Shown: positions 1 through 64,000 of the stretch, in pieces
Layout of the letters: every line of letters begins with the position of its first letter
Numbering within the stretch: position 1 is the first letter of the stretch
Origin: Lachnospiraceae bacterium
GTDB taxonomy: Bacteria; Bacillota; Clostridia; Lachnospirales; Lachnospiraceae
Direction of reading: 5' to 3'
NCBI GenBank assembly: GCA_017521605.1
Contig: JAFXCD010000003.1
Location: 1-64,000 of the forward strand
Length of the DNA stretch: 64,000 nucleotides
The notes under the pieces: generated by a model
What the model saw: the letters and a program-made list of their open reading frames with translations, nothing else
Databases searched by the model: none
What the model was told of the DNA's origin: nothing
Made by a program: the position numbers and the translations under genes

Positions 1-535
1 CTATCAAAGCCAACTCCGGATCACCATAGTAATCGCCCATTTGATAAGTTTGATTAGTTTGCATATCCAACAAAAAAGCATCTTCCCACTCGTTATATAT
101 GGCATAGCGTTCATTCCATGCCATTAGCGTTGCATAGTCAGATATCTTTTTATCAGCTTTCGCCCTTTCCTGCCAACCGGGATAGGGCAACACACCTAAG
201 GCATATTCTATTTCCAACTTAACTTCTTCTATTGGCAAATCAAACGGAAATGGATCTGCATCTTCATAAGGACCTTCTATCTCATCTGCAAATTCCAGCA
301 CAATAAATGGTTTCTCCGGAAAGTACATTTTATCAACACAAACATAACTATCTCTAAACTTATATACGCTCTTTGCCTCCTGTTCCGTGATGTAATCTTC
401 TTTATTCAAAAACCAGGTTTCATTTTCTTTCCGCTCAATAATTAGCTTTCCGCCAAAACTGATGATAATTTGTTCACACACCTTAATTACATTATTAAAT
501 TCATTATAATTAATATTTTCATATGGCCATTTCAT
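1..535 (-). CDS. hypothetical protein, C-terminus cut by window edge
   Basis: An open frame runs from an ATG at 535 to the left edge without a stop, about 178 codons, so the C-terminus lies outside the window. It begins MKWPYENINYNEF. GAGGTG lies about 10 bases upstream and decides the start. The visible part is acidic and rich in Tyr, Trp and Phe, with no signal peptide or membrane segment, as in many small cytosolic immunity-like proteins of accessory loci. I do not recognise the family and assign no function. The next gene upstream on the same strand ends 92 bases away. Confidence 0.7.
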   Translation of the reverse strand, partial: MKWPYENINYNEFNNVIKVCEQIIISFGGKLIIERKENETWFLNKEDYITEQEAKSVYKFRDSYVCVDKMYFPEKPFIVLEFADEIEGPYEDADPFPFDLPIEEVKLEIEYALGVLPYPGWQERAKADKKISDYATLMAWNERYAIYNEWEDAFLLDMQTNQTYQMGDYYGDPELALI

Positions 536-627
536 GCCGCATTTCACCTCAAACTACCTGCTACTTTTCTACCGAACAATCTATGCCTATATAAGCACCA
601 ATTTCGGAAACACACAACCATTTCTTC

Positions 628-1632
628 CTAACTTTCTTCGCTATCATTCTCAAATGCAACCTGCCATAAGCACATATCCATTATTTTCATAACGGGATAT
701 TCAGTGCCGTACGCACTTAATTCACTCCTTACCTTTTCAAACTCATCCTGATACTTCAAATAGTACTTTGCAACATCCTTTACAGACCTTCTGTCATATC
801 CACCCACAGAGATTCCATACTGTCTTACCGCCTGAACATAATAGCGGTCATATGCCGGAACGCACCCTAATGCTCCTAAGAGAATCTTGGTGACTAGTGT
901 ATCGGTAGCATTATTGGTTACGCCCTCAAATGAAGGTTGCTCATTGGCATAAGCCTGTCTAATCTTAGCACTTACATCCTCCAACAAATCCAATTTATCA
1001 TCTTCCATCAAACCTTCTGCTGTGATACCCAATAAAGGAGCATATTTTTCTTCCAAGATGATTTCTACTACAGGAATATGAGCCTTGTAATCCTTCTGCA
1101 ACAGAAATGATGACCCTCTGTACATTCCCCAACTCGCTAAATAAAATGCCAGGTGCAATGCCAAATAGTCTACGATCTTCTCATCCCTACTACCTCTGTT
1201 ATCCTTAAATGCGTTATAGCAATGGCACCAAGAAAGATATCTGCCATGACTGTCCTTGATGGTTTCATTGAAATATGTACGAATACATCGAATTGCTTCA
1301 TCAACTGGCAGCGTTGGCTCTTTTTCTACGCTTACTCTTTTCTTTATAATTTTAGGTTGCGAATTACCATCTCTCTTGATACTGTCTCTCTTTACAAAGT
1401 CTATCGACTGATTAGCAATACTTAAATTCTGACTCATGTATCCAGCATCGAGCCACCCAAATGCGAGAGATTGTGATTCCGAGTTCGACCATTGTGCCGG
1501 ATATTTATATGCAGATTCCGGCAAAGGATCTCCAAGAACACTCTCAATTTCCTTAAAACTCATTTTTACTATGTCTTTTCCGCTCTTTTTCAAATATGCT
1601 GTAAGTGCGATATACTTATCTCCTTTTGCCAT
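628..1632 (-). CDS. conserved hypothetical protein, two-domain, cytosolic
   Basis: This is a 334-residue soluble protein. The first ~85 residues (GDKYIALTAYLKKSG, then LPESAYKYPAQWSNS and AFGWLDAGY) form a compact module that I believe recurs at the N-terminus of many bacterial hypothetical proteins, sometimes beside nuclease domains. A basic linker (~85-105, KKRVSVEKE) leads to an alpha-helical C-terminal domain of about 220 residues containing YLASWGMYRGSSFLLQKDY, which resembles a conserved family of unknown function. GAGGAG lies 8 bases before the ATG. It is downstream of, and co-oriented with, the AAA ATPase, 80 bases apart, and probably shares its transcript. No catalytic residues can be named. 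Confidence 0.75.
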   Translation of the reverse strand: MAKGDKYIALTAYLKKSGKDIVKMSFKEIESVLGDPLPESAYKYPAQWSNSESQSLAFGWLDAGYMSQNLSIANQSIDFVKRDSIKRDGNSQPKIIKKRVSVEKEPTLPVDEAIRCIRTYFNETIKDSHGRYLSWCHCYNAFKDNRGSRDEKIVDYLALHLAFYLASWGMYRGSSFLLQKDYKAHIPVVEIILEEKYAPLLGITAEGLMEDDKLDLLEDVSAKIRQAYANEQPSFEGVTNNATDTLVTKILLGALGCVPAYDRYYVQAVRQYGISVGGYDRRSVKDVAKYYLKYQDEFEKVRSELSAYGTEYPVMKIMDMCLWQVAFENDSEES

Positions 1633-1712
1633 TTCCCAATCTCCTCTTTTGTTATATAAAATGCTTTATCTTCTTAATCATAAGCCTTTTTCTGTCCCAT
1701 TTTCAGGACTCC

Positions 1713-2966
1713 TTACAACTCCAAACTATTCTCCTTCAACAAGAAATCATAAATACTCATGGTCGTAATTCCGTCCTCATCTCTCGTCACATTCATAACA
1801 TCCTTAACCAGAATAATCTTCTTAAACGAATCATTCACATTTATCAGTGATGCCTTCTCCTGCAATCTCTTTTCTTCCGTCGGCATACTAAATGCGGATT
1901 GAATATAATAACGTTTGCTTCCCAGATTCGCTACGAAGTCAATCTCCAGATAAGTTCTTTCCGTTTTTCCTTCTGAATTTACTCTTCTTTTCTCTACAAC
2001 GCCAACATCCACGGAATACCCACGACTTCTAAGTTCATTATAAACAATATTCTCCATGATGTGCGTCTCTTCAATTTGACGAAAACCTAATCTTGCATTA
2101 CGAAGTCCTACATCTTCAAAATAGTATTTTAAGGGAGTTCCTATATATTTTCTTCCTTTTACATTGTAACGATTTGCTTTGTTGATTACAAAAGCATCCT
2201 CCAAATACTCAATGTATTGTCTGATAGTATTGCCGCTGATATTTGACTGTACTACGCTTCTAAAAGTCGCTTCAATCTTTGGTACATTGGTAAGCGAACC
2301 GATTGCCGACGCAAGAATATTCACCAAATCCTCCAACTCCTGCGTTTTGTCGATGCGATGCCTTTCAATAATATCTATCAAATACGTTTCTTCAAACAAT
2401 TTGGTTAAATAATTAATCTTTTGTTCCTCTGTCTTCATAGTTACAGTAAGTGGTAAACCTCCGTAAAATACATACTCTGCCCATCCATGATAAACATCTC
2501 CTTCATATACCTGCATAAATTCTTTAAAGGTTAACGGATAAATATGAATTTCATCCCCCCTACCTCTAAATTCCGTAATAACATCTTTTGAAAGAAATTT
2601 AGAATTACTTCCGGTTACATAGACATCAACATTCTTAATATGCAGCAGTGAATTGAGTACTTCTTCGAATTCTTCCAACAACTGCACTTCGTCTAATAAA
2701 ACATAATACTGTTCTTCATCTACAATACCGGATTCTATATAATCCAAAATAGTGTCCGGATTACGATACTTTTTATCTTTTCGCTGGTCTAACTCAATAG
2801 AGATGATATGATTTTCATCTACACCCTGTTCCAACAGATAGTTTCTAAAGATCGTAAAAATCAAATATGATTTTCCACATCTTCTGATTCCGGTCACCAC
2901 TTTAATCATGCCGTTATGCATTCTATTTATTAAATCATTTAAATACTTATCTCGATTAATGTTCAT
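1713..2966 (-). CDS. AAA ATPase, DUF4143-type
   Basis: This is a 417-residue protein of the AAA_14/DUF4143 ATPase family, whose cellular role is not established. The Walker A motif is GIRRCGKS at ~26-33, and the Walker B motif is YYVLLDEVQLLE with D92-E93. A sensor-like VTGSNSKFLS and an arginine segment TEFRGRG follow. The C-terminal DUF4143 region (from ~190) ends in a restriction-enzyme-like fold with YLEIDFVAN. A 13-residue longer frame exists, but GAGGAG 6 bases before the ATG at 2966 fixes the start at MNINRDKY. Its promoter, with a palindrome in the spacer, lies 54 bases upstream. Such ATPases are often strain-variable and sit in accessory islands. Confidence 0.88.
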   Translation of the reverse strand: MNINRDKYLNDLINRMHNGMIKVVTGIRRCGKSYLIFTIFRNYLLEQGVDENHIISIELDQRKDKKYRNPDTILDYIESGIVDEEQYYVLLDEVQLLEEFEEVLNSLLHIKNVDVYVTGSNSKFLSKDVITEFRGRGDEIHIYPLTFKEFMQVYEGDVYHGWAEYVFYGGLPLTVTMKTEEQKINYLTKLFEETYLIDIIERHRIDKTQELEDLVNILASAIGSLTNVPKIEATFRSVVQSNISGNTIRQYIEYLEDAFVINKANRYNVKGRKYIGTPLKYYFEDVGLRNARLGFRQIEETHIMENIVYNELRSRGYSVDVGVVEKRRVNSEGKTERTYLEIDFVANLGSKRYYIQSAFSMPTEEKRLQEKASLINVNDSFKKIILVKDVMNVTRDEDGITTMSIYDFLLKENSLEL

Positions 2967-3019
2967 AGCAGACTCCTCGTTGAATATTTTTGACACTAAT
3001 GACAATTTTGTTCAAAATC

Positions 3020-3048
3020 ATTATACACCAGAGGGTGTATTTAATCAA
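3020..3048 (-). promoter_or_regulatory. promoter of the AAA ATPase with palindromic operator
   Basis: Read on the minus strand, a -35 TTGATT (3043-3048) and a consensus -10 TATAAT (3020-3025) are separated by exactly 17 bases. The inverted repeat ATACACC-CTCT-GGTGTAT (3023-3040) fills the spacer and enters the -10 box, the position expected of a repressor operator. No candidate repressor gene is adjacent. Confidence 0.72.
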
Positions 3049-3100
3049 TTGTATATTGAATATTTTTGACATAATCACCAAAAATATTCAAAGTATTTTT

Positions 3101-3146
3101 TTAAATAAAAATGGCATCCCAACAGCCCTATTTGCCGGAACGCCAT
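3101..3146 (-). terminator. intrinsic terminator
   Basis: A 10-bp stem (ATGGCGTTCC with GGGATGCCAT, two G-U pairs) and a 16-base loop at 3111-3146 are followed on the minus strand by TTTTTATTT. It ends transcripts arriving from the 3.4-5.5 kb genes before the ATPase promoter. Confidence 0.7.
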
Positions 3147-3237
3147 CTATGAATTTGAGCTCTATTTAATTTTTTCTTCCTGCAAAAGTGGTAAACTAGT
3201 GGTAAACTTCACCTCCTTTGCGCCGGAAACGACCATT

Positions 3238-3432
3238 TTACAGGCCTTTTTCAATTCTGGAAAATACTGCCGTGCCAAACCAATCGCCTTTATCCTTCCC
3301 TATCTCCTCTCTATTTCCCAGACCCTCATACATATTCCTATTCTTTAATCCTATTCCATGTAAATCCCATTGAATATTTTTGGAATTTATGCCACTTTTA
3401 CTCAACAAGGATTTTCTGTAAGAATATTTCAT
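3238..3432 (-). CDS. doubtful small ORF
   Basis: A 64-codon frame starts 10 bases after the preceding gene. It lacks a good ribosome binding site and resembles nothing I know. It carries one of the TTGAATATTTTTGG copies. It could be a short real gene, a decayed gene end or chance. The stretch from here to 3150 also contains a short frame ending LPLLQEEKIK just before the terminator, which may be the remnant of a lost gene's 3' end. Confidence 0.22.
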   Translation of the reverse strand: MKYSYRKSLLSKSGINSKNIQWDLHGIGLKNRNMYEGLGNREEIGKDKGDWFGTAVFSRIEKGL

Positions 3433-3442
3433 ATCTTCAAAC

Positions 3443-3988
3443 TTATTCTTCCCTCAACAACTCCAGCTCCTTGTCCAAATCCGAAACGGTTGCCTCTGTT
3501 CCCAAATGCTGTTCTGCTGTGAGCTTATCTAGAACCAAGCTATTTTTCCCCTTGCTAATATTCTTTAACATGAGGTACAGTCCCACAGGGAATTCATAGC
3601 TCCAATTTTCTCTATAACCTACAAGTCCGTAACATCGCAAAACCCGATCCATCTCCTGCACAAATTCAGCAAGGAAATCATCGAAATCAAATGTCAACGG
3701 AATCTCTTTTTCTACTTTATCACTATATTCACTTTCGTAGTTTTTGATATGAATCAGCAACTTGTCCTGATTTTTACAAACATACCAATCTTCAACCGCC
3801 GGTTCCAGTTCTGTCCTGAATCTATCCTTGTAAGTATAAGGTTCCCACTCACCGTGCACACATAAAAGTGTCTCCATAAAATCATTTAAGAAGTTAGTAA
3901 GGTAACTATAATCAAAAAAATGCTTATGTTGACCATCACCAATCTCCCCCATCATCCAGCCGGATGAGATACTCTTAATCTCAAACAT
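3443..3988 (-). CDS. hypothetical protein, immunity-like
   Basis: This is a 181-residue acidic cytosolic protein starting MFEIKSISSGWM. AAGGAG 6 bases before the ATG at 3988 decides this start over one 9 codons upstream. The FDYSYLTNFLNDFMETLL helix and the repeated Trp/Tyr-rich strands (WYVCKN, YRENWSYEFPVGLYL) resemble a family of small proteins often found among toxin-immunity cassettes; this is resemblance only. It sits 33 bases downstream of the YunG-like gene and is probably co-transcribed with it. No toxin partner is visible in the window. Confidence 0.68.
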   Translation of the reverse strand: MFEIKSISSGWMMGEIGDGQHKHFFDYSYLTNFLNDFMETLLCVHGEWEPYTYKDRFRTELEPAVEDWYVCKNQDKLLIHIKNYESEYSDKVEKEIPLTFDFDDFLAEFVQEMDRVLRCYGLVGYRENWSYEFPVGLYLMLKNISKGKNSLVLDKLTAEQHLGTEATVSDLDKELELLREE

Positions 3989-4021
3989 AACATACTCCTT
4001 ATCTCTACCCCTCATACCTTC

Positions 4022-4462
4022 TTAGCTGTCAGCCAATCTTTCCTGTAGCTTAGCCTTCAAATACTCATATCGGAGTTTCTTCTCTTCCTTAGCAAAATGC
4101 TTCTCCCTAAACTGCTCCGGGTTCTTTTCATAAGACAAAACCTCTTCCCCGAATTGTTCACTTGTAAGATCAAACACGCAATCACCAACCACATTATAGC
4201 AATGATAATTGCCACCTGTTCTAAGAATACCATATACCTTACCGCCAAAAACATCCTGGGCAAGGAACGCTGTGATAGAACACTGTCCCAATGTCCTATT
4301 CTCTGTCGTCCATTTCTCCCTCATTCGCGGAGCACAGGTATCTGCACACCAGATTTCCGCCAAAAGATCATAAAGTTGCCTGGGATTCTCTATCTGTCTA
4401 TATTCTTCACCTACTGCCGGCATATCTGCTGTCTGCCAGCCATAAAAACTATACTCCTTCAT
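4022..4462 (-). CDS. YunG-like conserved protein
   Basis: This 146-residue protein resembles the YunG family of unknown function. The diagnostic stretch is WTTENRTLGQCSITAFLAQD followed by FGGKVYG, GGNYHCYNVV and DCVFDLTSEQF. A conserved Cys, then His and Asp in this order is compatible with a papain-like fold, but catalysis has not been shown to my knowledge. GAGGG precedes the ATG. It lies between the PD-(D/E)XK-motif gene and the immunity-like gene on the same strand, spaced 51 and 33 bases. Confidence 0.75.
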   Translation of the reverse strand: MKEYSFYGWQTADMPAVGEEYRQIENPRQLYDLLAEIWCADTCAPRMREKWTTENRTLGQCSITAFLAQDVFGGKVYGILRTGGNYHCYNVVGDCVFDLTSEQFGEEVLSYEKNPEQFREKHFAKEEKKLRYEYLKAKLQERLADS

Positions 4463-4513
4463 TACAAAAGTCCCTCGTTAGTCCTTCAATCACATATTAC
4501 TCAATTACATTAT

Positions 4514-5539
4514 TCATACCATCCTTATAAATGTTCCATCTGCAAAATATTCCACATTGGGTTCTGACCATGCTTCAAAATCCATTCTTTCCTTCTTATC
4601 GTTCATAATATACTCTAACAGCCTTTTTGAAAGCCCCATTTCAATTCTTGATACCTTATCTTTTTCCAAAAACATCTCAAAAGCCCCCACTACATAATCC
4701 TCTATACTGACTCTAGACTCAAGCTTATTTCTAATCGTTGTTATTTCTGATAATCCCTTTTTAAAAAGATTTGCTAACTCTACATTTCCTGCCAAGCAGA
4801 GATATTTTGAACATTCTCTTATTATATTATCCTTAGCAGCAATATTTATTTTTGGGAATTCACTATTCTCCGGATCTGCCAAATATATTTTAGTATTTCT
4901 TTTCATTTTTTTAGAGGAAGTAGCAAATGAAACTGCTGACGTATAACCATTGCGAATTCCTATTCCATTACTTCCCAGAAATACAGAACCATCCTTTACC
5001 TGATTATTTCCACTAATAAGAAAAGAAGTCGGATCTGCTGCCATTGTTCCCTTCGACTCTAAAATTCCATATGTACCATCTTTATAGCAAAGTACAAAAT
5101 CCGGTGTTTGTCCTACTATTTTTTTATTAATATGTGCTACATTTCTTATAAAATCTTTATAATCATAAACCGCATATACACCTAATTTATCAAAACACAT
5201 TTGATAATTTATCCCTTGCGCCAGTTCTCCAATTCTTGCAGACTTTGAGAAATCTCTTAATACATCTTTATTGTTATAATCAAATGCTAAATATCCATTC
5301 TTTTCCGTTAGCAAAAATGGAATGATATGAAAATATGACCGCGCAAAATTAACTATATATGGCGAAAATACATGTGCATTTGTTAACATTGCTTTGGACG
5401 TAGCCACACATAACTTTGCATATGTAATATGCATATCCTCCTTTTTTATTGCTCTTTCTTGTCTAATATCAAAATTGCTCTTTAAATATACTGATGAATC
5501 ATAAAGTGAATATTCAATATTTCTTTTCCAATTAACCAT
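4514..5539 (-). CDS. hypothetical protein with PD-(D/E)XK-like motif
   Basis: This is a 341-residue soluble protein. Its most telling stretch is GQTPDFVLCYKDGTYGILES followed by KGT. P147-D148 and E161-x-K163 match the spacing of the PD-(D/E)XK nuclease core: Asp on one strand, then E-x-K on the next. The rest is helical and unrecognised. The gene is clearly more AT-rich than the glycan operon beside it, suggesting acquisition. GGGGGAC precedes the ATG. It leads a three-gene minus-strand run. A nuclease or nuclease-derived binding role is an inference from one motif; family assignment is open. Confidence 0.65.
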   Translation of the reverse strand: MVNWKRNIEYSLYDSSVYLKSNFDIRQERAIKKEDMHITYAKLCVATSKAMLTNAHVFSPYIVNFARSYFHIIPFLLTEKNGYLAFDYNNKDVLRDFSKSARIGELAQGINYQMCFDKLGVYAVYDYKDFIRNVAHINKKIVGQTPDFVLCYKDGTYGILESKGTMAADPTSFLISGNNQVKDGSVFLGSNGIGIRNGYTSAVSFATSSKKMKRNTKIYLADPENSEFPKINIAAKDNIIRECSKYLCLAGNVELANLFKKGLSEITTIRNKLESRVSIEDYVVGAFEMFLEKDKVSRIEMGLSKRLLEYIMNDKKERMDFEAWSEPNVEYFADGTFIRMV

Positions 5540-5583
5540 AATTGTCCCCCATTATTAATCTGCAATATCTGCTCACACAACAA

Positions 5584-5615
5584 CATCCCGGCAGTTTCTT
5601 CCCACTGTCGGGATG
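5584..5615 (-). terminator. intrinsic terminator after the glycan operon
   Basis: Minus-strand CATCCCGACAGT and ACTGCCGGGATG form a 12-bp stem with one mismatch and an 8-base loop, followed by TTGTTGTG. It closes the 11.2-5.6 kb operon and separates it from the accessory block. Confidence 0.65.
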
Positions 5616-5647
5616 CTAATTTTATTCTCTTCTCACTATTTACATAT

Positions 5648-7225
5648 CTATTTAGGTACTGCCACATACCATTCCCTAAACTGAGTCAGTTCAAAATCTT
5701 TTTCAAACCGTTCCTTATCCGGGAAGTAGATAATATATACCTTTTCCGTATCAATATTGTCATAATCAATAGTGATGTAGAAGGTGTTCTCCCCATCCCA
5801 GAACCGGGAGGGTTCTGTATTGATTCTAATTTGTACCTTTTCCAGATATTCGGAGGGCAGGGTTCTGGAGAAGAACAGTACTCTGGGCCACTGTGCACCT
5901 CTTTCCACCACGATTTCGTCCCCTTCCTCCATGGCAAATTGCACGGCCTCTTCCAAACCTTCCATGTAGTAGGTGGATACCAATTCTCTATAATCACCAT
6001 AATAGTCCTTTTGGAACCATATGAGACATATCATATAGGCACATATTAATACTCCGGTCACCACTTTGCCCAGTACCTTTTTAAAGCGGCGGCAAGCCTC
6101 TATTACTGCTACAACACCATAAGTTTCCAGCAATACAAGGGGTATATAGAGGCAATTAATCTGGTGCAGATTTGCAATGACCAGAGAGCACACAATCAAT
6201 GCCCCAAACAACTGGATAAAGATAAACACTTCATAACTGAACTCTTTTTTGAATACCTTTTTGCACATCTTGAACATAAATACAAAAAAGCCCAGTATAA
6301 TAAATACTCGTCCGATATCATAGAACAATCCATGGGGCAATAAAATATCATGAACTGCACCAATATTCTGTCTCCACAATAAGGTAATCACCCTACGCAC
6401 CTTTTGCCACATCACCGGAAGGGACAGTTCCATCTCCGATGCCCGGTAACCGCCCATCACAGGGATGGTCATAAAGGGCAATTCAATGGGTTCGCCCACA
6501 GCATTCACATACACAAACAGAAGTAGCGGCAGTGCCAATACAGCCAAAATAATGGTGGAAGCAATGGCCCATCTGTCAATCTTCAGCTTCTTGTGATAGA
6601 GACCATACACAATCTGCAACAGTAGCATAACCGGTACTATGGGCCATATAACAGCATAGCTATAAAGGGATAATCCGTACATTATCGCACTAAGCAGTAA
6701 CATTTTCTTATTATCCAGACCTAATATGAAAAAGTACAATCCAAACATCAAAAATGCCGGTGCCAGGTTGGCATCCAGACCCCATCTGCACATGGTAATA
6801 TGCCAGGGACATATAGCCAGCAAAAATAAGCCCCACAAGCCGGTTTCTCTATTAAACATCTTTTTCAGGAGCAAATATACTGCCCACAATGTCAGCGTAC
6901 CCATAATCGCCTGGGGTAATCTGGTCACAAAATACGTAATATTCTGCTCTCCTGCCAGCATATAAATGGGAATCAACAACCAGCTGTACAAAGCACTGTG
7001 GCCATCTCCCCAGTCAGCCAGATACACCGGCCACACATTACCTGCAGAATCCATCCCTTCCTGCCAAAGGGCAAAGGCATTCCATGCCACGAAGGTTTCG
7101 TCCCTGTGCAAACCACCGGGTACTTCTCCCAATAGAAACAGTCTCAAAAATGCTCCCAGTCCCAACAAAAGAAAAGGCAGTATTTTATTGATACCCTGAC
7201 CTATATTGTCAATCTTTGTCTTCAT
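5648..7225 (-). CDS. GT39-type membrane glycosyltransferase
   Basis: A 525-residue multi-pass protein of the ArnT/PMT-like (GT-C) superfamily, which transfers sugars or glycan-lipid groups from polyprenyl phosphate carriers on the outer face of the membrane. After the first membrane helix comes VPGGLHRDETFVAWNAF with D42-E43, the conserved acidic pair in the first external loop. About 11 hydrophobic segments follow, including WAVYLLLKKMFNRETGLWGL, then a soluble C-terminal domain of ~130 residues. It is the last gene of the five-gene glycan operon, 11 bases after the aminotransferase. The donor and acceptor are unknown. Confidence 0.82.
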   Translation of the reverse strand: MKTKIDNIGQGINKILPFLLLGLGAFLRLFLLGEVPGGLHRDETFVAWNAFALWQEGMDSAGNVWPVYLADWGDGHSALYSWLLIPIYMLAGEQNITYFVTRLPQAIMGTLTLWAVYLLLKKMFNRETGLWGLFLLAICPWHITMCRWGLDANLAPAFLMFGLYFFILGLDNKKMLLLSAIMYGLSLYSYAVIWPIVPVMLLLQIVYGLYHKKLKIDRWAIASTIILAVLALPLLLFVYVNAVGEPIELPFMTIPVMGGYRASEMELSLPVMWQKVRRVITLLWRQNIGAVHDILLPHGLFYDIGRVFIILGFFVFMFKMCKKVFKKEFSYEVFIFIQLFGALIVCSLVIANLHQINCLYIPLVLLETYGVVAVIEACRRFKKVLGKVVTGVLICAYMICLIWFQKDYYGDYRELVSTYYMEGLEEAVQFAMEEGDEIVVERGAQWPRVLFFSRTLPSEYLEKVQIRINTEPSRFWDGENTFYITIDYDNIDTEKVYIIYFPDKERFEKDFELTQFREWYVAVPK

Positions 7226-7236
7226 TTCCTCATTCC

Positions 7237-8343
7237 CTATCCTCTATAATCATTACATGCCTGTATCACACGTTTTACTTCGTCATCACGCATTTCAGGG
7301 AAAAGCGGTAATGTCACACAATGTGAGGCCAGATATTCTGCATTGGGACAATCTCCCGGCTTGTAACCCAAATGGGCATATGCCTTCTGCAAATGGCATG
7401 GTACGGGATAATGCATATTGCACTCGATGCCCTTCTCCTCCATATACTTGATAAAATGCTCATGATCCGGAACAGTTACCACAAACAGATGGTATACCGG
7501 CTCTGTATTAGCCGGATGAGCCTGCATGGTAATCAAAGGATTGGTTATTTCCCTTAGATACCTTTCCGCAATTCTTCTACGGCTCTGTGTCCATTCATCC
7601 AGGTATTTTAAGCTCACACTGAGTACAGCTCCCTGTATGCCCTCCAGTCTCATATTATAACCCACTTCGTCATGGTAATATCGCACATCACAGCCCTGAT
7701 TTTTCAATCGGGTAATATGCTTGAAATACTCTTCATTATCCGTGGTTACGCTTCCGCCCTCTCCAAAGGCATACAGATTCTTGCCGGGATAAAAGCTGAA
7801 GCATGCCAATTCACCCAGAGTACCTACCTGCTTTCCTTCATAATAAGCCTGATGGGACTGGGCACAATCCTCCACCACAAACAAGCCATATCGGTCTGCA
7901 ATTTTACGGATTTCATTGTATTCAAAGGGTTGTCCGTATAAGTGAACACCGATAATACCCTTAGTTTTTGAAGTTATTTTACGTCGCACATCTTCCGGGT
8001 CGATTTCCCAGGTATCAGCTGTACAATCTGCAAATACCGGTGTTGCTCCGGTATAGGATACCCCCCATGCCGTCGCAATATATGTATTGGCAGGCACAAT
8101 GACTTCATCTCCCGGTCCCACACCCAAAGCTAACATTGCCAGATGTAATGCCGAAGTTCCGTTATTCACACCTGCCGCATATTTAGTGCCCACGAAGGCA
8201 GCAAACTCCTTGTCAAACTTGTCTGCAAATTTGCCTCCGGAAAAAGCCGTTTCCTTACATACTGCTTCTATAGCCTCTAAGTATTCCTGCTTATGCGCCA
8301 GATAATCTCTTGATAAATCAATTCTCTTTATATTTTCAGTCAT
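7237..8343 (-). CDS. DegT/DnrJ/EryC1 sugar aminotransferase
   Basis: A 368-residue PLP-dependent aminotransferase of the DegT family, which aminates keto-sugar nucleotides for surface glycans. The PLP lysine lies in SFYPGKNLYAFGEGG (K188). VVEDCAQSHQA supplies the ring-stacking Asp, and VNNGTSALHLAMLALG binds phosphate. GVHLYGQPF is typical of the family. The ATG at 8343 gives MTENIKRIDLS; a longer frame begins three codons upstream with TTG. It lies 20 bases after the GT2 gene in the operon. It suggests that the glycan contains an amino sugar; the dehydratase making its substrate is not in the window. Confidence 0.92.
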   Translation of the reverse strand: MTENIKRIDLSRDYLAHKQEYLEAIEAVCKETAFSGGKFADKFDKEFAAFVGTKYAAGVNNGTSALHLAMLALGVGPGDEVIVPANTYIATAWGVSYTGATPVFADCTADTWEIDPEDVRRKITSKTKGIIGVHLYGQPFEYNEIRKIADRYGLFVVEDCAQSHQAYYEGKQVGTLGELACFSFYPGKNLYAFGEGGSVTTDNEEYFKHITRLKNQGCDVRYYHDEVGYNMRLEGIQGAVLSVSLKYLDEWTQSRRRIAERYLREITNPLITMQAHPANTEPVYHLFVVTVPDHEHFIKYMEEKGIECNMHYPVPCHLQKAYAHLGYKPGDCPNAEYLASHCVTLPLFPEMRDDEVKRVIQACNDYRG

Positions 8344-8363
8344 CACTTTCAACCCATTCCAAA

Positions 8364-9089
8364 CTATATATTCTTCTTGATATTAAACTCAATAAACAAT
8401 CTGGTAATCTGCACCAGATAATTGCAGATGGTTTTAAAAATCTTCACTGTGGTATTATAATCCTCCTGCCACTCCACGGGATAATCCAGCACCTTCACAC
8501 CTCGCTTCTCCGCTCTTAACAGGAACTCTATCATATAAAACCAGCCGTTATCATCACTGGAAGCTGCTATCAGTTCCTCTGCTATGGACTTACGTACAAA
8601 GGTAAATCCACAGATTGCGTCACTACTCTTCATGCCTAAAAAGACTTTCAACAAAATAAGAAGTCCCCGGGAGGTAATTTTGCGATACCATCTTCTTCCC
8701 TTTGTATCTGACTCTTTTGCAAAGCGGCTACCGTTAATATACTGTATGGATTCATCCTTCCTAAAAATCTCAATAGCCTCACCCAGATGCTTGATATTGG
8801 TGGACAAATCAATATCCATATAGCCAACAATCTCGCAGGTATTCAGCTCCACACCTCTTCGAAATGCCGCACCCACACCTCTGGTCTGTATACGTTCATA
8901 AGTAACCTTGGGGAATTCCTCACAAAGTCTTTCTGCAATCTCCGGTGTTTCATCCTCCGAACCATTATCCACAATGGTGATACAATAATCTTTAAAATCT
9001 ATGCTTTGTAAATATTCCACCGTACTACGGATTCCCTTTTCCAGTCGCAGTCTCTCATTTAATACCGGGAAAATGATATTAATCTTCAT
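8364..9089 (-). CDS. GT2 glycosyltransferase
   Basis: A 241-residue GT-A fold family 2 glycosyltransferase, similar in layout to dolichol/polyprenyl-phosphate sugar synthases. The nucleotide-binding DNGSEDET is at 41-48, the DxD-type metal site is D92-I-D94 in GYMDIDLSTN, and GVGAAFRRGVELN matches the acceptor loop. VEWQEDYNTTVKIFKT near the C-terminus resembles the amphipathic membrane-associating tail of this group. There is no true membrane span. It is 12 bases downstream of the second GT2 gene. It probably loads a sugar onto undecaprenyl phosphate for the GT39 enzyme encoded downstream. Confidence 0.87.
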   Translation of the reverse strand: MKINIIFPVLNERLRLEKGIRSTVEYLQSIDFKDYCITIVDNGSEDETPEIAERLCEEFPKVTYERIQTRGVGAAFRRGVELNTCEIVGYMDIDLSTNIKHLGEAIEIFRKDESIQYINGSRFAKESDTKGRRWYRKITSRGLLILLKVFLGMKSSDAICGFTFVRKSIAEELIAASSDDNGWFYMIEFLLRAEKRGVKVLDYPVEWQEDYNTTVKIFKTICNYLVQITRLFIEFNIKKNI

Positions 9090-9101
9090 CCTAAGTTCTC
9101 C

Positions 9102-10040
9102 CTATTTTGTCAATTTTTCTATGCCGGAAATCACATATCTTTGCTTTTTGAATACCAGATTCAATATCACTGTCAAATACTTCAAAATCAATGTTAGTAT
9201 TAGGAATAATCCAAAAAATCCAAAGGAAACCAGACCAATTGTAGACATCCAGCCCTCCACCGGACGTACTTCGCTAAACAAGGACCACACTACATATAGA
9301 GCCATAACAATCATAACCAACAAAAAGAAGCAACATAATCCAATGGATATTTTTTCCAATACATCCGTAAATATAATAAAAGAATCAAAAGCCAAATCAC
9401 TACGGCTCATTTTCTCCTGAGTACTACGTCCCTTGCCTACTTTACGCTGACTTTCATAGTAAACGGACTCCATAAGCAGGCCACAGTTTACATACATGGC
9501 TTTCCTGTAGGGCACGTAAGAATTCAACTGATTTACCCGGTTAATAGCTCTCCTAGACAGGATACGGAAACGCTCCTGCTGCAGCTTATTGGTTGCTTTA
9601 TTGGCCCAATTGTAAATCGAATAAAAAAGTCTGGAGGAAAGGGATATATTATTCCTAGGCACTGCTGCCACAATATCAAAACCTTCCAGTGCCTTTTCAT
9701 ATATCTTCATAATCAGGGACTCCTCATAATCCATATCAATGCTGTCAAACTCAAAAACATAATCACCTACTGCCAGGTCCCTTCCTGCATTCATAGCGGC
9801 TTCCTGTCCCTGGTAATAGCTCATTTTCACAACACTAACCGAATCGATTTTTTCCGCTTTGCTTACATAATCCTGCAATACTTCACAAGTAGAATCCATG
9901 GATGCATCATCCACGCAGATGATTTCATAGTTCTCAAAGCTTTCCTTCATAACCCCATGCAGGGATTGTATAAAAGGCTGAATTTCTTTTTCTGCATTAT
10001 GCATATATACGACACAAGAGACAAAATTTTTCTGCTTCAT
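9102..10040 (-). CDS. membrane GT2 glycosyltransferase
   Basis: A 312-residue family 2 glycosyltransferase with a cytosolic N-terminal GT-A domain (CVVYMHNAEKEIQPF, CVDDASMDST, FEFDSIDMDYEE) and two C-terminal membrane segments (about 230-255 and 265-290). The architecture resembles GtrB/DPM1-like transferases. The metal site is the unusual DSIDMD rather than a plain DxD. Of two nearby ATGs, 10040 has the better spacing to AAGAAGGA. It lies 16 bases after the FAD enzyme gene in the glycan operon. Substrate unknown. Confidence 0.84.
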   Translation of the reverse strand: MKQKNFVSCVVYMHNAEKEIQPFIQSLHGVMKESFENYEIICVDDASMDSTCEVLQDYVSKAEKIDSVSVVKMSYYQGQEAAMNAGRDLAVGDYVFEFDSIDMDYEESLIMKIYEKALEGFDIVAAVPRNNISLSSRLFYSIYNWANKATNKLQQERFRILSRRAINRVNQLNSYVPYRKAMYVNCGLLMESVYYESQRKVGKGRSTQEKMSRSDLAFDSFIIFTDVLEKISIGLCCFFLLVMIVMALYVVWSLFSEVRPVEGWMSTIGLVSFGFFGLFLILTLILKYLTVILNLVFKKQRYVISGIEKLTK

Positions 10041-10055
10041 ATCCATATCCTTCTT

Positions 10056-11189
10056 TTATATCAAAATTTCATCCAAATCATAAACCGTATTGATTTTGCC
10101 GGAAAGTACACTCACCAACGTAGGCCCCTGTGTGGCCACTTTAATAACCGTTGGTCTGGAATCATCAATTTCAGAAGCCCTTAAAATAGGCTTCATGGAA
10201 AACAGGGATTCCTTGTAGGAAAACAGGTGCTCCTTCTTTATATATTTCCGGGCAAGTGCTTCCATATACTTGTAAGCTGTTTCCGGCTTCTTAGTACAGT
10301 CATTACAATTTCCCAGCAAACCGTTACGGCACTCTCCTGCACCAGCTTTCACACAGGCAAACTCCGGTATTCTGTTATAATCCGTTTCATGTGGCGTAAA
10401 GGTAACCGAAGTCAAAGAATGAAGTCCTGTTTTTCCAAAGGGCATCAGGGAAAAGAAGGGACCATCCATAATGGTAAGCCCTACATCCTTTAAGGATTCT
10501 CCTACTTCACAAAGTATAATCTCACACAACTCATATTTCAGTGCAAAGGGCTCCGGATTCAATCCCTTTACTTTGTCCAGTACATTGTTCACTGCCGCAT
10601 ATGTGGCATTCAAAACAAAAGGTGCCACATATTCCTTCCCATCACAAAGCACGTGATAATCTGCTCCGTCTGACTCTATTTCTATAAGCTTTGTCTCATA
10701 ATCTATTTGTACACTTGGATACTTGCTTAATTCGTCCAAAAAGTACTGCTTCAACAACATTGCATCATAGGTATATTCACAGGTTTTAAAAACACCGTCA
10801 CACATATCAGGGTTAAAATAGGTATCTGCGGATACCTCACTGCAGGGTATCCCTGCATCCTTACAAAACTTCTTAAACTCAGCAGCATCTGTCCAGGAAA
10901 ACTTGGCTGATGTTGCATAAATCTGGTCAAATTTATGGTGTATGCAGAATCCATAATCCGATACAAATCTATGAAAATACCCTGCAGATTTTAAGGCCGT
11001 GGAAAGGGAACGGGGATAATGATACCCCATATGCACTCTGGCTTGATTAATGTAGGTAGCTCGCATAAAAGGCTCCTTGTCCTGCTCCAACACATATACA
11101 CTCTGTCCCAGCTTTGCACAAAAAAGTGCTGCATACAATCCATATAATCCTGCACCTATTATGATTTTGTCAGCTTTTCTCTTTTCCAT
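10056..11189 (-). CDS. FAD-dependent oxidoreductase, DAO-like
   Basis: A 377-residue flavoprotein. The N-terminal Rossmann motif is IIIGAGLYGLYAALFCAKLG, ending in an acidic VLEQ. The middle part has the DAO-type substrate domain, with a second FAD-contact region near APFVLNATYAAVNNVLD. A cysteine-rich insert (CRNGLLGNCNDCTKKP) near 290 is unusual. It is the first gene of the glycan operon, with AGGGGC before the ATG. A role in oxidising or modifying a sugar or amino acid of the surface glycan is inferred from context only. Confidence 0.78.
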   Translation of the reverse strand: MEKRKADKIIIGAGLYGLYAALFCAKLGQSVYVLEQDKEPFMRATYINQARVHMGYHYPRSLSTALKSAGYFHRFVSDYGFCIHHKFDQIYATSAKFSWTDAAEFKKFCKDAGIPCSEVSADTYFNPDMCDGVFKTCEYTYDAMLLKQYFLDELSKYPSVQIDYETKLIEIESDGADYHVLCDGKEYVAPFVLNATYAAVNNVLDKVKGLNPEPFALKYELCEIILCEVGESLKDVGLTIMDGPFFSLMPFGKTGLHSLTSVTFTPHETDYNRIPEFACVKAGAGECRNGLLGNCNDCTKKPETAYKYMEALARKYIKKEHLFSYKESLFSMKPILRASEIDDSRPTVIKVATQGPTLVSVLSGKINTVYDLDEILI

Positions 11190-11257
11190 ACTCTGCCCCT
11201 ACTATATCCTAAGCTTTTATATCTGCCCTACTTTAACTACACTATTGCATAATCATA

Positions 11258-11282
11258 CCACAAAAATGTGGCTAATACCACA
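11258..11282. promoter_or_regulatory. overlapping inverted repeats upstream of glycan operon
   Basis: On the minus strand, TGTGG-TATTAG-CCACA is followed at once by TTTTTGTGG, so CCACA can pair with either TGTGG arm. A TATGAT box (candidate -10) follows directly. The -35 is weak. This is a possible operator and promoter of the glycan operon, in the 134 bases between it and the zinc-ribbon gene. Confidence 0.35.
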
Positions 11283-11322
11283 CAAACATAGATATTTCTA
11301 TTCTCATATACTATGATGCCCC

Positions 11323-11589
11323 TTATATCCACTCATAATCTCCACCGGTAATAGCCAGACTTAAAAGTGTATCCATCATTTCCACTTCTTCATCCTTCAC
11401 TACCTTGATAAGCTTGGCTGCCTCAGGAGCTTCCGGCATCTCCTCATCCGGTCCCAACTCCATATCTACCTCCTCCCCACAATAGGGGCATACAATACAT
11501 GGTCCTATCTGCATATCCAAAAAGCGCATACCACAATCCTCACACTCATAATATCCGCACATCTTTGTTCCATCAGGTACAAAATACAT
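11323..11589 (-). CDS. small zinc-ribbon protein
   Basis: An 88-residue protein. CGYYECEDCGMRF and GPCIVCPYCGEEVDM provide paired CxxC knuckles typical of a treble-clef or rubredoxin-like zinc ribbon. An acidic tail follows (GPDEEMPEAPEAAKL, DEEVEMMD). A longer frame exists, but AGGAGG 6 bases before the ATG at 11589 fixes the start. Function unknown; it may be a protein- or nucleic-acid-binding adaptor. It is the first gene downstream of the c-di-GMP riboswitch region, though two terminators lie between. Confidence 0.75.
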   Translation of the reverse strand: MYFVPDGTKMCGYYECEDCGMRFLDMQIGPCIVCPYCGEEVDMELGPDEEMPEAPEAAKLIKVVKDEEVEMMDTLLSLAITGGDYEWI

Positions 11590-11756
11590 AATCATCCTCC
11601 TCTTATCCGGTATCCCATCTATACTCTGTTGATTTTTAGAATCTGTCATACTCGCAAACACACACGCCATGCGTATTGTCAGCCTCCTGTATATTTTATC
11701 ACATCTCTTTCTTTTTAGCGACCCGAATCTCAAACAGCCTTACGAATTTTGAACAG

Positions 11757-11792
11757 AAAAAAGCACAAGCTCTGTTCTTACATTGCTTGTGC
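11757..11792 (-). terminator. intrinsic terminator
   Basis: GCACAAGC and GCTTGTGC form a perfect 8-bp stem around a 14-base loop, followed on the minus strand by TTTTTT. It is the second strong terminator of the riboswitch transcript and lies about 170 bases before the zinc-ribbon start. Confidence 0.8.
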
Positions 11793-11919
11793 CTGGAATT
11801 ACAATAACTATTGGTTTTGTTATCATAATCTCCGAAAAGTTGTGAAAAGTAAAATTATAAGTTTCGGTTAAATAATCTGTTCCATTCTATTTATTTCTCA
11901 AGGTGGTGGGACACCTTGT

Positions 11920-11955
11920 AAATAAAAAGGCTACTAAGGAAATACCTTAATAGCC
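11920..11955 (-). terminator. expression-platform terminator of the riboswitch
   Basis: GGCTATTAAGG and CCTTAGTAGCC form an 11-bp stem with one G-U pair and a loop of about 5 bases, followed by TTTTTATTT. It starts about 25 bases after the aptamer, the usual place for a transcription-control hairpin. A perfect 7-bp hairpin (CAAGGTG/CACCTTG, 11899-11918) follows immediately. Confidence 0.82.
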
Positions 11956-11974
11956 TGACATAACAACGTCATAT

Positions 11975-12050
11975 ACGTGAATGCAACTGGCTACCATTTT
12001 ACAGGCCCTATAGCTTTGCGTCACAAGCTTTCGCTTGCTTTGCCAAATAT
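11975..12050 (-). ncRNA. c-di-GMP-I (GEMM-I) riboswitch
   Basis: On the minus strand the core reads GGCAAAGC, a hairpin closed by a GAAA tetraloop (CAAGCGAAAGCTTG), GACGCAAAGC, then AGGGCCT and GGTAGCCAGTTGC. These are the hallmark elements of the GEMM-I class: the GAAA tetraloop and its receptor, the ACGCAAAGC junction and the GGTAGC 3' arm. A strong promoter lies just upstream and a terminator just downstream. It probably acts at transcription; whether the ligand turns it on or off cannot be read from sequence. Confidence 0.93.
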
Positions 12051-12063
12051 TTAACTTAAGATT

Positions 12064-12092
12064 ATTATAATAGAAAAGTGCTGTTTTGTAAA
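12064..12092 (-). promoter_or_regulatory. promoter of the riboswitch transcript
   Basis: TTTACA (12087-12092) and TATAAT (12064-12069) are separated by 17 bases on the minus strand. Transcription would begin near 12057, a few bases before the aptamer. The promoter lies in the gap after the helicase stop codon, so the riboswitch RNA is a separate transcript. Confidence 0.82.
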
Positions 12093-12136
12093 GAAGGGAT
12101 TTGCTATTTTGTGAATTTTCTTATGGTTTTCTCCCC

Positions 12137-15100
12137 CTAATGCCTCACTTTGAAATAACTCATCAATATCTCTTTAATATGGTTATATCGACGCGCGTAA
12201 GAATTTTCCACGCGAATAATCTGCAGATTATGTTCTGCACAAATCTGATTTTTCTTACGATCTCTATTCTTCACTACTTCGTCTGTAAAGTGCTCTTTTC
12301 CATCCAATTCAATGGCCAAAACAGGTAACTCCTGCTTCCCCCTCACCTCATATACAACAAAGTCAAATCGACCGGAATAAAACAGGTCGTTATAGCTGAC
12401 ATTATTCTGAAACACCTGTGCAATAGCCACCTCTTTATGTATTACATATTTACTTTCAGATAGCCAGATATTACTCAAGGCATGTAACAGATTCTCTAAA
12501 AATGCCTCTTCTGTCTCCGTACTAAAAGGCTTCACTCCAAGTGCTCTTGAATGTGCTTTCTTGGGTGTCACATTAGAAGCACCATTTTGACGTACGTATT
12601 GTACTAATTCATACAAATCATCTTCCTCGTTTTTTTGATGTAAACGATTCAGATTGTTAGAATCTACCAATACAATTAATTTATCTCTTGCCCTGGAAGT
12701 TGCAACATTGATTAACTCTTTGTTATTTTTCAGCCAACCGTAAGTTCCTGCCTGCGTTTGATTTGTAAGTGCAGTAGAGAACAAAACTACATCCTTTTCA
12801 TCCCCTTGAAAAGCATGCACTGTTCCACATACCACATTAGCCAGTTTCTCTCGCTTTACTTCCTCTTCTATCATCTTTCTTTGATTTACAAAAGGTGTAA
12901 TAACTCCTATGCTCTTATCCTTATTCATAATCGCATAATCGATTATAGCCTCTACCTCTGCCGGTGCGGTGTTTTTTTCATTCACATGCTCATTCTTCAC
13001 ATCCATATAAACTAGCGGTTGTGCTTCTTTACTAGCCGAACAAATCTTGAGCTTTGAATTATAATATTTTAGGTTGTTAAATTCTATTATCTTATCATTA
13101 CATCGATAATGATTATGTAACAAAACCTCATCACTGACAGAATCGCATGCTAAATAAGTCTTATATATAGAGTTCTTTTTATAATCGTACTCCTCCACTA
13201 CTTTATACTTCTGACGTAGTTTTTCATTTACCATGTCATCCATCAAAATAACTGGACTCAATTGTTGCGGGTCCCCTACCAGCATTAGATTCTCACCTCG
13301 TATAATAGGAACCAATGAAACTGCTGTATTGCATTGGCTGGCTTCATCCATAATTACCATGTCAAACATAGGCTTGGGTTCTCCCAATTTATGGGCAGAA
13401 ATACAAGTTGTGATAATGACAGGGAATATCTTTTGCAGTTTCTTAATGTTCTCTACCTTACTTAAATACTTAGAGAAGTTTTCTACCTGCTTCTCCTTAT
13501 CTTCCTCTTCATCAAAAAGGATATTATATAATTCCTCATACTGTGAATTACCCAGCTTCTTTATGTATTTTGCTGAGGTATAATATAAATACTCCCGAAG
13601 CTTTTCATAGTCTGAATCTACCAATGCCATTGCCTGTTCATCGGTGATTTCACCGGCAGCAGATATTCTTCTTTCTACCTGTGTCATCTGTCGCCCTTCC
13701 AAATCTATCTGGAAAGGCAGCATCTGTGCTGATAATGAATGCTTCTTTTGATGGTCCATCACTTGATTCAAAGCATCCCTTCTGTCTTTTAAATCTAATA
13801 TTTCCTCATATGTTTTCAACAAATTGGAAAGTTTCTTGGCACGTTCTATTCTATCGTCTTTTCTCTTATCCAATGTACCTTCAAAAACTTGTATGATTTG
13901 AGCTCTTTTATATAAATCTTTAATATATTCGATGGCTTCCTGCACTTTCTCCATATTACCTAACCGTAATACGGGAAAAGGTATGGTTTTTCCTTTATGA
14001 GTCATACTCATCAGTTTCTCAAACACACCATTAATAGGATGATTATTGTAAGAAGTAAACAAAACAGTGCGCTCATTAAAAAAGGCTGTAATAATGGTAT
14101 TAATAATCGTATTAGTTTTCCCTGTTCCAGGAGGTCCCTGTATATATGCCAGTGGATACTTCATGCCATTATTTATTGCCAACAATTGATCCAAATTTAT
14201 ATTTTCATTAAGCAATACCATCGGATATTCTTTTGTTCTTCTGGGTCTGGCTAATAAATCCCCAAAAAATGCCTTAATAGGAATGGTAACCGTATCCTCT
14301 TGATACATTTTGATAATAGCTTCGTACTCTTTATGCAAATCCAGAGCCACATCCATTCCCATTCCAATTATATATGGCATGTCATCTACAGAAATCACTC
14401 GACCGGAATGTTTCGTAATACAATCCTTTATCTTCTCTTGATTCTTTTCAAAATCCTTTAACAATTCATATTCATCTGCATCCAAATATTTGCGGATGCT
14501 TTCTTTTACTTCATCCACCATATATTCTGTACAAATAATAATATCATCGTCCGGTCGTAACACCTTTCTCTTAACATCTAACTGTAGTTTTCTGTATGCT
14601 AATACATATAATCCCTTCTTTGTATGAATGCTTAATACATTCATACCTAACTGTTGTATTTTTAGCGAACCTTCTTTTTTCTTTTTTTCTTCTGTCTTAA
14701 ATTGAAAGTTTTTTACAACCTCTTGAAATTGCTCATTATTTAATGGATATTCTTGTCCGTCAAAACTGTCTCTGTCTAATTTTTTAACTAATGCAAACTC
14801 TGAATAATACGGTGTAGTATCCAATCGATTACACATCTCCAAATAGTTCAGTATCTTCAGGTTTGCCGTATTTTCAAAAAGAGCTTTATATTTGTGAGGA
14901 TTCAAATATATATCATCCACCAGTCGCTTATTAATTTCACAATAAGTCCCATCTACCACCTCTGAAGAAATAATCTGGTCAATTGACAATACATACTTGT
15001 CAGCTAATCTGTAGTTACCCAAATGTAACCCTGATACAATCAGTTTGCGATGCACGACATCTAAGTCCTGGATTCCCACCCAGAACTTAGTCACCTTTTC

Positions 15101-15178
15101 TTCCAGATTCCTGTATTCAATTTTTAACCATTTTCCCTCATGAATGGCTTTAAAAATGTCACGATTTATCTTTTGCAT
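12137..15178 (-). CDS. WYL-like/SF1 helicase/PD-(D/E)XK nuclease fusion
   Basis: A 1013-residue cytosolic protein. Residues ~1-90 (AIHEGKWLKIEYRNLEEK, then RLADKYVLSIDQI) resemble a WYL ligand-sensing domain. A SF1 UPF1/DNA2-like helicase follows: Walker A GPPGTGKT 348-355, motif II DEAS 611-614, motif III GDPQQLSP 636-643, VHAFQGDEKDVV near 788, and motif VI VATSRARDKL 825-834. The C-terminus (~900-1013) carries a Vsr/DUF2726-like nuclease core, RFDFVVYE with D939, then AIELDGKEH with E957, D959 and H963. This architecture is typical of phage-defence or DNA-processing proteins. It is encoded alone with its own promoter. Confidence 0.88.
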   Translation of the reverse strand: MQKINRDIFKAIHEGKWLKIEYRNLEEKVTKFWVGIQDLDVVHRKLIVSGLHLGNYRLADKYVLSIDQIISSEVVDGTYCEINKRLVDDIYLNPHKYKALFENTANLKILNYLEMCNRLDTTPYYSEFALVKKLDRDSFDGQEYPLNNEQFQEVVKNFQFKTEEKKKKEGSLKIQQLGMNVLSIHTKKGLYVLAYRKLQLDVKRKVLRPDDDIIICTEYMVDEVKESIRKYLDADEYELLKDFEKNQEKIKDCITKHSGRVISVDDMPYIIGMGMDVALDLHKEYEAIIKMYQEDTVTIPIKAFFGDLLARPRRTKEYPMVLLNENINLDQLLAINNGMKYPLAYIQGPPGTGKTNTIINTIITAFFNERTVLFTSYNNHPINGVFEKLMSMTHKGKTIPFPVLRLGNMEKVQEAIEYIKDLYKRAQIIQVFEGTLDKRKDDRIERAKKLSNLLKTYEEILDLKDRRDALNQVMDHQKKHSLSAQMLPFQIDLEGRQMTQVERRISAAGEITDEQAMALVDSDYEKLREYLYYTSAKYIKKLGNSQYEELYNILFDEEEDKEKQVENFSKYLSKVENIKKLQKIFPVIITTCISAHKLGEPKPMFDMVIMDEASQCNTAVSLVPIIRGENLMLVGDPQQLSPVILMDDMVNEKLRQKYKVVEEYDYKKNSIYKTYLACDSVSDEVLLHNHYRCNDKIIEFNNLKYYNSKLKICSASKEAQPLVYMDVKNEHVNEKNTAPAEVEAIIDYAIMNKDKSIGVITPFVNQRKMIEEEVKREKLANVVCGTVHAFQGDEKDVVLFSTALTNQTQAGTYGWLKNNKELINVATSRARDKLIVLVDSNNLNRLHQKNEEDDLYELVQYVRQNGASNVTPKKAHSRALGVKPFSTETEEAFLENLLHALSNIWLSESKYVIHKEVAIAQVFQNNVSYNDLFYSGRFDFVVYEVRGKQELPVLAIELDGKEHFTDEVVKNRDRKKNQICAEHNLQIIRVENSYARRYNHIKEILMSYFKVRH

Positions 15179-15218
15179 GCTTTATCCTACCAGTAAAACA
15201 ATTGGTTCCCACGATTTT

Positions 15219-15247
15219 ATTTTACATATATTGTTTGTTTTCGTAAA
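15219..15247 (-). promoter_or_regulatory. promoter of the helicase-nuclease gene
   Basis: TTTACG (15242-15247) and TAAAAT (15219-15224) are spaced 17 bases apart on the minus strand, about 40 bases before the ATG. The -35 partly enters the gap after the DraG stop. It is a moderate match to consensus. Confidence 0.5.
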
Positions 15248-15265
15248 GCATTATTTATTTTTCCC

Positions 15266-16225
15266 TTATACTTTGTCCATCCTCCCACAAAGCTCCTCAA
15301 TCCATTCTCTTCTCTGTATGACCTCCAGCCACTCTGCGGGTATATTTTCATAACCATAATACAAGGCCCCCAATCCTCCTGCGATGGCTGCAATCGTATC
15401 CGTATCCTCTCCCAAATTTACCACCTTCAAAAGTGCCGCCTTGAAACTCTCCGTAGTAAGCAACCCCCACACTGCTGCCTCCAAACTATCCACTACATAT
15501 CCGGAGCTACCAATCTTATCTTCTTCGGTCATCTTAAATGCATCCATATCAAATAATCTTCCAAAATAAGTCAGCTCTGACAGATTATCAATCTCCCTTT
15601 CATAATATGCTTTTGCCTCATCCACACCCCTTTGCAAACGCTCTTGCAGTTTTCCTTCACACTCAAGTACTGCCTTCACAAGGAAATAATAGATACCGCA
15701 AGCCATCTTGGAACGTAAATGGGCATGAGTCAGTGCTGATACCCTATGTACCATTTCAAGGGCCTTTTCCTTTGAGACAGCACCTCTTTTTTTCTGCTCG
15801 TATCCATAGAGACACACCGGCAGGATACGCATAAGGGAACCGTTACCATTGGATCTTTCCCCAGTCTGCCCGCAGCGCTCTACATCTGTTCCTTTTGCAT
15901 AGCTATAGATAGCCTCCAAACAGGTTCTACCTTGATCATAGGCATATCCAAAGGGGGTATATTCCCCCTTGAACTGCCAATCTGCAAAGCGGCTCATAAT
16001 ATCCTTACAATCTACATCATCCTTTTCCAGGATACTGCATAAAGTGACCATGGCCAGACTTCCGTCATCGGACCAACTGCCCTCCGGCACCAAAAATGCT
16101 CCGTATCCTTCCATACCTGTGAGGGGCTTTGCCTTCATCTCTTCCCTTGTACTAAACTGTACCGGCAGCCCTAATGCATCCCCTACCATCAGTCCCATCA
16201 TTCCTGTTAACCATATATGTTTCAT
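15266..16225 (-). CDS. ADP-ribosylglycohydrolase (DraG family)
   Basis: A 319-residue all-helical ADP-ribosyl hydrolase that removes ADP-ribose from modified proteins or nucleic acids using two Mg ions. The metal ligands are visible: GDALGLPVQF near the N-terminus, WSDDGSLAM (D53-D54) and GEDTDTIAAIAGGLGALYYG near 270. Length is normal for the family. It is 26 bases downstream of the VWA gene on the same strand, and a macrodomain gene lies just beyond. This grouping suggests a local system that writes, reads or erases ADP-ribose, although no transferase is visible here. Confidence 0.93.
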   Translation of the reverse strand: MKHIWLTGMMGLMVGDALGLPVQFSTREEMKAKPLTGMEGYGAFLVPEGSWSDDGSLAMVTLCSILEKDDVDCKDIMSRFADWQFKGEYTPFGYAYDQGRTCLEAIYSYAKGTDVERCGQTGERSNGNGSLMRILPVCLYGYEQKKRGAVSKEKALEMVHRVSALTHAHLRSKMACGIYYFLVKAVLECEGKLQERLQRGVDEAKAYYEREIDNLSELTYFGRLFDMDAFKMTEEDKIGSSGYVVDSLEAAVWGLLTTESFKAALLKVVNLGEDTDTIAAIAGGLGALYYGYENIPAEWLEVIQRREWIEELCGRMDKV

Positions 16226-16251
16226 CCACCCTTCTCCCTTCTTTCAAACCA

Positions 16252-16917
16252 TTATCGGCCTCTACTCTGATAATCTTCTCTAATTTCCTCATCCCAGCCT
16301 TCCAGAGCTTCCTCCAGCACCGCAGCAGACACACAGCACCTAACGCTGCTTACAGCCTTATTTAGGGCTTTATAGTTTACCATGGTGCCTCTACTGTCAC
16401 ATTCGTATTTGACCGCTCTATCAGCCCGTATGCCAACTTTACCGGCCTCTGCCACTGCATCGATATTGGCACCCAGGAACAAAAACTCCCAACCATACTC
16501 CTTTTGCTGACGTTCTACCATTTTTCTGACCTTTTCATAAGAGTACCGATTGCTGGCATTCTCCTGACCATCTGTGGTAATGATAAATAAGGTTTTCTCC
16601 GGTCTATCCTCTTCTCTGGCATATTTATATATATTGCCAATATGGCGGATGGCACCGCCCAATGCATCCAGCAGTGCTGTACAGCCACGCACATAATATT
16701 CCTTATCTGTGATGGGGCTCACCTGCTCCAGCTTCATTCTGTCGTGCAATATCTCCGTCCGGTCATCAAAGAGTACTGTAGAGATATAGGCCTCCCCTTC
16801 TTCCTTCTTTTGCTTTTCTATCAGGGAATTATAGCCTCCGATTGTATCTGCTTCTAATCCTCTCATAGAACCACTTCTGTCCAAAATAAATACGATTTCC
16901 GTTAAACCTTTCTTCAT
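16252..16917 (-). CDS. von Willebrand factor A domain protein
   Basis: A 221-residue single-domain cytosolic VWA protein. The MIDAS metal site is FILDRSGSM (D13, S15, S17), followed by the Thr loop CTALLDALGG and the Asp of FIITTDGQEN. There is no signal peptide. VWA proteins of this size act as scaffolds or metal-dependent adaptors, as TerY does. GAGAGG precedes the ATG. It is tightly linked to the DraG gene downstream but separated from the macrodomain gene upstream by a terminator. The partner protein is unknown. Confidence 0.88.
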   Translation of the reverse strand: MKKGLTEIVFILDRSGSMRGLEADTIGGYNSLIEKQKKEEGEAYISTVLFDDRTEILHDRMKLEQVSPITDKEYYVRGCTALLDALGGAIRHIGNIYKYAREEDRPEKTLFIITTDGQENASNRYSYEKVRKMVERQQKEYGWEFLFLGANIDAVAEAGKVGIRADRAVKYECDSRGTMVNYKALNKAVSSVRCCVSAAVLEEALEGWDEEIREDYQSRGR

Positions 16918-16997
16918 GATTTCCTCTCTTTCTCCGAAGTTGTTTTCTCTTCGGTTAGCCTGTTTTCCTGTTTCTAAGGCAACTATATCACAAAGAG

Positions 16998-17030
16998 AAA
17001 AAAATAAGGTCGCCCTGAAAGCGACCTTAA
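16998..17030 (-). terminator. intrinsic terminator after macrodomain gene
   Basis: AAGGTCGC and GCGACCTT form a perfect 8-bp stem followed by ATTTTTTT on the minus strand. The stop codon of the macrodomain gene is inside the stem, so VWA-DraG is a unit separate from, or only partly read through from, the macrodomain gene. Confidence 0.82.
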
Positions 17031-18121
17031 AAATCCCCTATAAAACATGGACATCCATAATTCTCCAATGCAATATCAATATCCAACATATCATAAATCC
17101 CCTGTTCGATAAAGAAGGAGAAAATCACATCTCTTTTATCACAAGGAGACAGGGCATACCCTGCTCTGGCCAGCAAATCCTTTGTTTCATCCAGATTAAG
17201 CTTAGCACCCACACAAAGTCGTAAGGCAGTACCTTTGTCCGGATGATAATCCGGATTCAACTTAATTTTGGAAAACAGCTGCTTCGTCAGATAAGCCCTT
17301 TTATAAACATCCGCATTACTCAGACCCTTGCTCTCAATCAGATACATGAGATACTCTTGAAAGGTATCCAACATATGCTTCATACGCTCCTCCAGAGCAG
17401 ATTCTCTCTCCTCAAAATAAAACTCTTCATCCGGCGAAGCTACACAACTCTCTTCCGGAGCAACCGGCACCGAAGGCATTTCAAAGCAGTCTGTCTCTTC
17501 TCTATGAAGCACACAGCTTCTTGCCTCCCGCCGTTCCGACTTGGCCGCGAATCCCCAAAAAGGAAAGCTATATTCCTTTTTCTTTTTCTCTTCCACATAG
17601 TGCTTGTCTATGTATTCTTCCAACGCCGGATATATATTACGTCCCAGCCTTGTTGCCTCCGTATCAAAAACAACCAAATAGATAAACAACTCATGCTTCA
17701 TAAGGAAACCATTGATTTCATCCAATGCAATGCGCATCCCTTCTTCCTTAGGATACCCATAGCTTCCTGTGGCAATCAAAGGAAATGCCACACTATTACA
17801 GCCGTATTCACAAGCCAGCTGTAAACTCTTTTTATAGCAGGAACGAAGTAGTTCCTCTTCTCCACTTTCTCCATCTATGTACAATGGACTGACTGCATGT
17901 ATAATATACTTAGCAGGTAAGCAAAAGCCCGGTGTAATAGCCACCTGTCCCTCCTCTAAACGGCCAATTCTTCTGCGTTCATTCAGCAGTGCTTCCTCAC
18001 CTGCCGCCCTATATATGGCACTATCCGTTCCCTCTGCGTATATGGGTTCCTCATTTGCTGTATTTACTATGGCATCCACACACATTTTTGTTATATCGTT
18101 TCTGACAATTTTAAATGGCAT
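17027..18121 (-). CDS. macrodomain protein with helical C-terminal domain
   Basis: A 364-residue protein. Residues 1-~165 form an ADP-ribose-binding macrodomain: AIVNTANEE, TDSAIYRAAGEEALL, GQVAITPGF, YIIHAVSP and FPLIATGSYGYP are the signature loops. A basic or serine-rich linker follows. The C-terminal ~115 residues (LMYLIESKGLSNADVYKRAY, then LTKQLFSKIK) form a helical domain resembling an HTH fold and recurring in Firmicute macrodomain proteins; its role is unknown. It may bind or hydrolyse ADP-ribose or O-acetyl-ADP-ribose. It is followed by a terminator, then VWA and DraG genes on the same strand. Confidence 0.88.
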   Translation of the reverse strand: MPFKIVRNDITKMCVDAIVNTANEEPIYAEGTDSAIYRAAGEEALLNERRRIGRLEEGQVAITPGFCLPAKYIIHAVSPLYIDGESGEEELLRSCYKKSLQLACEYGCNSVAFPLIATGSYGYPKEEGMRIALDEINGFLMKHELFIYLVVFDTEATRLGRNIYPALEEYIDKHYVEEKKKKEYSFPFWGFAAKSERREARSCVLHREETDCFEMPSVPVAPEESCVASPDEEFYFEERESALEERMKHMLDTFQEYLMYLIESKGLSNADVYKRAYLTKQLFSKIKLNPDYHPDKGTALRLCVGAKLNLDETKDLLARAGYALSPCDKRDVIFSFFIEQGIYDMLDIDIALENYGCPCFIGDF

Positions 18122-18173
18122 ATCTCACTCCCCATATCATCAATAGCTCCTATAACAAATGCAAATATATCCC

Positions 18174-19892
18174 TCACTCTTTTTCCAAAGAATAAATCTC
18201 CAGTCCACCCTTTAGCTTATGAACCACTCTGCTTATTAATTTCAGTCCCTTTGTTGCATAATGGTCTTCCAGCCATTCCAAAGATTTCTCTTCTTTTTGA
18301 ACCAAATAAACATTATCACGATTCAGCAATGCCTCTTCTACAGATAGGATACCATATGCTTCCAGTTTTTTGTCATAAATGGGACTGTTGCAAATCCATC
18401 CTCCCAACAGCTCATGGTTCTTTCCTGTTTGTTGTCTGTCAAATACCTTCTCCGTAAAATATATGGATGAATACACATCCAGAAAGAAAAAGTCCTCCGG
18501 ATGTTCCTCACAATATTCTCTAAAATAAGTATTTGCTACATTGTTTTCCTGTATTGCAGCTATTTGCTTTTCTGTGGTATCTACACCTTGTATAAGATTC
18601 AGTACACTTAATACTATCAGCACTACCATAGCCGGTATTATACGACATTGTTTCTTTTTCACTTCTTTATGAAGCACCTCTACCAGAAATACCCCTATGA
18701 GTAATAAACATTCTGCAAAATATAGAGGATGGGTAATCCGGTCCGGAATACGATTGGTCATCAATATATAGATCCATACCACGCTACGGATACCAAACAT
18801 CACACCGCCCAGAAAAAGTATCCTCCATTTATTACTACGATTCACCGACAAAGCCAGTAACAGATAACCTGCCACAGCCCATAAACAATAGGGGAACCCA
18901 TCCATATTGGTAATACGATAACGATAACGGATAATTCCCATTTTTAATCTGTCAATCAAAGAAGGCTGTTGTTTCTTTGCGTATTCGGCAACATTTTCCA
19001 TAAATTCTGCATCGACCTGCTGCTCCAGACCATAATTATAATTCTGCAGTAATTCGTATTGCTGCTTACTGATATTCTCCTGCTCATAAAACTCTGTATT
19101 CTGCTCATATAAGGGAACCCCTGTATAGTCATACAATGTGGTTCTGGCATCAAAAAAACGGCGAAATTCTTTCCAGTCTTCTGCGCCATAAGCCATTGTA
19201 TCTATCAGAAGCATTCCTGCTACACAGACCATAAGACACCCTATAATACCAAAATACTTCTTAAAATGTGCTGCTTCCCATATCTTTTTTTCACAGCTCC
19301 ATACATATAAACCGGCTATGCAAATAAAGGGTAACATCAAAAGCAACATCTCAGAACGTAGAAGCAATGCAAATATTGCTAATCCTATATACGGAATACT
19401 TCTTTTTGGCAAATGTTCCCTATCCTGCTCTGTAACCATCAGGAAAATAGCTGTTGTTGCCAGTAAACCACTGGTCACTGTATATTGTACCAATACCAGA
19501 TGTTCTAAAAAGCAACCGCCAATCATCAGTACTACTATGATGGGTAAGATTATTTTTTTACATTTATTCTTCTTACATAATGTCAGACTGCGTTCCACTA
19601 TCAGATATAAACAGCCGTACTGACATCCACATAAGAAAATACCAAACCAGGGAACTATGGGTAACAGCTTGTATAACAAACTAAATAACAGGCTTAATGG
19701 ATACAGCATCTGATTATCCCTGCTTTCCGGGGTTCCTGAGTATACACCGGAAACAATATCCTTTATCAACACATCATCGTTCAGGGAATAATAATGGTCA
19801 TAGCAACAGGCTATCAGAATCATAAGCAGTAACAATAATCCGCCTGCCAGTATTTTGTTTTCATATTTCTCACAAAATCCTTTAATCTGCAT
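18174..19892 (-). CDS. polytopic membrane protein, glycan-related type
   Basis: A 572-residue protein with about 11-12 membrane helices and a soluble C-terminal domain of ~100 residues. SLNDDVLIKDIVSGVYSGTP in the first outside loop, with an Asp pair, and the overall plan resemble GT-C-like or EpsG-like membrane proteins of surface polysaccharide pathways. No family is securely recognised. GGAGG precedes the ATG. It lies between the macrodomain gene and a single-span protein gene and appears to stand alone. Confidence 0.72.
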   Translation of the reverse strand: MQIKGFCEKYENKILAGGLLLLLMILIACCYDHYYSLNDDVLIKDIVSGVYSGTPESRDNQMLYPLSLLFSLLYKLLPIVPWFGIFLCGCQYGCLYLIVERSLTLCKKNKCKKIILPIIVVLMIGGCFLEHLVLVQYTVTSGLLATTAIFLMVTEQDREHLPKRSIPYIGLAIFALLLRSEMLLLMLPFICIAGLYVWSCEKKIWEAAHFKKYFGIIGCLMVCVAGMLLIDTMAYGAEDWKEFRRFFDARTTLYDYTGVPLYEQNTEFYEQENISKQQYELLQNYNYGLEQQVDAEFMENVAEYAKKQQPSLIDRLKMGIIRYRYRITNMDGFPYCLWAVAGYLLLALSVNRSNKWRILFLGGVMFGIRSVVWIYILMTNRIPDRITHPLYFAECLLLIGVFLVEVLHKEVKKKQCRIIPAMVVLIVLSVLNLIQGVDTTEKQIAAIQENNVANTYFREYCEEHPEDFFFLDVYSSIYFTEKVFDRQQTGKNHELLGGWICNSPIYDKKLEAYGILSVEEALLNRDNVYLVQKEEKSLEWLEDHYATKGLKLISRVVHKLKGGLEIYSLEKE

Positions 19893-19991
19893 TCATCAGC
19901 CTCCATTTAATCTATCTTAGTCCATATCACATAACTATATACTTAATAAGTAGCTCTTCCCCAATGACTTATTCGAAATATATTTCTTCTC

Positions 19992-21257
19992 TTACCGCAA
20001 TCTATATGCTATATCACGATACTTTACTATAACACTTTCAATATAAAGATCCTTAACGCCGGGGAATGTGGCATATACGTAGTAATATAAATTGTCTCTA
20101 TCATCCGACATATTGATATAGGGTCTTGCATTGGGGTCTACTTTATATTCTACTCCGTTTACTTCCAGCGTCACTTCCTGGATAAAATCATTAAACTGTT
20201 CCCACTCAGTCGCACCATTGGCATTCTCATTATAGACATCCTCATAATCAAAAAAGAACACCAAATCGGTATCATCATATGCTACTTCTGTCCAATACAA
20301 CTTATATGTTTTCGTATCAGACACAAACTCTAATCCGTCAGTATCTATTCCACAAGTTGGGAAAAAAGCTATTTGACGCGGAACACGTATCATCTCTTTC
20401 AGACCCACCTGAAACTCCTTCCACTCTGTTTCCCGGGAGCCCATTCGAATCTTAGTCATATCAAATACTACCCAAGTTTCACCAGCCAAAAATGATCCGG
20501 AAGGTAAAGTCACATGATACAGGTGTGAATCATATTCATCCTGCACACCATAAGCATTCCATTGGCCATAATTTCTTATACTAGTGTCGTAAGTTTCCTT
20601 GTCCAGACAATATGCAAATACTTCTATTTTGTCATTTTGTGCAACAAGTTCCTCATCATCCACATAGATATTTAGAAGTAGCTGGGGATTGTTCGCCACT
20701 CCCGTAGCTGCCACAAATTCCAATTTAAAAATACCATCCTCTACGACTTTATCCAATTCATAATAAAAACCATTTTCTATAAAGTTTCTGATTTCAGGAT
20801 AGGTTGGGAATAGATTAATCCTCTCACTCAAACCTTCACAAGGACTACTTTCACCATTAACCAAATCCGAAAGTTCAACCATATCTCCTTCAAGTAATCC
20901 CTTATCTTGAGTATCGATAATTTCCACTGTGGGTATTTCATCATCCACCGGCTCTTGTATCTGTGGCTTTTGCTCTTCTTGGGTTGGTCCCTCAACCTGC
21001 GGTGGTGCCTCGATAACCTTGTCTGTTTTTCCTTTATGGGCTATTCCATAGCCCCCAAGTCCCACAAGCAATATTCCTATAATTACCAGACCTAGAATAA
21101 ACTTCCTTTTTCTTCTTGCTCTGGCAAGACTGGCAAGGGCTGTAATATTATCCGGTCTTTCTACAAGCATTTGTGGATTTGTAGTTTCGTTAGTGGCCAT
21201 TTCTTTTTTCTCATCAGAAATTACAAGATCAAAGCTAAACTTTACTTTTTTGCTCAT
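19992..21257 (-). CDS. single-span membrane protein, DUF4179-like outer domain
   Basis: A 421-residue protein. A ~50-residue cytosolic tail is followed by one membrane helix (about 53-74, FILGLVIIGILLVGLGGYG), a Pro/Glu-rich stalk and a ~290-residue extracellular domain. The outer domain shares its plan with the anti-sigma-like protein at 46247-47374: an IYVDD strand, LYHVTLPSG, and the closing FPGVKDLYIESVIVKY against FPGIDYDAANNIIIKY. GAGGG before the ATG at 21257 selects MSKKVKFSF over a GTG four codons upstream. No adjacent sigma factor is present. A role in sensing or adhesion is possible; I assign none. Confidence 0.72.
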   Translation of the reverse strand: MSKKVKFSFDLVISDEKKEMATNETTNPQMLVERPDNITALASLARARRKRKFILGLVIIGILLVGLGGYGIAHKGKTDKVIEAPPQVEGPTQEEQKPQIQEPVDDEIPTVEIIDTQDKGLLEGDMVELSDLVNGESSPCEGLSERINLFPTYPEIRNFIENGFYYELDKVVEDGIFKLEFVAATGVANNPQLLLNIYVDDEELVAQNDKIEVFAYCLDKETYDTSIRNYGQWNAYGVQDEYDSHLYHVTLPSGSFLAGETWVVFDMTKIRMGSRETEWKEFQVGLKEMIRVPRQIAFFPTCGIDTDGLEFVSDTKTYKLYWTEVAYDDTDLVFFFDYEDVYNENANGATEWEQFNDFIQEVTLEVNGVEYKVDPNARPYINMSDDRDNLYYYVYATFPGVKDLYIESVIVKYRDIAYRLR

Positions 21258-21302
21258 CTTTTCCCTCACTATATTTATTACACTATCTTCATTTCTATCA
21301 CC

Positions 21303-21338
21303 AAAAGCTCTCCTTTGCTATACAAAGGAGAGCTTTTA
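21303..21338 (-). terminator. intrinsic terminator after the flavoenzyme gene
   Basis: AAAAGCTCTCCTTTG and CAAAGGAGAGCTTTT form a perfect 15-bp stem with a 5-base loop. It is 12 bases past the stop of the flavoenzyme gene. The T-run is short, but the stem is strong and nearly symmetric. Confidence 0.78.
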
Positions 21339-21350
21339 TATTATATTTGC

Positions 21351-23342
21351 TTAAATATGATTTGCCACTTCAAATGCATCCCAGATAGCATACATAATAT
21401 TTGCTACCTTCTTCGCATCACCTAAGAGGTAAATCTCCGGTACTTCAAACTCTACTTCATGATAAAGTGAATTTTCTTCATTATAGCCTACAGAAAGAAT
21501 GACACTGTCACACTTCATATCCTGCATACCTTCTGCTGTTTCTACGTAAAGGGTACCGTTCTCGTAGCCCTTTACCTTAGCACTTGTTATAATCTCTACG
21601 TTGTGGAAAGGCAATAACAGCTCCAGCATATCCTTATTGGAATGACAGATAGGTCCATTCACCTTCATAATCTTATCCAGTGCCTCTACGATAGTAACCT
21701 TCTTACCTGCTTTCGCCAACCAGAGTGCAGTTTCACATCCTACCAGACCACCACCTACAACAACAGTCATTTCTCCGGGGTCTTTTTCCTTCATGAGTAC
21801 CTGAGCAGCAGTATATACATGCTCATCATCACCCAATGAGAACACCTTAGGAGTAGAACCGGTAGCCATAATTACGGTATCATAATCTCCTTCCAGCACA
21901 TCCTTTGCTGTAATAGTTGTATTCATATGTACTTCCACACCTAAACGTTTCAATTCATTGGTATACCAGGTAGCCAGTGCAATATCGTCTTCTTTGAAAT
22001 CCGGAGCACCACCGGGTAATAAATTACCACCCAGATAGCTGTTCTTTTCAAACAGTACCGGTACATGTCCGCGAATTGCCAAAACTCTGGCAGCTTCACA
22101 GCCTGCCACACCACCACCTACAATGAGTACCTTTTTCTTCTGTAGGATTGGTTCATAGGCAGTTACTCTTTCTCTTGCAGCTCTGGGATTTACGGCACAG
22201 TTAATCAATGAATACTCAGCAATACGTCCCATACAGCCTTCATGACAGGAAATACAGGGACGAATCTGTGCCTGCTGTCCTGCACGCAACTTATTACAAT
22301 AATCAGGGTCTGCCAATAACGGTCTACCCAGTGATACTACATCACAAACACCGGTCTGAATAGCTTCCAGTGCCATATCCGGATTATCCATACGTCCTGC
22401 ACAGAATACGGGTACATCCACTACTTCCTTTACCATCTTACAGAAAGGACGATATAGTCCCTTCTCCTGATACATCGGGGGATGACTCCACCACCAGGAA
22501 TCATAGGAACCGGCATCTACATCCAATGCATCATAGCCATACTGTGCCAGAAGCTTGGCTGCTTCGATACCTTCCTCTACATCACGGCCCATTTCCTCAA
22601 AGTCTTCTCCCGGAAGTGCACCCTTTCTCCAGTCCTTAATCATACTCTTCACACTATAACGTAAGGTTACAGGGAAGTCATGACCACATCTTGACTTAAT
22701 CTCTTCTACTACTTCCTTGGCAAAACGTAATCTATTTTCCAAAGAACCACCGTATTCGTCAGTTCTTAAGTTAAACATGGAAATCGCAAACTGGTCTAAC
22801 AAATATCCTTCATGTACAGCATGAATCTGTACACCGTCAAATCCGCCTCTCATTGCATTGTAGGCACCGTCACCAAAGGATTTTACGATACTTCTGATTT
22901 CTTCCTTGGAAATAGAACGGCAGGTCTTATCCAGCCATCTGTGCGGAATCTCCGAAGGTGCTACCGGTGGAAATTCTCCCAAGTTAGTCGGAATAGTAAC
23001 TCGACCAAAACCACCTGACATCTGCAGGAAAATTTTACTGCCATAAGCATGTACTCGTTCGGTCATTTCCTTACTGGTTCTTACAAAATGAACAGAATTA
23101 TAAGTAGATACCGGAATAATCGACTGATTCTGCGGTTCTACCTGTTGGTCGGAGAAGGTTACGCCAGTCATAATCAGACCGGTACCTCCCTTTGCACGTT
23201 CTACATAATAGTCAATACCTCTCTGATTCCAGCCGCCTTCAGAATCACCTAATCCAAGAGGTCCCATGGGCGCCATGGCAAAGCGGTTTTTAATGGTAAG
23301 CTTTCCGATTTTCACCGGTGTAAAAAGCTCTCTGTATTTCAT
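21351..23342 (-). CDS. NADH:flavin oxidoreductase/enoate reductase-like enzyme
   Basis: A 663-residue multidomain flavoenzyme of the 2,4-dienoyl-CoA reductase/enoate reductase group (Old Yellow Enzyme superfamily). An N-terminal FMN TIM barrel (LFTPVKIGKLTIKNRFAMAP, IHAVHEGYLLDQF) is followed by a [4Fe-4S] cluster site CISCHEGCMG plus a downstream Cys, then an FAD-binding GGGVAGCEAARVLA and an NAD-binding GGGLVGCETALWLA domain. AAAGGAG before the ATG at 23342 sets MKYRELF as the start. Such enzymes reduce activated C=C bonds (unsaturated acids, bile-acid intermediates). The substrate cannot be told here. It is monocistronic. Confidence 0.9.
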   Translation of the reverse strand: MKYRELFTPVKIGKLTIKNRFAMAPMGPLGLGDSEGGWNQRGIDYYVERAKGGTGLIMTGVTFSDQQVEPQNQSIIPVSTYNSVHFVRTSKEMTERVHAYGSKIFLQMSGGFGRVTIPTNLGEFPPVAPSEIPHRWLDKTCRSISKEEIRSIVKSFGDGAYNAMRGGFDGVQIHAVHEGYLLDQFAISMFNLRTDEYGGSLENRLRFAKEVVEEIKSRCGHDFPVTLRYSVKSMIKDWRKGALPGEDFEEMGRDVEEGIEAAKLLAQYGYDALDVDAGSYDSWWWSHPPMYQEKGLYRPFCKMVKEVVDVPVFCAGRMDNPDMALEAIQTGVCDVVSLGRPLLADPDYCNKLRAGQQAQIRPCISCHEGCMGRIAEYSLINCAVNPRAARERVTAYEPILQKKKVLIVGGGVAGCEAARVLAIRGHVPVLFEKNSYLGGNLLPGGAPDFKEDDIALATWYTNELKRLGVEVHMNTTITAKDVLEGDYDTVIMATGSTPKVFSLGDDEHVYTAAQVLMKEKDPGEMTVVVGGGLVGCETALWLAKAGKKVTIVEALDKIMKVNGPICHSNKDMLELLLPFHNVEIITSAKVKGYENGTLYVETAEGMQDMKCDSVILSVGYNEENSLYHEVEFEVPEIYLLGDAKKVANIMYAIWDAFEVANHI

Positions 23343-23466
23343 TCTCCACTTCTCCTTTCTCATTGTATCGGACTATGCGCTTCCAACACTATTTTGAGAC
23401 TCATTATACTACATTTTGTCCCTAAAATCCATTAATTTCTGACATATTATATTTGTTTTCCACTAT

Positions 23467-25791
23467 TTAATTACGAATCCACAATACCAGGCAAAGTGCC
23501 AAATAATACCATTTGTTTTTGTCCTTAATCCATATCAGCAATGCTTCACCTTCCTGCTTGCATTCTTCCAACATCTTTGCGGTAATCTCCTTACCGGCGT
23601 ATACATATTCCTGATAATCCTTCATAAAAACAAATCCCTTCTTGTACTCCATGACTTCCGGTATCGCTTCATAAATTCTCAACTGTAATTCATCCAGGGT
23701 TTCACTTTCGCTTCTCTTGTAACCCATACCTGTCAGAATCCACATATTCTTCTTATATTGTAGCAAGAATCTTTCTTCAGTCCCCAACCTTTTATAGCGA
23801 TACCTGTTAATCACTTTCTGGACAATAAACCCAACAAGACAAATAAGTAATATCACCAGTATCGCCTTACCTAAAAGTTGCAAGCGTTCCCGTGCTTTAT
23901 GTTCCACCTTTATATCCGTAATTTCTTTCGTTATAACTTCCGGACTTTCCGTAACCATAGGTACAGAAGGTTCTATACTCTCCTGCTTTTCCTCCGTTTT
24001 CTCTTCCCGTTTTTCTATTTTCCAACCATCATAACGGAAACCTGCGTAACCGGGAGTAGGTTCAAATGCCACCCAGCCAAATCCTTCCAAATATACCTCC
24101 GGCCATGCATGGGATCTATTTGAACTCACTTCCATAGAACGATTCTTTTCTAAGGGGATACAAATTCCCTCCACATAACGGGCCGGGAACCCTTCTGCCT
24201 GTGCCAGTAAAACAAAGGCTGTTGCATAATGCGCACAATAACCCTTTTTACTCTCTAACAAAAAGTAATCCAGATAATCCTGTGGAGTATCTACCTCCTC
24301 AGGTAATTTGCCGGGATGAGTATTATACTCAAATCCGGACAGTTCCTTTTCTATAGCCTTCAGTCTTTCCCATTGTGTAGTGCAGTTTTTTGTCAGTTCT
24401 CTCAAGTACTCCTGTACATCCAGTGATAACGATATTTCCCGCCGATACTCTGACCATATGGATTGTCTATAATTCTGAAGATCTGTCACAGAAAAACTGT
24501 GGCGAGCCTCTATAGGTAACATACCAATCACTTCCTGTAATATTTCTTCATCCTCCTGCAAATAGGCACAACTTTTGAGAAACTCCTGAAACTCCTCCGA
24601 CTGTAAATTCATCTGGTAAAAGCTTACCTCATACTCTGTAGCGTACCCCTTTTTCTCGTCAAACAAAAAGTCGCTTCCGTCTTTTCCATATGTTGCATTG
24701 CGAATCTCCGTAGTTTTGGCTGGTGCAAACAGATATCCTGTATTAAAATGTTCATATCTTATGTCCAAAGTAGCCAAACTCAGATAATCCTTATACCTTT
24801 CCTCATCATATCGCTTCACAGCATACATATTTTCTATAACATCCTGAGGATATTCCTGTATTCTTCCTTCACTGGTGTCCATCCATTCCCGCCCGGTAAA
24901 TGTATCATAGGTTTTTCCCCTCAAGTAGATATTGGTCACTAAACCGGGACTTCCCTTTACTGTCATTATATGTCGTACTGATTCTTCAACCTCACCATAT
25001 AACTCTCCATCTTCTGAAAAACCGGTAGTAGCAAAACCAAAATCTTCTCTGTTATTTCGGGTAATATCCTCCCACCAGATAATAGCCTTTTCCCTGAAAT
25101 TATAATAAATATCTTTTACAGCCTTCCAATCGTAAGGTTCTTCTCTTACAGGTGCCTTACTAAGCATTATCATATATAGCAACAAAAAGGGAGTTAAATA
25201 CAATAAATAAAGCCGCGCGTCATGTATCTTCTTTTTGACCCACTTCAAACGAATTCCTTCTACATAGGTAATCAAAGAGTAAATCAGACAAAATATCATG
25301 CCTGTTCTATGAATATTTATCTTCAAAAACATGCACACCAGTAGTCCTAAAAGTACACACACTGCCAGAATCTCTTTTAGCAATCGATTCTTATATGTAA
25401 CTATTTGCAGTATATAGCAGCTTATGCTAATCCATACAACCTGAATGAATTCATAGCCTCGGGTCCATTCCTCACAAAAACTGTAATCTGACACCATCCA
25501 TGCCAAATAATTGTTCCAAAATTCGCCAATGCTTCCTGCTATAAATACTGGTAATAAAGCACTAATGCCTATTACCATTACCAGAATACTTATGATTTTC
25601 ACCATTTTGTTGGCATAATTAACTACAGCCAGCAGCATTACGTACCAAAGGGCTACCAGCCAATGCCATATAGTACACTGTGGTATACCACAGCGGCTTC
25701 CCACTCCCAACAGAACCATGGCAATCAGCACAATCGTCATAAGTATCCGATAAACCATAGGATATATGGATGTCATGAATCGTTCTCTCAT
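23467..25791 (-). CDS. membrane transglutaminase-like protein (TgpA type)
   Basis: A 774-residue protein. About six N-terminal membrane helices precede a large extracellular region with a transglutaminase-like papain fold: KKGYCAHYATAF (Cys), NRSHAWPEVY (His) and AFEPTPGY near the Asp. A further membrane helix (~655-680) and a cytosolic DUF4129-like tail follow. Its start overlaps the DUF58 stop by 4 bases (ATGA), so translation is coupled. The transglutaminase/DUF58/MoxR trio is widespread; the MoxR ATPase probably remodels the others, and the outer enzyme may cleave or crosslink envelope peptides. Confidence 0.9.
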   Translation of the reverse strand: MRERFMTSIYPMVYRILMTIVLIAMVLLGVGSRCGIPQCTIWHWLVALWYVMLLAVVNYANKMVKIISILVMVIGISALLPVFIAGSIGEFWNNYLAWMVSDYSFCEEWTRGYEFIQVVWISISCYILQIVTYKNRLLKEILAVCVLLGLLVCMFLKINIHRTGMIFCLIYSLITYVEGIRLKWVKKKIHDARLYLLYLTPFLLLYMIMLSKAPVREEPYDWKAVKDIYYNFREKAIIWWEDITRNNREDFGFATTGFSEDGELYGEVEESVRHIMTVKGSPGLVTNIYLRGKTYDTFTGREWMDTSEGRIQEYPQDVIENMYAVKRYDEERYKDYLSLATLDIRYEHFNTGYLFAPAKTTEIRNATYGKDGSDFLFDEKKGYATEYEVSFYQMNLQSEEFQEFLKSCAYLQEDEEILQEVIGMLPIEARHSFSVTDLQNYRQSIWSEYRREISLSLDVQEYLRELTKNCTTQWERLKAIEKELSGFEYNTHPGKLPEEVDTPQDYLDYFLLESKKGYCAHYATAFVLLAQAEGFPARYVEGICIPLEKNRSMEVSSNRSHAWPEVYLEGFGWVAFEPTPGYAGFRYDGWKIEKREEKTEEKQESIEPSVPMVTESPEVITKEITDIKVEHKARERLQLLGKAILVILLICLVGFIVQKVINRYRYKRLGTEERFLLQYKKNMWILTGMGYKRSESETLDELQLRIYEAIPEVMEYKKGFVFMKDYQEYVYAGKEITAKMLEECKQEGEALLIWIKDKNKWYYLALCLVLWIRN

Positions 25792-26954
25792 AGCAATTCC
25801 TCCAAATTCCCTTCCACCGGTATAATCACTATTTTAAAGCGACTGTTACTTTCTCTCGCCAATCTTTCTGTTTCCTCATTTGTTACCAAATATACAATTA
25901 CCCTCATTCCTTCCTTGGCCCACAACTGTAAATATCCCAACATACTCTCTGTTAATTTGTGAGTTACAAAAATAAAGGTTTCCCCTGTTACATACTGCCT
26001 GTTGCCCTGCATGTATTGTAACAATTCTTTTGTCTCTTCAGACTCATCAAAAATTATATTGGAAAAAGTCTGATAAAGATTTTGAAATTGATGCATTCCT
26101 TCCAAATTATATTGCTTGATTCCCTGTTGGCTCCATATAAACTTACAGGGAATTCTTTTTTCTGCAAAATGATGACTTAATGCCAATCCAATTTCTAATA
26201 ATGAATTCTCCAAGGGAATATATTCCTCTGCTTTTACAGCAATTCTTTGCGTATCTAAAGCCAGTACAATCCCCTGTTTTCTCTCTCCGGTCATATTCCG
26301 TACTTTTAACTTCTGTTCTTTTGCTGTGGCTTTCCAATGAATATGCTTTAATGCATCCCCGCATACATAATCACGAGTAAGTATATCTGTTTCTGTCTTA
26401 TCATATACATTTTCCACATTACTGAATTCATTCAATTCCTTCATGCTTCGCAGTTCATTCAATTCCAACACACGTGGAAGTACCACTGCCTTGAACGTCT
26501 CTTTTAACCGATAGCGAAAACGAAACAGGCCTAAAAAATCGGTTATGGTAACCTCTTTTACACCCACCTCATATTCCCCTCTATATTTACAAATAAGATT
26601 GCTATATTGGGTATCGGCATCTTGGGGCAACAATTCATACTCTCTATCTTCCGGTATATCTGTTACATAGGAAAATCCCGAAAACATCCTTACACTTAAC
26701 CCCGCAAAGGCATAAAAGGTTTCATTTGGTAGTGTAAAATAATATGGAACCGGCTGTTTACATATTACGGTACGGCTCTCAATCTCCTGATAAATTCGAA
26801 ACTGTATATATACCAAGAAAATATATAGGAATGAAATTAGTGGAACAAATGTCATAGCCCAAAAGAAAAGATAACTGATGGTCCCTCCAAAATAACTGAT
26901 TCCAACTAAAGAAAGAATCCACAATATAATCCAAATCCCTCTGCGAAATCTCAT
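25788..26954 (-). CDS. DUF58 domain protein
   Basis: A 388-residue protein with two N-terminal membrane helices (1-50), an Ig-like middle part and a DUF58 (VWA-related) C-terminal domain. The family signature DYVCGDALKHIHWKATAK is present. It is encoded between the MoxR ATPase (10 bases upstream) and the transglutaminase (overlapping). AGGAG precedes the ATG. It is inferred to act as the adaptor linking the MoxR ATPase to the membrane enzyme. Confidence 0.9.
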   Translation of the reverse strand: MRFRRGIWIILWILSLVGISYFGGTISYLFFWAMTFVPLISFLYIFLVYIQFRIYQEIESRTVICKQPVPYYFTLPNETFYAFAGLSVRMFSGFSYVTDIPEDREYELLPQDADTQYSNLICKYRGEYEVGVKEVTITDFLGLFRFRYRLKETFKAVVLPRVLELNELRSMKELNEFSNVENVYDKTETDILTRDYVCGDALKHIHWKATAKEQKLKVRNMTGERKQGIVLALDTQRIAVKAEEYIPLENSLLEIGLALSHHFAEKRIPCKFIWSQQGIKQYNLEGMHQFQNLYQTFSNIIFDESEETKELLQYMQGNRQYVTGETFIFVTHKLTESMLGYLQLWAKEGMRVIVYLVTNEETERLARESNSRFKIVIIPVEGNLEELL

Positions 26955-26964
26955 GCTCCTACTC

Positions 26965-27930
26965 CTATACAGGTACTTTTGTCTTAATGATTATACTATG
27001 TAAAAGTGCTTCTGCATCTGTTTTTCGCATACGTGCCTCTCCTGTTAATATCAATCTATGGAGTAATACAGCTTTGGCCACACCTTTTACATCATCCGGC
27101 TTCACATAGTTTCTCTGTTCCAAAAAAGCTTTTGCTTGTGCTGCTCTAAGTAAGGCTAACATACCACGGGGGCTGACACCATATACAAAAGCCTTTTCCT
27201 GCCGTGTTAATTCTACCATATCTTCGACATATCCAATAATTGGATCCTTAACCTCTACCTGTACAACCTCTTGTACTAATTCCTTTATTTCCTCACAAGT
27301 ACACACACTATTCAAGGACTCCACAGTTTTTCCTGTCAGAAACTGCTTTGCCATCCTTATTTCCTGGTTTCTTTCCTGATAGCCGATGGATAGGCGCATC
27401 ATAAATCTATCCATTTGTGCTTCAGGCAAAGGATAGGTTCCCAAAAACTCCACAGGATTCTGGGTTGCAATAACCATAAATGGCTCGGGTAATGGATATA
27501 TTTCACCATCCACCGTTACCTGCCCTTCTGCCATTGCTTCCAACAAGCTGGCTTGGGTTTTAGGTGAGGTTCTGTTAATCTCATCCGCCAGTACAATCTG
27601 ATTCATTATCACACCATCTCTGTGCTCAAATTCTCCGGTTTTCATATTGTATATGGACATCCCTACAATATCACTGGGCATGGTATCCGGTGTAAACTGT
27701 ACTCTGCCCATAGTACATCCGATAGTCTTTGCCAAAGTCTTAGCCAAAGTTGTTTTGCCTACACCAGGCACATCCTCCAACAACACATGACCACCTGATA
27801 ACAGACAAATCAATACCAGCTCTACTACATCCTCTTTTCCCACAAAAACATTGTTGATACTTTCTCTTATCCTTTTTACTAATTCATACTTTTTTTCCAA
27901 TACCATACCCTCATTCTCTCTATTATTCAT
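26965..27930 (-). CDS. MoxR-family AAA+ ATPase
   Basis: A 321-residue cytosolic AAA+ chaperone-like ATPase. Walker A is DVPGVGKTTLA, Walker B is VLADEINRTSPK, sensor 1 is VIATQNP, and the arginine-finger region is AQMDRFMMRLSIGY. The C-terminal lid contains YGVSPRGMLALLRAAQA. It is first in the MoxR-DUF58-transglutaminase operon. The ribosome binding site is weak (AGAAG), and an ATG eight codons in is an alternative start. Confidence 0.93.
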   Translation of the reverse strand: MNNRENEGMVLEKKYELVKRIRESINNVFVGKEDVVELVLICLLSGGHVLLEDVPGVGKTTLAKTLAKTIGCTMGRVQFTPDTMPSDIVGMSIYNMKTGEFEHRDGVIMNQIVLADEINRTSPKTQASLLEAMAEGQVTVDGEIYPLPEPFMVIATQNPVEFLGTYPLPEAQMDRFMMRLSIGYQERNQEIRMAKQFLTGKTVESLNSVCTCEEIKELVQEVVQVEVKDPIIGYVEDMVELTRQEKAFVYGVSPRGMLALLRAAQAKAFLEQRNYVKPDDVKGVAKAVLLHRLILTGEARMRKTDAEALLHSIIIKTKVPV

Positions 27931-27991
27931 TGCTTCTATTTTACCATTTCAATAACCAAAAGACCAGTCCTTTAATCTGTCCGCCAATTCA

Positions 27992-28020
27992 CAAAAACGG
28001 CAGCCCTTTTGGACTGCCGC
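27992..28020 (-). terminator. intrinsic terminator
   Basis: GCGGCAGTCC and GGGCTGCCGT pair around AAAA on the minus strand, followed by TTTTG. It lies 31 bases past the stop of the TM-helix channel protein gene. Confidence 0.85.
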
Positions 28021-28050
28021 TTGATAACCTTTACACTATGTAATTATTCT

Positions 28051-29250
28051 TTACTTTTCTTCAGCGTTATCGTCCATCTTCTTCTCTAACTTTTCCAGAG
28101 TATTTGCTGCGAAGTTACGTCCTCCAATACCAAATGCTACTGCAAATGCTACACAAAGAGCTGCGATAATCAAGATAAATGTCTTCTCTACGATTTCGAT
28201 AGCTACGCCTAACTGATTCAGACAGATAAATGCTACAAATACATAAATAGCAATCTTAGCAATGAATGCACTTGCCTTTGCATTAGGGAATTTCTTAACA
28301 ATTGCTGCTTCAACGGTATTTGCTGCAAACATGCCGATTGCAAGTACAATAACAGCTACCAATACTGCCGGCAAATAACCAATGATTGCAGAGCCAACAG
28401 AGGTTAATACAGGAAGACTCAATACATTAATACCCTGTACCATGAAGATAATTACCAATACATACTTAACTACTTCGCTGATCACCTTAGAAAGAGAAAC
28501 CTTCTTAACTTCATTGCCGGTAATTTTTTCCAACAGGCTGTCAGCACCAACACCTGCCAATAAGCTTTCAAGAAGCTTAGCTACCAGCTTTGCAATAAAG
28601 ATACCTGCTGCAATAATAACGATTGCTGCCAATACCTTAGGAATGATTGCGAAAATGCTATAAACAATCTGGTTTGCAGGAACTGAAATAGCTGAAATGT
28701 TTAACTGATCCAATGCAGAAGTAATAACAATCAGAACAATCAAACCATAAATAATATTAGCAATAATGCTTGAGAAAGAAGTAGTCTCACTTGCTTTAAT
28801 ACCTGCCTTTTCCTGAATGCTGTCTACCTTAACAGCCTTTAATACAGGAATCAATAAATCTCTGACAATGTTTGCAATAAACAAACCAACTGCAACAATA
28901 ATTCCTGCTGCAATAAGCTTAGGAATAAATGCCAGGAATGAAGTTACCATAGCTGAAATAGGTGTAGATACACTGTATAAATTCAGCTTGTCCAGTACAC
29001 CGGGTAAAAACAGTAAAAATACTACAAAATAAACTAATTTGCCAACAAACTCGATAGAGCTGTTTGTTACGGTATCCTTGATGCCAAGCTTTGAAAGAAT
29101 TGCTTCTGCCTTTACTGACTTCAGTAACTTAACTACCAGCTGTTTTGCATACTTTGCAACATAGAATGCAATTACCAATATGATAATTGCCATCAAAATG
29201 TCTGGTACTTTTGACAACAGGTTACCAAAAAAATTCTTAATAGCGTCCAT
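28051..29250 (-). CDS. TM-helix repeat (MscS-related) membrane protein
   Basis: A 399-residue membrane protein made of four repeats of a conserved helix unit, each Pro-led and ending in a Gly-x-Phe-x-Ala face (IIILVIAFYVAKYAK, IIVAVGLFIANIVRD, IVIIAAGIFIAKLVAK, VIVLAIGMFAANTVEA). This is the TM_helix repeat found in MscS-related proteins. A Gly-rich final helix (VAFAVAFGIGGRNFA) resembles the pore-lining MscS segment, and a short Lys/Glu tail follows. It probably forms a mechanosensitive-type channel. AGGAGG precedes the ATG, and a terminator follows the gene. Confidence 0.83.
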   Translation of the reverse strand: MDAIKNFFGNLLSKVPDILMAIIILVIAFYVAKYAKQLVVKLLKSVKAEAILSKLGIKDTVTNSSIEFVGKLVYFVVFLLFLPGVLDKLNLYSVSTPISAMVTSFLAFIPKLIAAGIIVAVGLFIANIVRDLLIPVLKAVKVDSIQEKAGIKASETTSFSSIIANIIYGLIVLIVITSALDQLNISAISVPANQIVYSIFAIIPKVLAAIVIIAAGIFIAKLVAKLLESLLAGVGADSLLEKITGNEVKKVSLSKVISEVVKYVLVIIFMVQGINVLSLPVLTSVGSAIIGYLPAVLVAVIVLAIGMFAANTVEAAIVKKFPNAKASAFIAKIAIYVFVAFICLNQLGVAIEIVEKTFILIIAALCVAFAVAFGIGGRNFAANTLEKLEKKMDDNAEEK

Positions 29251-29338
29251 TGGAAAAATCCTCCTTGGTATAAAATAATATTATGTTATTTATATCGGCC
29301 ATCTTCCTTTAACTCTTTAGTATTTTTTTAAGTTTTTT

Positions 29339-31036
29339 TTACATTTCTTCCGGACATTTCATCCCCAGTAATTCACAGCATTCTTTTATCACTCCCTGTG
29401 CCAGATTTACCAGATAAAGTTTGGCGTATTTTTCCTCTTCTTCTGCCTTTAAAATAGGACATTCATGATAAAATTTATTAAAGCTTGCACAAACAGAAAC
29501 TAAATACTTGGCAATCACGGAGGGCTCATATTTCTCAGCAGCTTTTTTTATAGCATCCTCATAGCCGGATAAATCTTTTATCAGCTTGAAACTGCAATCA
29601 TCGATTAGTTTTTCAAAATTTACTGTTTTGAAATCCTTGTTATAATCTGCCTTACGCAAAATACTTTTTGCACGTGCATAGGTATATTGTACATAAGGTC
29701 CGCTGGTTCCCTCAAAGCTTAAAACTTCTTCCCATTTAAAATCAATATTTTTAATCCGTTGATTAAACAGGTCATGAAAAATAACAGCTCCCACACCTAC
29801 CATTTGCGCCACTTCTTCTTTGTTCGCCAGCTCCGGATTCTTATTCATTATAGCGGTAAATGCTCGGTCTATAGCCTCCTTCAGGATATCCTCTGCATAG
29901 ATAATATTGCCGTCACGGGTGGATAACTTTGATCCATCCAGACTTACCAGACCATATGGTATGTGCACTAACCCTTGGCTCCAATCATAACCCATCAACT
30001 CAATCGCCTTAAATACCTGTTTAAAATGCAAAGTTTGCTCTAAACCGGTTACATAGAGACATTTTTCAAAGCCATAGGTTTCTTTCCGGTAAAGCACTGC
30101 TGCCATATCCCTGGAATGATAAATGGAAGCACCGTCACTTTTGGTAATCAGACAGGGAGGCATATCAAAGGCTGACAAATCCACCACATTGGCACCCTGA
30201 CTTTCCTGCAACAATTTCTTTTCTTTTAATTCTTCTACTAATGCAGGCACTTTACTACGATAGAAGCTTTCACCAATATAGGAATCAAAGGAAATCCCCA
30301 GCATATTATAAACCCGTTCAAACTCTAATATACTGATTTCCTTGAACCATTCCCAGTACTTAAGTGCCTCCGGGTCATCCTGTTCCATTTTAACGAGCCA
30401 CTGCCGTGCTTCCTCCACCAGCGCAGGGTTTGCATCCTTTTCCGCATTGAATTTAACATAAATTCGTAGCAGTTCATCGATACCCTTTTTCTCTACCTCT
30501 TCCTTGCTGCTCCAAAGCTTATATGCTACTATCAGCTTACCAAACTGGGTACCCCAGTCCCCCAGATGATTGATACGCACCACTTCATAGCCCAACTTAT
30601 CAAATATTTTATACAGGGAGTTTCCAATCACCGTGGTACGTAAGTGGCCTACGTGGAAATTCTTGGCTATATTAGGTGAGGAATAATCCATACAAATGGT
30701 TTTACCCAATCCCGGCCGGCCTACTCCAAAGCCTTCTGTCTGTAGCTTTTCCACACAGTTTTTTACATAAATCCCACGCTCCATGTAGATATTTACATAA
30801 CCGTTTACAGCCTCAATCCTGTTGATTCCCAGCTCCTTTTGTTTCTCTGCCAGACCTTCTGCCATTTCCTGAGCAATCACCTTTGGATTCTTTCGTAGTG
30901 TCTTTGCAAAAGCAAAACAGGGTAGTGCAAAATCTCCCATGTTTTCCTCAGGAGGTATCTCCAGCATATCTGTCATATCCTCCACACTTACATTTTCCAG
31001 TAACTTCACAATACTTTCTGCAATCTTTGTTTTCAT
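29339..31036 (-). CDS. argS: arginyl-tRNA synthetase
   Basis: A 565-residue class I arginyl-tRNA synthetase, which charges tRNA-Arg with arginine. The N-terminal Add1 domain begins MKTKIAESIVKLLE. The HIGH motif is FHVGHLRTTVIGNSL inside YSSPNIAKNF; as in many ArgS, the KMSKS loop is degenerate (SKLSTRDGN). The anticodon-binding DALR domain is C-terminal (GPYVQYTYARA onwards). Length is normal. AGGAGG precedes the ATG. A 310-base leader with an Arg-rich leader peptide, mutually exclusive hairpins and a terminator lies directly upstream and probably links expression to arginyl-tRNA supply. Confidence 0.97.
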   Translation of the reverse strand: MKTKIAESIVKLLENVSVEDMTDMLEIPPEENMGDFALPCFAFAKTLRKNPKVIAQEMAEGLAEKQKELGINRIEAVNGYVNIYMERGIYVKNCVEKLQTEGFGVGRPGLGKTICMDYSSPNIAKNFHVGHLRTTVIGNSLYKIFDKLGYEVVRINHLGDWGTQFGKLIVAYKLWSSKEEVEKKGIDELLRIYVKFNAEKDANPALVEEARQWLVKMEQDDPEALKYWEWFKEISILEFERVYNMLGISFDSYIGESFYRSKVPALVEELKEKKLLQESQGANVVDLSAFDMPPCLITKSDGASIYHSRDMAAVLYRKETYGFEKCLYVTGLEQTLHFKQVFKAIELMGYDWSQGLVHIPYGLVSLDGSKLSTRDGNIIYAEDILKEAIDRAFTAIMNKNPELANKEEVAQMVGVGAVIFHDLFNQRIKNIDFKWEEVLSFEGTSGPYVQYTYARAKSILRKADYNKDFKTVNFEKLIDDCSFKLIKDLSGYEDAIKKAAEKYEPSVIAKYLVSVCASFNKFYHECPILKAEEEEKYAKLYLVNLAQGVIKECCELLGMKCPEEM

Positions 31037-31049
31037 ATTTTACCTCCTG

Positions 31050-31099
31050 AAAATAAAAGAACCACAATAAATCAGTATTCACTAATCCATTGCGGTTCT
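31050..31099 (-). terminator. argS attenuator terminator
   Basis: AGAACCGCAAT and ATTGTGGTTCT form an 11-bp stem (one G-U) followed on the minus strand by TTTATTTT, 14 bases before the argS start. Its 5' arm can instead pair with CCATGCGGT at 31121-31129, giving an antiterminator. Confidence 0.85.
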
Positions 31100-31120
31100 G
31101 TAATCATTTTATAAACAGTG

Positions 31121-31190
31121 ACCGCATGGCAACAAGACGTAGTCCCTTGTAACCATGCAGTAATTCACATTGGTTACAAAGGCTTACGTC
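31121..31190 (-). promoter_or_regulatory. alternating hairpins of the argS attenuator
   Basis: Strand 1 (31171-31190, GACGTAAGCCTTTGTAACCA) pairs with strand 2 (31136-31155). The 5' edge of strand 2 (CTGCATGG, 31153-31160) can instead pair with strand 3 (CCATGCGG). Strand 3 can pair with the terminator's 5' arm (ACCGCAATGG, one bulge). A ribosome at the leader stop covers strand 1, freeing strand 2 to hold strand 3, so the terminator forms. A ribosome stalled at the first Arg codons leaves 1:2 to form, freeing strand 3 as antiterminator. Confidence 0.75.
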
Positions 31191-31230
31191 TCTCTCTTCG
31201 TCTCAAACTGTTTACAAAACTAATATACAT
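31174..31230 (-). CDS. arginine-rich leader peptide of argS
   Basis: An 18-codon ORF, MYISFVNSLRRRERRKPL, with TAGGAGG six bases before the ATG. Five of six consecutive codons (AGA CGA AGA GAG AGA CGT) include Arg, ending just before the first hairpin strand, and the stop codon lies inside that strand. This is the geometry of a ribosome-mediated attenuator. Too short for the usual gene cut-offs. Confidence 0.82.
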   Translation of the reverse strand: MYISFVNSLRRRERRKPL

Positions 31231-31240
31231 GTTATACCTC

Positions 31241-31306
31241 CTACATAACGCAAACAGCGTTTGCGTTACTGTCTAAATAGAAAGTGAAGAATCTTTGATT
31301 TTTCAC
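31241..31306 (-). CDS. possible second leader ORF, GTG start
   Basis: A 21-codon frame starts with GTG, AAAGGAG five bases upstream, and runs MKNQRFFTFYLDSN to a TAG that overlaps the ribosome binding site of the Arg leader peptide. A perfect 9-bp hairpin (AACGCAAAC/GTTTGCGTT) lies at its end. Translation of this frame could open the hairpin and couple translation into the Arg leader. Confidence 0.45.
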   Translation of the reverse strand: MKNQRFFTFYLDSNANAVCVM

Positions 31307-31352
31307 AATGACTCCTTTTGTGCCCCCGGCACATCACCTTCAATTTTTATGT

Positions 31353-31381
31353 AGCATAGCACAAAGCTACTCTGTTGGCAA
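31353..31381 (-). promoter_or_regulatory. argS leader promoter
   Basis: TTGCCA (31376-31381) and TATGCT (31353-31358) with a 17-base spacer on the minus strand. It starts just after the last por gene, so argS has its own transcript with a leader of about 310 bases. Confidence 0.72.
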
Positions 31382-31389
31382 GTACTTTT

Positions 31390-32325
31390 TTATTCGCACT
31401 TATTACGAAGTTCTTCCCATCTCTTATCTACTTCTGCCTGGAACGCTGCCAGTAATTCTTCATTACCGGGTTTAAAGAGATGCTTAAAACGTCTCTGTGG
31501 ACGCAAGAAATCCTCCAAAGGCAGTTTCTTCTTCGGCGCATAGCTTAAAATCCACTTGCCATCCACCACCTCAAACAAAGGCCAGTAACAGGTTTCTACT
31601 GCCAGCTTACAGATATTCATCAGTTCAGAAGGCTCGTAGCCCCAACCACGGGGACATGGTGACAATACATTTAAGAATGCTGCACCGGGAGTATAAATCG
31701 CTTTCTCTGCTTTAGTGTAAATATCCTTGAAGTTACCGATATATGTGGTCTGTCCCACATAAGGAATATGATGCTCTGCCATAATAGCTGCCAAATCCTT
31801 ACGAATCTGCACTTTACCATTAGATACCTTCCCTGCAGGGGTTGTTGTTGTATCTGCATATTGAGGGGTTGCAGAAGATCGCTGGGTACCGGTATTCATG
31901 TACGCACCATTATCATAGCATACATAAACCATATCATGTCCACGCTCCATGGCACCGGACAATGACTGGAAACCAATATCGTAGGTACCACCATCACCAC
32001 CGAAAGTGATGAACTTATAGGTATCATCAATTTTGCCTTTTTTCTTTAATACTCTGTAAGCAGTCTCTACACCGGAAAGAGTAGCTCCTGCGTTTTCAAA
32101 TGCATTGTGGATATAGCTGTCTTCATAAGCAGTATAGGGATACATAAAGGTAGAAACCTCCAAGCATCCGGTAGCATTACCAATAACAGCCTTATCTCCT
32201 TCATGTAATGCACGAAGCACGGTACGAACTGCCACAGTACCGCCACATCCTGCACACATTCTGTGTCCGGGAGCCAGACGCTCCGGCTTATTCATGACTT
32301 CTTTAAAATTATATGTAGCTTCCAT
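31390..32325 (-). CDS. 2-oxoacid:ferredoxin oxidoreductase, beta subunit (PorB/VorB)
   Basis: A 311-residue TPP-binding subunit. HRMCAGCGG and the Cys of NATGCLEV ligate a [4Fe-4S] cluster. The TPP/Mg motif is FGGDGGTYDIG with YDNGAYMNTG. The QRSSATPQYADTTTTPAG loop is typical of pyruvate synthase beta subunits, so pyruvate is the likely substrate by similarity. The leader upstream of the operon, however, hints at amino-acid-linked control and a branched-chain 2-oxoacid. It oxidises 2-oxoacid plus CoA to acyl-CoA and CO2 with ferredoxin, or works in reverse. Last of four genes, 15 bases after the alpha gene. Confidence 0.93.
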   Translation of the reverse strand: MEATYNFKEVMNKPERLAPGHRMCAGCGGTVAVRTVLRALHEGDKAVIGNATGCLEVSTFMYPYTAYEDSYIHNAFENAGATLSGVETAYRVLKKKGKIDDTYKFITFGGDGGTYDIGFQSLSGAMERGHDMVYVCYDNGAYMNTGTQRSSATPQYADTTTTPAGKVSNGKVQIRKDLAAIMAEHHIPYVGQTTYIGNFKDIYTKAEKAIYTPGAAFLNVLSPCPRGWGYEPSELMNICKLAVETCYWPLFEVVDGKWILSYAPKKKLPLEDFLRPQRRFKHLFKPGNEELLAAFQAEVDKRWEELRNKCE

Positions 32326-32340
32326 AGTGTCAGATTCTCC

Positions 32341-33528
32341 TTACTTCTCTCTTAAACCGATATAACTGTACATATCTGTAATTTCATGTGTTTCTGCAAT
32401 TTTCTCCAAGCAGCTAAAAATATCTTCAAAATCCTGAACGGTTATATCACGACCGCCTAAACCATAGAAATAATTCACCGCTTCTACATCGGATTTTGAC
32501 TGATATAATGCTGCACGCACTTCTGCACCTAAGGGTCCGCTGGTTGCAGAGAACATTTCACAGCGGTCCATAATTGCCACAGCCTTCAACTTAGATAGCG
32601 CCTGCGCCAATTCTTCCTCAGGAAAAGGACGGAACACACGAATCTTAACTAAACCAACCTTCTTACCGGTGGTAGCACGAATCTGTTCGATAGCCGCTTT
32701 ACAGGTACCTGCTGCAGAACCGATAATAACGATAGCATACTCCGCATCTTCCATACAATATTCTTCAAAGAAACCGTACTTTCTGCCTGTCATCTTCTCA
32801 AATTTCTCAGCCATATCTAAGATAACCTGCTTCGCATTCATCATAGCCTGTCTCTGAGCACGCTTTGTTTCCATGTAATAGTTAGATACTGCGTAAGGAC
32901 CTACGGACATCTTCTCCTTAGCATTCAATAAATAATGCTCAGGCTCATATTCGCCTACAAAATCCTTTACCAAATCGTCTTCTACCAAAAGGATATTCTC
33001 CACACCATGGCTGGTGATGAAGCCATCCTGACAAATCATGATAGGCAGATGTACATCCTTATGCTCCGCAATGGGGAATGCCTGCAGGAAGTTGTCATAC
33101 ACCTCCTGATTGGATTCTGCATAAATCTGAATCCAGCCAGTATCTCTGGCACCCATGCTGTCGGAATGGTCCGCATTGATATTGATAGGGCCGGTTAATG
33201 CTCTGTTTACCAAAGCCAGTACGATGGGCAATCTGTCAGATGCTGCCACATACAACTCCTCCCACATAAGTGCCATACCACAGGAAGAAGTAGCCGTTAA
33301 TGCTCTGGCACCTGCCGCAGAGGCGCCCAAAGTAGCACTCATGGCACTATGCTCACTTTCCACGTGGATAAATTCTGTATCAATCTCCCCGTTTGCAATG
33401 TAGTTTGCCACATACTGGGGAATCTCTGTGGAAGGGGTAATAGGAAATGCCGGAAAAACGTCCGGATTAATCTGCTTAATTGCATAAGCAACTGCTTCAT
33501 TACCTGATAATCTTTCTCTGATAGCCAT
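32341..33528 (-). CDS. 2-oxoacid:ferredoxin oxidoreductase, alpha subunit (PorA/VorA)
   Basis: A 395-residue alpha subunit with the pyrimidine-binding and dimerisation domains. MAIRERLSGNEAVAYA and FPAFPITPSTEIPQY are family signatures; HVESEHSAMSATLGASAAGA carries the conserved Glu that activates TPP. The stop overlaps the delta-gene junction with no gap (delta ends at 33529), so translation is coupled. Together with beta, gamma and delta it makes the four-subunit enzyme typical of anaerobes. It cannot be separated from VorA by sequence reading alone. Confidence 0.93.
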   Translation of the reverse strand: MAIRERLSGNEAVAYAIKQINPDVFPAFPITPSTEIPQYVANYIANGEIDTEFIHVESEHSAMSATLGASAAGARALTATSSCGMALMWEELYVAASDRLPIVLALVNRALTGPININADHSDSMGARDTGWIQIYAESNQEVYDNFLQAFPIAEHKDVHLPIMICQDGFITSHGVENILLVEDDLVKDFVGEYEPEHYLLNAKEKMSVGPYAVSNYYMETKRAQRQAMMNAKQVILDMAEKFEKMTGRKYGFFEEYCMEDAEYAIVIIGSAAGTCKAAIEQIRATTGKKVGLVKIRVFRPFPEEELAQALSKLKAVAIMDRCEMFSATSGPLGAEVRAALYQSKSDVEAVNYFYGLGGRDITVQDFEDIFSCLEKIAETHEITDMYSYIGLREK

Positions 33529-33825
33529 TTATTTGCCCTCCTTCATCTCAATCGCACCAAAGGGACAAACCTTGGCACAAATACCACAGCCCTTGCAGTG
33601 GTCGTAATCAAACTCACCACGCTTACAATCCTTCACAGGGATGGAAGAATCCGGGCAAACGGGTACACAAAGCAGACACTGCTTACATTTTTCCTCAATA
33701 AATACGGGAGTTGCGGTTCTCCACTCACCTGTACAAAACTCTCTTGAGGTAGCTGCTTCAAATACTTTATTTCCTTCTGTAATGTCCTGCCAGGGACTTC
33801 TTTCGTTGATTCTATCGCCAATCAT
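33529..33825 (-). CDS. 2-oxoacid:ferredoxin oxidoreductase, delta subunit (ferredoxin)
   Basis: A 98-residue 2x[4Fe-4S] ferredoxin-like subunit. CKQCLLCVPVCP and CKGCGICAKVCP give two complete cluster motifs. The N-terminal ~45 residues hold the segment that docks onto the other subunits (WRTATPVFIEEK). It shuttles electrons from the TPP site to external ferredoxin. It abuts both neighbours. Confidence 0.95.
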   Translation of the reverse strand: MIGDRINERSPWQDITEGNKVFEAATSREFCTGEWRTATPVFIEEKCKQCLLCVPVCPDSSIPVKDCKRGEFDYDHCKGCGICAKVCPFGAIEMKEGK

Positions 33826-34398
33826 TTAACCTACCTCCTCGAATGCTAATTCAAGAGCCATCATATTACCATCAATAACCTCCGGCTTCTTTGCAAATTT
33901 GTGCTGGAAGGATGAGCGCATTTCATTTAAGAATTCATCCTTATCCATTACCTTTGATACCGCTACAGTAGCTGCAAGCATGGGAGAGTTCGGATAATTC
34001 TTACCCAATGCCTTGATAGAAATATCTCTTGCATCCACAGTAAAAACTCCGCCTTCGTATCCGTTTAAAAGAGGTTTTACTTCTTCCACGGAACGAGTGG
34101 TGTTGATAATAATAGCACCTTCCTTACTTAATCCCTTTGTCACGTCAATACTTTCCAACAAAGTCTCATCAACAACTACTACATAGTCCGGATCATAAAT
34201 ATTGGAATGTACAGTGATAGGGTTATCACTGATACGATTATACGCTGTAATAGGGGCACCCATACGCTCCGGACCGTATTCCGGAAAGCCTTGTACATAC
34301 TTACCTGCTTTAAAAGCCACATCTGCCAAAAGAAGGGCCGCAGTCTTGGCACCCTGACCACCGCGGCCATGCCATCTGATTTCCACTGATTTGTTCAT
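33826..34398 (-). CDS. 2-oxoacid:ferredoxin oxidoreductase, gamma subunit
   Basis: A 190-residue gamma subunit. EIRWHGRGGQGAKTAALLLAD at the N-terminus and GPERMGAPITAYNRIS are hallmarks of this CoA-contacting domain. First gene of the gamma-delta-alpha-beta operon, preceded by a ~290-base structured leader. AAAGGAAA lies about 9 bases before the ATG. Confidence 0.95.
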   Translation of the reverse strand: MNKSVEIRWHGRGGQGAKTAALLLADVAFKAGKYVQGFPEYGPERMGAPITAYNRISDNPITVHSNIYDPDYVVVVDETLLESIDVTKGLSKEGAIIINTTRSVEEVKPLLNGYEGGVFTVDARDISIKALGKNYPNSPMLAATVAVSKVMDKDEFLNEMRSSFQHKFAKKPEVIDGNMMALELAFEEVG

Positions 34399-34426
34399 TT
34401 GTCTGATTTCCTTTCTTAATACATCA

Positions 34427-34457
34427 CTAAAGGCTCCTGCCGCAAACGACAGGAGCC
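34427..34457 (-). terminator. leader terminator of the por operon
   Basis: GGCTCCTGTCG and CGGCAGGAGCC form an 11-bp stem with one T-G pair around TTTG, followed by a short CTTTAG tail. It lies about 30 bases before the gamma gene, in the position of a T-box terminator. Confidence 0.7.
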
Positions 34458-34690
34458 TACTGTAAGTCTCACTAATTCATCCACGACATACCAACATATG
34501 CGTCCTCGATTACGGGAGGAATCCGTCAACGTCTACTCGCGCATCACCACCGGATGCCCTTTGGCATTGCAACTCAGGAGGGATATTCCTTATTTCGTAC
34601 CGGTACCGCATCTCAGCTACCGCGGCTCTCTGTGACTTTCCATAAATAAGTACTGGCTCCATCATCGTCTTTTTTCTACAAATATGTAAT
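34458..34690 (-). ncRNA. T-box-like leader of the por operon
   Basis: On the minus strand the leader opens with AAGACGATGATGG and AGTA, then AGAGAGCCGCGGTAGCTGAG (Stem I AG bulge and distal loop) and GGAATATCCCTCCTGAGTTGC (3' specifier side). AGTAGACGTTGACGG with CCCGTAATCG resembles stem III. The canonical T-box AGGGTGGNACCGCG is not present; the best candidate is TTGGTATGTCG near 34490, whose TGGT could pair with a tRNA ending ACCA. The specifier may be ATC (Ile), but I cannot fix it. Confidence 0.65.
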
Positions 34691-34697
34691 TAGCTTT

Positions 34698-34726
34698 ATT
34701 ATATTAACGTGTTGATGAATTGTCAA
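34698..34726 (-). promoter_or_regulatory. consensus promoter of the por operon
   Basis: TTGACA (34721-34726), 17 bases, TATAAT (34698-34703) on the minus strand is a perfect sigma-A promoter. Such strength upstream of a structured leader implies that control lies in the leader RNA rather than in initiation. Confidence 0.92.
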
Positions 34727-34741
34727 GGATTATTTTATGCT

Positions 34742-36271
34742 TTATTCCTCTTCAATTGACTTCTTCTTACTTACCAAAACCTTCTCCTCGAAACATTCGA
34801 AGATGCCTTCTACAGTCTCCTTCTTCATCTTTGGTGTAATCCAGCTGACAATAGGTACTACAATCAATCCGGCTATCATAGCAATGGCTCCTGCATTAAT
34901 AGGAGATGCGATGAACTTAATAAACATATTAGCTACGGTGATACCTACACCGCAGGCGAAGCTGGCCCATACCGCTGCCTTGGTCACACCCTTCCAGTAC
35001 AGACCGTACATGAACGGTGCCAAGAATGCGCCTGCCAGTGCGCCCCAGGAAATACCCATGAGCTGTGCAATGAAGGTAGGCGGATCCATTGCAATCACTA
35101 CGCTGATTACGATGAATACTACCAAAAAGATTCTCATACAAAGAAGCTGTTTCTTCTCATTCATATCTTTTACTATATTTCCTTTAATTAAGTCCAGTGT
35201 CAAGGTAGAGCTGGAGGTCAGTACCAAGGATGACAGTGTGGACATGGATGCAGACAATACCAATACAATCACAATACCAATTAATATATCCGGTAAAGTG
35301 GAAAGCATACTGGGAACAATGGCATCATAAACAATCTTGCCATTCACATCATAGATAGCAGGTGTATCAAATAAACGTCCGAAACCACCCAGGAAGTAGC
35401 ATCCGCCGGAAATCACGATAGCAAAGAATGTGGAGATAATCGTACCGGTCTTAATAGACTTCTCATCCTTGATCGCATAGAATTTATGTACCATCTGTGG
35501 AAGTCCCCAGGTACCCAGAGAGGTTAAAATCACAACACCGACTAAGTTCGGCAAATCAGGGCCAAAGAAGGAAGTGAACACACCCTTCTGTCCCATAGTA
35601 AGGGACACATCACTTTCCAATTCTGCCAGCTTAAATACTGCTTCATAAAAGCCGCCCTGACCATTTAACACTGCTACCACAACTGCCACAATACCGAACA
35701 ACATGATGATACCCTGTATAAAGTCTGTGATGGCTGTAGCCATATATCCACCCAAAGTTACATACAAACCGGTTAACACTGCCATGGCAATTACACATGC
35801 TACATAAGGAATATCAAAAGCCATACCAAACAATCTGGACAGACCATTGTACACAGATGCGGTATAAGGAATCATAAAAATAAAGGTAATAGCACTGGCA
35901 GTAATTCTCAGTGCATTAGAATTAAAACGCTTGCCAAAGAAATCCGGCATGGTTGAGGATGACAATTTCTTCGTCATAACACGGGTTCTTCTACCCAGAA
36001 TAATCCAAGCCAGCAAAGAACCGATAATGGCATTACCGATACCAATCCATGTAGCGGAAAGACCATATTTATATCCAAACTGTCCTGCGTAGCCTACAAA
36101 AACTACTGCCGAAAAGTAGGAAGTACCATACGCAAACGCCGTGAGCCAGGGACCTACCCCTCTGCCACCCAGTACAAAGTCATTTACACTTTTTACTTTG
36201 CTTTGTGAGTAAAGACCCACTCCAATCATACATGCAAAAAATAGTACCAATAATGTAATTTTAATAATCAT
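34742..36271 (-). CDS. sodium:solute symporter (SSS family)
   Basis: A 509-residue polytopic transporter of the SSS family with about 13 membrane helices. Signature segments are the first helix (LLVLFFACMIGVGLYSQSKV), VNDFVLGGRGVGPWLTAFAYG with the unwound helix 1 region, and ATAITDFIQGIIMLFG. It couples sodium entry to uptake of a small solute; relatives take proline, pantothenate or monocarboxylates, and the substrate here is unknown. GGAGG before the ATG at 36271 sets the start. Its promoter region shares a motif with that of the acyl-CoA ligase, hinting at a carboxylate substrate. Confidence 0.9.
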   Translation of the reverse strand: MIIKITLLVLFFACMIGVGLYSQSKVKSVNDFVLGGRGVGPWLTAFAYGTSYFSAVVFVGYAGQFGYKYGLSATWIGIGNAIIGSLLAWIILGRRTRVMTKKLSSSTMPDFFGKRFNSNALRITASAITFIFMIPYTASVYNGLSRLFGMAFDIPYVACVIAMAVLTGLYVTLGGYMATAITDFIQGIIMLFGIVAVVVAVLNGQGGFYEAVFKLAELESDVSLTMGQKGVFTSFFGPDLPNLVGVVILTSLGTWGLPQMVHKFYAIKDEKSIKTGTIISTFFAIVISGGCYFLGGFGRLFDTPAIYDVNGKIVYDAIVPSMLSTLPDILIGIVIVLVLSASMSTLSSLVLTSSSTLTLDLIKGNIVKDMNEKKQLLCMRIFLVVFIVISVVIAMDPPTFIAQLMGISWGALAGAFLAPFMYGLYWKGVTKAAVWASFACGVGITVANMFIKFIASPINAGAIAMIAGLIVVPIVSWITPKMKKETVEGIFECFEEKVLVSKKKSIEEE

Positions 36272-36362
36272 GTCCTGTACCTCCACTGTCTATCCTTAGG
36301 CTGGAACGTTACATTCTTAATATCGTTCCGGTCTCTCCATTTGCTTTATCCATTTAAAGCAC

Positions 36363-36407
36363 AACACTTTAAACTTTTAAAGTTAGACGCTTTAAAGCAT
36401 TAAAGCA
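36363..36407. promoter_or_regulatory. palindromic operator region of the symporter
   Basis: Just after the -10 come the perfect palindromes GCTTTAAAGC (36389-36398) and AACTTT-T-AAAGTT (36372-36384), plus further TTTAAAG half-sites. TTAAAGCGT recurs as TTAAAAGCGT at the same position downstream of the acyl-CoA ligase promoter. Likely repressor-binding sites. Confidence 0.55.
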
Positions 36408-36413
36408 ATTTGT

Positions 36414-36442
36414 ATTATACAAAACCCTTGCGGAAATTGCAA
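36414..36442 (-). promoter_or_regulatory. symporter promoter inside a terminator
   Basis: TTGCAA (36437-36442) and TATAAT (36414-36419) are 17 bases apart on the minus strand. The -35 lies within the hairpin of the terminator that ends the upstream amidohydrolase transcript. Confidence 0.72.
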
Positions 36443-36451
36443 GGGTTTTTT
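36421..36451 (-). terminator. intrinsic terminator after amidohydrolase gene
   Basis: AACCCTTGC and GCAAGGGTT form a 9-bp stem with a 7-base loop; A and T runs on both sides make it work in either direction. It follows the amidohydrolase stop by 10 bases. Confidence 0.82.
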
Positions 36452-36460
36452 GAAAAAATT

Positions 36461-37258
36461 TTATATATTCAACAATCTCATAGCATTGCCGAAAAAAATA
36501 GCTTCTTTATCCGCCTTAGCCAAAGGCAAATTATTGATTACTTCCATATCACGACCAGCTTCACTCCAAGGCGAATCTGTTCCAAACAAAATTCTATCCG
36601 TACCATGCTTTTCACAAAGCTTCAGAAAAATTTCCCGGGACATATAATCAAAGCAAAAGGCGGTATCCAGATACACCTGTTCACCGGCCAGATACTCATA
36701 CACTTCCTCCCACTGCTTCCAGCCACCCATATGCGCCAGTACCAGCTTCTTTGGATTCAAAGTATCGATAACTTTACGAGCTTTGTCCGGGGAACAGTGT
36801 ACCGGCTCAGGTAGTCCGATGTCCACACCTGCATGTACCAGAATCACCAGCCCCAGTGCGTCTGCATACTCCATGATATTCATATAACGCACATCATCTA
36901 TCATTACCCCCTGATAATCCGGATGTAGCTTAATCCCCTGCAGTCCTAATTCCTTTATAAGATTCAGTTCCCTGCGATAATCCTCACTATCCGGATGAAT
37001 GCCGCCAAAGGACAAAAGCTTTCCTGTATACTGCTTATTAATGCTTGCAGCAAAGGTATTTACAGACTCAAACTGGGATGGTTTGGTTACTACCGGCATT
37101 ATCACAGATAAATCTACACCACTTCTCTCCATAGAAACAAGCAATCCGTTCAAAGTACCATCTGTAGCCGCCGTTATCCCGGACACCTTGGAAAGTGCCT
37201 CTATGGAACGTTCTGCTATTTTGTCCGGAAAAATATGGGTATGGAAATCAATAATCAT
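36461..37258 (-). CDS. metal-dependent amidohydrolase (amidohydrolase-2 family)
   Basis: A 265-residue TIM-barrel hydrolase or decarboxylase. The metal ligands are visible: IDFHTHIFPD (HxH) near residue 5, IKLHPDYQG, ILVHAGVD, LAHMGG and LFGTDSPWS (final Asp). Family members act on small carboxylic or cyclic compounds; the substrate is not evident. Its ATG overlaps the end of the M50-like gene (TAAAATG), so the two are co-translated. Last gene of a run that starts with the XRE regulator. Confidence 0.87.
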   Translation of the reverse strand: MIIDFHTHIFPDKIAERSIEALSKVSGITAATDGTLNGLLVSMERSGVDLSVIMPVVTKPSQFESVNTFAASINKQYTGKLLSFGGIHPDSEDYRRELNLIKELGLQGIKLHPDYQGVMIDDVRYMNIMEYADALGLVILVHAGVDIGLPEPVHCSPDKARKVIDTLNPKKLVLAHMGGWKQWEEVYEYLAGEQVYLDTAFCFDYMSREIFLKLCEKHGTDRILFGTDSPWSEAGRDMEVINNLPLAKADKEAIFFGNAMRLLNI

Positions 37259-37259
37259 T

Positions 37260-38555
37260 TTATGCCTCCATTTGGTCTATTTCTGCATTCTTCATCCTTT
37301 CAACCAATTCCACATACAATTGTGCTTCACCTATCACAGGATGAGTAGCTGCGCTTTTTATTATCTGCTCATAAATACTTTCAGCAGTTAAAGGTTTCTT
37401 CACCTTGGGTAGTTTCTTAGGAAGTTTACCCTTCTTGGACAAAGAGAGCCAATCCACCATTTCACGTTTCTCTTCTGTCAGTAGGCTATAATAAGTATAC
37501 ATTACATGCAACACGGATAAATCCGCATTTTTCTGAAACACAATTTTCATCACATTATAATAAGCCGCCAATTTTTCCACAGGAGTCTCTTCCAAAAGAA
37601 GGAAATAGATTCTCATCAAATCAACCCCATTGACAAATGCCAAAGGCATCTTATCTTCCATAGACTCCATGTATGTCAATACTTCTTCCGCTTCTTTGAG
37701 CATATCCTTTTCCAGATACCACAAAATCTCAAACATGCGCAAAGCCACTACTAAATGACTCTTTTCTGCTTCTTCACATCTCTCTATCTGCAACATTTCC
37801 AAAGGAATCTGAGTCAGCCGCTTTCCATCACTTAAATCTGCATTGATTTTCAACTGCAAATAGAATGCTTTCTGTGCCACAAGCCTCCTCTTGCAATCCA
37901 AGGCATTCTTGCCATCATTGGGAATTCCTATGGTCATAGGAACCAAATTGGTTATTGCAAAAAGCACACCGGTAAAAATGAAAATTCCTGCAATCCATGC
38001 CAAAAGGGCTGAGCCGGTAAATAACAAAGGAATCACCAATATGCTGAAAATAATATTAAAAATTCCCCCACCCAGATTATATGCCAGATATGGGTACTTT
38101 TCCCCTTCCTTCCACTTTGGTGGGTACATAAGACATTGTCCCAGTATGCCTACTACTTTAAGTTTCTTTAAAGTTATTTTTCCATCCTTTTTCACAAAAA
38201 TATACGAAAAGATACGGAACGATAAAAACTCGTAACCGCTAAGCAGACCAAACACCAGATGTCCGCCTTCATGAATAATGGTATGTAAAACTGTCACCAC
38301 AAGATAACATACTATAAAAGCCAGAAGGTAAAGGAACCCTAACCCCTCCCATACCGGGAAGGGGGCATAGGCTGATAAGTCCAGCTTATCTCCCAGCATC
38401 GCTCCAAAAAAGCCGATAAAACCTCCCACAACAGCACAAACCACAATAAAAATCGTAGAACCTTTACTACTCTTTTTCCGTAAATTCTTTAATGGTTCCA
38501 GATATTCGTTGTATTTCGACAAGGATTGTTCACTGATTTGTTCTTTTACATTCAT
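37260..38555 (-). CDS. M50-type (site-2 protease-like) membrane protease
   Basis: A 431-residue protein with about six membrane helices in its first ~260 residues and a soluble helical tail. HTIIHEGGHLVFG supplies HExxH and NLVPMTIGIPNDGKNALD the NxxP...DG second motif, so both parts of an M50 active site are present. It cleaves or senses within the membrane by inference. It is adjacent to a second, smaller M50-like gene and a membrane-bound XRE regulator, which is the natural candidate substrate. Confidence 0.78.
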   Translation of the reverse strand: MNVKEQISEQSLSKYNEYLEPLKNLRKKSSKGSTIFIVVCAVVGGFIGFFGAMLGDKLDLSAYAPFPVWEGLGFLYLLAFIVCYLVVTVLHTIIHEGGHLVFGLLSGYEFLSFRIFSYIFVKKDGKITLKKLKVVGILGQCLMYPPKWKEGEKYPYLAYNLGGGIFNIIFSILVIPLLFTGSALLAWIAGIFIFTGVLFAITNLVPMTIGIPNDGKNALDCKRRLVAQKAFYLQLKINADLSDGKRLTQIPLEMLQIERCEEAEKSHLVVALRMFEILWYLEKDMLKEAEEVLTYMESMEDKMPLAFVNGVDLMRIYFLLLEETPVEKLAAYYNVMKIVFQKNADLSVLHVMYTYYSLLTEEKREMVDWLSLSKKGKLPKKLPKVKKPLTAESIYEQIIKSAATHPVIGEAQLYVELVERMKNAEIDQMEA

Positions 38556-38575
38556 TGGTACTTCCCCACTTAAAT

Positions 38576-39304
38576 CTATTTCTCTATCTTACAATCATCC
38601 ACTATGGCCTTGGCAACCTTATCGCGAATGCTCTCCATATTGGCAAGCTGCTTCTTTGCATCCTCTTTGTGATTCTGACGCATTGCATTCACATAAGCAT
38701 AATAATATCCGTAATACTGAAAATCCGGGTCCTTAGAGGCTAACAAAGGCTCTACGTACTCTTCCGGATAAACAGCCTCTTCTCCTCCAAACAAACTCAC
38801 CTCAATCAACCTAAAAATGGCTCTTTCCTCTGCACCTTCCTGACCACCACTTTGTAATCTATTATATCTGGTACCGTCATTGTACAAAAGACCGGTCTTC
38901 ATTTTCATGGGAATGATACACATAGCACCCATGGCAATTGGCATGAGACAAAGCAAAAGTACAAATATATTTTTTGTCACAATAAATACAGGTAACATCA
39001 ATATTCCGAATACGATGGAGGTCAAAGGACCTGCCAACAATATCTTGCCCCATACCTTTATATTTTCCTCTGATTCTTTTGTAGGAAGGGTGCCGCCTAC
39101 ACCGCCCCAGAGGATGGGGTTCTTCTCGATTCCTATTTTAATCTTGGAATCCATAGTTTCCCGATAAAGCTTCATAGGACCTACCACCAGCATATACAAC
39201 TTCCAATGATGAAACAAACCACATGCCACATGACCCATTTCATGAATCATGGCAGATATTAAATAACAAATAATCGCGCCAATAAAAAATAATAAGATTT
39301 CCAT
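38576..39304 (-). CDS. small M50-type membrane protease
   Basis: A 242-residue protein with about four membrane helices. SAMIHEMGHVACGLFHHW carries HExxH and GLLYNDGTRYN the downstream Asp, spaced as in site-2 proteases. The C-terminal ~80 residues are soluble. It is about half the size of its neighbour and shares its plan, so the pair may be a duplication. 20 bases separate it from the larger M50 gene and 24 from the XRE gene. Confidence 0.77.
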   Translation of the reverse strand: MEILLFFIGAIICYLISAMIHEMGHVACGLFHHWKLYMLVVGPMKLYRETMDSKIKIGIEKNPILWGGVGGTLPTKESEENIKVWGKILLAGPLTSIVFGILMLPVFIVTKNIFVLLLCLMPIAMGAMCIIPMKMKTGLLYNDGTRYNRLQSGGQEGAEERAIFRLIEVSLFGGEEAVYPEEYVEPLLASKDPDFQYYGYYYAYVNAMRQNHKEDAKKQLANMESIRDKVAKAIVDDCKIEK

Positions 39305-39328
39305 ATCGATACCCTGCCTTTCCCTATC

Positions 39329-39913
39329 TTATGATAATGCATGGAAAAACAGTGCTATCAAACCGCATACAACAAGTGCTAATACGCCGGAAATTATTGC
39401 CGCCAGTACTTTCTGATAAGGACGTTTGCCGGATTCTCTTACTTTTTCAATCTCGTCCAGACTCTTTCCTTCCATGAAGGCACTGATTTCCTTGTAGGTC
39501 TGAATATCATGTTTCTTCTTATGCTTCTCTACGCGGATTGCAAAATACATGCCCACTGCGCATATAACCAGATACACGGCCATACCCCACCAGTCAAAAA
39601 AGTGTGCCAAAGGTATGGGGGTAATTAACATAAGGCTGTAGAACACCGTCATAATAGCCGTGTCCTTCTGAAAGCTTGTAAGTTCCTGGGTACTAATTTC
39701 TTTTTTCATGATTTCTAAATCTCCTTTGATTAATTGATCAAGGGACACCTGGAAAACTTCACTTAAGAGCAACAAACTTTTAATATCCGGATAGGTCTTA
39801 TCATTTTCCCAATTGGATATGGACTGACGTGATACAAATATTTTTTCTGCCAGTTCATCCTGAGACATGGACAATTCACTACGATATTTTTTGATTTGTG
39901 AACCAAGATTCAT
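39329..39913 (-). CDS. XRE-family regulator with membrane anchor
   Basis: A 194-residue protein. Residues 1-62 form a Cro/CI-type HTH (LGSQIKKYRSELSMSQDELA, FVSRQSISNWENDKTYPD). Two membrane helices follow (near 90-130), then a cytosolic stretch and a last helix (~165-190). GGAG nine bases before the ATG at 39913 sets MNLGSQ as the start. It heads an operon with two M50-type proteases. Three TTTTACAT half-sites lie just upstream and are likely its own operator. Confidence 0.85.
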   Translation of the reverse strand: MNLGSQIKKYRSELSMSQDELAEKIFVSRQSISNWENDKTYPDIKSLLLLSEVFQVSLDQLIKGDLEIMKKEISTQELTSFQKDTAIMTVFYSLMLITPIPLAHFFDWWGMAVYLVICAVGMYFAIRVEKHKKKHDIQTYKEISAFMEGKSLDEIEKVRESGKRPYQKVLAAIISGVLALVVCGLIALFFHALS

Positions 39914-39974
39914 TTTCTGCATCTCCTTTCCTCCCCACCATATGTCAGGTAGGGATTTTTATCAATCAAAGGGC

Positions 39975-40016
39975 TTTTACATGGGCGTTTTTCGGTATGT
40001 AAAAGGTGTTTTACAT
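39975..40016. promoter_or_regulatory. ATGTAAAA operator sites
   Basis: ATGTAAAA-GGTG-TTTTACAT (39997-40016) is a perfect 8-4-8 palindrome, and a third half-site TTTTACAT is at 39975-39982. They lie 60-100 bases before the XRE start codon and probably bind the XRE protein. Confidence 0.6.
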
Positions 40017-40033
40017 GGCCTATAAGTAGCAGA

Positions 40034-40654
40034 TTAACTCCGTCCGCATATTTCCCTAATGGATTTTTTGTAAGGATTGTTTGGTTTCGTTTTTTCTTCT
40101 TCCTTTTCCATTTTACGAATACATATCGCCAAAACACATACAATCCAGCACAATATTTGAAGCCTTCTGGCTTCTGCCGTAGAAAGTGATTTCTGAATCT
40201 GTTTTAGAACAAAGACATTTTTCTTTATATCATCTTTTGAAAAATAAACACTCTCGTCACCTTTGTCCATAAAGATATAACCATCAATCTTTCCTACGCT
40301 ATGGACCATGCTATTAGCCTTTAACTCACTGATTGGTCCCACAGCATCCTCCACATCTACTATAAAATCATATTCTACATCGTCCAATACCACACTACAC
40401 TCAAATTGCCATATCCTATATAGATGTACTCTCTCTCTGGTTTTAGGATTTTGATAATTCACATCCTCACATGTGATTCCTATCAATTGAACACTTTGTA
40501 ATCCCTTACTCTCCAAATCATAATAACGAGAAATGCCCCCACCATCCAACTCATTTATCACAAAACAAATTGCTATTGTAATAAGACTCGCCAAAAGGCA
40601 GGCCTTTATGAAGAACAGCAGTTTCCTTAATAGCACTTTAATATATTTCTGCAT
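40034..40654 (-). CDS. hypothetical membrane protein
   Basis: A 206-residue protein starting MQKYIKVLLRKLLFF, with one N-terminal membrane helix (~12-32), an extracellular domain of ~120 residues rich in beta strands (CEDVNYQNPKTRERVHLYR, then FECSVVLDDVEYDFIVD) and a C-terminal helix (~175-192) before a Lys/Glu tail. GGAGGAG before the ATG at 40654 decides the start. No family recognised. It precedes the XRE/M50 cluster on the same strand. Confidence 0.68.
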   Translation of the reverse strand: MQKYIKVLLRKLLFFIKACLLASLITIAICFVINELDGGGISRYYDLESKGLQSVQLIGITCEDVNYQNPKTRERVHLYRIWQFECSVVLDDVEYDFIVDVEDAVGPISELKANSMVHSVGKIDGYIFMDKGDESVYFSKDDIKKNVFVLKQIQKSLSTAEARRLQILCWIVCVLAICIRKMEKEEEKTKPNNPYKKSIREICGRS

Positions 40655-40763
40655 ATACTCTCCTCCAACAATGCAATATTCAATTTCAGCCCCATCACCA
40701 TAGCAATGTGCATCCATTGTTTAGGATACCTATCGTTTTGGTGTCTGGGGCTGTTTAAATTTC

Positions 40764-41333
40764 TTAGCTTTCAAAACCAAGTAAGAACGCTTTTTTATTA
40801 ATTTCTACAGTCTTGGGAGGAACTGTTTTCTCGATTACATTCAGCCATGCTTCCTTAGAGAAATCCATATGCTTTGCTGCCACACCAAGAACAATAATAT
40901 TAAATACTCTGGAGTTGCCCAGCTTCAGCGCTTCGTCCATAGCATTCACACTATATACGCTGTGCTCCTTTGCCAAATTTTCAATAATGTTTTCCGGATA
41001 CTGTGCTGCACCGGTTACTACGGGCATGGGATCGATACGATGATCGTTTACTACGATAGCACCATCTTTCTTTAAGAAGTGTGCATAACGAAGTGCCTCC
41101 AATTTCTCAAAAGCAATGAGGACGTCTGCCTGACCTTCTTCTACGATGGGTTCAGCCACCTTTTCGCCGTAGCGAACAAAGGTAACTACACTACCACCAC
41201 GCTGTGCCATACCATGCACCTCGGAAAGCTTTACATCATATCCGGCATCTACGGTGATACCACCTAAGATACGGCTGGTAAGAAGGGTTCCCTGTCCACC
41301 AACACCTACAATCATAATATTCTTTGTCTTCAT
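40764..41333 (-). CDS. iorB: indolepyruvate ferredoxin oxidoreductase, beta subunit
   Basis: A 189-residue subunit homologous to the gamma subunit of pyruvate synthase: IMIVGVGGQGTLLTSRILGG and HGMAQRGGSVVTFVRYG are signatures. GGAGG before the ATG at 41333 sets the start at MKTKNIM, one base past the iorA stop, so the two genes are translationally coupled. With IorA it interconverts aryl pyruvates and aryl-acetyl-CoA plus CO2 using ferredoxin. Confidence 0.92.
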   Translation of the reverse strand: MKTKNIMIVGVGGQGTLLTSRILGGITVDAGYDVKLSEVHGMAQRGGSVVTFVRYGEKVAEPIVEEGQADVLIAFEKLEALRYAHFLKKDGAIVVNDHRIDPMPVVTGAAQYPENIIENLAKEHSVYSVNAMDEALKLGNSRVFNIIVLGVAAKHMDFSKEAWLNVIEKTVPPKTVEINKKAFLLGFES

Positions 41334-41334
41334 A

Positions 41335-43074
41335 TTACACCTCCACTGTCTCAATGGCGTCAAATTTACAAATTCCCTTGCAAAGGCCACATCCATTACA
41401 CATGGTTGCGTCGATGGAAATGGTACCGTCTGCGTTCTTGGTCAGTGCAGGACAACCGGGCTTTAAGCACATGCCGCACTTTTTACACTTCTCAGGAACA
41501 GGAACACATTTGGTAGTAAATTTATTGCCCTTTAAGAGTACACAAGGAGACTTGGTAATAATAACGGATACTTCATCCTTTGCCACTTCTTCCTTAATAA
41601 CTTTCTCAAGAGTTACGGTGTCAAATGCATTTACCTCTACTACATTCTTGATGCCCATAGCCTTGCAAAGTTCGAAAATATTAATTGCAGGAACCACTTC
41701 TCCCATAAGGGTTTTACCGGTTGCTGCATGGTCCTGATGACCGGTCATACCGGTAGTGGAGTTATCCAAAATCATAACGGTACCGGTACCCTGGTTGTAA
41801 ACCATATTCATAAGAGAATTTACGCCGGTATGCATAAAGGTAGAATCACCGATTACTGCTACCCAGTTCTTGATATAATCCTTGCCCTTTGCCTTTTCCA
41901 TACCATGAAGGGTGGAAATACTTGCACCCATACAAACAGTGGTATCTACTACGCTAAGAGGTGCTACTGCACCAAGGGTGTAGCATCCGATATCGCCTGC
42001 TGCATGAATTTTTAACTTATTCAGCACGCTATATACGCTTCTGTGAGGACAGCCGGGGCAAAGAATAGGAGGTCTTGCAGGCACTTGAGCTGCAGCCTTA
42101 ATCTCCTCATCTTCTTTAAGTACAGCCTTACGGAGCATATTGGCACTGTATTCGCCCTGAACGGTGAAGATTTCCTTACCGATACACTTGATACCCCAGG
42201 ACTTAATCTGTTCTTCAAATACAGGCTCTAATTCTTCAAATATGTACAGAGTTTCTACTTTGGAAGCGAACTCTTCAATCATTTTCTTAGGTAATGGATG
42301 AACCAAACCAAGCTTCAGCACGGATGCTTCAGGACAAGCTTCCTTTACATACTGGTAAGCAATACCGCTGGTAATGAAACCAATCTTGGTATCGTTCATT
42401 TCTACTTTATTGATAGGCATGGTGCATGCATCCTCAGCCATATCCTTCAAACGTTTCTCTACATATACATGACGGCCCTTTGCGTTACCGGGCATCATAA
42501 CAAACTTGCTTACATTTCTCTCATAAGGAATGTCAATAGGCTCGCATCTTTCTTCCAAGGTAACAGGACCCTGAGAGTGAGACAAACGAGTAGTAGTACG
42601 CAAAATAATAGGGGTATCGTACTTCTCTGACAAATCAAAAGCATACTTCATGAAATCCTTTGCTTCCTGAGAGTCGGAAGGCTCTAAAACCGGCACCATA
42701 GCAGCTCTAGCCACACATCTGGTATCCTGCTCGTTCTGGGAAGAATACAGACCGGGATCGTCTGCTGCCACCAATACCAAACCACCATTTACACCGGCAT
42801 AGGAAATGGTATAAAGAGGGTCGCTGGCTACGTTTACACCAACGTGCTTCATACTAGCCATGGAACGTACACCACTGATGGATGCACCGATAGCCACTTC
42901 CATAGCTACCTTTTCATTAGGAGACCACTCTGCATAAATCTCCGGATAATTTACAATATTTTCACTGATTTCGGTACTGGGGGTGCCGGGATACGCTGCA
43001 GACACTTTCACACCTGCTTCATATGCGCCACGGGCAATGGCCTCATTACCTAACATAATCTTTGTTTCGCTCAT
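41335..43074 (-). CDS. iorA: indolepyruvate ferredoxin oxidoreductase, alpha subunit
   Basis: A 579-residue fused alpha/beta/ferredoxin subunit. The N-terminal domain has MLGNEAIARGAYEAGVKVSA and YPGTPSTEI. The TPP/Mg site is VIGDSTFMHTGVNSLMN with LDNSTTGMTGHQDH. The C-terminus has a 2x[4Fe-4S] ferredoxin (CKKCGMCLKPGCP, CNGCGLCKGICKF). The first motif differs slightly in spacing, as usual in IorA. It follows the acyl-CoA ligase by 15 bases and precedes iorB. In anaerobes it is used for aryl amino acid fermentation or, in reverse, for making Phe, Tyr and Trp from aryl acetates. Confidence 0.95.
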   Translation of the reverse strand: MSETKIMLGNEAIARGAYEAGVKVSAAYPGTPSTEISENIVNYPEIYAEWSPNEKVAMEVAIGASISGVRSMASMKHVGVNVASDPLYTISYAGVNGGLVLVAADDPGLYSSQNEQDTRCVARAAMVPVLEPSDSQEAKDFMKYAFDLSEKYDTPIILRTTTRLSHSQGPVTLEERCEPIDIPYERNVSKFVMMPGNAKGRHVYVEKRLKDMAEDACTMPINKVEMNDTKIGFITSGIAYQYVKEACPEASVLKLGLVHPLPKKMIEEFASKVETLYIFEELEPVFEEQIKSWGIKCIGKEIFTVQGEYSANMLRKAVLKEDEEIKAAAQVPARPPILCPGCPHRSVYSVLNKLKIHAAGDIGCYTLGAVAPLSVVDTTVCMGASISTLHGMEKAKGKDYIKNWVAVIGDSTFMHTGVNSLMNMVYNQGTGTVMILDNSTTGMTGHQDHAATGKTLMGEVVPAINIFELCKAMGIKNVVEVNAFDTVTLEKVIKEEVAKDEVSVIITKSPCVLLKGNKFTTKCVPVPEKCKKCGMCLKPGCPALTKNADGTISIDATMCNGCGLCKGICKFDAIETVEV

Positions 43075-43089
43075 GCTTTTGTTCCTTTC

Positions 43090-44724
43090 TTAACCTAAGT
43101 TTTGGTCCGCAATCAACTTATTAGCACCGTACATCTCGCGTAACTTCGGCTTTTCAATCTTGCCGGTAGGGTTACGGGGAATGTCGGCAAAAATAATCTC
43201 TCTGGGTCTTTTGTAACGGGGAAGCTTCAGGCAGTACTCATCCATTTCTTCCTTGGTCATAGTCACGCCTTCCTTCAACTCAATAATGGCTGCAGGAATT
43301 TCACCCAGACGGGCATGTGCCAGACCGATAACCGCTACGTCATGTACCTTATCATTGGTGCGGATAAAGTCCTCAATCTGAACAGGGTACAGGTTCTCAC
43401 CACCACTGATGATAACATCCTTCTTACGGTCTACCAGGAAGATAAAGCCATCCTCATCTTCCTGTGCCATATCTCCGGTAAAGAGCCAGCCATCACCCAG
43501 TACTTCATTGGTTGCCTTTTCATCACGGTAGTAGCAGGTCATGACGCCGGGACCCTTTACTGCCAGCTCGCCTACCTCGCCCTTAGCTACGGTATTACGC
43601 TTTTCATCTACAATCTTTACTTCCCAACCGTAACCTGCCTTGCCGATAGCACCTACTTTATGTATATTCTCCACACCCAAATGCACACAACCGGGTCCGA
43701 TGGACTCGGACAAACCGTAGTTGGTATCATACTCATGGTTCGGGAAAATGCTCTTCCACTTCTTAATCAGACTCTGGGGAACAGGCTGCGCGCCAATATG
43801 CATCAGTCTCCACTGGTCTAATTCATAATCTGCTAAATTCACCTTGCCACTGTCAATAGCTTCCAATATATCCTGTGCCCAAGGCACCAGCAACCATACA
43901 ATGGTACACTTTTCCTTAGATACTGCATCCAGAATAAATTCCGGCTTGGTACCCTTAAGCAATATAGCTTTACTTCCTGACAGCAAGCTTCCAAACCAGT
44001 GCATCTTAGCACCTGTATGATACAAGGGCGGGATGCAAAGGAATACATCGTCCTTCTGCTGTCCGTGGTGGTTCTGCTCCACCAGACAGGAATGGGTCAG
44101 ACTACGATGCTTATGCAAAATCGCCTTAGGGAAACCTGTGGTTCCCGAAGAAAAATAAATAGCGGCGTCATCATCCTCAAAAATAGGGATAGCCGGTGAC
44201 TGGCTGGAACAATTGGCTGCCAATGAATTATAATCATCTGCAAAGCTTGGACAGCCCTCACCTACATAAATCAAAAGTCGACCCTTGCTGATACGATCTG
44301 CAATTTCCTCTACACGTCCAATAAAGGAAGGACCAAATACCAACACATCCGCTTCTGCCAAATTCACACAATATTCAATTTCATCGGAAGAATAACGGAA
44401 ATTCAAAGGCACTGCCAACGCACCTGTCTTCAAAATACCGAAGTAAATGGGCAGCCACTCCAAACCGTTCATCATAAGGATAGCAACCTTGTCCCCCTTC
44501 TTGATGCCTCGCTGCAAAAGCAGATTGGCAAAACGGTTGGCCTTCTCATTGAACACGCTCCAGGTAATCTCTCTGCGATAGCTGGTTTTGGGGCTGGGCT
44601 CAATCAGTTCATATTCCTTCCAGGTAACTCTTCTGTCTTCCTGTATCTCAGGGTTAATTTCTACCAGACACACATCTGTCGGATACTGTCTGGCGTTTCT
44701 CTCTAAAAACTCTGTAATAGGCAT
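43090..44724 (-). CDS. AMP-forming acyl-CoA ligase
   Basis: A 544-residue adenylate-forming enzyme. The P-loop is YFSSGTTGFPKAI, the adenine motif is YGLSESIG, the hinge region is LFTGDMAQEDEDGFIFLVDR, and the catalytic Lys is in PTGKIEKPKLR. It activates a carboxylic acid to its CoA thioester with ATP. First gene of a ligase-iorA-iorB operon with its own promoter. The context favours an aryl acid (phenylacetate or indoleacetate), or a fatty or branched acid, but specificity cannot be read. An insert around residues 35-50 is unusual. Confidence 0.92.
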   Translation of the reverse strand: MPITEFLERNARQYPTDVCLVEINPEIQEDRRVTWKEYELIEPSPKTSYRREITWSVFNEKANRFANLLLQRGIKKGDKVAILMMNGLEWLPIYFGILKTGALAVPLNFRYSSDEIEYCVNLAEADVLVFGPSFIGRVEEIADRISKGRLLIYVGEGCPSFADDYNSLAANCSSQSPAIPIFEDDDAAIYFSSGTTGFPKAILHKHRSLTHSCLVEQNHHGQQKDDVFLCIPPLYHTGAKMHWFGSLLSGSKAILLKGTKPEFILDAVSKEKCTIVWLLVPWAQDILEAIDSGKVNLADYELDQWRLMHIGAQPVPQSLIKKWKSIFPNHEYDTNYGLSESIGPGCVHLGVENIHKVGAIGKAGYGWEVKIVDEKRNTVAKGEVGELAVKGPGVMTCYYRDEKATNEVLGDGWLFTGDMAQEDEDGFIFLVDRKKDVIISGGENLYPVQIEDFIRTNDKVHDVAVIGLAHARLGEIPAAIIELKEGVTMTKEEMDEYCLKLPRYKRPREIIFADIPRNPTGKIEKPKLREMYGANKLIADQNLG

Positions 44725-44763
44725 ATTCTTTTCCTTTCAAGCGTATTTCCATACGGTTTAATA

Positions 44764-44778
44764 CTTTAACGCTTTTAA
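44764..44778. promoter_or_regulatory. putative operator shared with symporter
   Basis: TTAAAAGCGTTAAAG on the minus strand lies 12 bases after the -10, matching the position and core (TTAAAGCGT) of the repeated motif at the symporter promoter. Confidence 0.45.
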
Positions 44779-44790
44779 CTGCTAAATTGG

Positions 44791-44819
44791 ATTATAACAT
44801 CAGTTTGGAAAATGGTCAA
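44791..44819 (-). promoter_or_regulatory. promoter of the ligase-iorAB operon
   Basis: TTGACC (44814-44819) and TATAAT (44791-44796), spacer 17, on the minus strand. Near-consensus, so a repressor at the motif just downstream would be an effective control. Confidence 0.85.
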
Positions 44820-44877
44820 TAGATAAAGTGTATAGGTTTCTCTCAATTCTATATTACTAATAAAAGCGAATTACATC

Positions 44878-44906
44878 TTGCACATAAGATTCAGCTATGC
44901 TAGAAT
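44878..44906 (+). promoter_or_regulatory. promoter of the lipoprotein gene
   Basis: TTGCAC (44878-44883) and TAGAAT (44901-44906), spacer 17, on the plus strand, about 40 bases before the ATG. It is divergent from the ligase promoter across about 60 bases. Confidence 0.72.
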
Positions 44907-44946
44907 TTATCTTTTTTAAAAGCAAAATTATAAGGAGTGTGTACTT

Positions 44947-46116
44947 ATGAAAAAATTATTATTATCCCTCCTCATCTTATGTGTGATGTTCAGCCTTACT
45001 GCTTGTGGTGATAAGACTGTTACTGAAGCTGATATTGAGACCTGGAGTGACGAGGACTTCGAAAAAGCTTTAGAAGAATTGGATGATTCATTCACATCCG
45101 ATAATGAAGAAACTGAGGAAGTAGCTCTTCCCGAAAGTAAAATCTATGAAGCAAAGCAGGAAATCATTGATGCCGGTTGGGACAGCGGACTGGTTCAAAT
45201 TGATGGTAAATTAGTCCAATTCCCTTTCAGCTTAAGCGACTGGGTTGCAATGGGCTTTGACTACGATCTTGGTTCATTATCCAAGGATTATCTTTATGCA
45301 CAAAATAACAAGGGTAGTGTAAGACTCTTAGTGAATGGCGAACAATTCTGTAGTTACAGTTTTATTAAAACAACAGAAGGTTTTGAGACCATAGAAGCTA
45401 TAAATCCTATAATCAAAGAAACTGGTCTTTTAGTTACTCCACCGAAAAATTTCAGTATATTCTTTCCCGGTGGTCTGACCTTTGGTGACCCTTACCAGAA
45501 TATTGAGGAAGCATTGGGAAAACCACTTAATCTTAGTAATTCTATGGTTTATACATATGGCGAACTTGGTTATTCACCCTATAGCTTGAAATATGGTCTC
45601 TCTATCAGTGTCAATAGAAACGATCAGACTATTGGTAGTTTTCAAATCGGAAAAAGTCTTGATGCCAGCAATATTGAAGCCTTAACCACCATCACATTTG
45701 AAAATGTGCCGAACAGACAGACATCAGATTTGCATAATGTCAGCCTTTCATGGTTTCCCGAATCCCAAGAACCTACAGAAGTTTTTTCTCATAAAGCTCA
45801 AAGAGGTGGCAGAACTACTATAATGTATAATAACCAAACTTATTTTGCTGAATTTATATTTAGTCTAACTTCTCAGAAGTATGCACGTTCTAATGAATAT
45901 TCATCATATGGTGATCCACTGTTTGATGAAACGGATGAAAATGGTATGCGTCGCAGACTTTATAAAGCTGACGATAATTATCTTGCAGTTTGTTCTACAG
46001 ATGCTTTTATCTTAGAAGCAACTCTCAATCTCAAGAACGCAATGGATGCCTCTGAAGATACTTATGCTGTTCTTCAGGATTTTGCCATTGAGTTTGCAAA
46101 ATCTATTCAGTACTAA
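44947..46116 (+). CDS. lipoprotein of unknown function
   Basis: A 389-residue exported lipoprotein. The signal peptide MKKLLLSLLILCVMFSLTAC ends at lipobox Cys20, followed by an acidic Ser/Glu-rich linker (to ~65). The mature domain contains FFPGGLTFGDPYQNIEEALG, a fold segment common to Firmicute lipoproteins that has no known activity. AAGGAG precedes the ATG. It is one of the few plus-strand genes, single, and bounded by its promoter and a strong terminator. Confidence 0.82.
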   Translation: MKKLLLSLLILCVMFSLTACGDKTVTEADIETWSDEDFEKALEELDDSFTSDNEETEEVALPESKIYEAKQEIIDAGWDSGLVQIDGKLVQFPFSLSDWVAMGFDYDLGSLSKDYLYAQNNKGSVRLLVNGEQFCSYSFIKTTEGFETIEAINPIIKETGLLVTPPKNFSIFFPGGLTFGDPYQNIEEALGKPLNLSNSMVYTYGELGYSPYSLKYGLSISVNRNDQTIGSFQIGKSLDASNIEALTTITFENVPNRQTSDLHNVSLSWFPESQEPTEVFSHKAQRGGRTTIMYNNQTYFAEFIFSLTSQKYARSNEYSSYGDPLFDETDENGMRRRLYKADDNYLAVCSTDAFILEATLNLKNAMDASEDTYAVLQDFAIEFAKSIQY

Positions 46117-46135
46117 AGCTAATTATACTGAATCA

Positions 46136-46182
46136 GAGTGTCTTACCATAACAAAGATTGGTTATGGTAAGACACTCTTTTT
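46136..46182 (+). terminator. long perfect-stem terminator
   Basis: GAGTGTCTTACCATAAC and its exact complement form a 17-bp stem with an 8-base loop, followed by TTTTTA. It lies between convergent genes and may work in both directions, although the T-run favours the plus strand. Confidence 0.92.
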
Positions 46183-46246
46183 ACTTTTCAATGCTTCAAA
46201 TTATAGATTTTTTGTGGATTTCAACTTTCACACTTGCATATAATCC

Positions 46247-47374
46247 TTATTTTAAGGCATAGCACTCATCACCATATTTGATGATAATATTGTTCGCCGC
46301 ATCATAATCGATGCCGGGGAACTTAGAATGGAATGCCCAGTGCTCTTCAATTTCTTCTACCGTTTCACCAGCCTTATCATAAGAACGAAGCTTTGGAAGC
46401 TCTTTATATTCCACACCGTCTACAATCACTACCACATCTTCCATAAACTCATCCCACTTCTGATCCAATAGTATTTGCTTCTCATATATATCGGAATCCG
46501 GTTCAAATTCGCAATCTATCTGATGATACCTAAATACCATTTCCGCATTGTATTCTCCATAGGTTACCCAATACATATAATATTGGATCCCATCCTGTTC
46601 GAATATAATATCATCATATTCCATATGTTCCACGGGATGAAGTTGCTCTGTAGGGAAGGTAAAACGATATTGCATCTTGGACATATCGGGATAATAGCTG
46701 TCCCATTCATCACCCCATTCATCGCCACCATAAACCCTATCCCCATTTCCAATACGAATGCTACGGATGGCAATTATGATTTCCTCCCCTGAACTTATCC
46801 AATAGGGTGATCCCTCCAGACTTACATGATAAAGATTCTCTATTTCTTCATCCTTTTCTCCAAAAGCATCAAAGGTAGTATAACTCTCCAATTCTGTATC
46901 AAATTGTCCAGAGCCTACACAATAGGCTTGTACATATATCCTCTCTCTTCCTTCCACCAGGGATTTATCATTTACATAAACGTCCATGGCAATGATAGGA
47001 TGCTCTGAATCTCCTGTAATACCTAATAAATTCACCATGAACTCCCCATCTGTCAGTGCCCGATTTATCTCATAAACATATCCCTGTTCTACGATTTCAG
47101 CTGTCTTTTCATCTCCAAAGATATTACGGAAAAAGTCAGCCAAATGACCTGTTGCAGCCAAAGTGGTAGTGCCTACCAGCAGAAAACAAAGTACAGCCGG
47201 AATTGCAGCCCGCCAAACCATGCTGCGCTTTCCCTTAGCTGAATATTCTATTATCTTCTCTTCCTTTGCTAAAGAATCCTGTGCTCTGTTCAGAATATCT
47301 TGTGCTGTTATTCTATTGTTGTCATTACAAAAATCATCTATCTGTCTTTGATATTCAAGCTTTATCTGACTCAT
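46247..47374 (-). CDS. DUF4179-like anti-sigma factor
   Basis: A 375-residue single-span protein. The cytosolic N-terminus (~50 residues, YQRQIDDFCNDNN) precedes a membrane helix (WRAAIPAVLCFLLVGTTTLAA), then an extracellular domain of ~290 residues. Its ATG at 47374 overlaps the stop of the ECF sigma gene (ATGA), with GGAGG inside the sigma coding end. This arrangement is typical of a sigma factor and its membrane anti-sigma. The outer domain is related to that of the protein at 19992-21257. The signal it senses is unknown. Confidence 0.8.
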   Translation of the reverse strand: MSQIKLEYQRQIDDFCNDNNRITAQDILNRAQDSLAKEEKIIEYSAKGKRSMVWRAAIPAVLCFLLVGTTTLAATGHLADFFRNIFGDEKTAEIVEQGYVYEINRALTDGEFMVNLLGITGDSEHPIIAMDVYVNDKSLVEGRERIYVQAYCVGSGQFDTELESYTTFDAFGEKDEEIENLYHVSLEGSPYWISSGEEIIIAIRSIRIGNGDRVYGGDEWGDEWDSYYPDMSKMQYRFTFPTEQLHPVEHMEYDDIIFEQDGIQYYMYWVTYGEYNAEMVFRYHQIDCEFEPDSDIYEKQILLDQKWDEFMEDVVVIVDGVEYKELPKLRSYDKAGETVEEIEEHWAFHSKFPGIDYDAANNIIIKYGDECYALK

Positions 47375-47850
47375 AACCAATCCTCCTTTTGCAAAAGTTT
47401 CGCTAATTTTTCCCTGCCGCGCTTTAATCGGATTCTAATGGTAGCTTCCGGCGCATCCAGTACGGACGCAATTTGTTTAATGGAATATTCCTCATAATAA
47501 TACAAGTGAATCGGAATACGGTACTTCTCAGGTAATGTCAATACTATCCTTAATAAATCCGTATTTTCCTCCTTTACCTGAAAAGGAATATCTTCCGGTA
47601 ATGCTTCATCAGAAAAGTGTTTTCTGCTTCTCAGGAAATTCTTGCATCGATTAGACGCCACCCGAATTAACCAGGCCTTTAAATGCTCATCACCTTCAAA
47701 CTCTGTATCACCATTCAACAAGCTGATAAACACCTCCTGTTGTAAATCAGCCGTATCTTCCTTGTTTTTCACATAGTTAAATATGACGGAATACACTGTA
47801 TTCTTATATTTTTCATATACTTCCAAGAATAACTCCTGTGTCACCCTCAT
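47371..47850 (-). CDS. ECF-type RNA polymerase sigma factor
   Basis: A 159-residue sigma-70 family factor with only regions 2 and 4. Region 2 shows YSVIFNYVKNKEDTADLQQE, the -10-recognition helix around WLIRVASNRCKNFLRSRK. Region 4 shows LPEKYRIPIHLYYYEEYSIK and a recognition helix APEATIRIRLKRGREKL. It is translationally coupled to the anti-sigma gene. It probably controls its own operon and envelope genes; the -35/-10 it reads could not be deduced here. Confidence 0.93.
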   Translation of the reverse strand: MRVTQELFLEVYEKYKNTVYSVIFNYVKNKEDTADLQQEVFISLLNGDTEFEGDEHLKAWLIRVASNRCKNFLRSRKHFSDEALPEDIPFQVKEENTDLLRIVLTLPEKYRIPIHLYYYEEYSIKQIASVLDAPEATIRIRLKRGREKLAKLLQKEDWL

Positions 47851-47885
47851 TCCTTTGTAACTCCTTTAATCTCCACATTTACTTT

Positions 47886-49247
47886 CTAGCCGTCAAATCG
47901 TGACCGGTTTTTATCCAACCATTCTGCAAAGTCCTCAAACACCTTGTCCGAAGTATGCTTTTTTACATAATTTGCTGCCGCTTTAGGTGTAATCTCCACA
48001 ATGCTCATAGAATCCTCAGGAGATGCATCCTTTAAAATATTTATGTAAACATCCTCTCCATAGTTTTCATATAAATAGGTAATGAAGCGGAATCCATACA
48101 AATAATTCTCCCAATTATCTTCTTTCTCAGCTATAAATACCTCTTCCGCATTTTCTTTCGTTATTTTCGTATCATAATATGAATAACATACCTCTGCATC
48201 AAAGTCAAAGTTCATCTCTTCATCTTTATCACAAATGCGACCAGTCATATAGGTTGCAAATCCCTCATCCATGACACTTCCCATTTGTACGCCGTTTCGC
48301 ATCTGTAAACAATGCAGTGTTTCGTGAATCATCACATAACCGTCTCCGGCAGCAATCTCTAAATCCTGAGGATTGAGTACAACTGCGTTTCCATATGCAC
48401 AGGGTTCACATACTTCGTGACTCACTACATAAACATGAAATTTTTCACCATTGGGATCCACTCCTTGGAATGTCTGCTGTCCGTACATCCAATCTGTAGA
48501 ATTGCCTCTACACTCAGCAAAAGGAGTGTCATTATCCATATAGAGCCCCGACTCCTTTTCTGCAATGTCAATCAGTTTCTCCAGCAATTCCATAGTGTTA
48601 CCATATACCGTTACTCCCGCCTCTAAAAACAGAATCATTTCATCAGTCTCTACATATTCCGGCTTAGAAGTCACATATTTATCCGCCGCATTACCACTTA
48701 ATACCATAGGCCCCGGAACAACTGTGCCGGAAGTAATCAGTAGTGTTACACTCTTATCTTCCTCAGCTCCGATACAACATACTCTGTTTTCCGTAAATTC
48801 ATCCTGACTTATCTGATTGTCTATTTCTATACCTGCGAATCCAAAACCCGTAATCTCTTCCCCATCAATACTAAGAGTATAAACGAATAATGTACCATAT
48901 TCATCATATTCAATACGGTCCAACCCAATACTGATACCCTCGCGTCCTACATGTAATCTTTCACCGGGCTTCAGCACAAACTCTTCATCAAAACCTGCTG
49001 CCAACTCCACAGGAATGCTCTCTCCCTTTTCTTCCTCTTGCTTCTCTTCTTCCACAAGCGCGGTTTTCTCAACGTCTTCCATCTCCTCATTTGTAGCCGC
49101 ATCCAAAAGTTCTGCCTGTTCCTGTATGTTTGCCTGCTGCACCTTGGACTCCTCTGTGTTCTCCTCTACCTGATTACCGCAGGCCGCCAGTGCCAGACTG
49201 AGCACGCCTACTAAAATCATCCCTCTTAATTTGCTACTGCGTTTCAT
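47886..49247 (-). CDS. lipoprotein zinc metallopeptidase (gluzincin-like)
   Basis: A 453-residue exported lipoprotein with the lipobox at Cys23 (LALAACG). A long Glu-rich linker (~25-80) is followed by a beta-rich region and a metallopeptidase core, VMIHETLHCLQMR with H308-E309-H312, then DEGFATYMTG with E328 as third ligand, the gluzincin spacing. It would act on the outer cell surface. It ends 36 bases before the ECF sigma start and may be read with, or regulated by, that system. Peptidase activity is inferred from motifs only. Confidence 0.8.
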   Translation of the reverse strand: MKRSSKLRGMILVGVLSLALAACGNQVEENTEESKVQQANIQEQAELLDAATNEEMEDVEKTALVEEEKQEEEKGESIPVELAAGFDEEFVLKPGERLHVGREGISIGLDRIEYDEYGTLFVYTLSIDGEEITGFGFAGIEIDNQISQDEFTENRVCCIGAEEDKSVTLLITSGTVVPGPMVLSGNAADKYVTSKPEYVETDEMILFLEAGVTVYGNTMELLEKLIDIAEKESGLYMDNDTPFAECRGNSTDWMYGQQTFQGVDPNGEKFHVYVVSHEVCEPCAYGNAVVLNPQDLEIAAGDGYVMIHETLHCLQMRNGVQMGSVMDEGFATYMTGRICDKDEEMNFDFDAEVCYSYYDTKITKENAEEVFIAEKEDNWENYLYGFRFITYLYENYGEDVYINILKDASPEDSMSIVEITPKAAANYVKKHTSDKVFEDFAEWLDKNRSRFDG

Positions 49248-49495
49248 TCCCTCATTCCTTTCTTCTCAAATAAATTGCTGCGTTTTACGCTTTCATACAT
49301 AAAACACAGCAACTTAATAATAAGTTTCATAAAATTTATTTTTTTCTTCTGCTTCTGTGAAGCTGACAAATAATTCACTCCTGTAATCTATCTAATAATC
49401 TGCTATTCTAAAATACATCTTAAGTTCGTACTAACACATATTCAAATTCGCTTTCTCAATCTCCCCTCAATCGTTCCTTGAAAACTTAATAAGGC
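49248..49495. other. intergenic stretch, hairpin only
   Basis: About 250 bases between divergent genes. A hairpin near 49273-49310 (TTGCTG-GTTTTA arms) lies in the probable 5' untranslated region of the metallopeptidase gene. No ORF, RNA family or repeat was recognised. Confidence 0.4.
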
Positions 49496-49524
49496 TTTAC
49501 ACCTTCAACAAAAGTCCTTATAAT
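49496..49524 (+). promoter_or_regulatory. promoter of the 66-codon gene
   Basis: TTTACA (49496-49501) and TATAAT (49519-49524) with a 17-base spacer on the plus strand, about 30 bases before the start codon. Confidence 0.8.
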
Positions 49525-49552
49525 ATAAATATACTTATATTTTGAAGGGACG

Positions 49553-49753
49553 GTGAAAGGAATGGATAGTAACACAATGACAAGAGAAGAAATGATCAAA
49601 GAAATGTTAGACAAATTCAATCTGCTTTTATCTGTAAAATATAGCGACAACAAGGATGCTATTTTGGACAGAGAATTAGAGCTTCTTAGAATTCAATTAA
49701 ACGCCTGCGGGTTCACCGACATCAGCAAACTCGAAGAAAAATACCACAAATAA
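49553..49753 (+). CDS. small acidic hypothetical protein
   Basis: A 66-codon gene (63 if the ATG at 49562 is used instead of GTG 49553; AAGGG suits the GTG). The sequence MDSNTMTREEMIKEMLDKFN, then DRELELLRIQLNACGF, is predicted to be two amphipathic helices. It has its own promoter and terminator, so it is very probably expressed. No family recognised. It is vaguely like short helical-hairpin regulators such as Spo0E, but the SxxxD signature is absent. Confidence 0.6.
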   Translation: MKGMDSNTMTREEMIKEMLDKFNLLLSVKYSDNKDAILDRELELLRIQLNACGFTDISKLEEKYHK

Positions 49754-49769
49754 TTAAGTAAAAATAATT

Positions 49770-49816
49770 AAGGTGCAGCGTCTCATTAAATTTTTAAGAC
49801 CCTACACCTTTTATTC
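49770..49816 (+). terminator. intrinsic terminator, bidirectional
   Basis: AAGGTG with CACCTT, and an inner GTCT/AGAC, form a stem with an AT-rich loop followed by TTTTATT. It separates the small plus-strand gene from the convergent hydrolase gene. Confidence 0.65.
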
Positions 49817-49830
49817 ATGTCTATTCTCTA

Positions 49831-50763
49831 CTACTCTCCCACTACCTCATCCAGAAATTCATCCACACATGCTTCATACCTTGCTGCATCCACACAGTGG
49901 CTTAAGCCGTGACCGGCTCCCTCCACCAGCAGGATACGTTTCTTACTACCACAGCCTTCGTAGCATTCCTTACCCATATGACAGGGTACGAAACGGTCAT
50001 CATCCCCGTGAATAAAAAGGATGGGAATCTTGCTCTTTTTCACCGCTTCCCTGGCAGATGTTTCCTCCAACTCAAATCCTCCATACATCTTCGCGCTTAA
50101 ACGTGCCAAAGGATACAGCAATTTGTCGGGTAACTTATAATCCTTCATCACTGTCCGGATGATATCTCCCGGTGCGGTAAAGGGACTATCTGCAATGACA
50201 CATTTTACATTCCCAGGCAGTTCTTCACCTACTGCCATAAGGACTGTAGCGGCTCCCATGGACATGCCCATCAGAACAATGGGTACCCCCGTTCCAAACC
50301 TCTCATTGGCATAGCGAATCCAATCCAGACAATCCAGCCGTTCCTTAATACCAAAGCTCATCACCTTTCCTTCACTCTTGCCATGGGCACGCTGGGTCAC
50401 CAGCAATACATTATAGCCCCGTCTTTTACAAATCTGATAACCACCATTGCCATCCAGTATGGGACCGCTACGATAGCCATGAAAGAAAATGCCCAAAGGT
50501 GCTCCATTCTTATGGTGATAATACCTGCCATAGAGTTTCAGTCCGTCCCTTGAGGTGATGCACACCTCCTCAAAGGGAACAGGCAATACCCGGTCTACTC
50601 CCCGTCGTATTACTTCTGAATGAATATCGTATTGTTCCCCCTTGGGTGTTACGCGGTCATCCTTAATGGTCATCCAATTTCTGCGATAGATGATATAAAA
50701 CAACACATATAAAATCAGCAAAGCAAATAGAATTAACCCAACAAAAAGTAAAATAAACGTCAT
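49831..50763 (-). CDS. membrane-anchored alpha/beta hydrolase
   Basis: A 310-residue protein with one N-terminal membrane helix (~3-25) and an alpha/beta hydrolase domain. The oxyanion region is FHGYRSGP, the nucleophile elbow is GMSMGA (Ser), the acid is in FIHGDDDRFVP and the His is in GAGHGLSH. It resembles the BEM46/YqkD-like group of peptidase or esterase-like hydrolases. It follows the ABC exporter genes on the same strand by 25 bases and may be co-transcribed. Confidence 0.88.
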   Translation of the reverse strand: MTFILLFVGLILFALLILYVLFYIIYRRNWMTIKDDRVTPKGEQYDIHSEVIRRGVDRVLPVPFEEVCITSRDGLKLYGRYYHHKNGAPLGIFFHGYRSGPILDGNGGYQICKRRGYNVLLVTQRAHGKSEGKVMSFGIKERLDCLDWIRYANERFGTGVPIVLMGMSMGAATVLMAVGEELPGNVKCVIADSPFTAPGDIIRTVMKDYKLPDKLLYPLARLSAKMYGGFELEETSAREAVKKSKIPILFIHGDDDRFVPCHMGKECYEGCGSKKRILLVEGAGHGLSHCVDAARYEACVDEFLDEVVGE

Positions 50764-50787
50764 GCTCTCACCAGTATCAGCCCCTGC

Positions 50788-52740
50788 TTACGCACCGATA
50801 GCATTACCGGTATACAGCTGATAATATTTACCCTTCTCTTCTAACAATTGATCATGGGTACCTCTTTCGATAATTCTTCCCTGCTCTAAAACCATGATAC
50901 AGTCGGAATTTTTAACGGTGGAAAGTCTGTGTGCAATAACAAATGTAGTTCTGCCATGCATTAACCTATCCATACTTTCCTGGATAATACGCTCGGTTCT
51001 GGTATCGATGGAGCTGGTCGCCTCGTCCAGAATCAGTACCGGTGGGTCGGCGATAGCTGCACGGGCAATGGCCAAAAGCTGGCGTTGACCCTGACTTAGG
51101 TTGGCACCGTCGCCTACCAGCATGGTATCATAACCCTGAGGCAGTCTGGCAATAAAAGCATCTGCATTAGCCAGTTTGGCAGCTGCTACCACTTCCTCAT
51201 CCGTAGCATCCAGCTTACCGAAACGGATATTGTCCGCTACGGTACCGGTAAAGAGATGTGTCTCCTGAAGTACCATACCCAAGGAGCGTCGTAAATCCGA
51301 CTTCTTGATTTTATTTACATTGATTCCGTCATAACGAATCTTACCATCCTGAATATCGTAGAAACGGTTAATCAGGTTAGTAATGGTAGTCTTACCTGCA
51401 CCGGTGGATCCTACGAAGGCAATCTTCTGGCCCGGCTTCGCATAGAGCTCGATATCGTGAAGTACCATCTTTTCATCAGTATACCCGAAATCCACGAAAT
51501 CAAACACTACTTCGCCCTTTAATTCCACATAATCCACGCTGCCGTCTGCCTGATGAGTATGCTTCCATGCCCAACATCCGGTACGCTCCTCACATTCTAC
51601 CAGTCTGCCGTTTTCTTCCTTGGCATTTACCAGGGTCACATAACCGTTATCCGTCTCCACTTCCGCATCCAACAGATTGAAATATCTCTCCGCACCGGCC
51701 AAAGCCATAATGATGGAGTTCAGCTGCTGGGTAACCTGGTTGATGGGCATATTAAAGCTCTTATTAAAGGTTAAGAAGCTGGCAAGTCCTCCCAAGGTCA
51801 GACCACTAATACCGCTAAGTGCCAGCACACCACCGGCAATGGCACAGAGCACGTAGCTCACATTACCAAGCTGGGCATTGATAGGTCCTAAAATATTGGC
51901 ATAGGTATTTGCCTTATTGGCACTGACAAAAAGATTATCATTTAACACCTTAAACTGGACCATATTTTCATCTTCGTGACAGAATACCTTTACCACCTTC
52001 TGCCCTTCAATCATCTCCTCGATAAAGCCGTTTACGGTACCTAAATTCTTCTGCTGCTCTAAGAAATACTTACCACTGTTGCCGGCAGTCTTGGAAGCAC
52101 AGAACATCATCACTGCCACCATGACCAAGGTCAAAATCGTCAACGGTACATTCAAAATCACCATACTGATAAACACACTGATTACCGTTACCACACTGTT
52201 TACCATCTGGGGAATACTCTGGCTGATAAGCTGACGCATAGTGTCAATATCGTTGGTATATACAGACATGATATCGCCATGTGCGTGGGTATCGAAGTAC
52301 TTAATGGGCAGCTTCTCCATATGCTCGAAAAGCTCATCACGCAGGTTTCGGAGTGTCCCCTGGGTAACATTGATCATAATACGGTTCTGGGTGTAACCGG
52401 ATATAATACCGATGGCATAGAATATAGCCACTCTGCCGATAGCCTTAGCCAAAGGGGTGAAGTCCGGTTTATCAGTCAACAAAAAAGGTGTAATATATTC
52501 ATCAATCAATGTCTTGGTAAACAGGGTACCCTGAATACTTGCAAAAACACCGATGAAAATACATGCAATTACAATAATATAAGGAATCGCATAGTCCTTA
52601 AATACATATTTCATCACTCTCATAAAGAGCTTGCCGGGATTTTTAATCTTGGGTCTGGGTCCTCTCATGCCCCGGGCTCCCGGACCGCCCGGGCCACGCA
52701 TAGGTCCCATAGGTCTTGCTGCAGGTCTTGCTTCAGCCAT
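50788..52740 (-). CDS. ABC exporter half-transporter (second subunit)
   Basis: A 650-residue fused permease-ATPase of the heterodimeric MsbA/LmrCD type. Six membrane helices (~45-330) precede the ATPase with Walker A GSTGAGKTT, signature LSQGQ and Walker B ILDEATSS. A Gly/Pro/Arg/Met-rich N-terminal tail (~1-30, ARPMGPMRGPGGPGARG) is a common but odd feature of this subfamily. An insert of ~30 residues before the ATPase contains CWAWKHTHQADGS. It starts 2 bases after the partner gene, inside the MarR-led operon. Confidence 0.92.
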   Translation of the reverse strand: MAEARPAARPMGPMRGPGGPGARGMRGPRPKIKNPGKLFMRVMKYVFKDYAIPYIIVIACIFIGVFASIQGTLFTKTLIDEYITPFLLTDKPDFTPLAKAIGRVAIFYAIGIISGYTQNRIMINVTQGTLRNLRDELFEHMEKLPIKYFDTHAHGDIMSVYTNDIDTMRQLISQSIPQMVNSVVTVISVFISMVILNVPLTILTLVMVAVMMFCASKTAGNSGKYFLEQQKNLGTVNGFIEEMIEGQKVVKVFCHEDENMVQFKVLNDNLFVSANKANTYANILGPINAQLGNVSYVLCAIAGGVLALSGISGLTLGGLASFLTFNKSFNMPINQVTQQLNSIIMALAGAERYFNLLDAEVETDNGYVTLVNAKEENGRLVECEERTGCWAWKHTHQADGSVDYVELKGEVVFDFVDFGYTDEKMVLHDIELYAKPGQKIAFVGSTGAGKTTITNLINRFYDIQDGKIRYDGINVNKIKKSDLRRSLGMVLQETHLFTGTVADNIRFGKLDATDEEVVAAAKLANADAFIARLPQGYDTMLVGDGANLSQGQRQLLAIARAAIADPPVLILDEATSSIDTRTERIIQESMDRLMHGRTTFVIAHRLSTVKNSDCIMVLEQGRIIERGTHDQLLEEKGKYYQLYTGNAIGA

Positions 52741-52742
52741 AC

Positions 52743-54491
52743 TTAATCCGCCTCCTTCTCGTCAAAGTCACCGCTACCACCGGTCTGAGATTCGTAAACC
52801 TCTCGGTAGATGGCATTGGTCTCCAAAAGCTCCTCATGGGTACCGAAACCGTTAATTTCTCCATCCTCCATAACAATGATGCGGTCCGCATCCTGGATAC
52901 TGGAAATACGCTGAGCGATAATCAGCTTGGTAATCCCCGGCAAATCCTCACGGAATGCCTTCCTGATTTTCGCATCGGTAGCGGTATCCACCGCACTGGT
53001 ACTGTCATCTAAGATGAGTACCTTGGGCTTCTTAAGTAGGGCTCTGGCGATACAAAGTCTCTGCTTCTGTCCGCCGGATACGTTAGTACCTCCCTGCTCT
53101 ATGTAAGTATCGTATTTATCCGTAAAACGCTCTATAAATTCATCCGCACAGGCCAGCTTACATGCATGCTTACACTCTTCATCAGTAGCCTCGCTGTTAC
53201 CCCAACGCAGGTTTTCATAAATGGTGCCGGAGAACAATACATTCTTCTGCAGTACCACAGCCACCTGTTCACGCAGGGCTTCCATATCGTACTCTTTTAC
53301 ATTATAACCGCCTACCAGTACCTCGCCCTCTGTAACATCATAAAGACGGCTGATTAAGTTGATCAGACTGGTCTTTCCGGTACCGGTACCACCCATAATA
53401 CCGATGGTTTCGCCGGCCTTAATCTCTAAGTTGATATCTCGAAGCACCGGCTTTTCACTGGTAGTATTGTAGCCGAAATCCACATTCTTAAATACGATGC
53501 TTCCATCCTTTACCTCCATAATAGGATTCTCAGGATTCTGCAAACTACTGGTTTCATTCAACACTTCACTGACACGCTCTGCACTTGCCAAGCTCATGGA
53601 CAGCATTATAAATAGCATGGAAAGCATCATCAGGTTCATCAAAATATTCATACAATATGCCAACAAACTCATCAACTGACCGGTGGTCAATTCAGAACCT
53701 ACAATCATTTTGGCACCAAACCAGCTGATTAAAATGATACAGGTATATACGGTCAACTGCATTAAGGGACCGTTTAAAATCATATACTTCTCAGCCTTTG
53801 AAAAAACTTTATAAATATTGTTGCTGGCGTTCTTAAACTTCTTGGTTTCCTCTTCCTCACGTACAAAAGCCTTTACCACACGTATGGCGGAAACATTCTC
53901 CTGTACGGAAGCATTCAGCTCATCATACTTGGGGAAAGCGGCACGGAACAGTCCGCTACCCTTACGAATCAGGAAGAACAATACCACGCCCAAAAAGGCT
54001 ACTGCCACCAGATAAATCATGGACAGCTTCGCGTTGATGGAAAAGGCCATCACCAAGGCACAAATCATACTGGCGGGTGCTCTCATGGCCATACGCAGAC
54101 ACATCTGGAAGGACATCTGCAGACTGTTTACATCCGTGGTCATACGGGTAATCAGACCTGCGGTACTGAACTTATCAATGTTGGCAAAGGAAAATGTCTG
54201 GATATGATTGTACATGGCCTCACGTAAGTTTCTTGCAAAGCCGGTGGATGCCTTGGCACCGAAGCAGCCTCCCAAAAGACCACCCAAAAGACCAATCAGT
54301 GCGGTACCAATCATCAAAATACCCACCTTGACGATATGGCTCATATCTCCCTTATTTACACCATTATCAATGATGGATGCCATCAAAAAAGGTATCATGG
54401 TCTCCATCAATACCTCCAAAAGCATACAAACCGGTGTGGCAATGGCTACCCATTTGTACTGCTTCACTTGTTTTAGTAACGTCTTAAACAT
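52743..54491 (-). CDS. ABC exporter half-transporter (first subunit)
   Basis: A 582-residue permease-ATPase partner. Six membrane helices, then Walker A GGTGTGKTS, signature VSGGQ and Walker B ILDDSTSAVD, where the catalytic Glu is replaced by Asp (ILDDS). This marks the degenerate site typical of one half of heterodimeric exporters, with the other subunit carrying the intact Glu. Located 16 bases after the MarR gene. The exported substrate is probably a drug or hydrophobic compound, by family resemblance. Confidence 0.93.
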   Translation of the reverse strand: MFKTLLKQVKQYKWVAIATPVCMLLEVLMETMIPFLMASIIDNGVNKGDMSHIVKVGILMIGTALIGLLGGLLGGCFGAKASTGFARNLREAMYNHIQTFSFANIDKFSTAGLITRMTTDVNSLQMSFQMCLRMAMRAPASMICALVMAFSINAKLSMIYLVAVAFLGVVLFFLIRKGSGLFRAAFPKYDELNASVQENVSAIRVVKAFVREEEETKKFKNASNNIYKVFSKAEKYMILNGPLMQLTVYTCIILISWFGAKMIVGSELTTGQLMSLLAYCMNILMNLMMLSMLFIMLSMSLASAERVSEVLNETSSLQNPENPIMEVKDGSIVFKNVDFGYNTTSEKPVLRDINLEIKAGETIGIMGGTGTGKTSLINLISRLYDVTEGEVLVGGYNVKEYDMEALREQVAVVLQKNVLFSGTIYENLRWGNSEATDEECKHACKLACADEFIERFTDKYDTYIEQGGTNVSGGQKQRLCIARALLKKPKVLILDDSTSAVDTATDAKIRKAFREDLPGITKLIIAQRISSIQDADRIIVMEDGEINGFGTHEELLETNAIYREVYESQTGGSGDFDEKEAD

Positions 54492-54507
54492 CTTACTCCT
54501 CCTGCTA

Positions 54508-54987
54508 CTACTTATTTTCAGAATTTATTTCTGTAATTTCTCTCTTGGCTGCCCGCAGATTCTCCTCAATCTTCTCAAAGGTTCCCAGGAAAAACTGTTT
54601 CTCTTCATCAGAAATTCCCGTCATGACCTTCCTGTGGATATCACTGATTGTAGCCCCTACCAGGTCGTGGTATTCCTTGCCCTTTTCTGTGAGAATCACC
54701 TTCTTCAAACGTGCATCAGCTTCTACCGCTTCCCTGCGTATCAAATCACTCTTCTCCATAAGCTGAATAATGGTGGTCACCGTCGAACGACCAATACCAA
54801 ACTGCTTCTCTATATCTCTCTGGTAAATATCTTTTGCACCATTATCATGTAAGTACTTCAAAATCCAACCATGCATCAGGGTGGCTTCATCATAACCGGC
54901 CGCCTTCAGAGTGGCATCCAGAATTTTCTTTACTCCTACATCCACTTTATGAATCATATAACCAACTTTATTATCCAATTCCTGCAT
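54508..54987 (-). CDS. MarR-family repressor
   Basis: A 159-residue winged-helix regulator. The HTH and wing are at YQRDIEKQFGIGRSTVTTII and RREAVEADARLKKVILTEKG. AAAGGAGG before the ATG at 54987 sets MQELDNKVGYMI as the start; a longer frame upstream is an artefact of repeats. It heads an operon with two ABC exporter genes and is expected to repress it until a ligand binds. Four 15-bp repeats and a palindrome lie between its promoter and start. Confidence 0.92.
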   Translation of the reverse strand: MQELDNKVGYMIHKVDVGVKKILDATLKAAGYDEATLMHGWILKYLHDNGAKDIYQRDIEKQFGIGRSTVTTIIQLMEKSDLIRREAVEADARLKKVILTEKGKEYHDLVGATISDIHRKVMTGISDEEKQFFLGTFEKIEENLRAAKREITEINSENK

Positions 54988-55015
54988 TTGATACCTCCTT
55001 TGGGATAGTTTGTGC

Positions 55016-55075
55016 TTGAACTGTTTCTTCTTGGACTGTTTTTGCATGAACTGTTCATTATTGAACAATTTTATT
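55016..55075. repeat. 15-bp tandem repeats, MarR operator
   Basis: Four imperfect 15-base units (plus strand, starting near 55016, 55031, 55046 and 55061) share TTGAACTGTT or close variants. GAACTGTT, GGACTGTT and GAACTGTT start exactly 15 bases apart at 55018, 55033 and 55048. Within them, TGTTCA-TTAT-TGAACA (55052-55067) is a perfect palindrome. They lie just downstream of the -10. Confidence 0.8.
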
Positions 55076-55101
55076 GTAATACATAAAGAAAGGTATGTCA
55101 A
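55073..55101 (-). promoter_or_regulatory. promoter of the MarR-ABC operon
   Basis: TTGACA (55096-55101) and TACAAT (55073-55078), spacer 17, on the minus strand. The operator repeats begin directly after it, so repressor bound there would block initiation or escape. Confidence 0.88.
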
Positions 55102-55111
55102 TGGGTTTTGA

Positions 55112-55378
55112 TTACCTTTCTTTTTTCATCATATCATAATACGCCTTATACCGATACGCAGTCCTCCTGCTGATATCTCCTTTGTCCACAATCTCCATGA
55201 TACTCAGACCATTTTCATAATCCACCACAAAGCTATTGTAGGAGGCCATCCAAGCCTCATTATGCTTCTTGCGGCCTGCCGGCTTAGCAGATTTATAATG
55301 CTCCAGCTGCTCACGCAATTCTTTATTCTCCGCTTCCAGCTTGGCTATATAGTTCAACGCTTCTTCTAATGTCTTCAT
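55112..55378 (-). CDS. small coiled-coil/HTH protein
   Basis: An 88-residue protein. An N-terminal coiled coil (TLEEALNYIAKLEAENKELR, EQLEHYKS) is followed by a C-terminal resolvase-like HTH (SIMEIVDKGDISRRTAYRYK). It resembles the DNA-binding end of small invertase or transposase-associated proteins, but no catalytic domain is present. The ATG at 55378 has the best spacing to GGGGG. It has its own promoter, and no transposon ends are visible, so it is probably a stand-alone DNA-binding protein. Confidence 0.65.
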   Translation of the reverse strand: MKTLEEALNYIAKLEAENKELREQLEHYKSAKPAGRKKHNEAWMASYNSFVVDYENGLSIMEIVDKGDISRRTAYRYKAYYDMMKKER

Positions 55379-55414
55379 AATCATGTCCCCCATGCCTTAT
55401 TATTTCTGTCAACA

Positions 55415-55443
55415 GTGTATCATATCATTGCAGGTGTGTCAAT
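55415..55443 (-). promoter_or_regulatory. promoter of the coiled-coil/HTH gene
   Basis: TTGACA (55438-55443) and TACACT (55415-55420), spacer 17, on the minus strand, with the start codon about 37 bases downstream of the -10. Confidence 0.75.
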
Positions 55444-55471
55444 TTATTTGCAGCACTCCGCATTTCCCCAA

Positions 55472-55490
55472 CTCTCAGAAACTGAGAGTC
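55472..55490. promoter_or_regulatory. palindrome upstream of the XRE-TPR gene
   Basis: ACTCTCAG-AAA-CTGAGAGT is a perfect 8-3-8 inverted repeat without a T-run, so it is an operator candidate rather than a terminator. It lies between divergent HTH genes, about 155 bases before the XRE-TPR start. Confidence 0.5.
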
Positions 55491-55646
55491 TTCACTTAAA
55501 ATGTGATATGGATTTTTATATTTTTACCACTTATACTAAAGACATGAAGTTACGAAGCGCGCAAGAAAACTTGAAGCAACAAGATAAAAAGAGAACACTA
55601 CTGTACTCACACAATTACTTATAATACAAAAGGAGACTAATGAATT

Positions 55647-56570
55647 ATGAATGATACATTTTCAAAGAATTTAAGAAAATTAAGATTGGAAAAGCAGATG
55701 ACCCAGGAGCAGGTGGCTGATAAGCTGGGCGTCAGTGCCCAGTCCGTGTCCCGCTGGGAAACCGGCGCTACCTTTCCGGATATTATGTTATTGCCGGAGA
55801 TTGCCAAGCTGTATAGCGTATTGGTGGATGATTTATATAAGGAGCATGCAGAGGGCTATGAAAACTATGCTCACCGCTTGTTGGCAGTCTATGAAACCAC
55901 CTGGAAGCATGAAGACTTCCTGGCTGTGGCACAGGAGTTTGAACGGATGGAAAAAGCCGACACTATGACACCTAATGATTATCGTTCCTATGCCCTCCTT
56001 CATGACTATATGGCCAGCCACTGTACCAAAAGAGCATTGTCTCTTTATGACAAAGCTATGGAACTGAGCAAGGAAAGCGACACCGAGCTATATCATCGTT
56101 GCAAACGTCAGAAAATCACCCTGCGCATCCAAAGAGGTGACGGAGCTGCGTGTATCCGTGAACTGAAGCAGGATATCACAGCCTCTCCTCGGAATGCAGA
56201 GGAATATGTCAGCCTGGTATCTGCTTATTTCTGGATGAAAGAATACGAAGCCTGCTACGAAGAAGTTAAAAAAGCCATTGACAAATTCCCTCAGGAAGCC
56301 CTTTTATATGGCTGGGCCGGTGATGTCTGCAGAGAGCTGAAGAAATACGATGAAGCTTTCTCCTACTGGAACAGGCATCTGGAACTGGATTCCAAATGGC
56401 TGGATTCCCGATACTCCATGGGCTTTTGCTACGAAGAAATCGGTGATTACGCAAAGGCTTATGAAACCTGGACTACCCTCTCCGAAATCCTCTTCCAGCG
56501 GGGCGGCGTCATCGAAGCAGAATGGTCAAAGGAAATGGCACAGAAGTGTAAGGAAAAGATGGGGGAATAG
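55647..56570 (+). CDS. XRE regulator with TPR-like domain
   Basis: A 307-residue cytosolic protein. Residues 1-65 form an XRE HTH (FSKNLRKLRLEKQMTQEQVA, GVSAQSVSRWETGATFPD). The remaining ~240 residues are helical TPR-like repeats (e.g. EYVSLVSAYFWMKEYEACYE, LYGWAGDVCRELKKYDEAF). The arrangement resembles peptide-sensing RRNPP-type regulators, which bind small peptides in the TPR groove, but the HTH-TPR family is broad. GGAG precedes the ATG. No cognate peptide gene is seen directly next to it; a short peptide ORF lies 300 bases downstream. Confidence 0.85.
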   Translation: MNDTFSKNLRKLRLEKQMTQEQVADKLGVSAQSVSRWETGATFPDIMLLPEIAKLYSVLVDDLYKEHAEGYENYAHRLLAVYETTWKHEDFLAVAQEFERMEKADTMTPNDYRSYALLHDYMASHCTKRALSLYDKAMELSKESDTELYHRCKRQKITLRIQRGDGAACIRELKQDITASPRNAEEYVSLVSAYFWMKEYEACYEEVKKAIDKFPQEALLYGWAGDVCRELKKYDEAFSYWNRHLELDSKWLDSRYSMGFCYEEIGDYAKAYETWTTLSEILFQRGGVIEAEWSKEMAQKCKEKMGE

Positions 56571-56592
56571 GGGTAGAACAGATATGATAACA

Positions 56593-56617
56593 GGGGCAGT
56601 TGCGACGCAGCTGCCTC
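56593..56617 (+). terminator. intrinsic terminator after XRE-TPR gene
   Basis: GGGGCAG-T-TGCG and CGCA-G-CTGCCTC form a ~12-bp stem with wobbles. The following T-run is weak (TGTCTTGCT). It lies 22 bases after the stop. Confidence 0.55.
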
Positions 56618-56773
56618 TGTCTTGCTATCCTTATTTTATCTTCTCCTTTACTGAAACATACTGTTCCAAATAGTCCACATATTGAGCCATGAGTTCCAAT
56701 ATTTTATTATAACCTATTTTTAGTTCACCCCCCCATTAAAACTTGTCCTTAATGCCCTCCTCCAAAAAACCTC

Positions 56774-56802
56774 TTGACATTTCCATAATCTGCCGATATA
56801 CT
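56774..56802 (+). promoter_or_regulatory. promoter of the leader peptide/MoxR operon
   Basis: TTGACA (56774-56779) and TATACT (56797-56802), spacer 17, on the plus strand. Transcription would start near 56809, about 60 bases before the leader ORF. Confidence 0.85.
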
Positions 56803-56870
56803 TACCAACGTGAGTGACAACTCGCAATTATCTATGAAACTATTGACCATGATTCGAAAGGAGGACAACA

Positions 56871-56948
56871 ATGACTTATTTAACTAACAACACTAACAAC
56901 TTTACAGCAAACAACAGAGGTCTGGTTGTCCTGACAATGATGGACTAA
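56871..56948 (+). CDS. Asn/Thr-rich leader peptide
   Basis: A 25-codon ORF starting MTYLTNNTNNFTANN and ending LTMMD, with AAAGGAGG seven bases before the ATG. Six Asn (all AAC, in three pairs) and five or six Thr fall in the first 15 codons, and 9-base ACTAACAAC units repeat. AGGACAAC at the ribosome binding site (56862-56869) is the exact complement of GTTGTCCT (56925-56932) near the end of the ORF. A terminator follows. Probably a regulatory leader peptide; too short for normal gene calls. Confidence 0.6.
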   Translation: MTYLTNNTNNFTANNRGLVVLTMMD

Positions 56949-56988
56949 TCATGTATCTATTCCCCATCAATTAATCCGGGATTTCCAT

Positions 56989-57017
56989 GCCTCTTTCACT
57001 GAAGAGGCTATTTTTAT
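56989..57017 (+). terminator. leader terminator before the MoxR gene
   Basis: GCCTCTT and AAGAGGC form a perfect 7-bp stem with a 6-base loop, followed by TATTTTTAT. It sits 34 bases before the MoxR start, after the leader ORF, as an attenuator would. Confidence 0.8.
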
Positions 57018-57050
57018 GCCCTTCTTCAGATATTTAGAAAGGAAATCTTT

Positions 57051-58112
57051 ATGAATTTACCCATTTCCGTCACCCAGAGTGACTTATTAGAAATTTTATT
57101 AAACGTAGCTCCTATCCGTCCGGTATTTATCTGGGGTGCCCCCGGCATCGGCAAATCAGCTCTTGTAGAAAAGTTTGCTACCGAGGTAGGACTTCCTTGT
57201 GTTTCCCTTTTGGGAAGCCAGCTGGCACCGGAGGATATCATCGGTATTCCCCAGATACAAGAGGATGTGAGCACCTTTCTCCCACCAAAAATGATTGCGC
57301 GCAAAGAACCCTACGTACTCTTCCTGGATGAATTAAACGCCTGTTCCCAGGAGGTACAGAAAGCATTCTACAGCCTGATTCACGAAAGACGAATCGGTGA
57401 ATATCATCTTCCGGCAGGAAGCATCGTTATCGGAGCCGGCAACAGAGCACAGGACTCTGCCATTGTCAGAACCATGTCCTCTGCGCTCATTAATCGTATG
57501 TTCCATGTACAGCTAAAAGCGGACCCTGCCCAATGGCTTAATTGGGCCTATGAGGAAGGATTACATCCCTGGGTTATCAATTACATTACTCAGAGGCCTG
57601 ATCACCTTTTTTCTGAGCCTCCGAAAACAGAGGAGCCATATTCTACTCCACGTTCCTGGCATATGCTCAGCGATGCCTTAAAGGAGTATCATGCAGGTAC
57701 AGACGACATTCCTGAGACCATGCTTAAGATGATTACCTATGGCTGCATTTCCGCAAGCCACGCAGGAATGTTTCTGGCATTTGTAAAACAGTTGGGCAAT
57801 ACCCACTTGCTTACTGACATTATCAAGGGAGAAGCAAAATGGCCAACCAAGCCTGAAGACCGTGATGTACTCTATTACTTATCACAGTCCTTCCGTGCTA
57901 AATTGCTCCATGAATTACCTGCTAACAAGCAGAATCTGGGAAAAGACGGTCAATACCTTGTACACCGTGCCAAAGCACTTATCAAGGAACTTTCTTCCAT
58001 TAGTTATGAAATTGCTCAGATGGTGGTTTCTGCCGATGAAGGCAAGGTCTTACCGGAATGGTTTATGATTGAAATCGTCCGTGATCTTCCCAGACTGATT
58101 CAAAACAACTGA
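57051..58112 (+). CDS. MoxR-like AAA+ ATPase
   Basis: A 353-residue AAA+ ATPase. Walker A is GAPGIGKS (29-36), Walker B is YVLFLDELNAC, sensor 1 is IVIGAGNRAQD and the arginine region is SALINRMFHVQL. It has a C-terminal helical lid. It pairs with the next gene, a VWA-bearing metallopeptidase-like protein, in the usual MoxR/VWA partnership, where the ATPase remodels or loads a metal centre or complex through the VWA partner. AAAGGAAA precedes the ATG. Preceded by a leader peptide and terminator. Confidence 0.92.
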   Translation: MNLPISVTQSDLLEILLNVAPIRPVFIWGAPGIGKSALVEKFATEVGLPCVSLLGSQLAPEDIIGIPQIQEDVSTFLPPKMIARKEPYVLFLDELNACSQEVQKAFYSLIHERRIGEYHLPAGSIVIGAGNRAQDSAIVRTMSSALINRMFHVQLKADPAQWLNWAYEEGLHPWVINYITQRPDHLFSEPPKTEEPYSTPRSWHMLSDALKEYHAGTDDIPETMLKMITYGCISASHAGMFLAFVKQLGNTHLLTDIIKGEAKWPTKPEDRDVLYYLSQSFRAKLLHELPANKQNLGKDGQYLVHRAKALIKELSSISYEIAQMVVSADEGKVLPEWFMIEIVRDLPRLIQNN

Positions 58113-58139
58113 TTCTGTCTAAGGAGGTAATTTGTTTTT

Positions 58140-60011
58140 ATGGCAAAAAGGGACAACAAAGAAAAGAAAAAATCTCAAAAAGAAATAAACAGGGAGAATC
58201 TGCAGGGTGGTATCACACTGATTATGAAGCATCCCCTTTTCAGAGGCTGTTCTCCCAGAATCATTACCGTTTCCAAAAGTGACATAGGCATTGGTTCCAT
58301 GTGTATTGTCTCCTCTGATGGCATTATTCGGGCAAATGAGGACTATCCATTATCACCCAAACAATGGTCCTATGTACTGGCTCACAATATCCTGCATTTG
58401 GCCTTCGGACACTTTGATGAAGAAAAAATGCCCGGATATCTTATTACACAAGCCGATGGAAGCAAGGTCAAAAAAGTGCAATGTGAAATACCTCTCTGGA
58501 ACATGGCCTGCGATATTTACATCACGAAATTTCTCTCGGATATCAAATATGGGCAAGCTGTCAATATTGATTCACTAAACTTACTATCCGGCAACCCCGA
58601 CGATGAGCTGAAAATTTACCAATATCTTCAAGAGCATAATCTATCCGGCCTTCAGAACCATTACGGTACTGCTGCTATAGGTACTCTTGATATGAAAGGT
58701 CTTGAAAAACCTCTGACTTATGACAAAAGTAAAAACCAGTGTAATCGTTTCACCCGAAACTTCACCATCGCTTTAGCCACTTCTGTCTCTGCTACCATTC
58801 TGGAGGCAGGAGGCCACGACCATTATCAATACAGCACTCCTTCCATAGGCAGACGGGCAGCCAATTGGTTTATCGACCACTATCCTCTTCTGGGTGGGCT
58901 GGCTGCACATTTTAAGATTATAGAGGACTACCACTATTGCAATCGAAACGATATCCATGTGGCAGCCATTGATGTTACCTGTGGGGAAATCTATTTGAAT
59001 CCTACTAACAACTTCTCCGAAGAAGAGTGGAAATTTATATTGGCACATGAATATCTTCATGCAGGGCTACAGCATCATAATCGCTGCAATGGACGTAATC
59101 CTTATCTTTGGAATGTGGCCTGTGATTTCGTCATAAACGGGTGGCTGGCGGAGTTGCAGGTAGGCGTCATGCCTGCAGATGGACTTCTCTATGACCCCGA
59201 TCTTGCCGGACTATCCGCCGAATCCATCTATGATACATTATTGGAAAATATCCGTAAGTACGAGAAATTAAGCACCTTCCGCGGGTTTGGAAAAGGTGAT
59301 ATTATAGGCGGTTCAACTGTTGCAAATAGTACCGGAAATGTTACCTTGGACGAATTCTGCAAGAGTGCTCTTAGTCAGGGTCTGGAATATCATCAATCTA
59401 CCGGGCGTGGCTTGATTCCTGCCGGTTTAATCGAGGAAATCCGCTCCCTGGCCATGCCGCCCATCCCCTGGGACGTAGCTCTTGCCAAATGGTTTGATGT
59501 TTACTTCGCACCTTTAGAAAAGCACAGAAGCTATGCCAGACCCAGCCGTAGACAGGCTGCAACACCGGACATTCCGCGTCCCAGATACATTCCTATGGAG
59601 ATTTCCACGGACAGTCGTACCTTTGGGGTAGTAATTGACACCTCAGGCTCCATGGATGCCAAAACCATTGGCAAGGCATTAGGTACTATTGCCAGTTATT
59701 CAGTAGCACACGATGTGCCCTTTGCCAGAGTGGTTTTCTGCGATGCGGCAGCTTATGATATGGGCTACATATCTGTGGAGGATATTGCCGGACGAGTAGC
59801 TGTAAAAGGACGTGGTGGCACAGCCCTGCAGCCTGCCATCAACACCTTAGAATCTGCAAAAGATTTTCCCAAGGATGGTCCCATCTTAATCATTACTGAT
59901 GGAGGAATCGAAGACCATCTGGATGTAAAACATGAACATGCATACCTTTTGCCCCAGGGAAACAGATTACCCTTCCGAGCAAAAGGGCAAGTATTTTATT
60001 TTAGTGAATGA
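58140..60011 (+). CDS. DUF2201-type protein: duplicated metallopeptidase fold plus VWA
   Basis: A 623-residue cytosolic protein. Two related metallopeptidase-like modules occur: the first (~40-140) has AHNILHLAFGH (H82-N83-H86, Glu lost) and PLWNMACDIYITKFL; the second (~275-345) has AHEYLHAGLQHH (H303-E304-H307) and YLWNVACDFVINGWL. A linker leads to a VWA domain with FGVVIDTSGSMD (D500, S502, S504). It works with the MoxR ATPase encoded just upstream (27 bases). AGGAGG lies 12 bases before the ATG, rather far. Substrate unknown. Confidence 0.9.
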   Translation: MAKRDNKEKKKSQKEINRENLQGGITLIMKHPLFRGCSPRIITVSKSDIGIGSMCIVSSDGIIRANEDYPLSPKQWSYVLAHNILHLAFGHFDEEKMPGYLITQADGSKVKKVQCEIPLWNMACDIYITKFLSDIKYGQAVNIDSLNLLSGNPDDELKIYQYLQEHNLSGLQNHYGTAAIGTLDMKGLEKPLTYDKSKNQCNRFTRNFTIALATSVSATILEAGGHDHYQYSTPSIGRRAANWFIDHYPLLGGLAAHFKIIEDYHYCNRNDIHVAAIDVTCGEIYLNPTNNFSEEEWKFILAHEYLHAGLQHHNRCNGRNPYLWNVACDFVINGWLAELQVGVMPADGLLYDPDLAGLSAESIYDTLLENIRKYEKLSTFRGFGKGDIIGGSTVANSTGNVTLDEFCKSALSQGLEYHQSTGRGLIPAGLIEEIRSLAMPPIPWDVALAKWFDVYFAPLEKHRSYARPSRRQAATPDIPRPRYIPMEISTDSRTFGVVIDTSGSMDAKTIGKALGTIASYSVAHDVPFARVVFCDAAAYDMGYISVEDIAGRVAVKGRGGTALQPAINTLESAKDFPKDGPILIITDGGIEDHLDVKHEHAYLLPQGNRLPFRAKGQVFYFSE

Positions 60012-60013
60012 AA

Positions 60014-60058
60014 GGAATATCTGATTTTGTCAACACACAAAATCAGATATTCCTTTTT
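60014..60058 (+). terminator. long perfect-stem terminator
   Basis: GGAATATCTGATTTTGT and its exact complement form a 17-bp stem with a 6-base loop, followed by TTTTT. It starts 2 bases after the VWA stop and separates it from the convergent gene. Confidence 0.93.
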
Positions 60059-60061
60059 CAC

Positions 60062-60757
60062 TCAATGATTATGCCAATCCGTAAAAGTAAACTCCTCATC
60101 CAGCTCATCATATGCGCCACAAAGCAGCTCTTTTCCCCATGCATCCGAACACTGGAAGGACATATATTTACCGCTAAATGCTATGTTTTCCGGCTTTATG
60201 GTTTCTCTCAAACCATCGAAATTGAACATGGGGAACATCTTCCGCAGCTCTGCTTCCACATCCGGTTTTTCTACAGTACCATTGTTTGGCTGATCCACAA
60301 ATGCCTCAAACATCTCATAAATTCTTTCGCTGTTTTTGCCATACAAATCCTCATAATACTCTTCATCATACCGGTCTTTATACTCCGGAAGAATTGCTTC
60401 CTTTATCTCCCAAAAAGGGTAACTGCAGTCCAGCAGATTCTCAAAAAGATTGATCCAGAGGCAATTATCGACCTCTTTTATATGCTTACCAAGCTCTTCC
60501 AGCTTCTCGTTATAATATATCTCCAGTGCTTTTGCAAAACCTGTCTCACTCTTTTCTACCTTGTACAAATATGGCAATATAGGTTCAAAAAGGAAAATGT
60601 CACCCTCTTCCAATGCTTGACACAACTCGTCATATGAACTATACATGATAGTTATTTTATTATCCTCAAAGGTATCACTGGTATATAAACCGGCCAACCC
60701 CAAATCAATACTTCCCTTAACGAAAAACTTGCCGTCCTTACATATGATACTCAACAT
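60062..60757 (-). CDS. hypothetical cytosolic protein
   Basis: A 231-residue acidic soluble protein rich in Glu, Tyr and Phe (DRYDEEYYEDLYGKNSERIY; MFPMFNFDGL). No signal peptide, membrane helix or recognised motif. AGGAGG precedes the ATG. It is 25 bases downstream of the MATE exporter stop on the opposite side of the intergenic gap and in the same direction. Its composition is like that of immunity or DUF-type proteins in Firmicutes; I assign no function. Confidence 0.65.
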   Translation of the reverse strand: MLSIICKDGKFFVKGSIDLGLAGLYTSDTFEDNKITIMYSSYDELCQALEEGDIFLFEPILPYLYKVEKSETGFAKALEIYYNEKLEELGKHIKEVDNCLWINLFENLLDCSYPFWEIKEAILPEYKDRYDEEYYEDLYGKNSERIYEMFEAFVDQPNNGTVEKPDVEAELRKMFPMFNFDGLRETIKPENIAFSGKYMSFQCSDAWGKELLCGAYDELDEEFTFTDWHNH

Positions 60758-60782
60758 GGGCTACTTCCTCCTATATAATGCT

Positions 60783-62174
60783 CTATTCCTTACTTAGAGT
60801 CTTTTCCCTCTCCAGCTTCCCCATTCCCTTAAATTCCACAACCACCATACCCACAGCAGTCAGCACTGCCACTGCATCGGAAATTGGGCCTGCATACACG
60901 ATACCGTCAATCCCCATGAACCTGGGTAATATCAGCACCAACGGTATGAGGAACAGCACCTGTCTGGTCAGAGACAGGAATACACCCTTAATTGCTTTAC
61001 CAATAGAAGTAAAGAAGGTGGATGTAATAGGTTGTAAAAAGTTAAGTATTGTAAAAAACAGGAACACTCTGAAGTACTTTTCACCAAAAGCAAAATACTC
61101 CTCCGTACCATCTCCGAACAAGCCTAAAATCTGGCGGGGGAACAGCTGGAATATAGTAAAGGTTATCAGTGACAAGATGCCACCGGCCAAGCAAGCCAAT
61201 TTATAGGCCTCCCGTACACGCTTGTAATTCTTCGCTCCATAATTGAAGCTTTCGATGGGCTGAGTACCCTGAGCGATACCGATGACTATGGAGAAGGAAA
61301 GCTGACTCACCTTCATAACGATACCTGCACAGGCCAGAGGGATGGACTCTCCATAAACGGACAGTGCTCCATAATATTTCAATGAATTATTCAACACAAT
61401 CTGCACCAGCATAATAGCCAGCTGGTTGAAGAAGGATGCCATACCGATGGACATGATTTGTCCTGTATACTGCATCTGCACCTTGAAATGCTTTTTCTGC
61501 AGAGGGGCAGTTTTAAAATGGCACATATAGCGTATCACCAGCACACCGGAAAACACCTGTCCGATAACCGTTGCCAGTGCCGCGCCTTCCATACCCCAAT
61601 CAAATCCCAGCACGAAGATAGCGTCCAATACTGTATTTATCACTGCTCCCGAAAGGTTGCAAAACATGGTCATCCTGGGACTTCCGTCCGCACGCATCAG
61701 GTGTCCGCCACCAGTGGTTAGTAGCAGAAAGGGAAAACCAAAGGCAGTAATCCTCACATAGGACTGTGCATAAGGAAGTACATCATCAGGTGCTCCGAAA
61801 GCCACCAACAAGGGAGTTAAAAATAACTGTGTAATCAGGCACAAGGAGGTACCACAGATTACCAACATCACCAGTGCATTGCCTACGAAGTGGATAGCCT
61901 TATCCTTTTCTCCACGGCCCAGTGCCAGGTTAAAGCAGGAGGCACCACCGATACCGAAAAGTAATGCCAGCGCAATGCAGGATGTGGACAGTGGGAATGC
62001 AATATTGGTTGCCGCATTGCCCAGAGTTCCCACCTTCTGTCCTATGAAAAACTGGTCTACTATATTATATAATGCCCCCACCAGCATAGCGATGATGCTG
62101 GGTACCGCAAACTTAACCATTAACTTACTTACCGGGGCCACGCCCAAAGGATTCTGTGTCTTCTTCTGTTCCAT
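60783..62174 (-). CDS. MATE-family multidrug exporter
   Basis: A 463-residue protein with 12 membrane helices in two halves, beginning PLGVAPVSKLMVKFAVPSII with IVDQFFIGQKVGTLGNAATN. The second half repeats the plan (IGMASFFNQLAIMLVQIVLN; IGIAQGTQPIESFNYGAKNY). NorM/DinF/VmrA-like MATE proteins export cationic drugs or metabolites using a sodium or proton gradient. A promoter lies 70-95 bases upstream. Single gene or with the following hypothetical. Confidence 0.95.
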   Translation of the reverse strand: MEQKKTQNPLGVAPVSKLMVKFAVPSIIAMLVGALYNIVDQFFIGQKVGTLGNAATNIAFPLSTSCIALALLFGIGGASCFNLALGRGEKDKAIHFVGNALVMLVICGTSLCLITQLFLTPLLVAFGAPDDVLPYAQSYVRITAFGFPFLLLTTGGGHLMRADGSPRMTMFCNLSGAVINTVLDAIFVLGFDWGMEGAALATVIGQVFSGVLVIRYMCHFKTAPLQKKHFKVQMQYTGQIMSIGMASFFNQLAIMLVQIVLNNSLKYYGALSVYGESIPLACAGIVMKVSQLSFSIVIGIAQGTQPIESFNYGAKNYKRVREAYKLACLAGGILSLITFTIFQLFPRQILGLFGDGTEEYFAFGEKYFRVFLFFTILNFLQPITSTFFTSIGKAIKGVFLSLTRQVLFLIPLVLILPRFMGIDGIVYAGPISDAVAVLTAVGMVVVEFKGMGKLEREKTLSKE

Positions 62175-62241
62175 ATATATTTCCTTCTTCTACTTAACTA
62201 TCTCAATCTTTCAGAGCCCACAGGCTCCAAGTCCGCTTATT

Positions 62242-62270
62242 AGTATAACAATGGCATCTCTCAAAATCAA
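62242..62270 (-). promoter_or_regulatory. promoter of the MATE gene
   Basis: TTGATT (62265-62270) and TATACT (62242-62247), spacer 17, on the minus strand. Confidence 0.7.
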
Positions 62271-62314
62271 GCCTTTCCTTTCGCCGTTTTCCTGTCAGAA
62301 ACCTATATTCCCAA

Positions 62315-62354
62315 ACAAAAAGAACAGCTATGCACAACACAAAGCTGTTCTTTT
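62315..62354 (-). terminator. intrinsic terminator after DUF975 gene
   Basis: AAAAGAACAGCT and AGCTGTTCTTTT form a 12-bp stem with a 13-base loop and a T-run on the minus strand. A-run/T-run symmetry makes it bidirectional. Confidence 0.82.
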
Positions 62355-62379
62355 CCATTGATGCTTCTTTCATATGTAA

Positions 62380-63114
62380 TTAATATTCCGAACCGGAAGA
62401 CATCACAAATTTTTCACGCTTTATTTCCTCATAAAATACTGCCTGAGAAGCTTCTATATAAGGAACTAACCATAGCAAGCCGATTCCAAAGGTAAAAATC
62501 ACACACACTAAAGCTAAAGGTACAAAGCTGAAATGCAGGCAGAACAGGCGCCACTTATTTCCTTTCATCATTTCATTGGAAGCCTTAAGTACATCCAACA
62601 CAGGCATACCGGGATTCTCATACAATATATAGGGCGTCAGAGCCAAACAATAATTGGCTATAATACCCGGAATAACCAATAAAATTGCCCCAACTGTAAC
62701 AATCAACCCTCTCAACAACTGCAGGAAAAAGGCTTCTTTATACCTATGAAACTGTGAAAACAAGTCCGCAAATTCCGGCTGATGACCATTTACCATGCCC
62801 ATGTTAAATCTCACATATCCTAAAGTAATGGGACCTCCTACCAGAATTATTATTATCGAATAAATCAAAAGTACTGTGATTAAAATACCCACTACAGCAA
62901 GTAACAACATAACCATCTTATTGGATAAAAAGACATCCAATATATTTTCTAATTCCTCTTCTTTCTTATCCGAATTGTTACTAAAGCTGAATCCGCCATA
63001 AAATGCGGTTCTCGCTCCCAATAAACCAGCCACAAATCCGGTTCCTACGGCCACTCCCCAATGATCGTTCAGGGACTTCCAAGCTTTGTCTCTAAAATCT
63101 GCTGAAAGCATCAT
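62380..63114 (-). CDS. DUF975 family membrane protein
   Basis: A 244-residue membrane protein with a short cytosolic start (LSADFRDKAWKSLNDHW) and about five to six helices. GGPITLGYVRFNMGMVNG and FQFHRY-like loops, NEMMKGNKWRLFCLHFSF and LWLVPYIEASQAVFYEEI are DUF975 hallmarks. The family is common in Clostridia and has unknown function. GAGGAGGAG before the double ATG places the start at 63114 or 63111. Confidence 0.88.
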   Translation of the reverse strand: MMLSADFRDKAWKSLNDHWGVAVGTGFVAGLLGARTAFYGGFSFSNNSDKKEEELENILDVFLSNKMVMLLLAVVGILITVLLIYSIIIILVGGPITLGYVRFNMGMVNGHQPEFADLFSQFHRYKEAFFLQLLRGLIVTVGAILLVIPGIIANYCLALTPYILYENPGMPVLDVLKASNEMMKGNKWRLFCLHFSFVPLALVCVIFTFGIGLLWLVPYIEASQAVFYEEIKREKFVMSSGSEY

Positions 63115-63138
63115 CTTTTTCTCCTCCTCGTAAATCAC

Positions 63139-63400
63139 AAATTCTTTTTATGTATATTTTATATACCTCTTCCTCTGTTTGCAAGCAAAAAATGTGCACC
63201 TTAAAGTCCTTTATAATTCAATTTCCTTCCCTTTAAAATCAATAATCCTCTATTTTCATCGACTGATTCAGTCATTACTTTCTGTCACACTTGTCAGTTT
63301 TTCGTGTCATTTTCCTTGTAAACATACCATTTTACGCACTTCTTGTAAAACGACGTTTTTATTTTTTCTTACTTATGACTCTTGTGTCAGATTATGTATA
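63139..63400. other. intergenic stretch, little recognised
   Basis: About 260 bases, AT-rich. A weak minus-strand promoter for DUF975 (TTGCAA, 17 bases, TAAAAT near 63160-63185) is the only signal I support. No ORF, RNA or repeat recognised. Confidence 0.35.
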
Positions 63401-63430
63401 AAGAAAAAGATGCCCTTTCGGACATCTTTT
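63401..63430 (-). terminator. intrinsic terminator after cysteine-cluster gene
   Basis: AAGATGTCC and GGGCATCTT form a 9-bp stem (one T-G pair) around GAAA, followed by TTTC on the minus strand. It lies 24 bases past the stop. Confidence 0.75.
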
Positions 63431-63453
63431 CAGCCTATTTTGTATCTTCCGAG

Positions 63454-64000
63454 CTAGCTCAAGGCTTCCCTTACCACATGTAATCTTTCCCCAAATTGCT
63501 CAAAAAAATCTCTTGTTACATCATATTTTTTCATATAAAATGCTTGCAAAATCAACATACAGCATTGTTTATTGTAGCCTTCATCTTTGGACCGGGCCAA
63601 TAGTTCTTCCACCTCGTTCAGGAAATAATGCCACTTCAGTATGTATGCCTTATACTTGGGATACTCGGTCGTATCCACCCATTTGCTGATTTTTACCTTG
63701 GTACGGTTCCCCTTTTGGCATTCATTTACTTGTAAGAAATATTTGTAATCACCGTCCTCGTAGTACCTTCCCAGAGGAAACAACCTGCAAATCCCCGGTC
63801 TTGCCTCATGAATACTGCAGCGTCCCTCAGAATTTAAGAACGCACAAGCTTCATTTAGGCCTGTTTGCCTTAGATTTGGTAATATGATACCATCCACCAC
63901 ATTCAGCTCTATATGAGCCTGTAAAAGGCCTTCAAAGCCTAAGCCTGTTTTTTCACTGATTCTAAACACGTCTAAAGGGTCCAGTACGATACTGTTTCCC
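63454..64000 (-). CDS. YkgJ-like cysteine-cluster protein, N-terminus cut by window edge
   Basis: The open frame continues past the right edge: residues read upstream of the apparent GTG at 63969 are NSIVLDPLDV, a continuous match to this family, so the true start lies outside. CSIHEARPGICRLFPLG and NECQKG hold part of the Cys cluster proposed to bind zinc or iron; the first CxxC pair should lie beyond the edge. It is cytosolic with a helical C-terminal domain (KWHYFLNEVEELLARSKDEG). The function of YkgJ proteins is unproven. Confidence 0.85.
   Translation of the reverse strand, partial: GNSIVLDPLDVFRISEKTGLGFEGLLQAHIELNVVDGIILPNLRQTGLNEACAFLNSEGRCSIHEARPGICRLFPLGRYYEDGDYKYFLQVNECQKGNRTKVKISKWVDTTEYPKYKAYILKWHYFLNEVEELLARSKDEGYNKQCCMLILQAFYMKKYDVTRDFFEQFGERLHVVREALS

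Follow-up and report, generated by a model that had tools for sequence, protein, structure and literature searches.

A leader with arginine codons upstream of a second argS in a Lachnospiraceae bacterium: a probable ribosome-mediated attenuator and its clostridial relatives with gene-matched sensor codons

Introduction

The attenuators of Salmonella his and E. coli trp have three states set by the position of the ribosome, with termination as the default when the leader is not translated. In Streptomyces, an auxiliary tryptophanyl-tRNA synthetase (TrpRS) is reportedly also controlled by attenuation, through a leader that carries codons for the cognate amino acid. According to the available sections of a 2010 paper (PMC2965389), leader-peptide attenuation had long been regarded as a mechanism that Proteobacteria and Actinobacteria use, T-boxes taking its place in Firmicutes. 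Individual cases of attenuation in Firmicutes have been shown since then. In the same sections of PMC2965389, bacilli are described as having His leader peptides ahead of hisZ and of a hisS paralog, and excerpts of PMC9413887 add His leaders before the his operons of five Eubacteriales, six Erysipelotrichales and the B. cereus group. In Listeria, Rli60 is a mutant-tested example of ribosome-mediated attenuation (PMC5864092, in part), and Salmonella orf34-speF senses arginine through tandem Arg codons in its leader ORF (PMC6386406, in part).

The locus analyzed here lies in the window, that is, the whole 64,000-nucleotide stretch of DNA from a Lachnospiraceae bacterium. The element at 31230-31050 on the minus strand is very probably a ribosome-mediated transcription attenuator that would sense charged tRNA-Arg and control an auxiliary arginyl-tRNA synthetase, and it belongs to a clostridial family in which one scaffold is reused with sensor codons that match the downstream gene.

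The leader, its helices and the upstream repeat

An initial annotation of this DNA had proposed an attenuator ahead of argS, and the leader ORF, the four mutually exclusive pairings and the terminator that it described were all found in the window (Table 1). The leader has 18 codons, among which are the five Arg codons claimed, AGA CGA AGA. AGA CGT, and the counted pairs formed are 17/17 in helix 1:2, 14/14 in 2:3, 10/11 in 3:4 and 11/11 in 4:5 (alignment row L026). Two details had to be revised: the terminator is present, but its T-run ends 13 nt, not 14, upstream of the argS ATG at 31036, and the strong ribosome binding site does precede the leader but belongs to a dispersed 80-nt repeat rather than to the attenuator. 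The second copy status of argS, helix 0:3, the repeat and the wider scaffold family were not part of that annotation.

Table 1. Positions of the promoter, leader, pairing strands and regulated gene in the window
Feature	Position	Strand	Remarks
Likely promoter, TTGCCA, 17-nt spacer, TATGCT	31349..31381	minus	read from sequence
Dispersed 80-nt repeat with two hairpins; supplies the leader Shine-Dalgarno and ends on the ATG	31228..31307	minus	27 copies in own genome
Leader ORF MYISFVNSLRRRERRKPL, stop TAA	31174..31230	minus	frame kept with 3- and 6-nt indels in relatives
Strand 0 (leader codons ahead of the Arg run); partner 31119-31107	31207..31219	minus	
Sensor codons AGA CGA AGA	31195..31203	minus	RRR in 32/32 argS leaders
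Strand 1 (last two Arg codons through past the stop)	31172..31191	minus	1:2 covariation
Strand 2	31135..31154	minus	helices 1:2 and 2:3
Hairpin 2:3, separates strand 3 from strand 4	31122..31159	minus	98.6% of cells paired in 31 leaders; 96.0% across six types
Strand 3 and linker (partner 2, 4 or 0)	31107..31126	minus	
Strand 4 (partner 3 or 5)	31089..31101	minus	
Intrinsic terminator 4:5 with T-run	31050..31099	minus	97.0% of cells paired in 31 leaders; covaries across types
argS2, auxiliary arginyl-tRNA synthetase, 565 aa	29339..31036	minus	NCBIfam TIGR00456, 502 bits (cut-off 262)

The first sensor codon starts 12 nt upstream of strand 1, a spacing that fits the leading edge of a ribosome of the usual footprint. 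The predicted fold of 31048-31232 (minus strand) has -71.4 kcal/mol compared with -37.7 +/- 3.95 for 200 dinucleotide shuffles (z = -8.5, no shuffle as good), and it corresponds to the untranslated state: helix 0:3, of at least 13 bp, in which the start of the leader pairs with the linker, encloses 1:2 and is followed by the terminator. Elsewhere in the window, a c-di-GMP-I riboswitch at 11979-12054 (minus strand) is the sole Rfam match at the gathering cut-off.

The 80-nt repeat seems to have been inserted between the promoter and the leader start, where it now supplies the Shine-Dalgarno sequence. It is absent at the corresponding place in a sister leader (L056), which has the same two promoter hexamers with the same spacing upstream, and it was matched in only two of 60 relatives, one of the matches being 27 nt long. 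In its own genome, 25 of the 27 copies are followed by an ORF of at least 60 codons that starts between -7 and +22 nt from the repeat end, and for 19 of the 27 the distance is at most 3 nt. The window copy is scored as a miss here because its leader has only 18 codons. The repeat thus looks like a mobile or copied ribosome-binding-site cassette.

The second argS

Judged by the presence of a second argS, the argS of the window is an auxiliary isozyme. Among the 39 genomes bearing the element (two of which, G066 and G473, look like one assembly), 38 hold a distant argS1 and 36 hold both argS1 and argS2, that is, a second synthetase of the same specificity, as would be expected of a regulated auxiliary isozyme; the two proteins are about 33% identical. 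Two genomes (G067 and G175) have the leader and argS1 only, and one (G477) has argS2 only. The second argS of the window genome encodes 593 aa and scores 417 bits. Decayed argS2 genes with the leader left in place were found at four loci (L136, L164, L167 and L168); several lineages are losing the auxiliary synthetase.

Conservation and covariation of the Arg leaders

Relatives were fetched with the window argS from whole genomes and from named genomes, which gave 108 loci with a readable argS start. A leader of the form M-x5-6-NSLRRRxRR(x)KLL, or a variant of it, occurs at 32 of them, and these are all 32 readable loci with an argS identity of at least 57% (lowest 58.1%); the highest identity among loci without the leader was 55.8%, and no such leader was seen in the upstream listing of the remaining readable loci. 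The leader pattern was tested on loci with at least 55% argS identity, the others being judged from that listing, and its demand for R[RL]R cost no readable argS of at least 57% identity. Two loci without a readable start (L048, which holds a 65% argS fragment at the edge of a contig, and L110) were not counted, and L080, a copy of L027, was dropped from alignment A1.

All 32 leaders are translatable ORFs with a Shine-Dalgarno sequence and a conserved frame. Residues 2-6 vary freely, insertions are of 3 or 6 nt, and the middle sensor codon may be CGC, CGA or CGT. Conservation of the Arg codons and pairings in homologous leaders, on which the initial annotation had staked its reading, was borne out: RRR is invariant, and helix 1:2 covaries even where later Arg codons have been replaced. 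R4 or R5 is missing in some leaders with the pairing retained; AGACGT:ACGTCT has become AGACAT:ATGTCT through a change of CGT to CAT (Arg to His), and L142 has AGATGT:ACATCT (Arg to Cys). To judge from these substitutions, pairing outranks the amino acid at R4 and R5, and the RRR sensor stays.

In the 31 aligned Arg leaders, helix 1:2 has 97.1% of cells paired and a covariation score of 0.246 versus 0.207 in shuffles (0/500 as high), and versions slid along the alignment are only 33-50% paired. Scores for 2:3 (0.253 versus 0.233) and 4:5 (0.162 versus 0.115) were also reached by 0/500 shuffles. The antiterminator 3:4 and the intrinsic terminator, which exclude each other, are both present; the signal is weakest for 3:4, which is 94.2% paired and near-invariant, its score being reached by 15/500 shuffles. 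A similarly weak signal was obtained for the short core of 0:3 (81.7% paired, score reached by 18/500), which is broken in 7 of the 31 leaders (2-3 of 6 pairs).

Pausing at rare codons was considered and rejected. AGA (249) and CGT (179) are the two commonest of the 647 Arg codons in the long ORFs of the window, which means that rare codons alone are not what the leader depends on. Also discarded was a Paenibacillus candidate for a separate Arg leader (RRFRIS upstream of argS), which by eye looks like the end of an upstream gene. Several Paenibacillus argS upstream regions (L114, L117, L118, L120, L128, L132 and L135) have in common a promoter and a hairpin, GCACCCC..GGGGTGC, with TT(T) after it; no leader ORF was seen in them by eye, and they perhaps hold another attenuator.

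A wider family of leaders on the same scaffold

A search of 397 genomes of the family with model R1 gave 11 strong matches in 10 genomes, with 14 genomes matched at E <=0.01 and the remainder weak or due to chance. Eight of the strong matches precede argS, one an argS remnant, one (with a Glu-rich leader) a methyltransferase gene, and one a pair that by eye resembles BlaI/BlaR1. Two weak R1 matches proved to be this scaffold as well, with His codons; the gene downstream matches an amino-acid transporter binding protein at scores below curated cut-offs. Among the broader models used afterwards (R2 and R3), R3 found 43 places in 30 of the 397 genomes, read as Arg (10), Glu-rich (1), Asp (19), Asn (1), His (1), ABC exporter (1) and acetyltransferase-type (10) leaders. 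In 311 genomes of the class, matches occurred in six. One is the window genome; the remaining five come from three further families and carry His leaders before hisZ or hisS (one gene unknown) and Asn leaders before aspS. The window genome itself has a second member, MQNSIQCFQLNRDDDRQRL, before a non-discriminating aspS (G000:C61:3117-3276, minus strand).

Types were assigned by eye with both leader and gene in view. A set of 83 members contains three near-duplicate pairs (L159/L172, L227/L228 and L261/L262) and omits L144, L146-L149, L173, L178, L225, the L056-L084 set, repeated loci and unfetched places, some of them weak; L146-L149 and L225 appear to be leaderless chance terminators. Arg leaders are followed by argS2 or its remnant in 22 of 24 cases (the exceptions are L150 and L159, the latter with no argS match downstream), and all 25 Asp leaders precede an AspRS gene (23 non-discriminating, two of the bacterial type), 24 of them with DDD and L224 with D-N-D. 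His leaders are found before hisG (1), hisZ (2, one under the curated cut-off), hisS (1), a transporter binding protein (2) and an unknown gene (1), and Asn leaders before aspS (2) and an MTA/SAH nucleosidase gene (1). The Asn-codon leaders L261 and L262 precede AspRS genes of the bacterial type, an arrangement that would make sense if this AspRS charges tRNA-Asn with Asp for amidation. For the Arg, Asp and His types, the best evidence that the codons act as the sensor is that they are swapped along with the gene.

Two further types have leader peptides with no clear amino-acid logic. The ABC type, isoleucine-rich or hydrophobic, precedes one ABC ATPase family in 9 of 9 cases (L211, L213, L215, L217-L219, L221, L226 and L166), and the sensed signal is possibly a drug. 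Acetyltransferase-type leaders (L177, L212, L220, L240-L242, L244, L249, L250, L254-L256 and L258), many of which read MNQ..YMYMYYRRICL, precede one GNAT family in 8 of 13 cases and other genes in the remaining five; candidates for what they sense are Tyr codons and a drug.

Helices were tested across types in alignment A4 (30 members, six leader types). Helix 1:2 is 92.9% paired, with 42 cells changed on both sides versus 15.7 in shuffles and a score of 0.486 versus 0.263 (0/500), and 3:4 is 92.2% paired and scores 0.240 versus 0.193 (0/500), a +3 slide likewise scoring 0.193; both lie outside the search models. The figures for 2:3 (0.299 versus 0.252, 0/500) and 4:5 (86.7% paired, 48 both-side cells versus 19.2) are biased towards structure, because most members were found with models holding these helices. 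In strand-swap tests, whose figures are not true probabilities because permutation leaves relatedness in, cognate 1:2 strands of the 30 members, with strand 2 taken from alignment columns, gave -19.3 kcal/mol versus -11.1 +/- 0.7 permuted (0/10000); by type, the values were -18.9 versus -10.9 for ABC and just -18.1 versus -17.7 for Asp. An alternative 1:2 test (-22.2 versus -13.6, 0/5000) was set aside as biased, strand 2 having been located by pairing with its own strand 1. The same kind of test of 0:3 in the 83 members gave -16.4 versus -11.2 +/- 0.3 (0/5000), and within types 0/5000 for Arg, ABC and acetyltransferase, 6/5000 for Asp and 199/5000 for His (n = 7); strand 3 was located here by a duplex method, location by hairpin folding having missed many Asp members.

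Taken together, we lean with moderate confidence towards one six-segment, default-OFF scaffold across Clostridia whose codons have been swapped to follow the charging of Arg, Asp, Asn and His tRNAs and, possibly, ribosome-targeting drugs in the ABC-exporter, acetyltransferase and methyltransferase members.

The proposed switch

The response to arginine limitation, the kinetic switching and the order of events that we infer are as follows. Without translation, 0:3 would enclose 1:2 and lock strand 3, so that terminator 4:5 forms and argS2 is OFF; it is this fifth helix that predicts an OFF default. A ribosome stalled at AGA CGA AGA would hold strand 0 under or behind it, with its leading edge just short of strand 1; 1:2 would then form, and the freed strand 3 would pair with strand 4, turning the gene ON. 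A ribosome at the stop codon would cover strand 1, upon which 2:3 and 4:5 would form, giving OFF again.

Masked folds, in which the ribosome footprint was masked on transcripts ending after strand 4, agree with the sign of the switch proposed in the initial annotation for both stalling and finishing. When the first Arg codon occupied the A site, 1:2 formed in 31/31 Arg leaders and 3:4 in 26/31, and with a ribosome at the stop 2:3 formed in 30/31 and 3:4 in 0/31. Stalls at the second and third Arg codons gave 1:2 in 26 and 25 leaders and 3:4 in 25 and 24, respectively; without a ribosome, 1:2 appeared in 31/31, 3:4 in 3/31 and the short 0:3 core in 16/31. Truncated transcripts were used because equilibrium folds give the terminator in nearly every state: with strand 5 included, it was kept in 29-31 of the 31 leaders under every mask. 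Switching must therefore be kinetic and decided during transcription, and the mechanism would depend on a postulated kinetic barrier. In the full-length fold of the window leader, a stall at the second or third Arg codon favours 2:3 over 1:2. The coupling of transcription and translation has been doubted in B. subtilis, which counts against the mechanism.

When the 83 members were folded with the whole leader ahead of strand 1 covered as the stalled state, 3:4 formed in 76 stalled, 25 finished and 27 untranslated cases, seven members lacking it when stalled. Strand 3 paired with the leader in 70/83 untranslated folds, and 2:3 formed in 62/83 finished ones. Helix 3:4 was present in the untranslated folds of 2/24 Arg and 14/25 Asp members, so the default-off state stands out most in Arg leaders and is weak in Asp leaders.

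Alternative explanations

An alternative that we consider unlikely is that the leader is a drug- or ligand-sensing arrest peptide, with an antibiotic rather than charged tRNA-Arg as the signal. R-x-R motifs stall drug-bound ribosomes, and the Arg run contains such a motif. Related scaffolds precede genes for ABC exporters, GNAT acetyltransferases and methyltransferases, which resemble resistance genes, and auxiliary synthetases can be drug-resistant, a precedent being cited by title in the available part of PMC4787780. Against an arrest peptide, however, the N-terminal residues of the leader are free to vary, all three codons at the middle sensor position are in use, the sensor residues track the gene (Arg with argS, Asp with aspS, His with hisG), and a Glu-rich stretch substitutes for the Arg run where the gene is not argS (L144, L209 and L210).

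Still less probable is a region without a sensing leader, either a constitutive partial terminator with mRNA-stabilising hairpins or a site for the arginine repressor or another RNA-binding protein. The very stable rod and terminator of the equilibrium fold would suit such a region, but the reading frame, the position of the stop and the sensor codons are kept even as the RNA changes compensatorily, the mutually exclusive helices are all maintained, and codons that change together with gene function would be unexpected in a protein-binding site. Many Firmicute tRNA synthetases are controlled by T-boxes (for example Bacillus hisS, in the available sections of PMC2965389), but a T-box or another tRNA-binding riboswitch of unrecognised kind is hardly credible here: the leader holds a translated ORF with sensor codons, no T-box was found at the Rfam gathering cut-off in the window, in line with the initial annotation, or in 58 other loci (39 with the scaffold), and Rfam searches, which did not extend to L229-L267, gave no match over the leaders of the window and 39 loci. 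Attenuation by a ribosome that senses charged tRNA-Arg is thus the preferred reading.

Implications and comparison with known systems

If the reading of one scaffold with exchangeable codons across Clostridia is true, transcription-translation coupling in these Firmicutes would be tight enough for such switches, and spare synthetases would be a reserve mobilised by stalled ribosomes. A modular family conserved among Clostridia, with default-off pairing and a sensor that can be exchanged, would allow a direct test of that coupling and mark auxiliary ArgRS and AspRS enzymes as possible reserves induced by stress or inhibitors, and the scaffold might serve as a ready design for amino-acid-specific switches in gut bacteria.

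Likened by description rather than by sequence, the argS2 leader shares with the Salmonella his and E. coli trp attenuators the three ribosome-position states and default termination when untranslated, and differs in that the start of its leader pairs with the linker around 1:2 in a nested arrangement. The Streptomyces auxiliary TrpRS is said to be similar in being a second, auxiliary synthetase whose controlling leader has codons for the cognate amino acid, although the amino acid, the phylum and the RNA are different. Like the argS2 leader, orf34-speF has tandem Arg codons in a leader ORF, but the available part of PMC6386406 describes Rho termination, RNase G decay and speF translation rather than an intrinsic terminator before a synthetase gene. 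Listeria Rli60 is likewise a case of ribosome-mediated attenuation in a Firmicute, which concerns branched-chain amino acids and a biosynthetic operon (PMC5864092, in part). The published Firmicute His leaders are similar in combining runs of cognate codons with a terminator and an antiterminator, and L264, with five His codons before hisZ, may be of the same kind; the available sections of PMC2965389 and PMC9413887 describe neither a scaffold shared with Arg, Asp and Asn leaders nor a helix such as 0:3. No argS or aspS leader peptide of this kind was found in the open-licence literature, and the word argS is absent from the main texts of PMC2965389 and PMC11109978. Ribosome-mediated attenuation is already known, Firmicute His leaders included; what is new is the modular scaffold variant.
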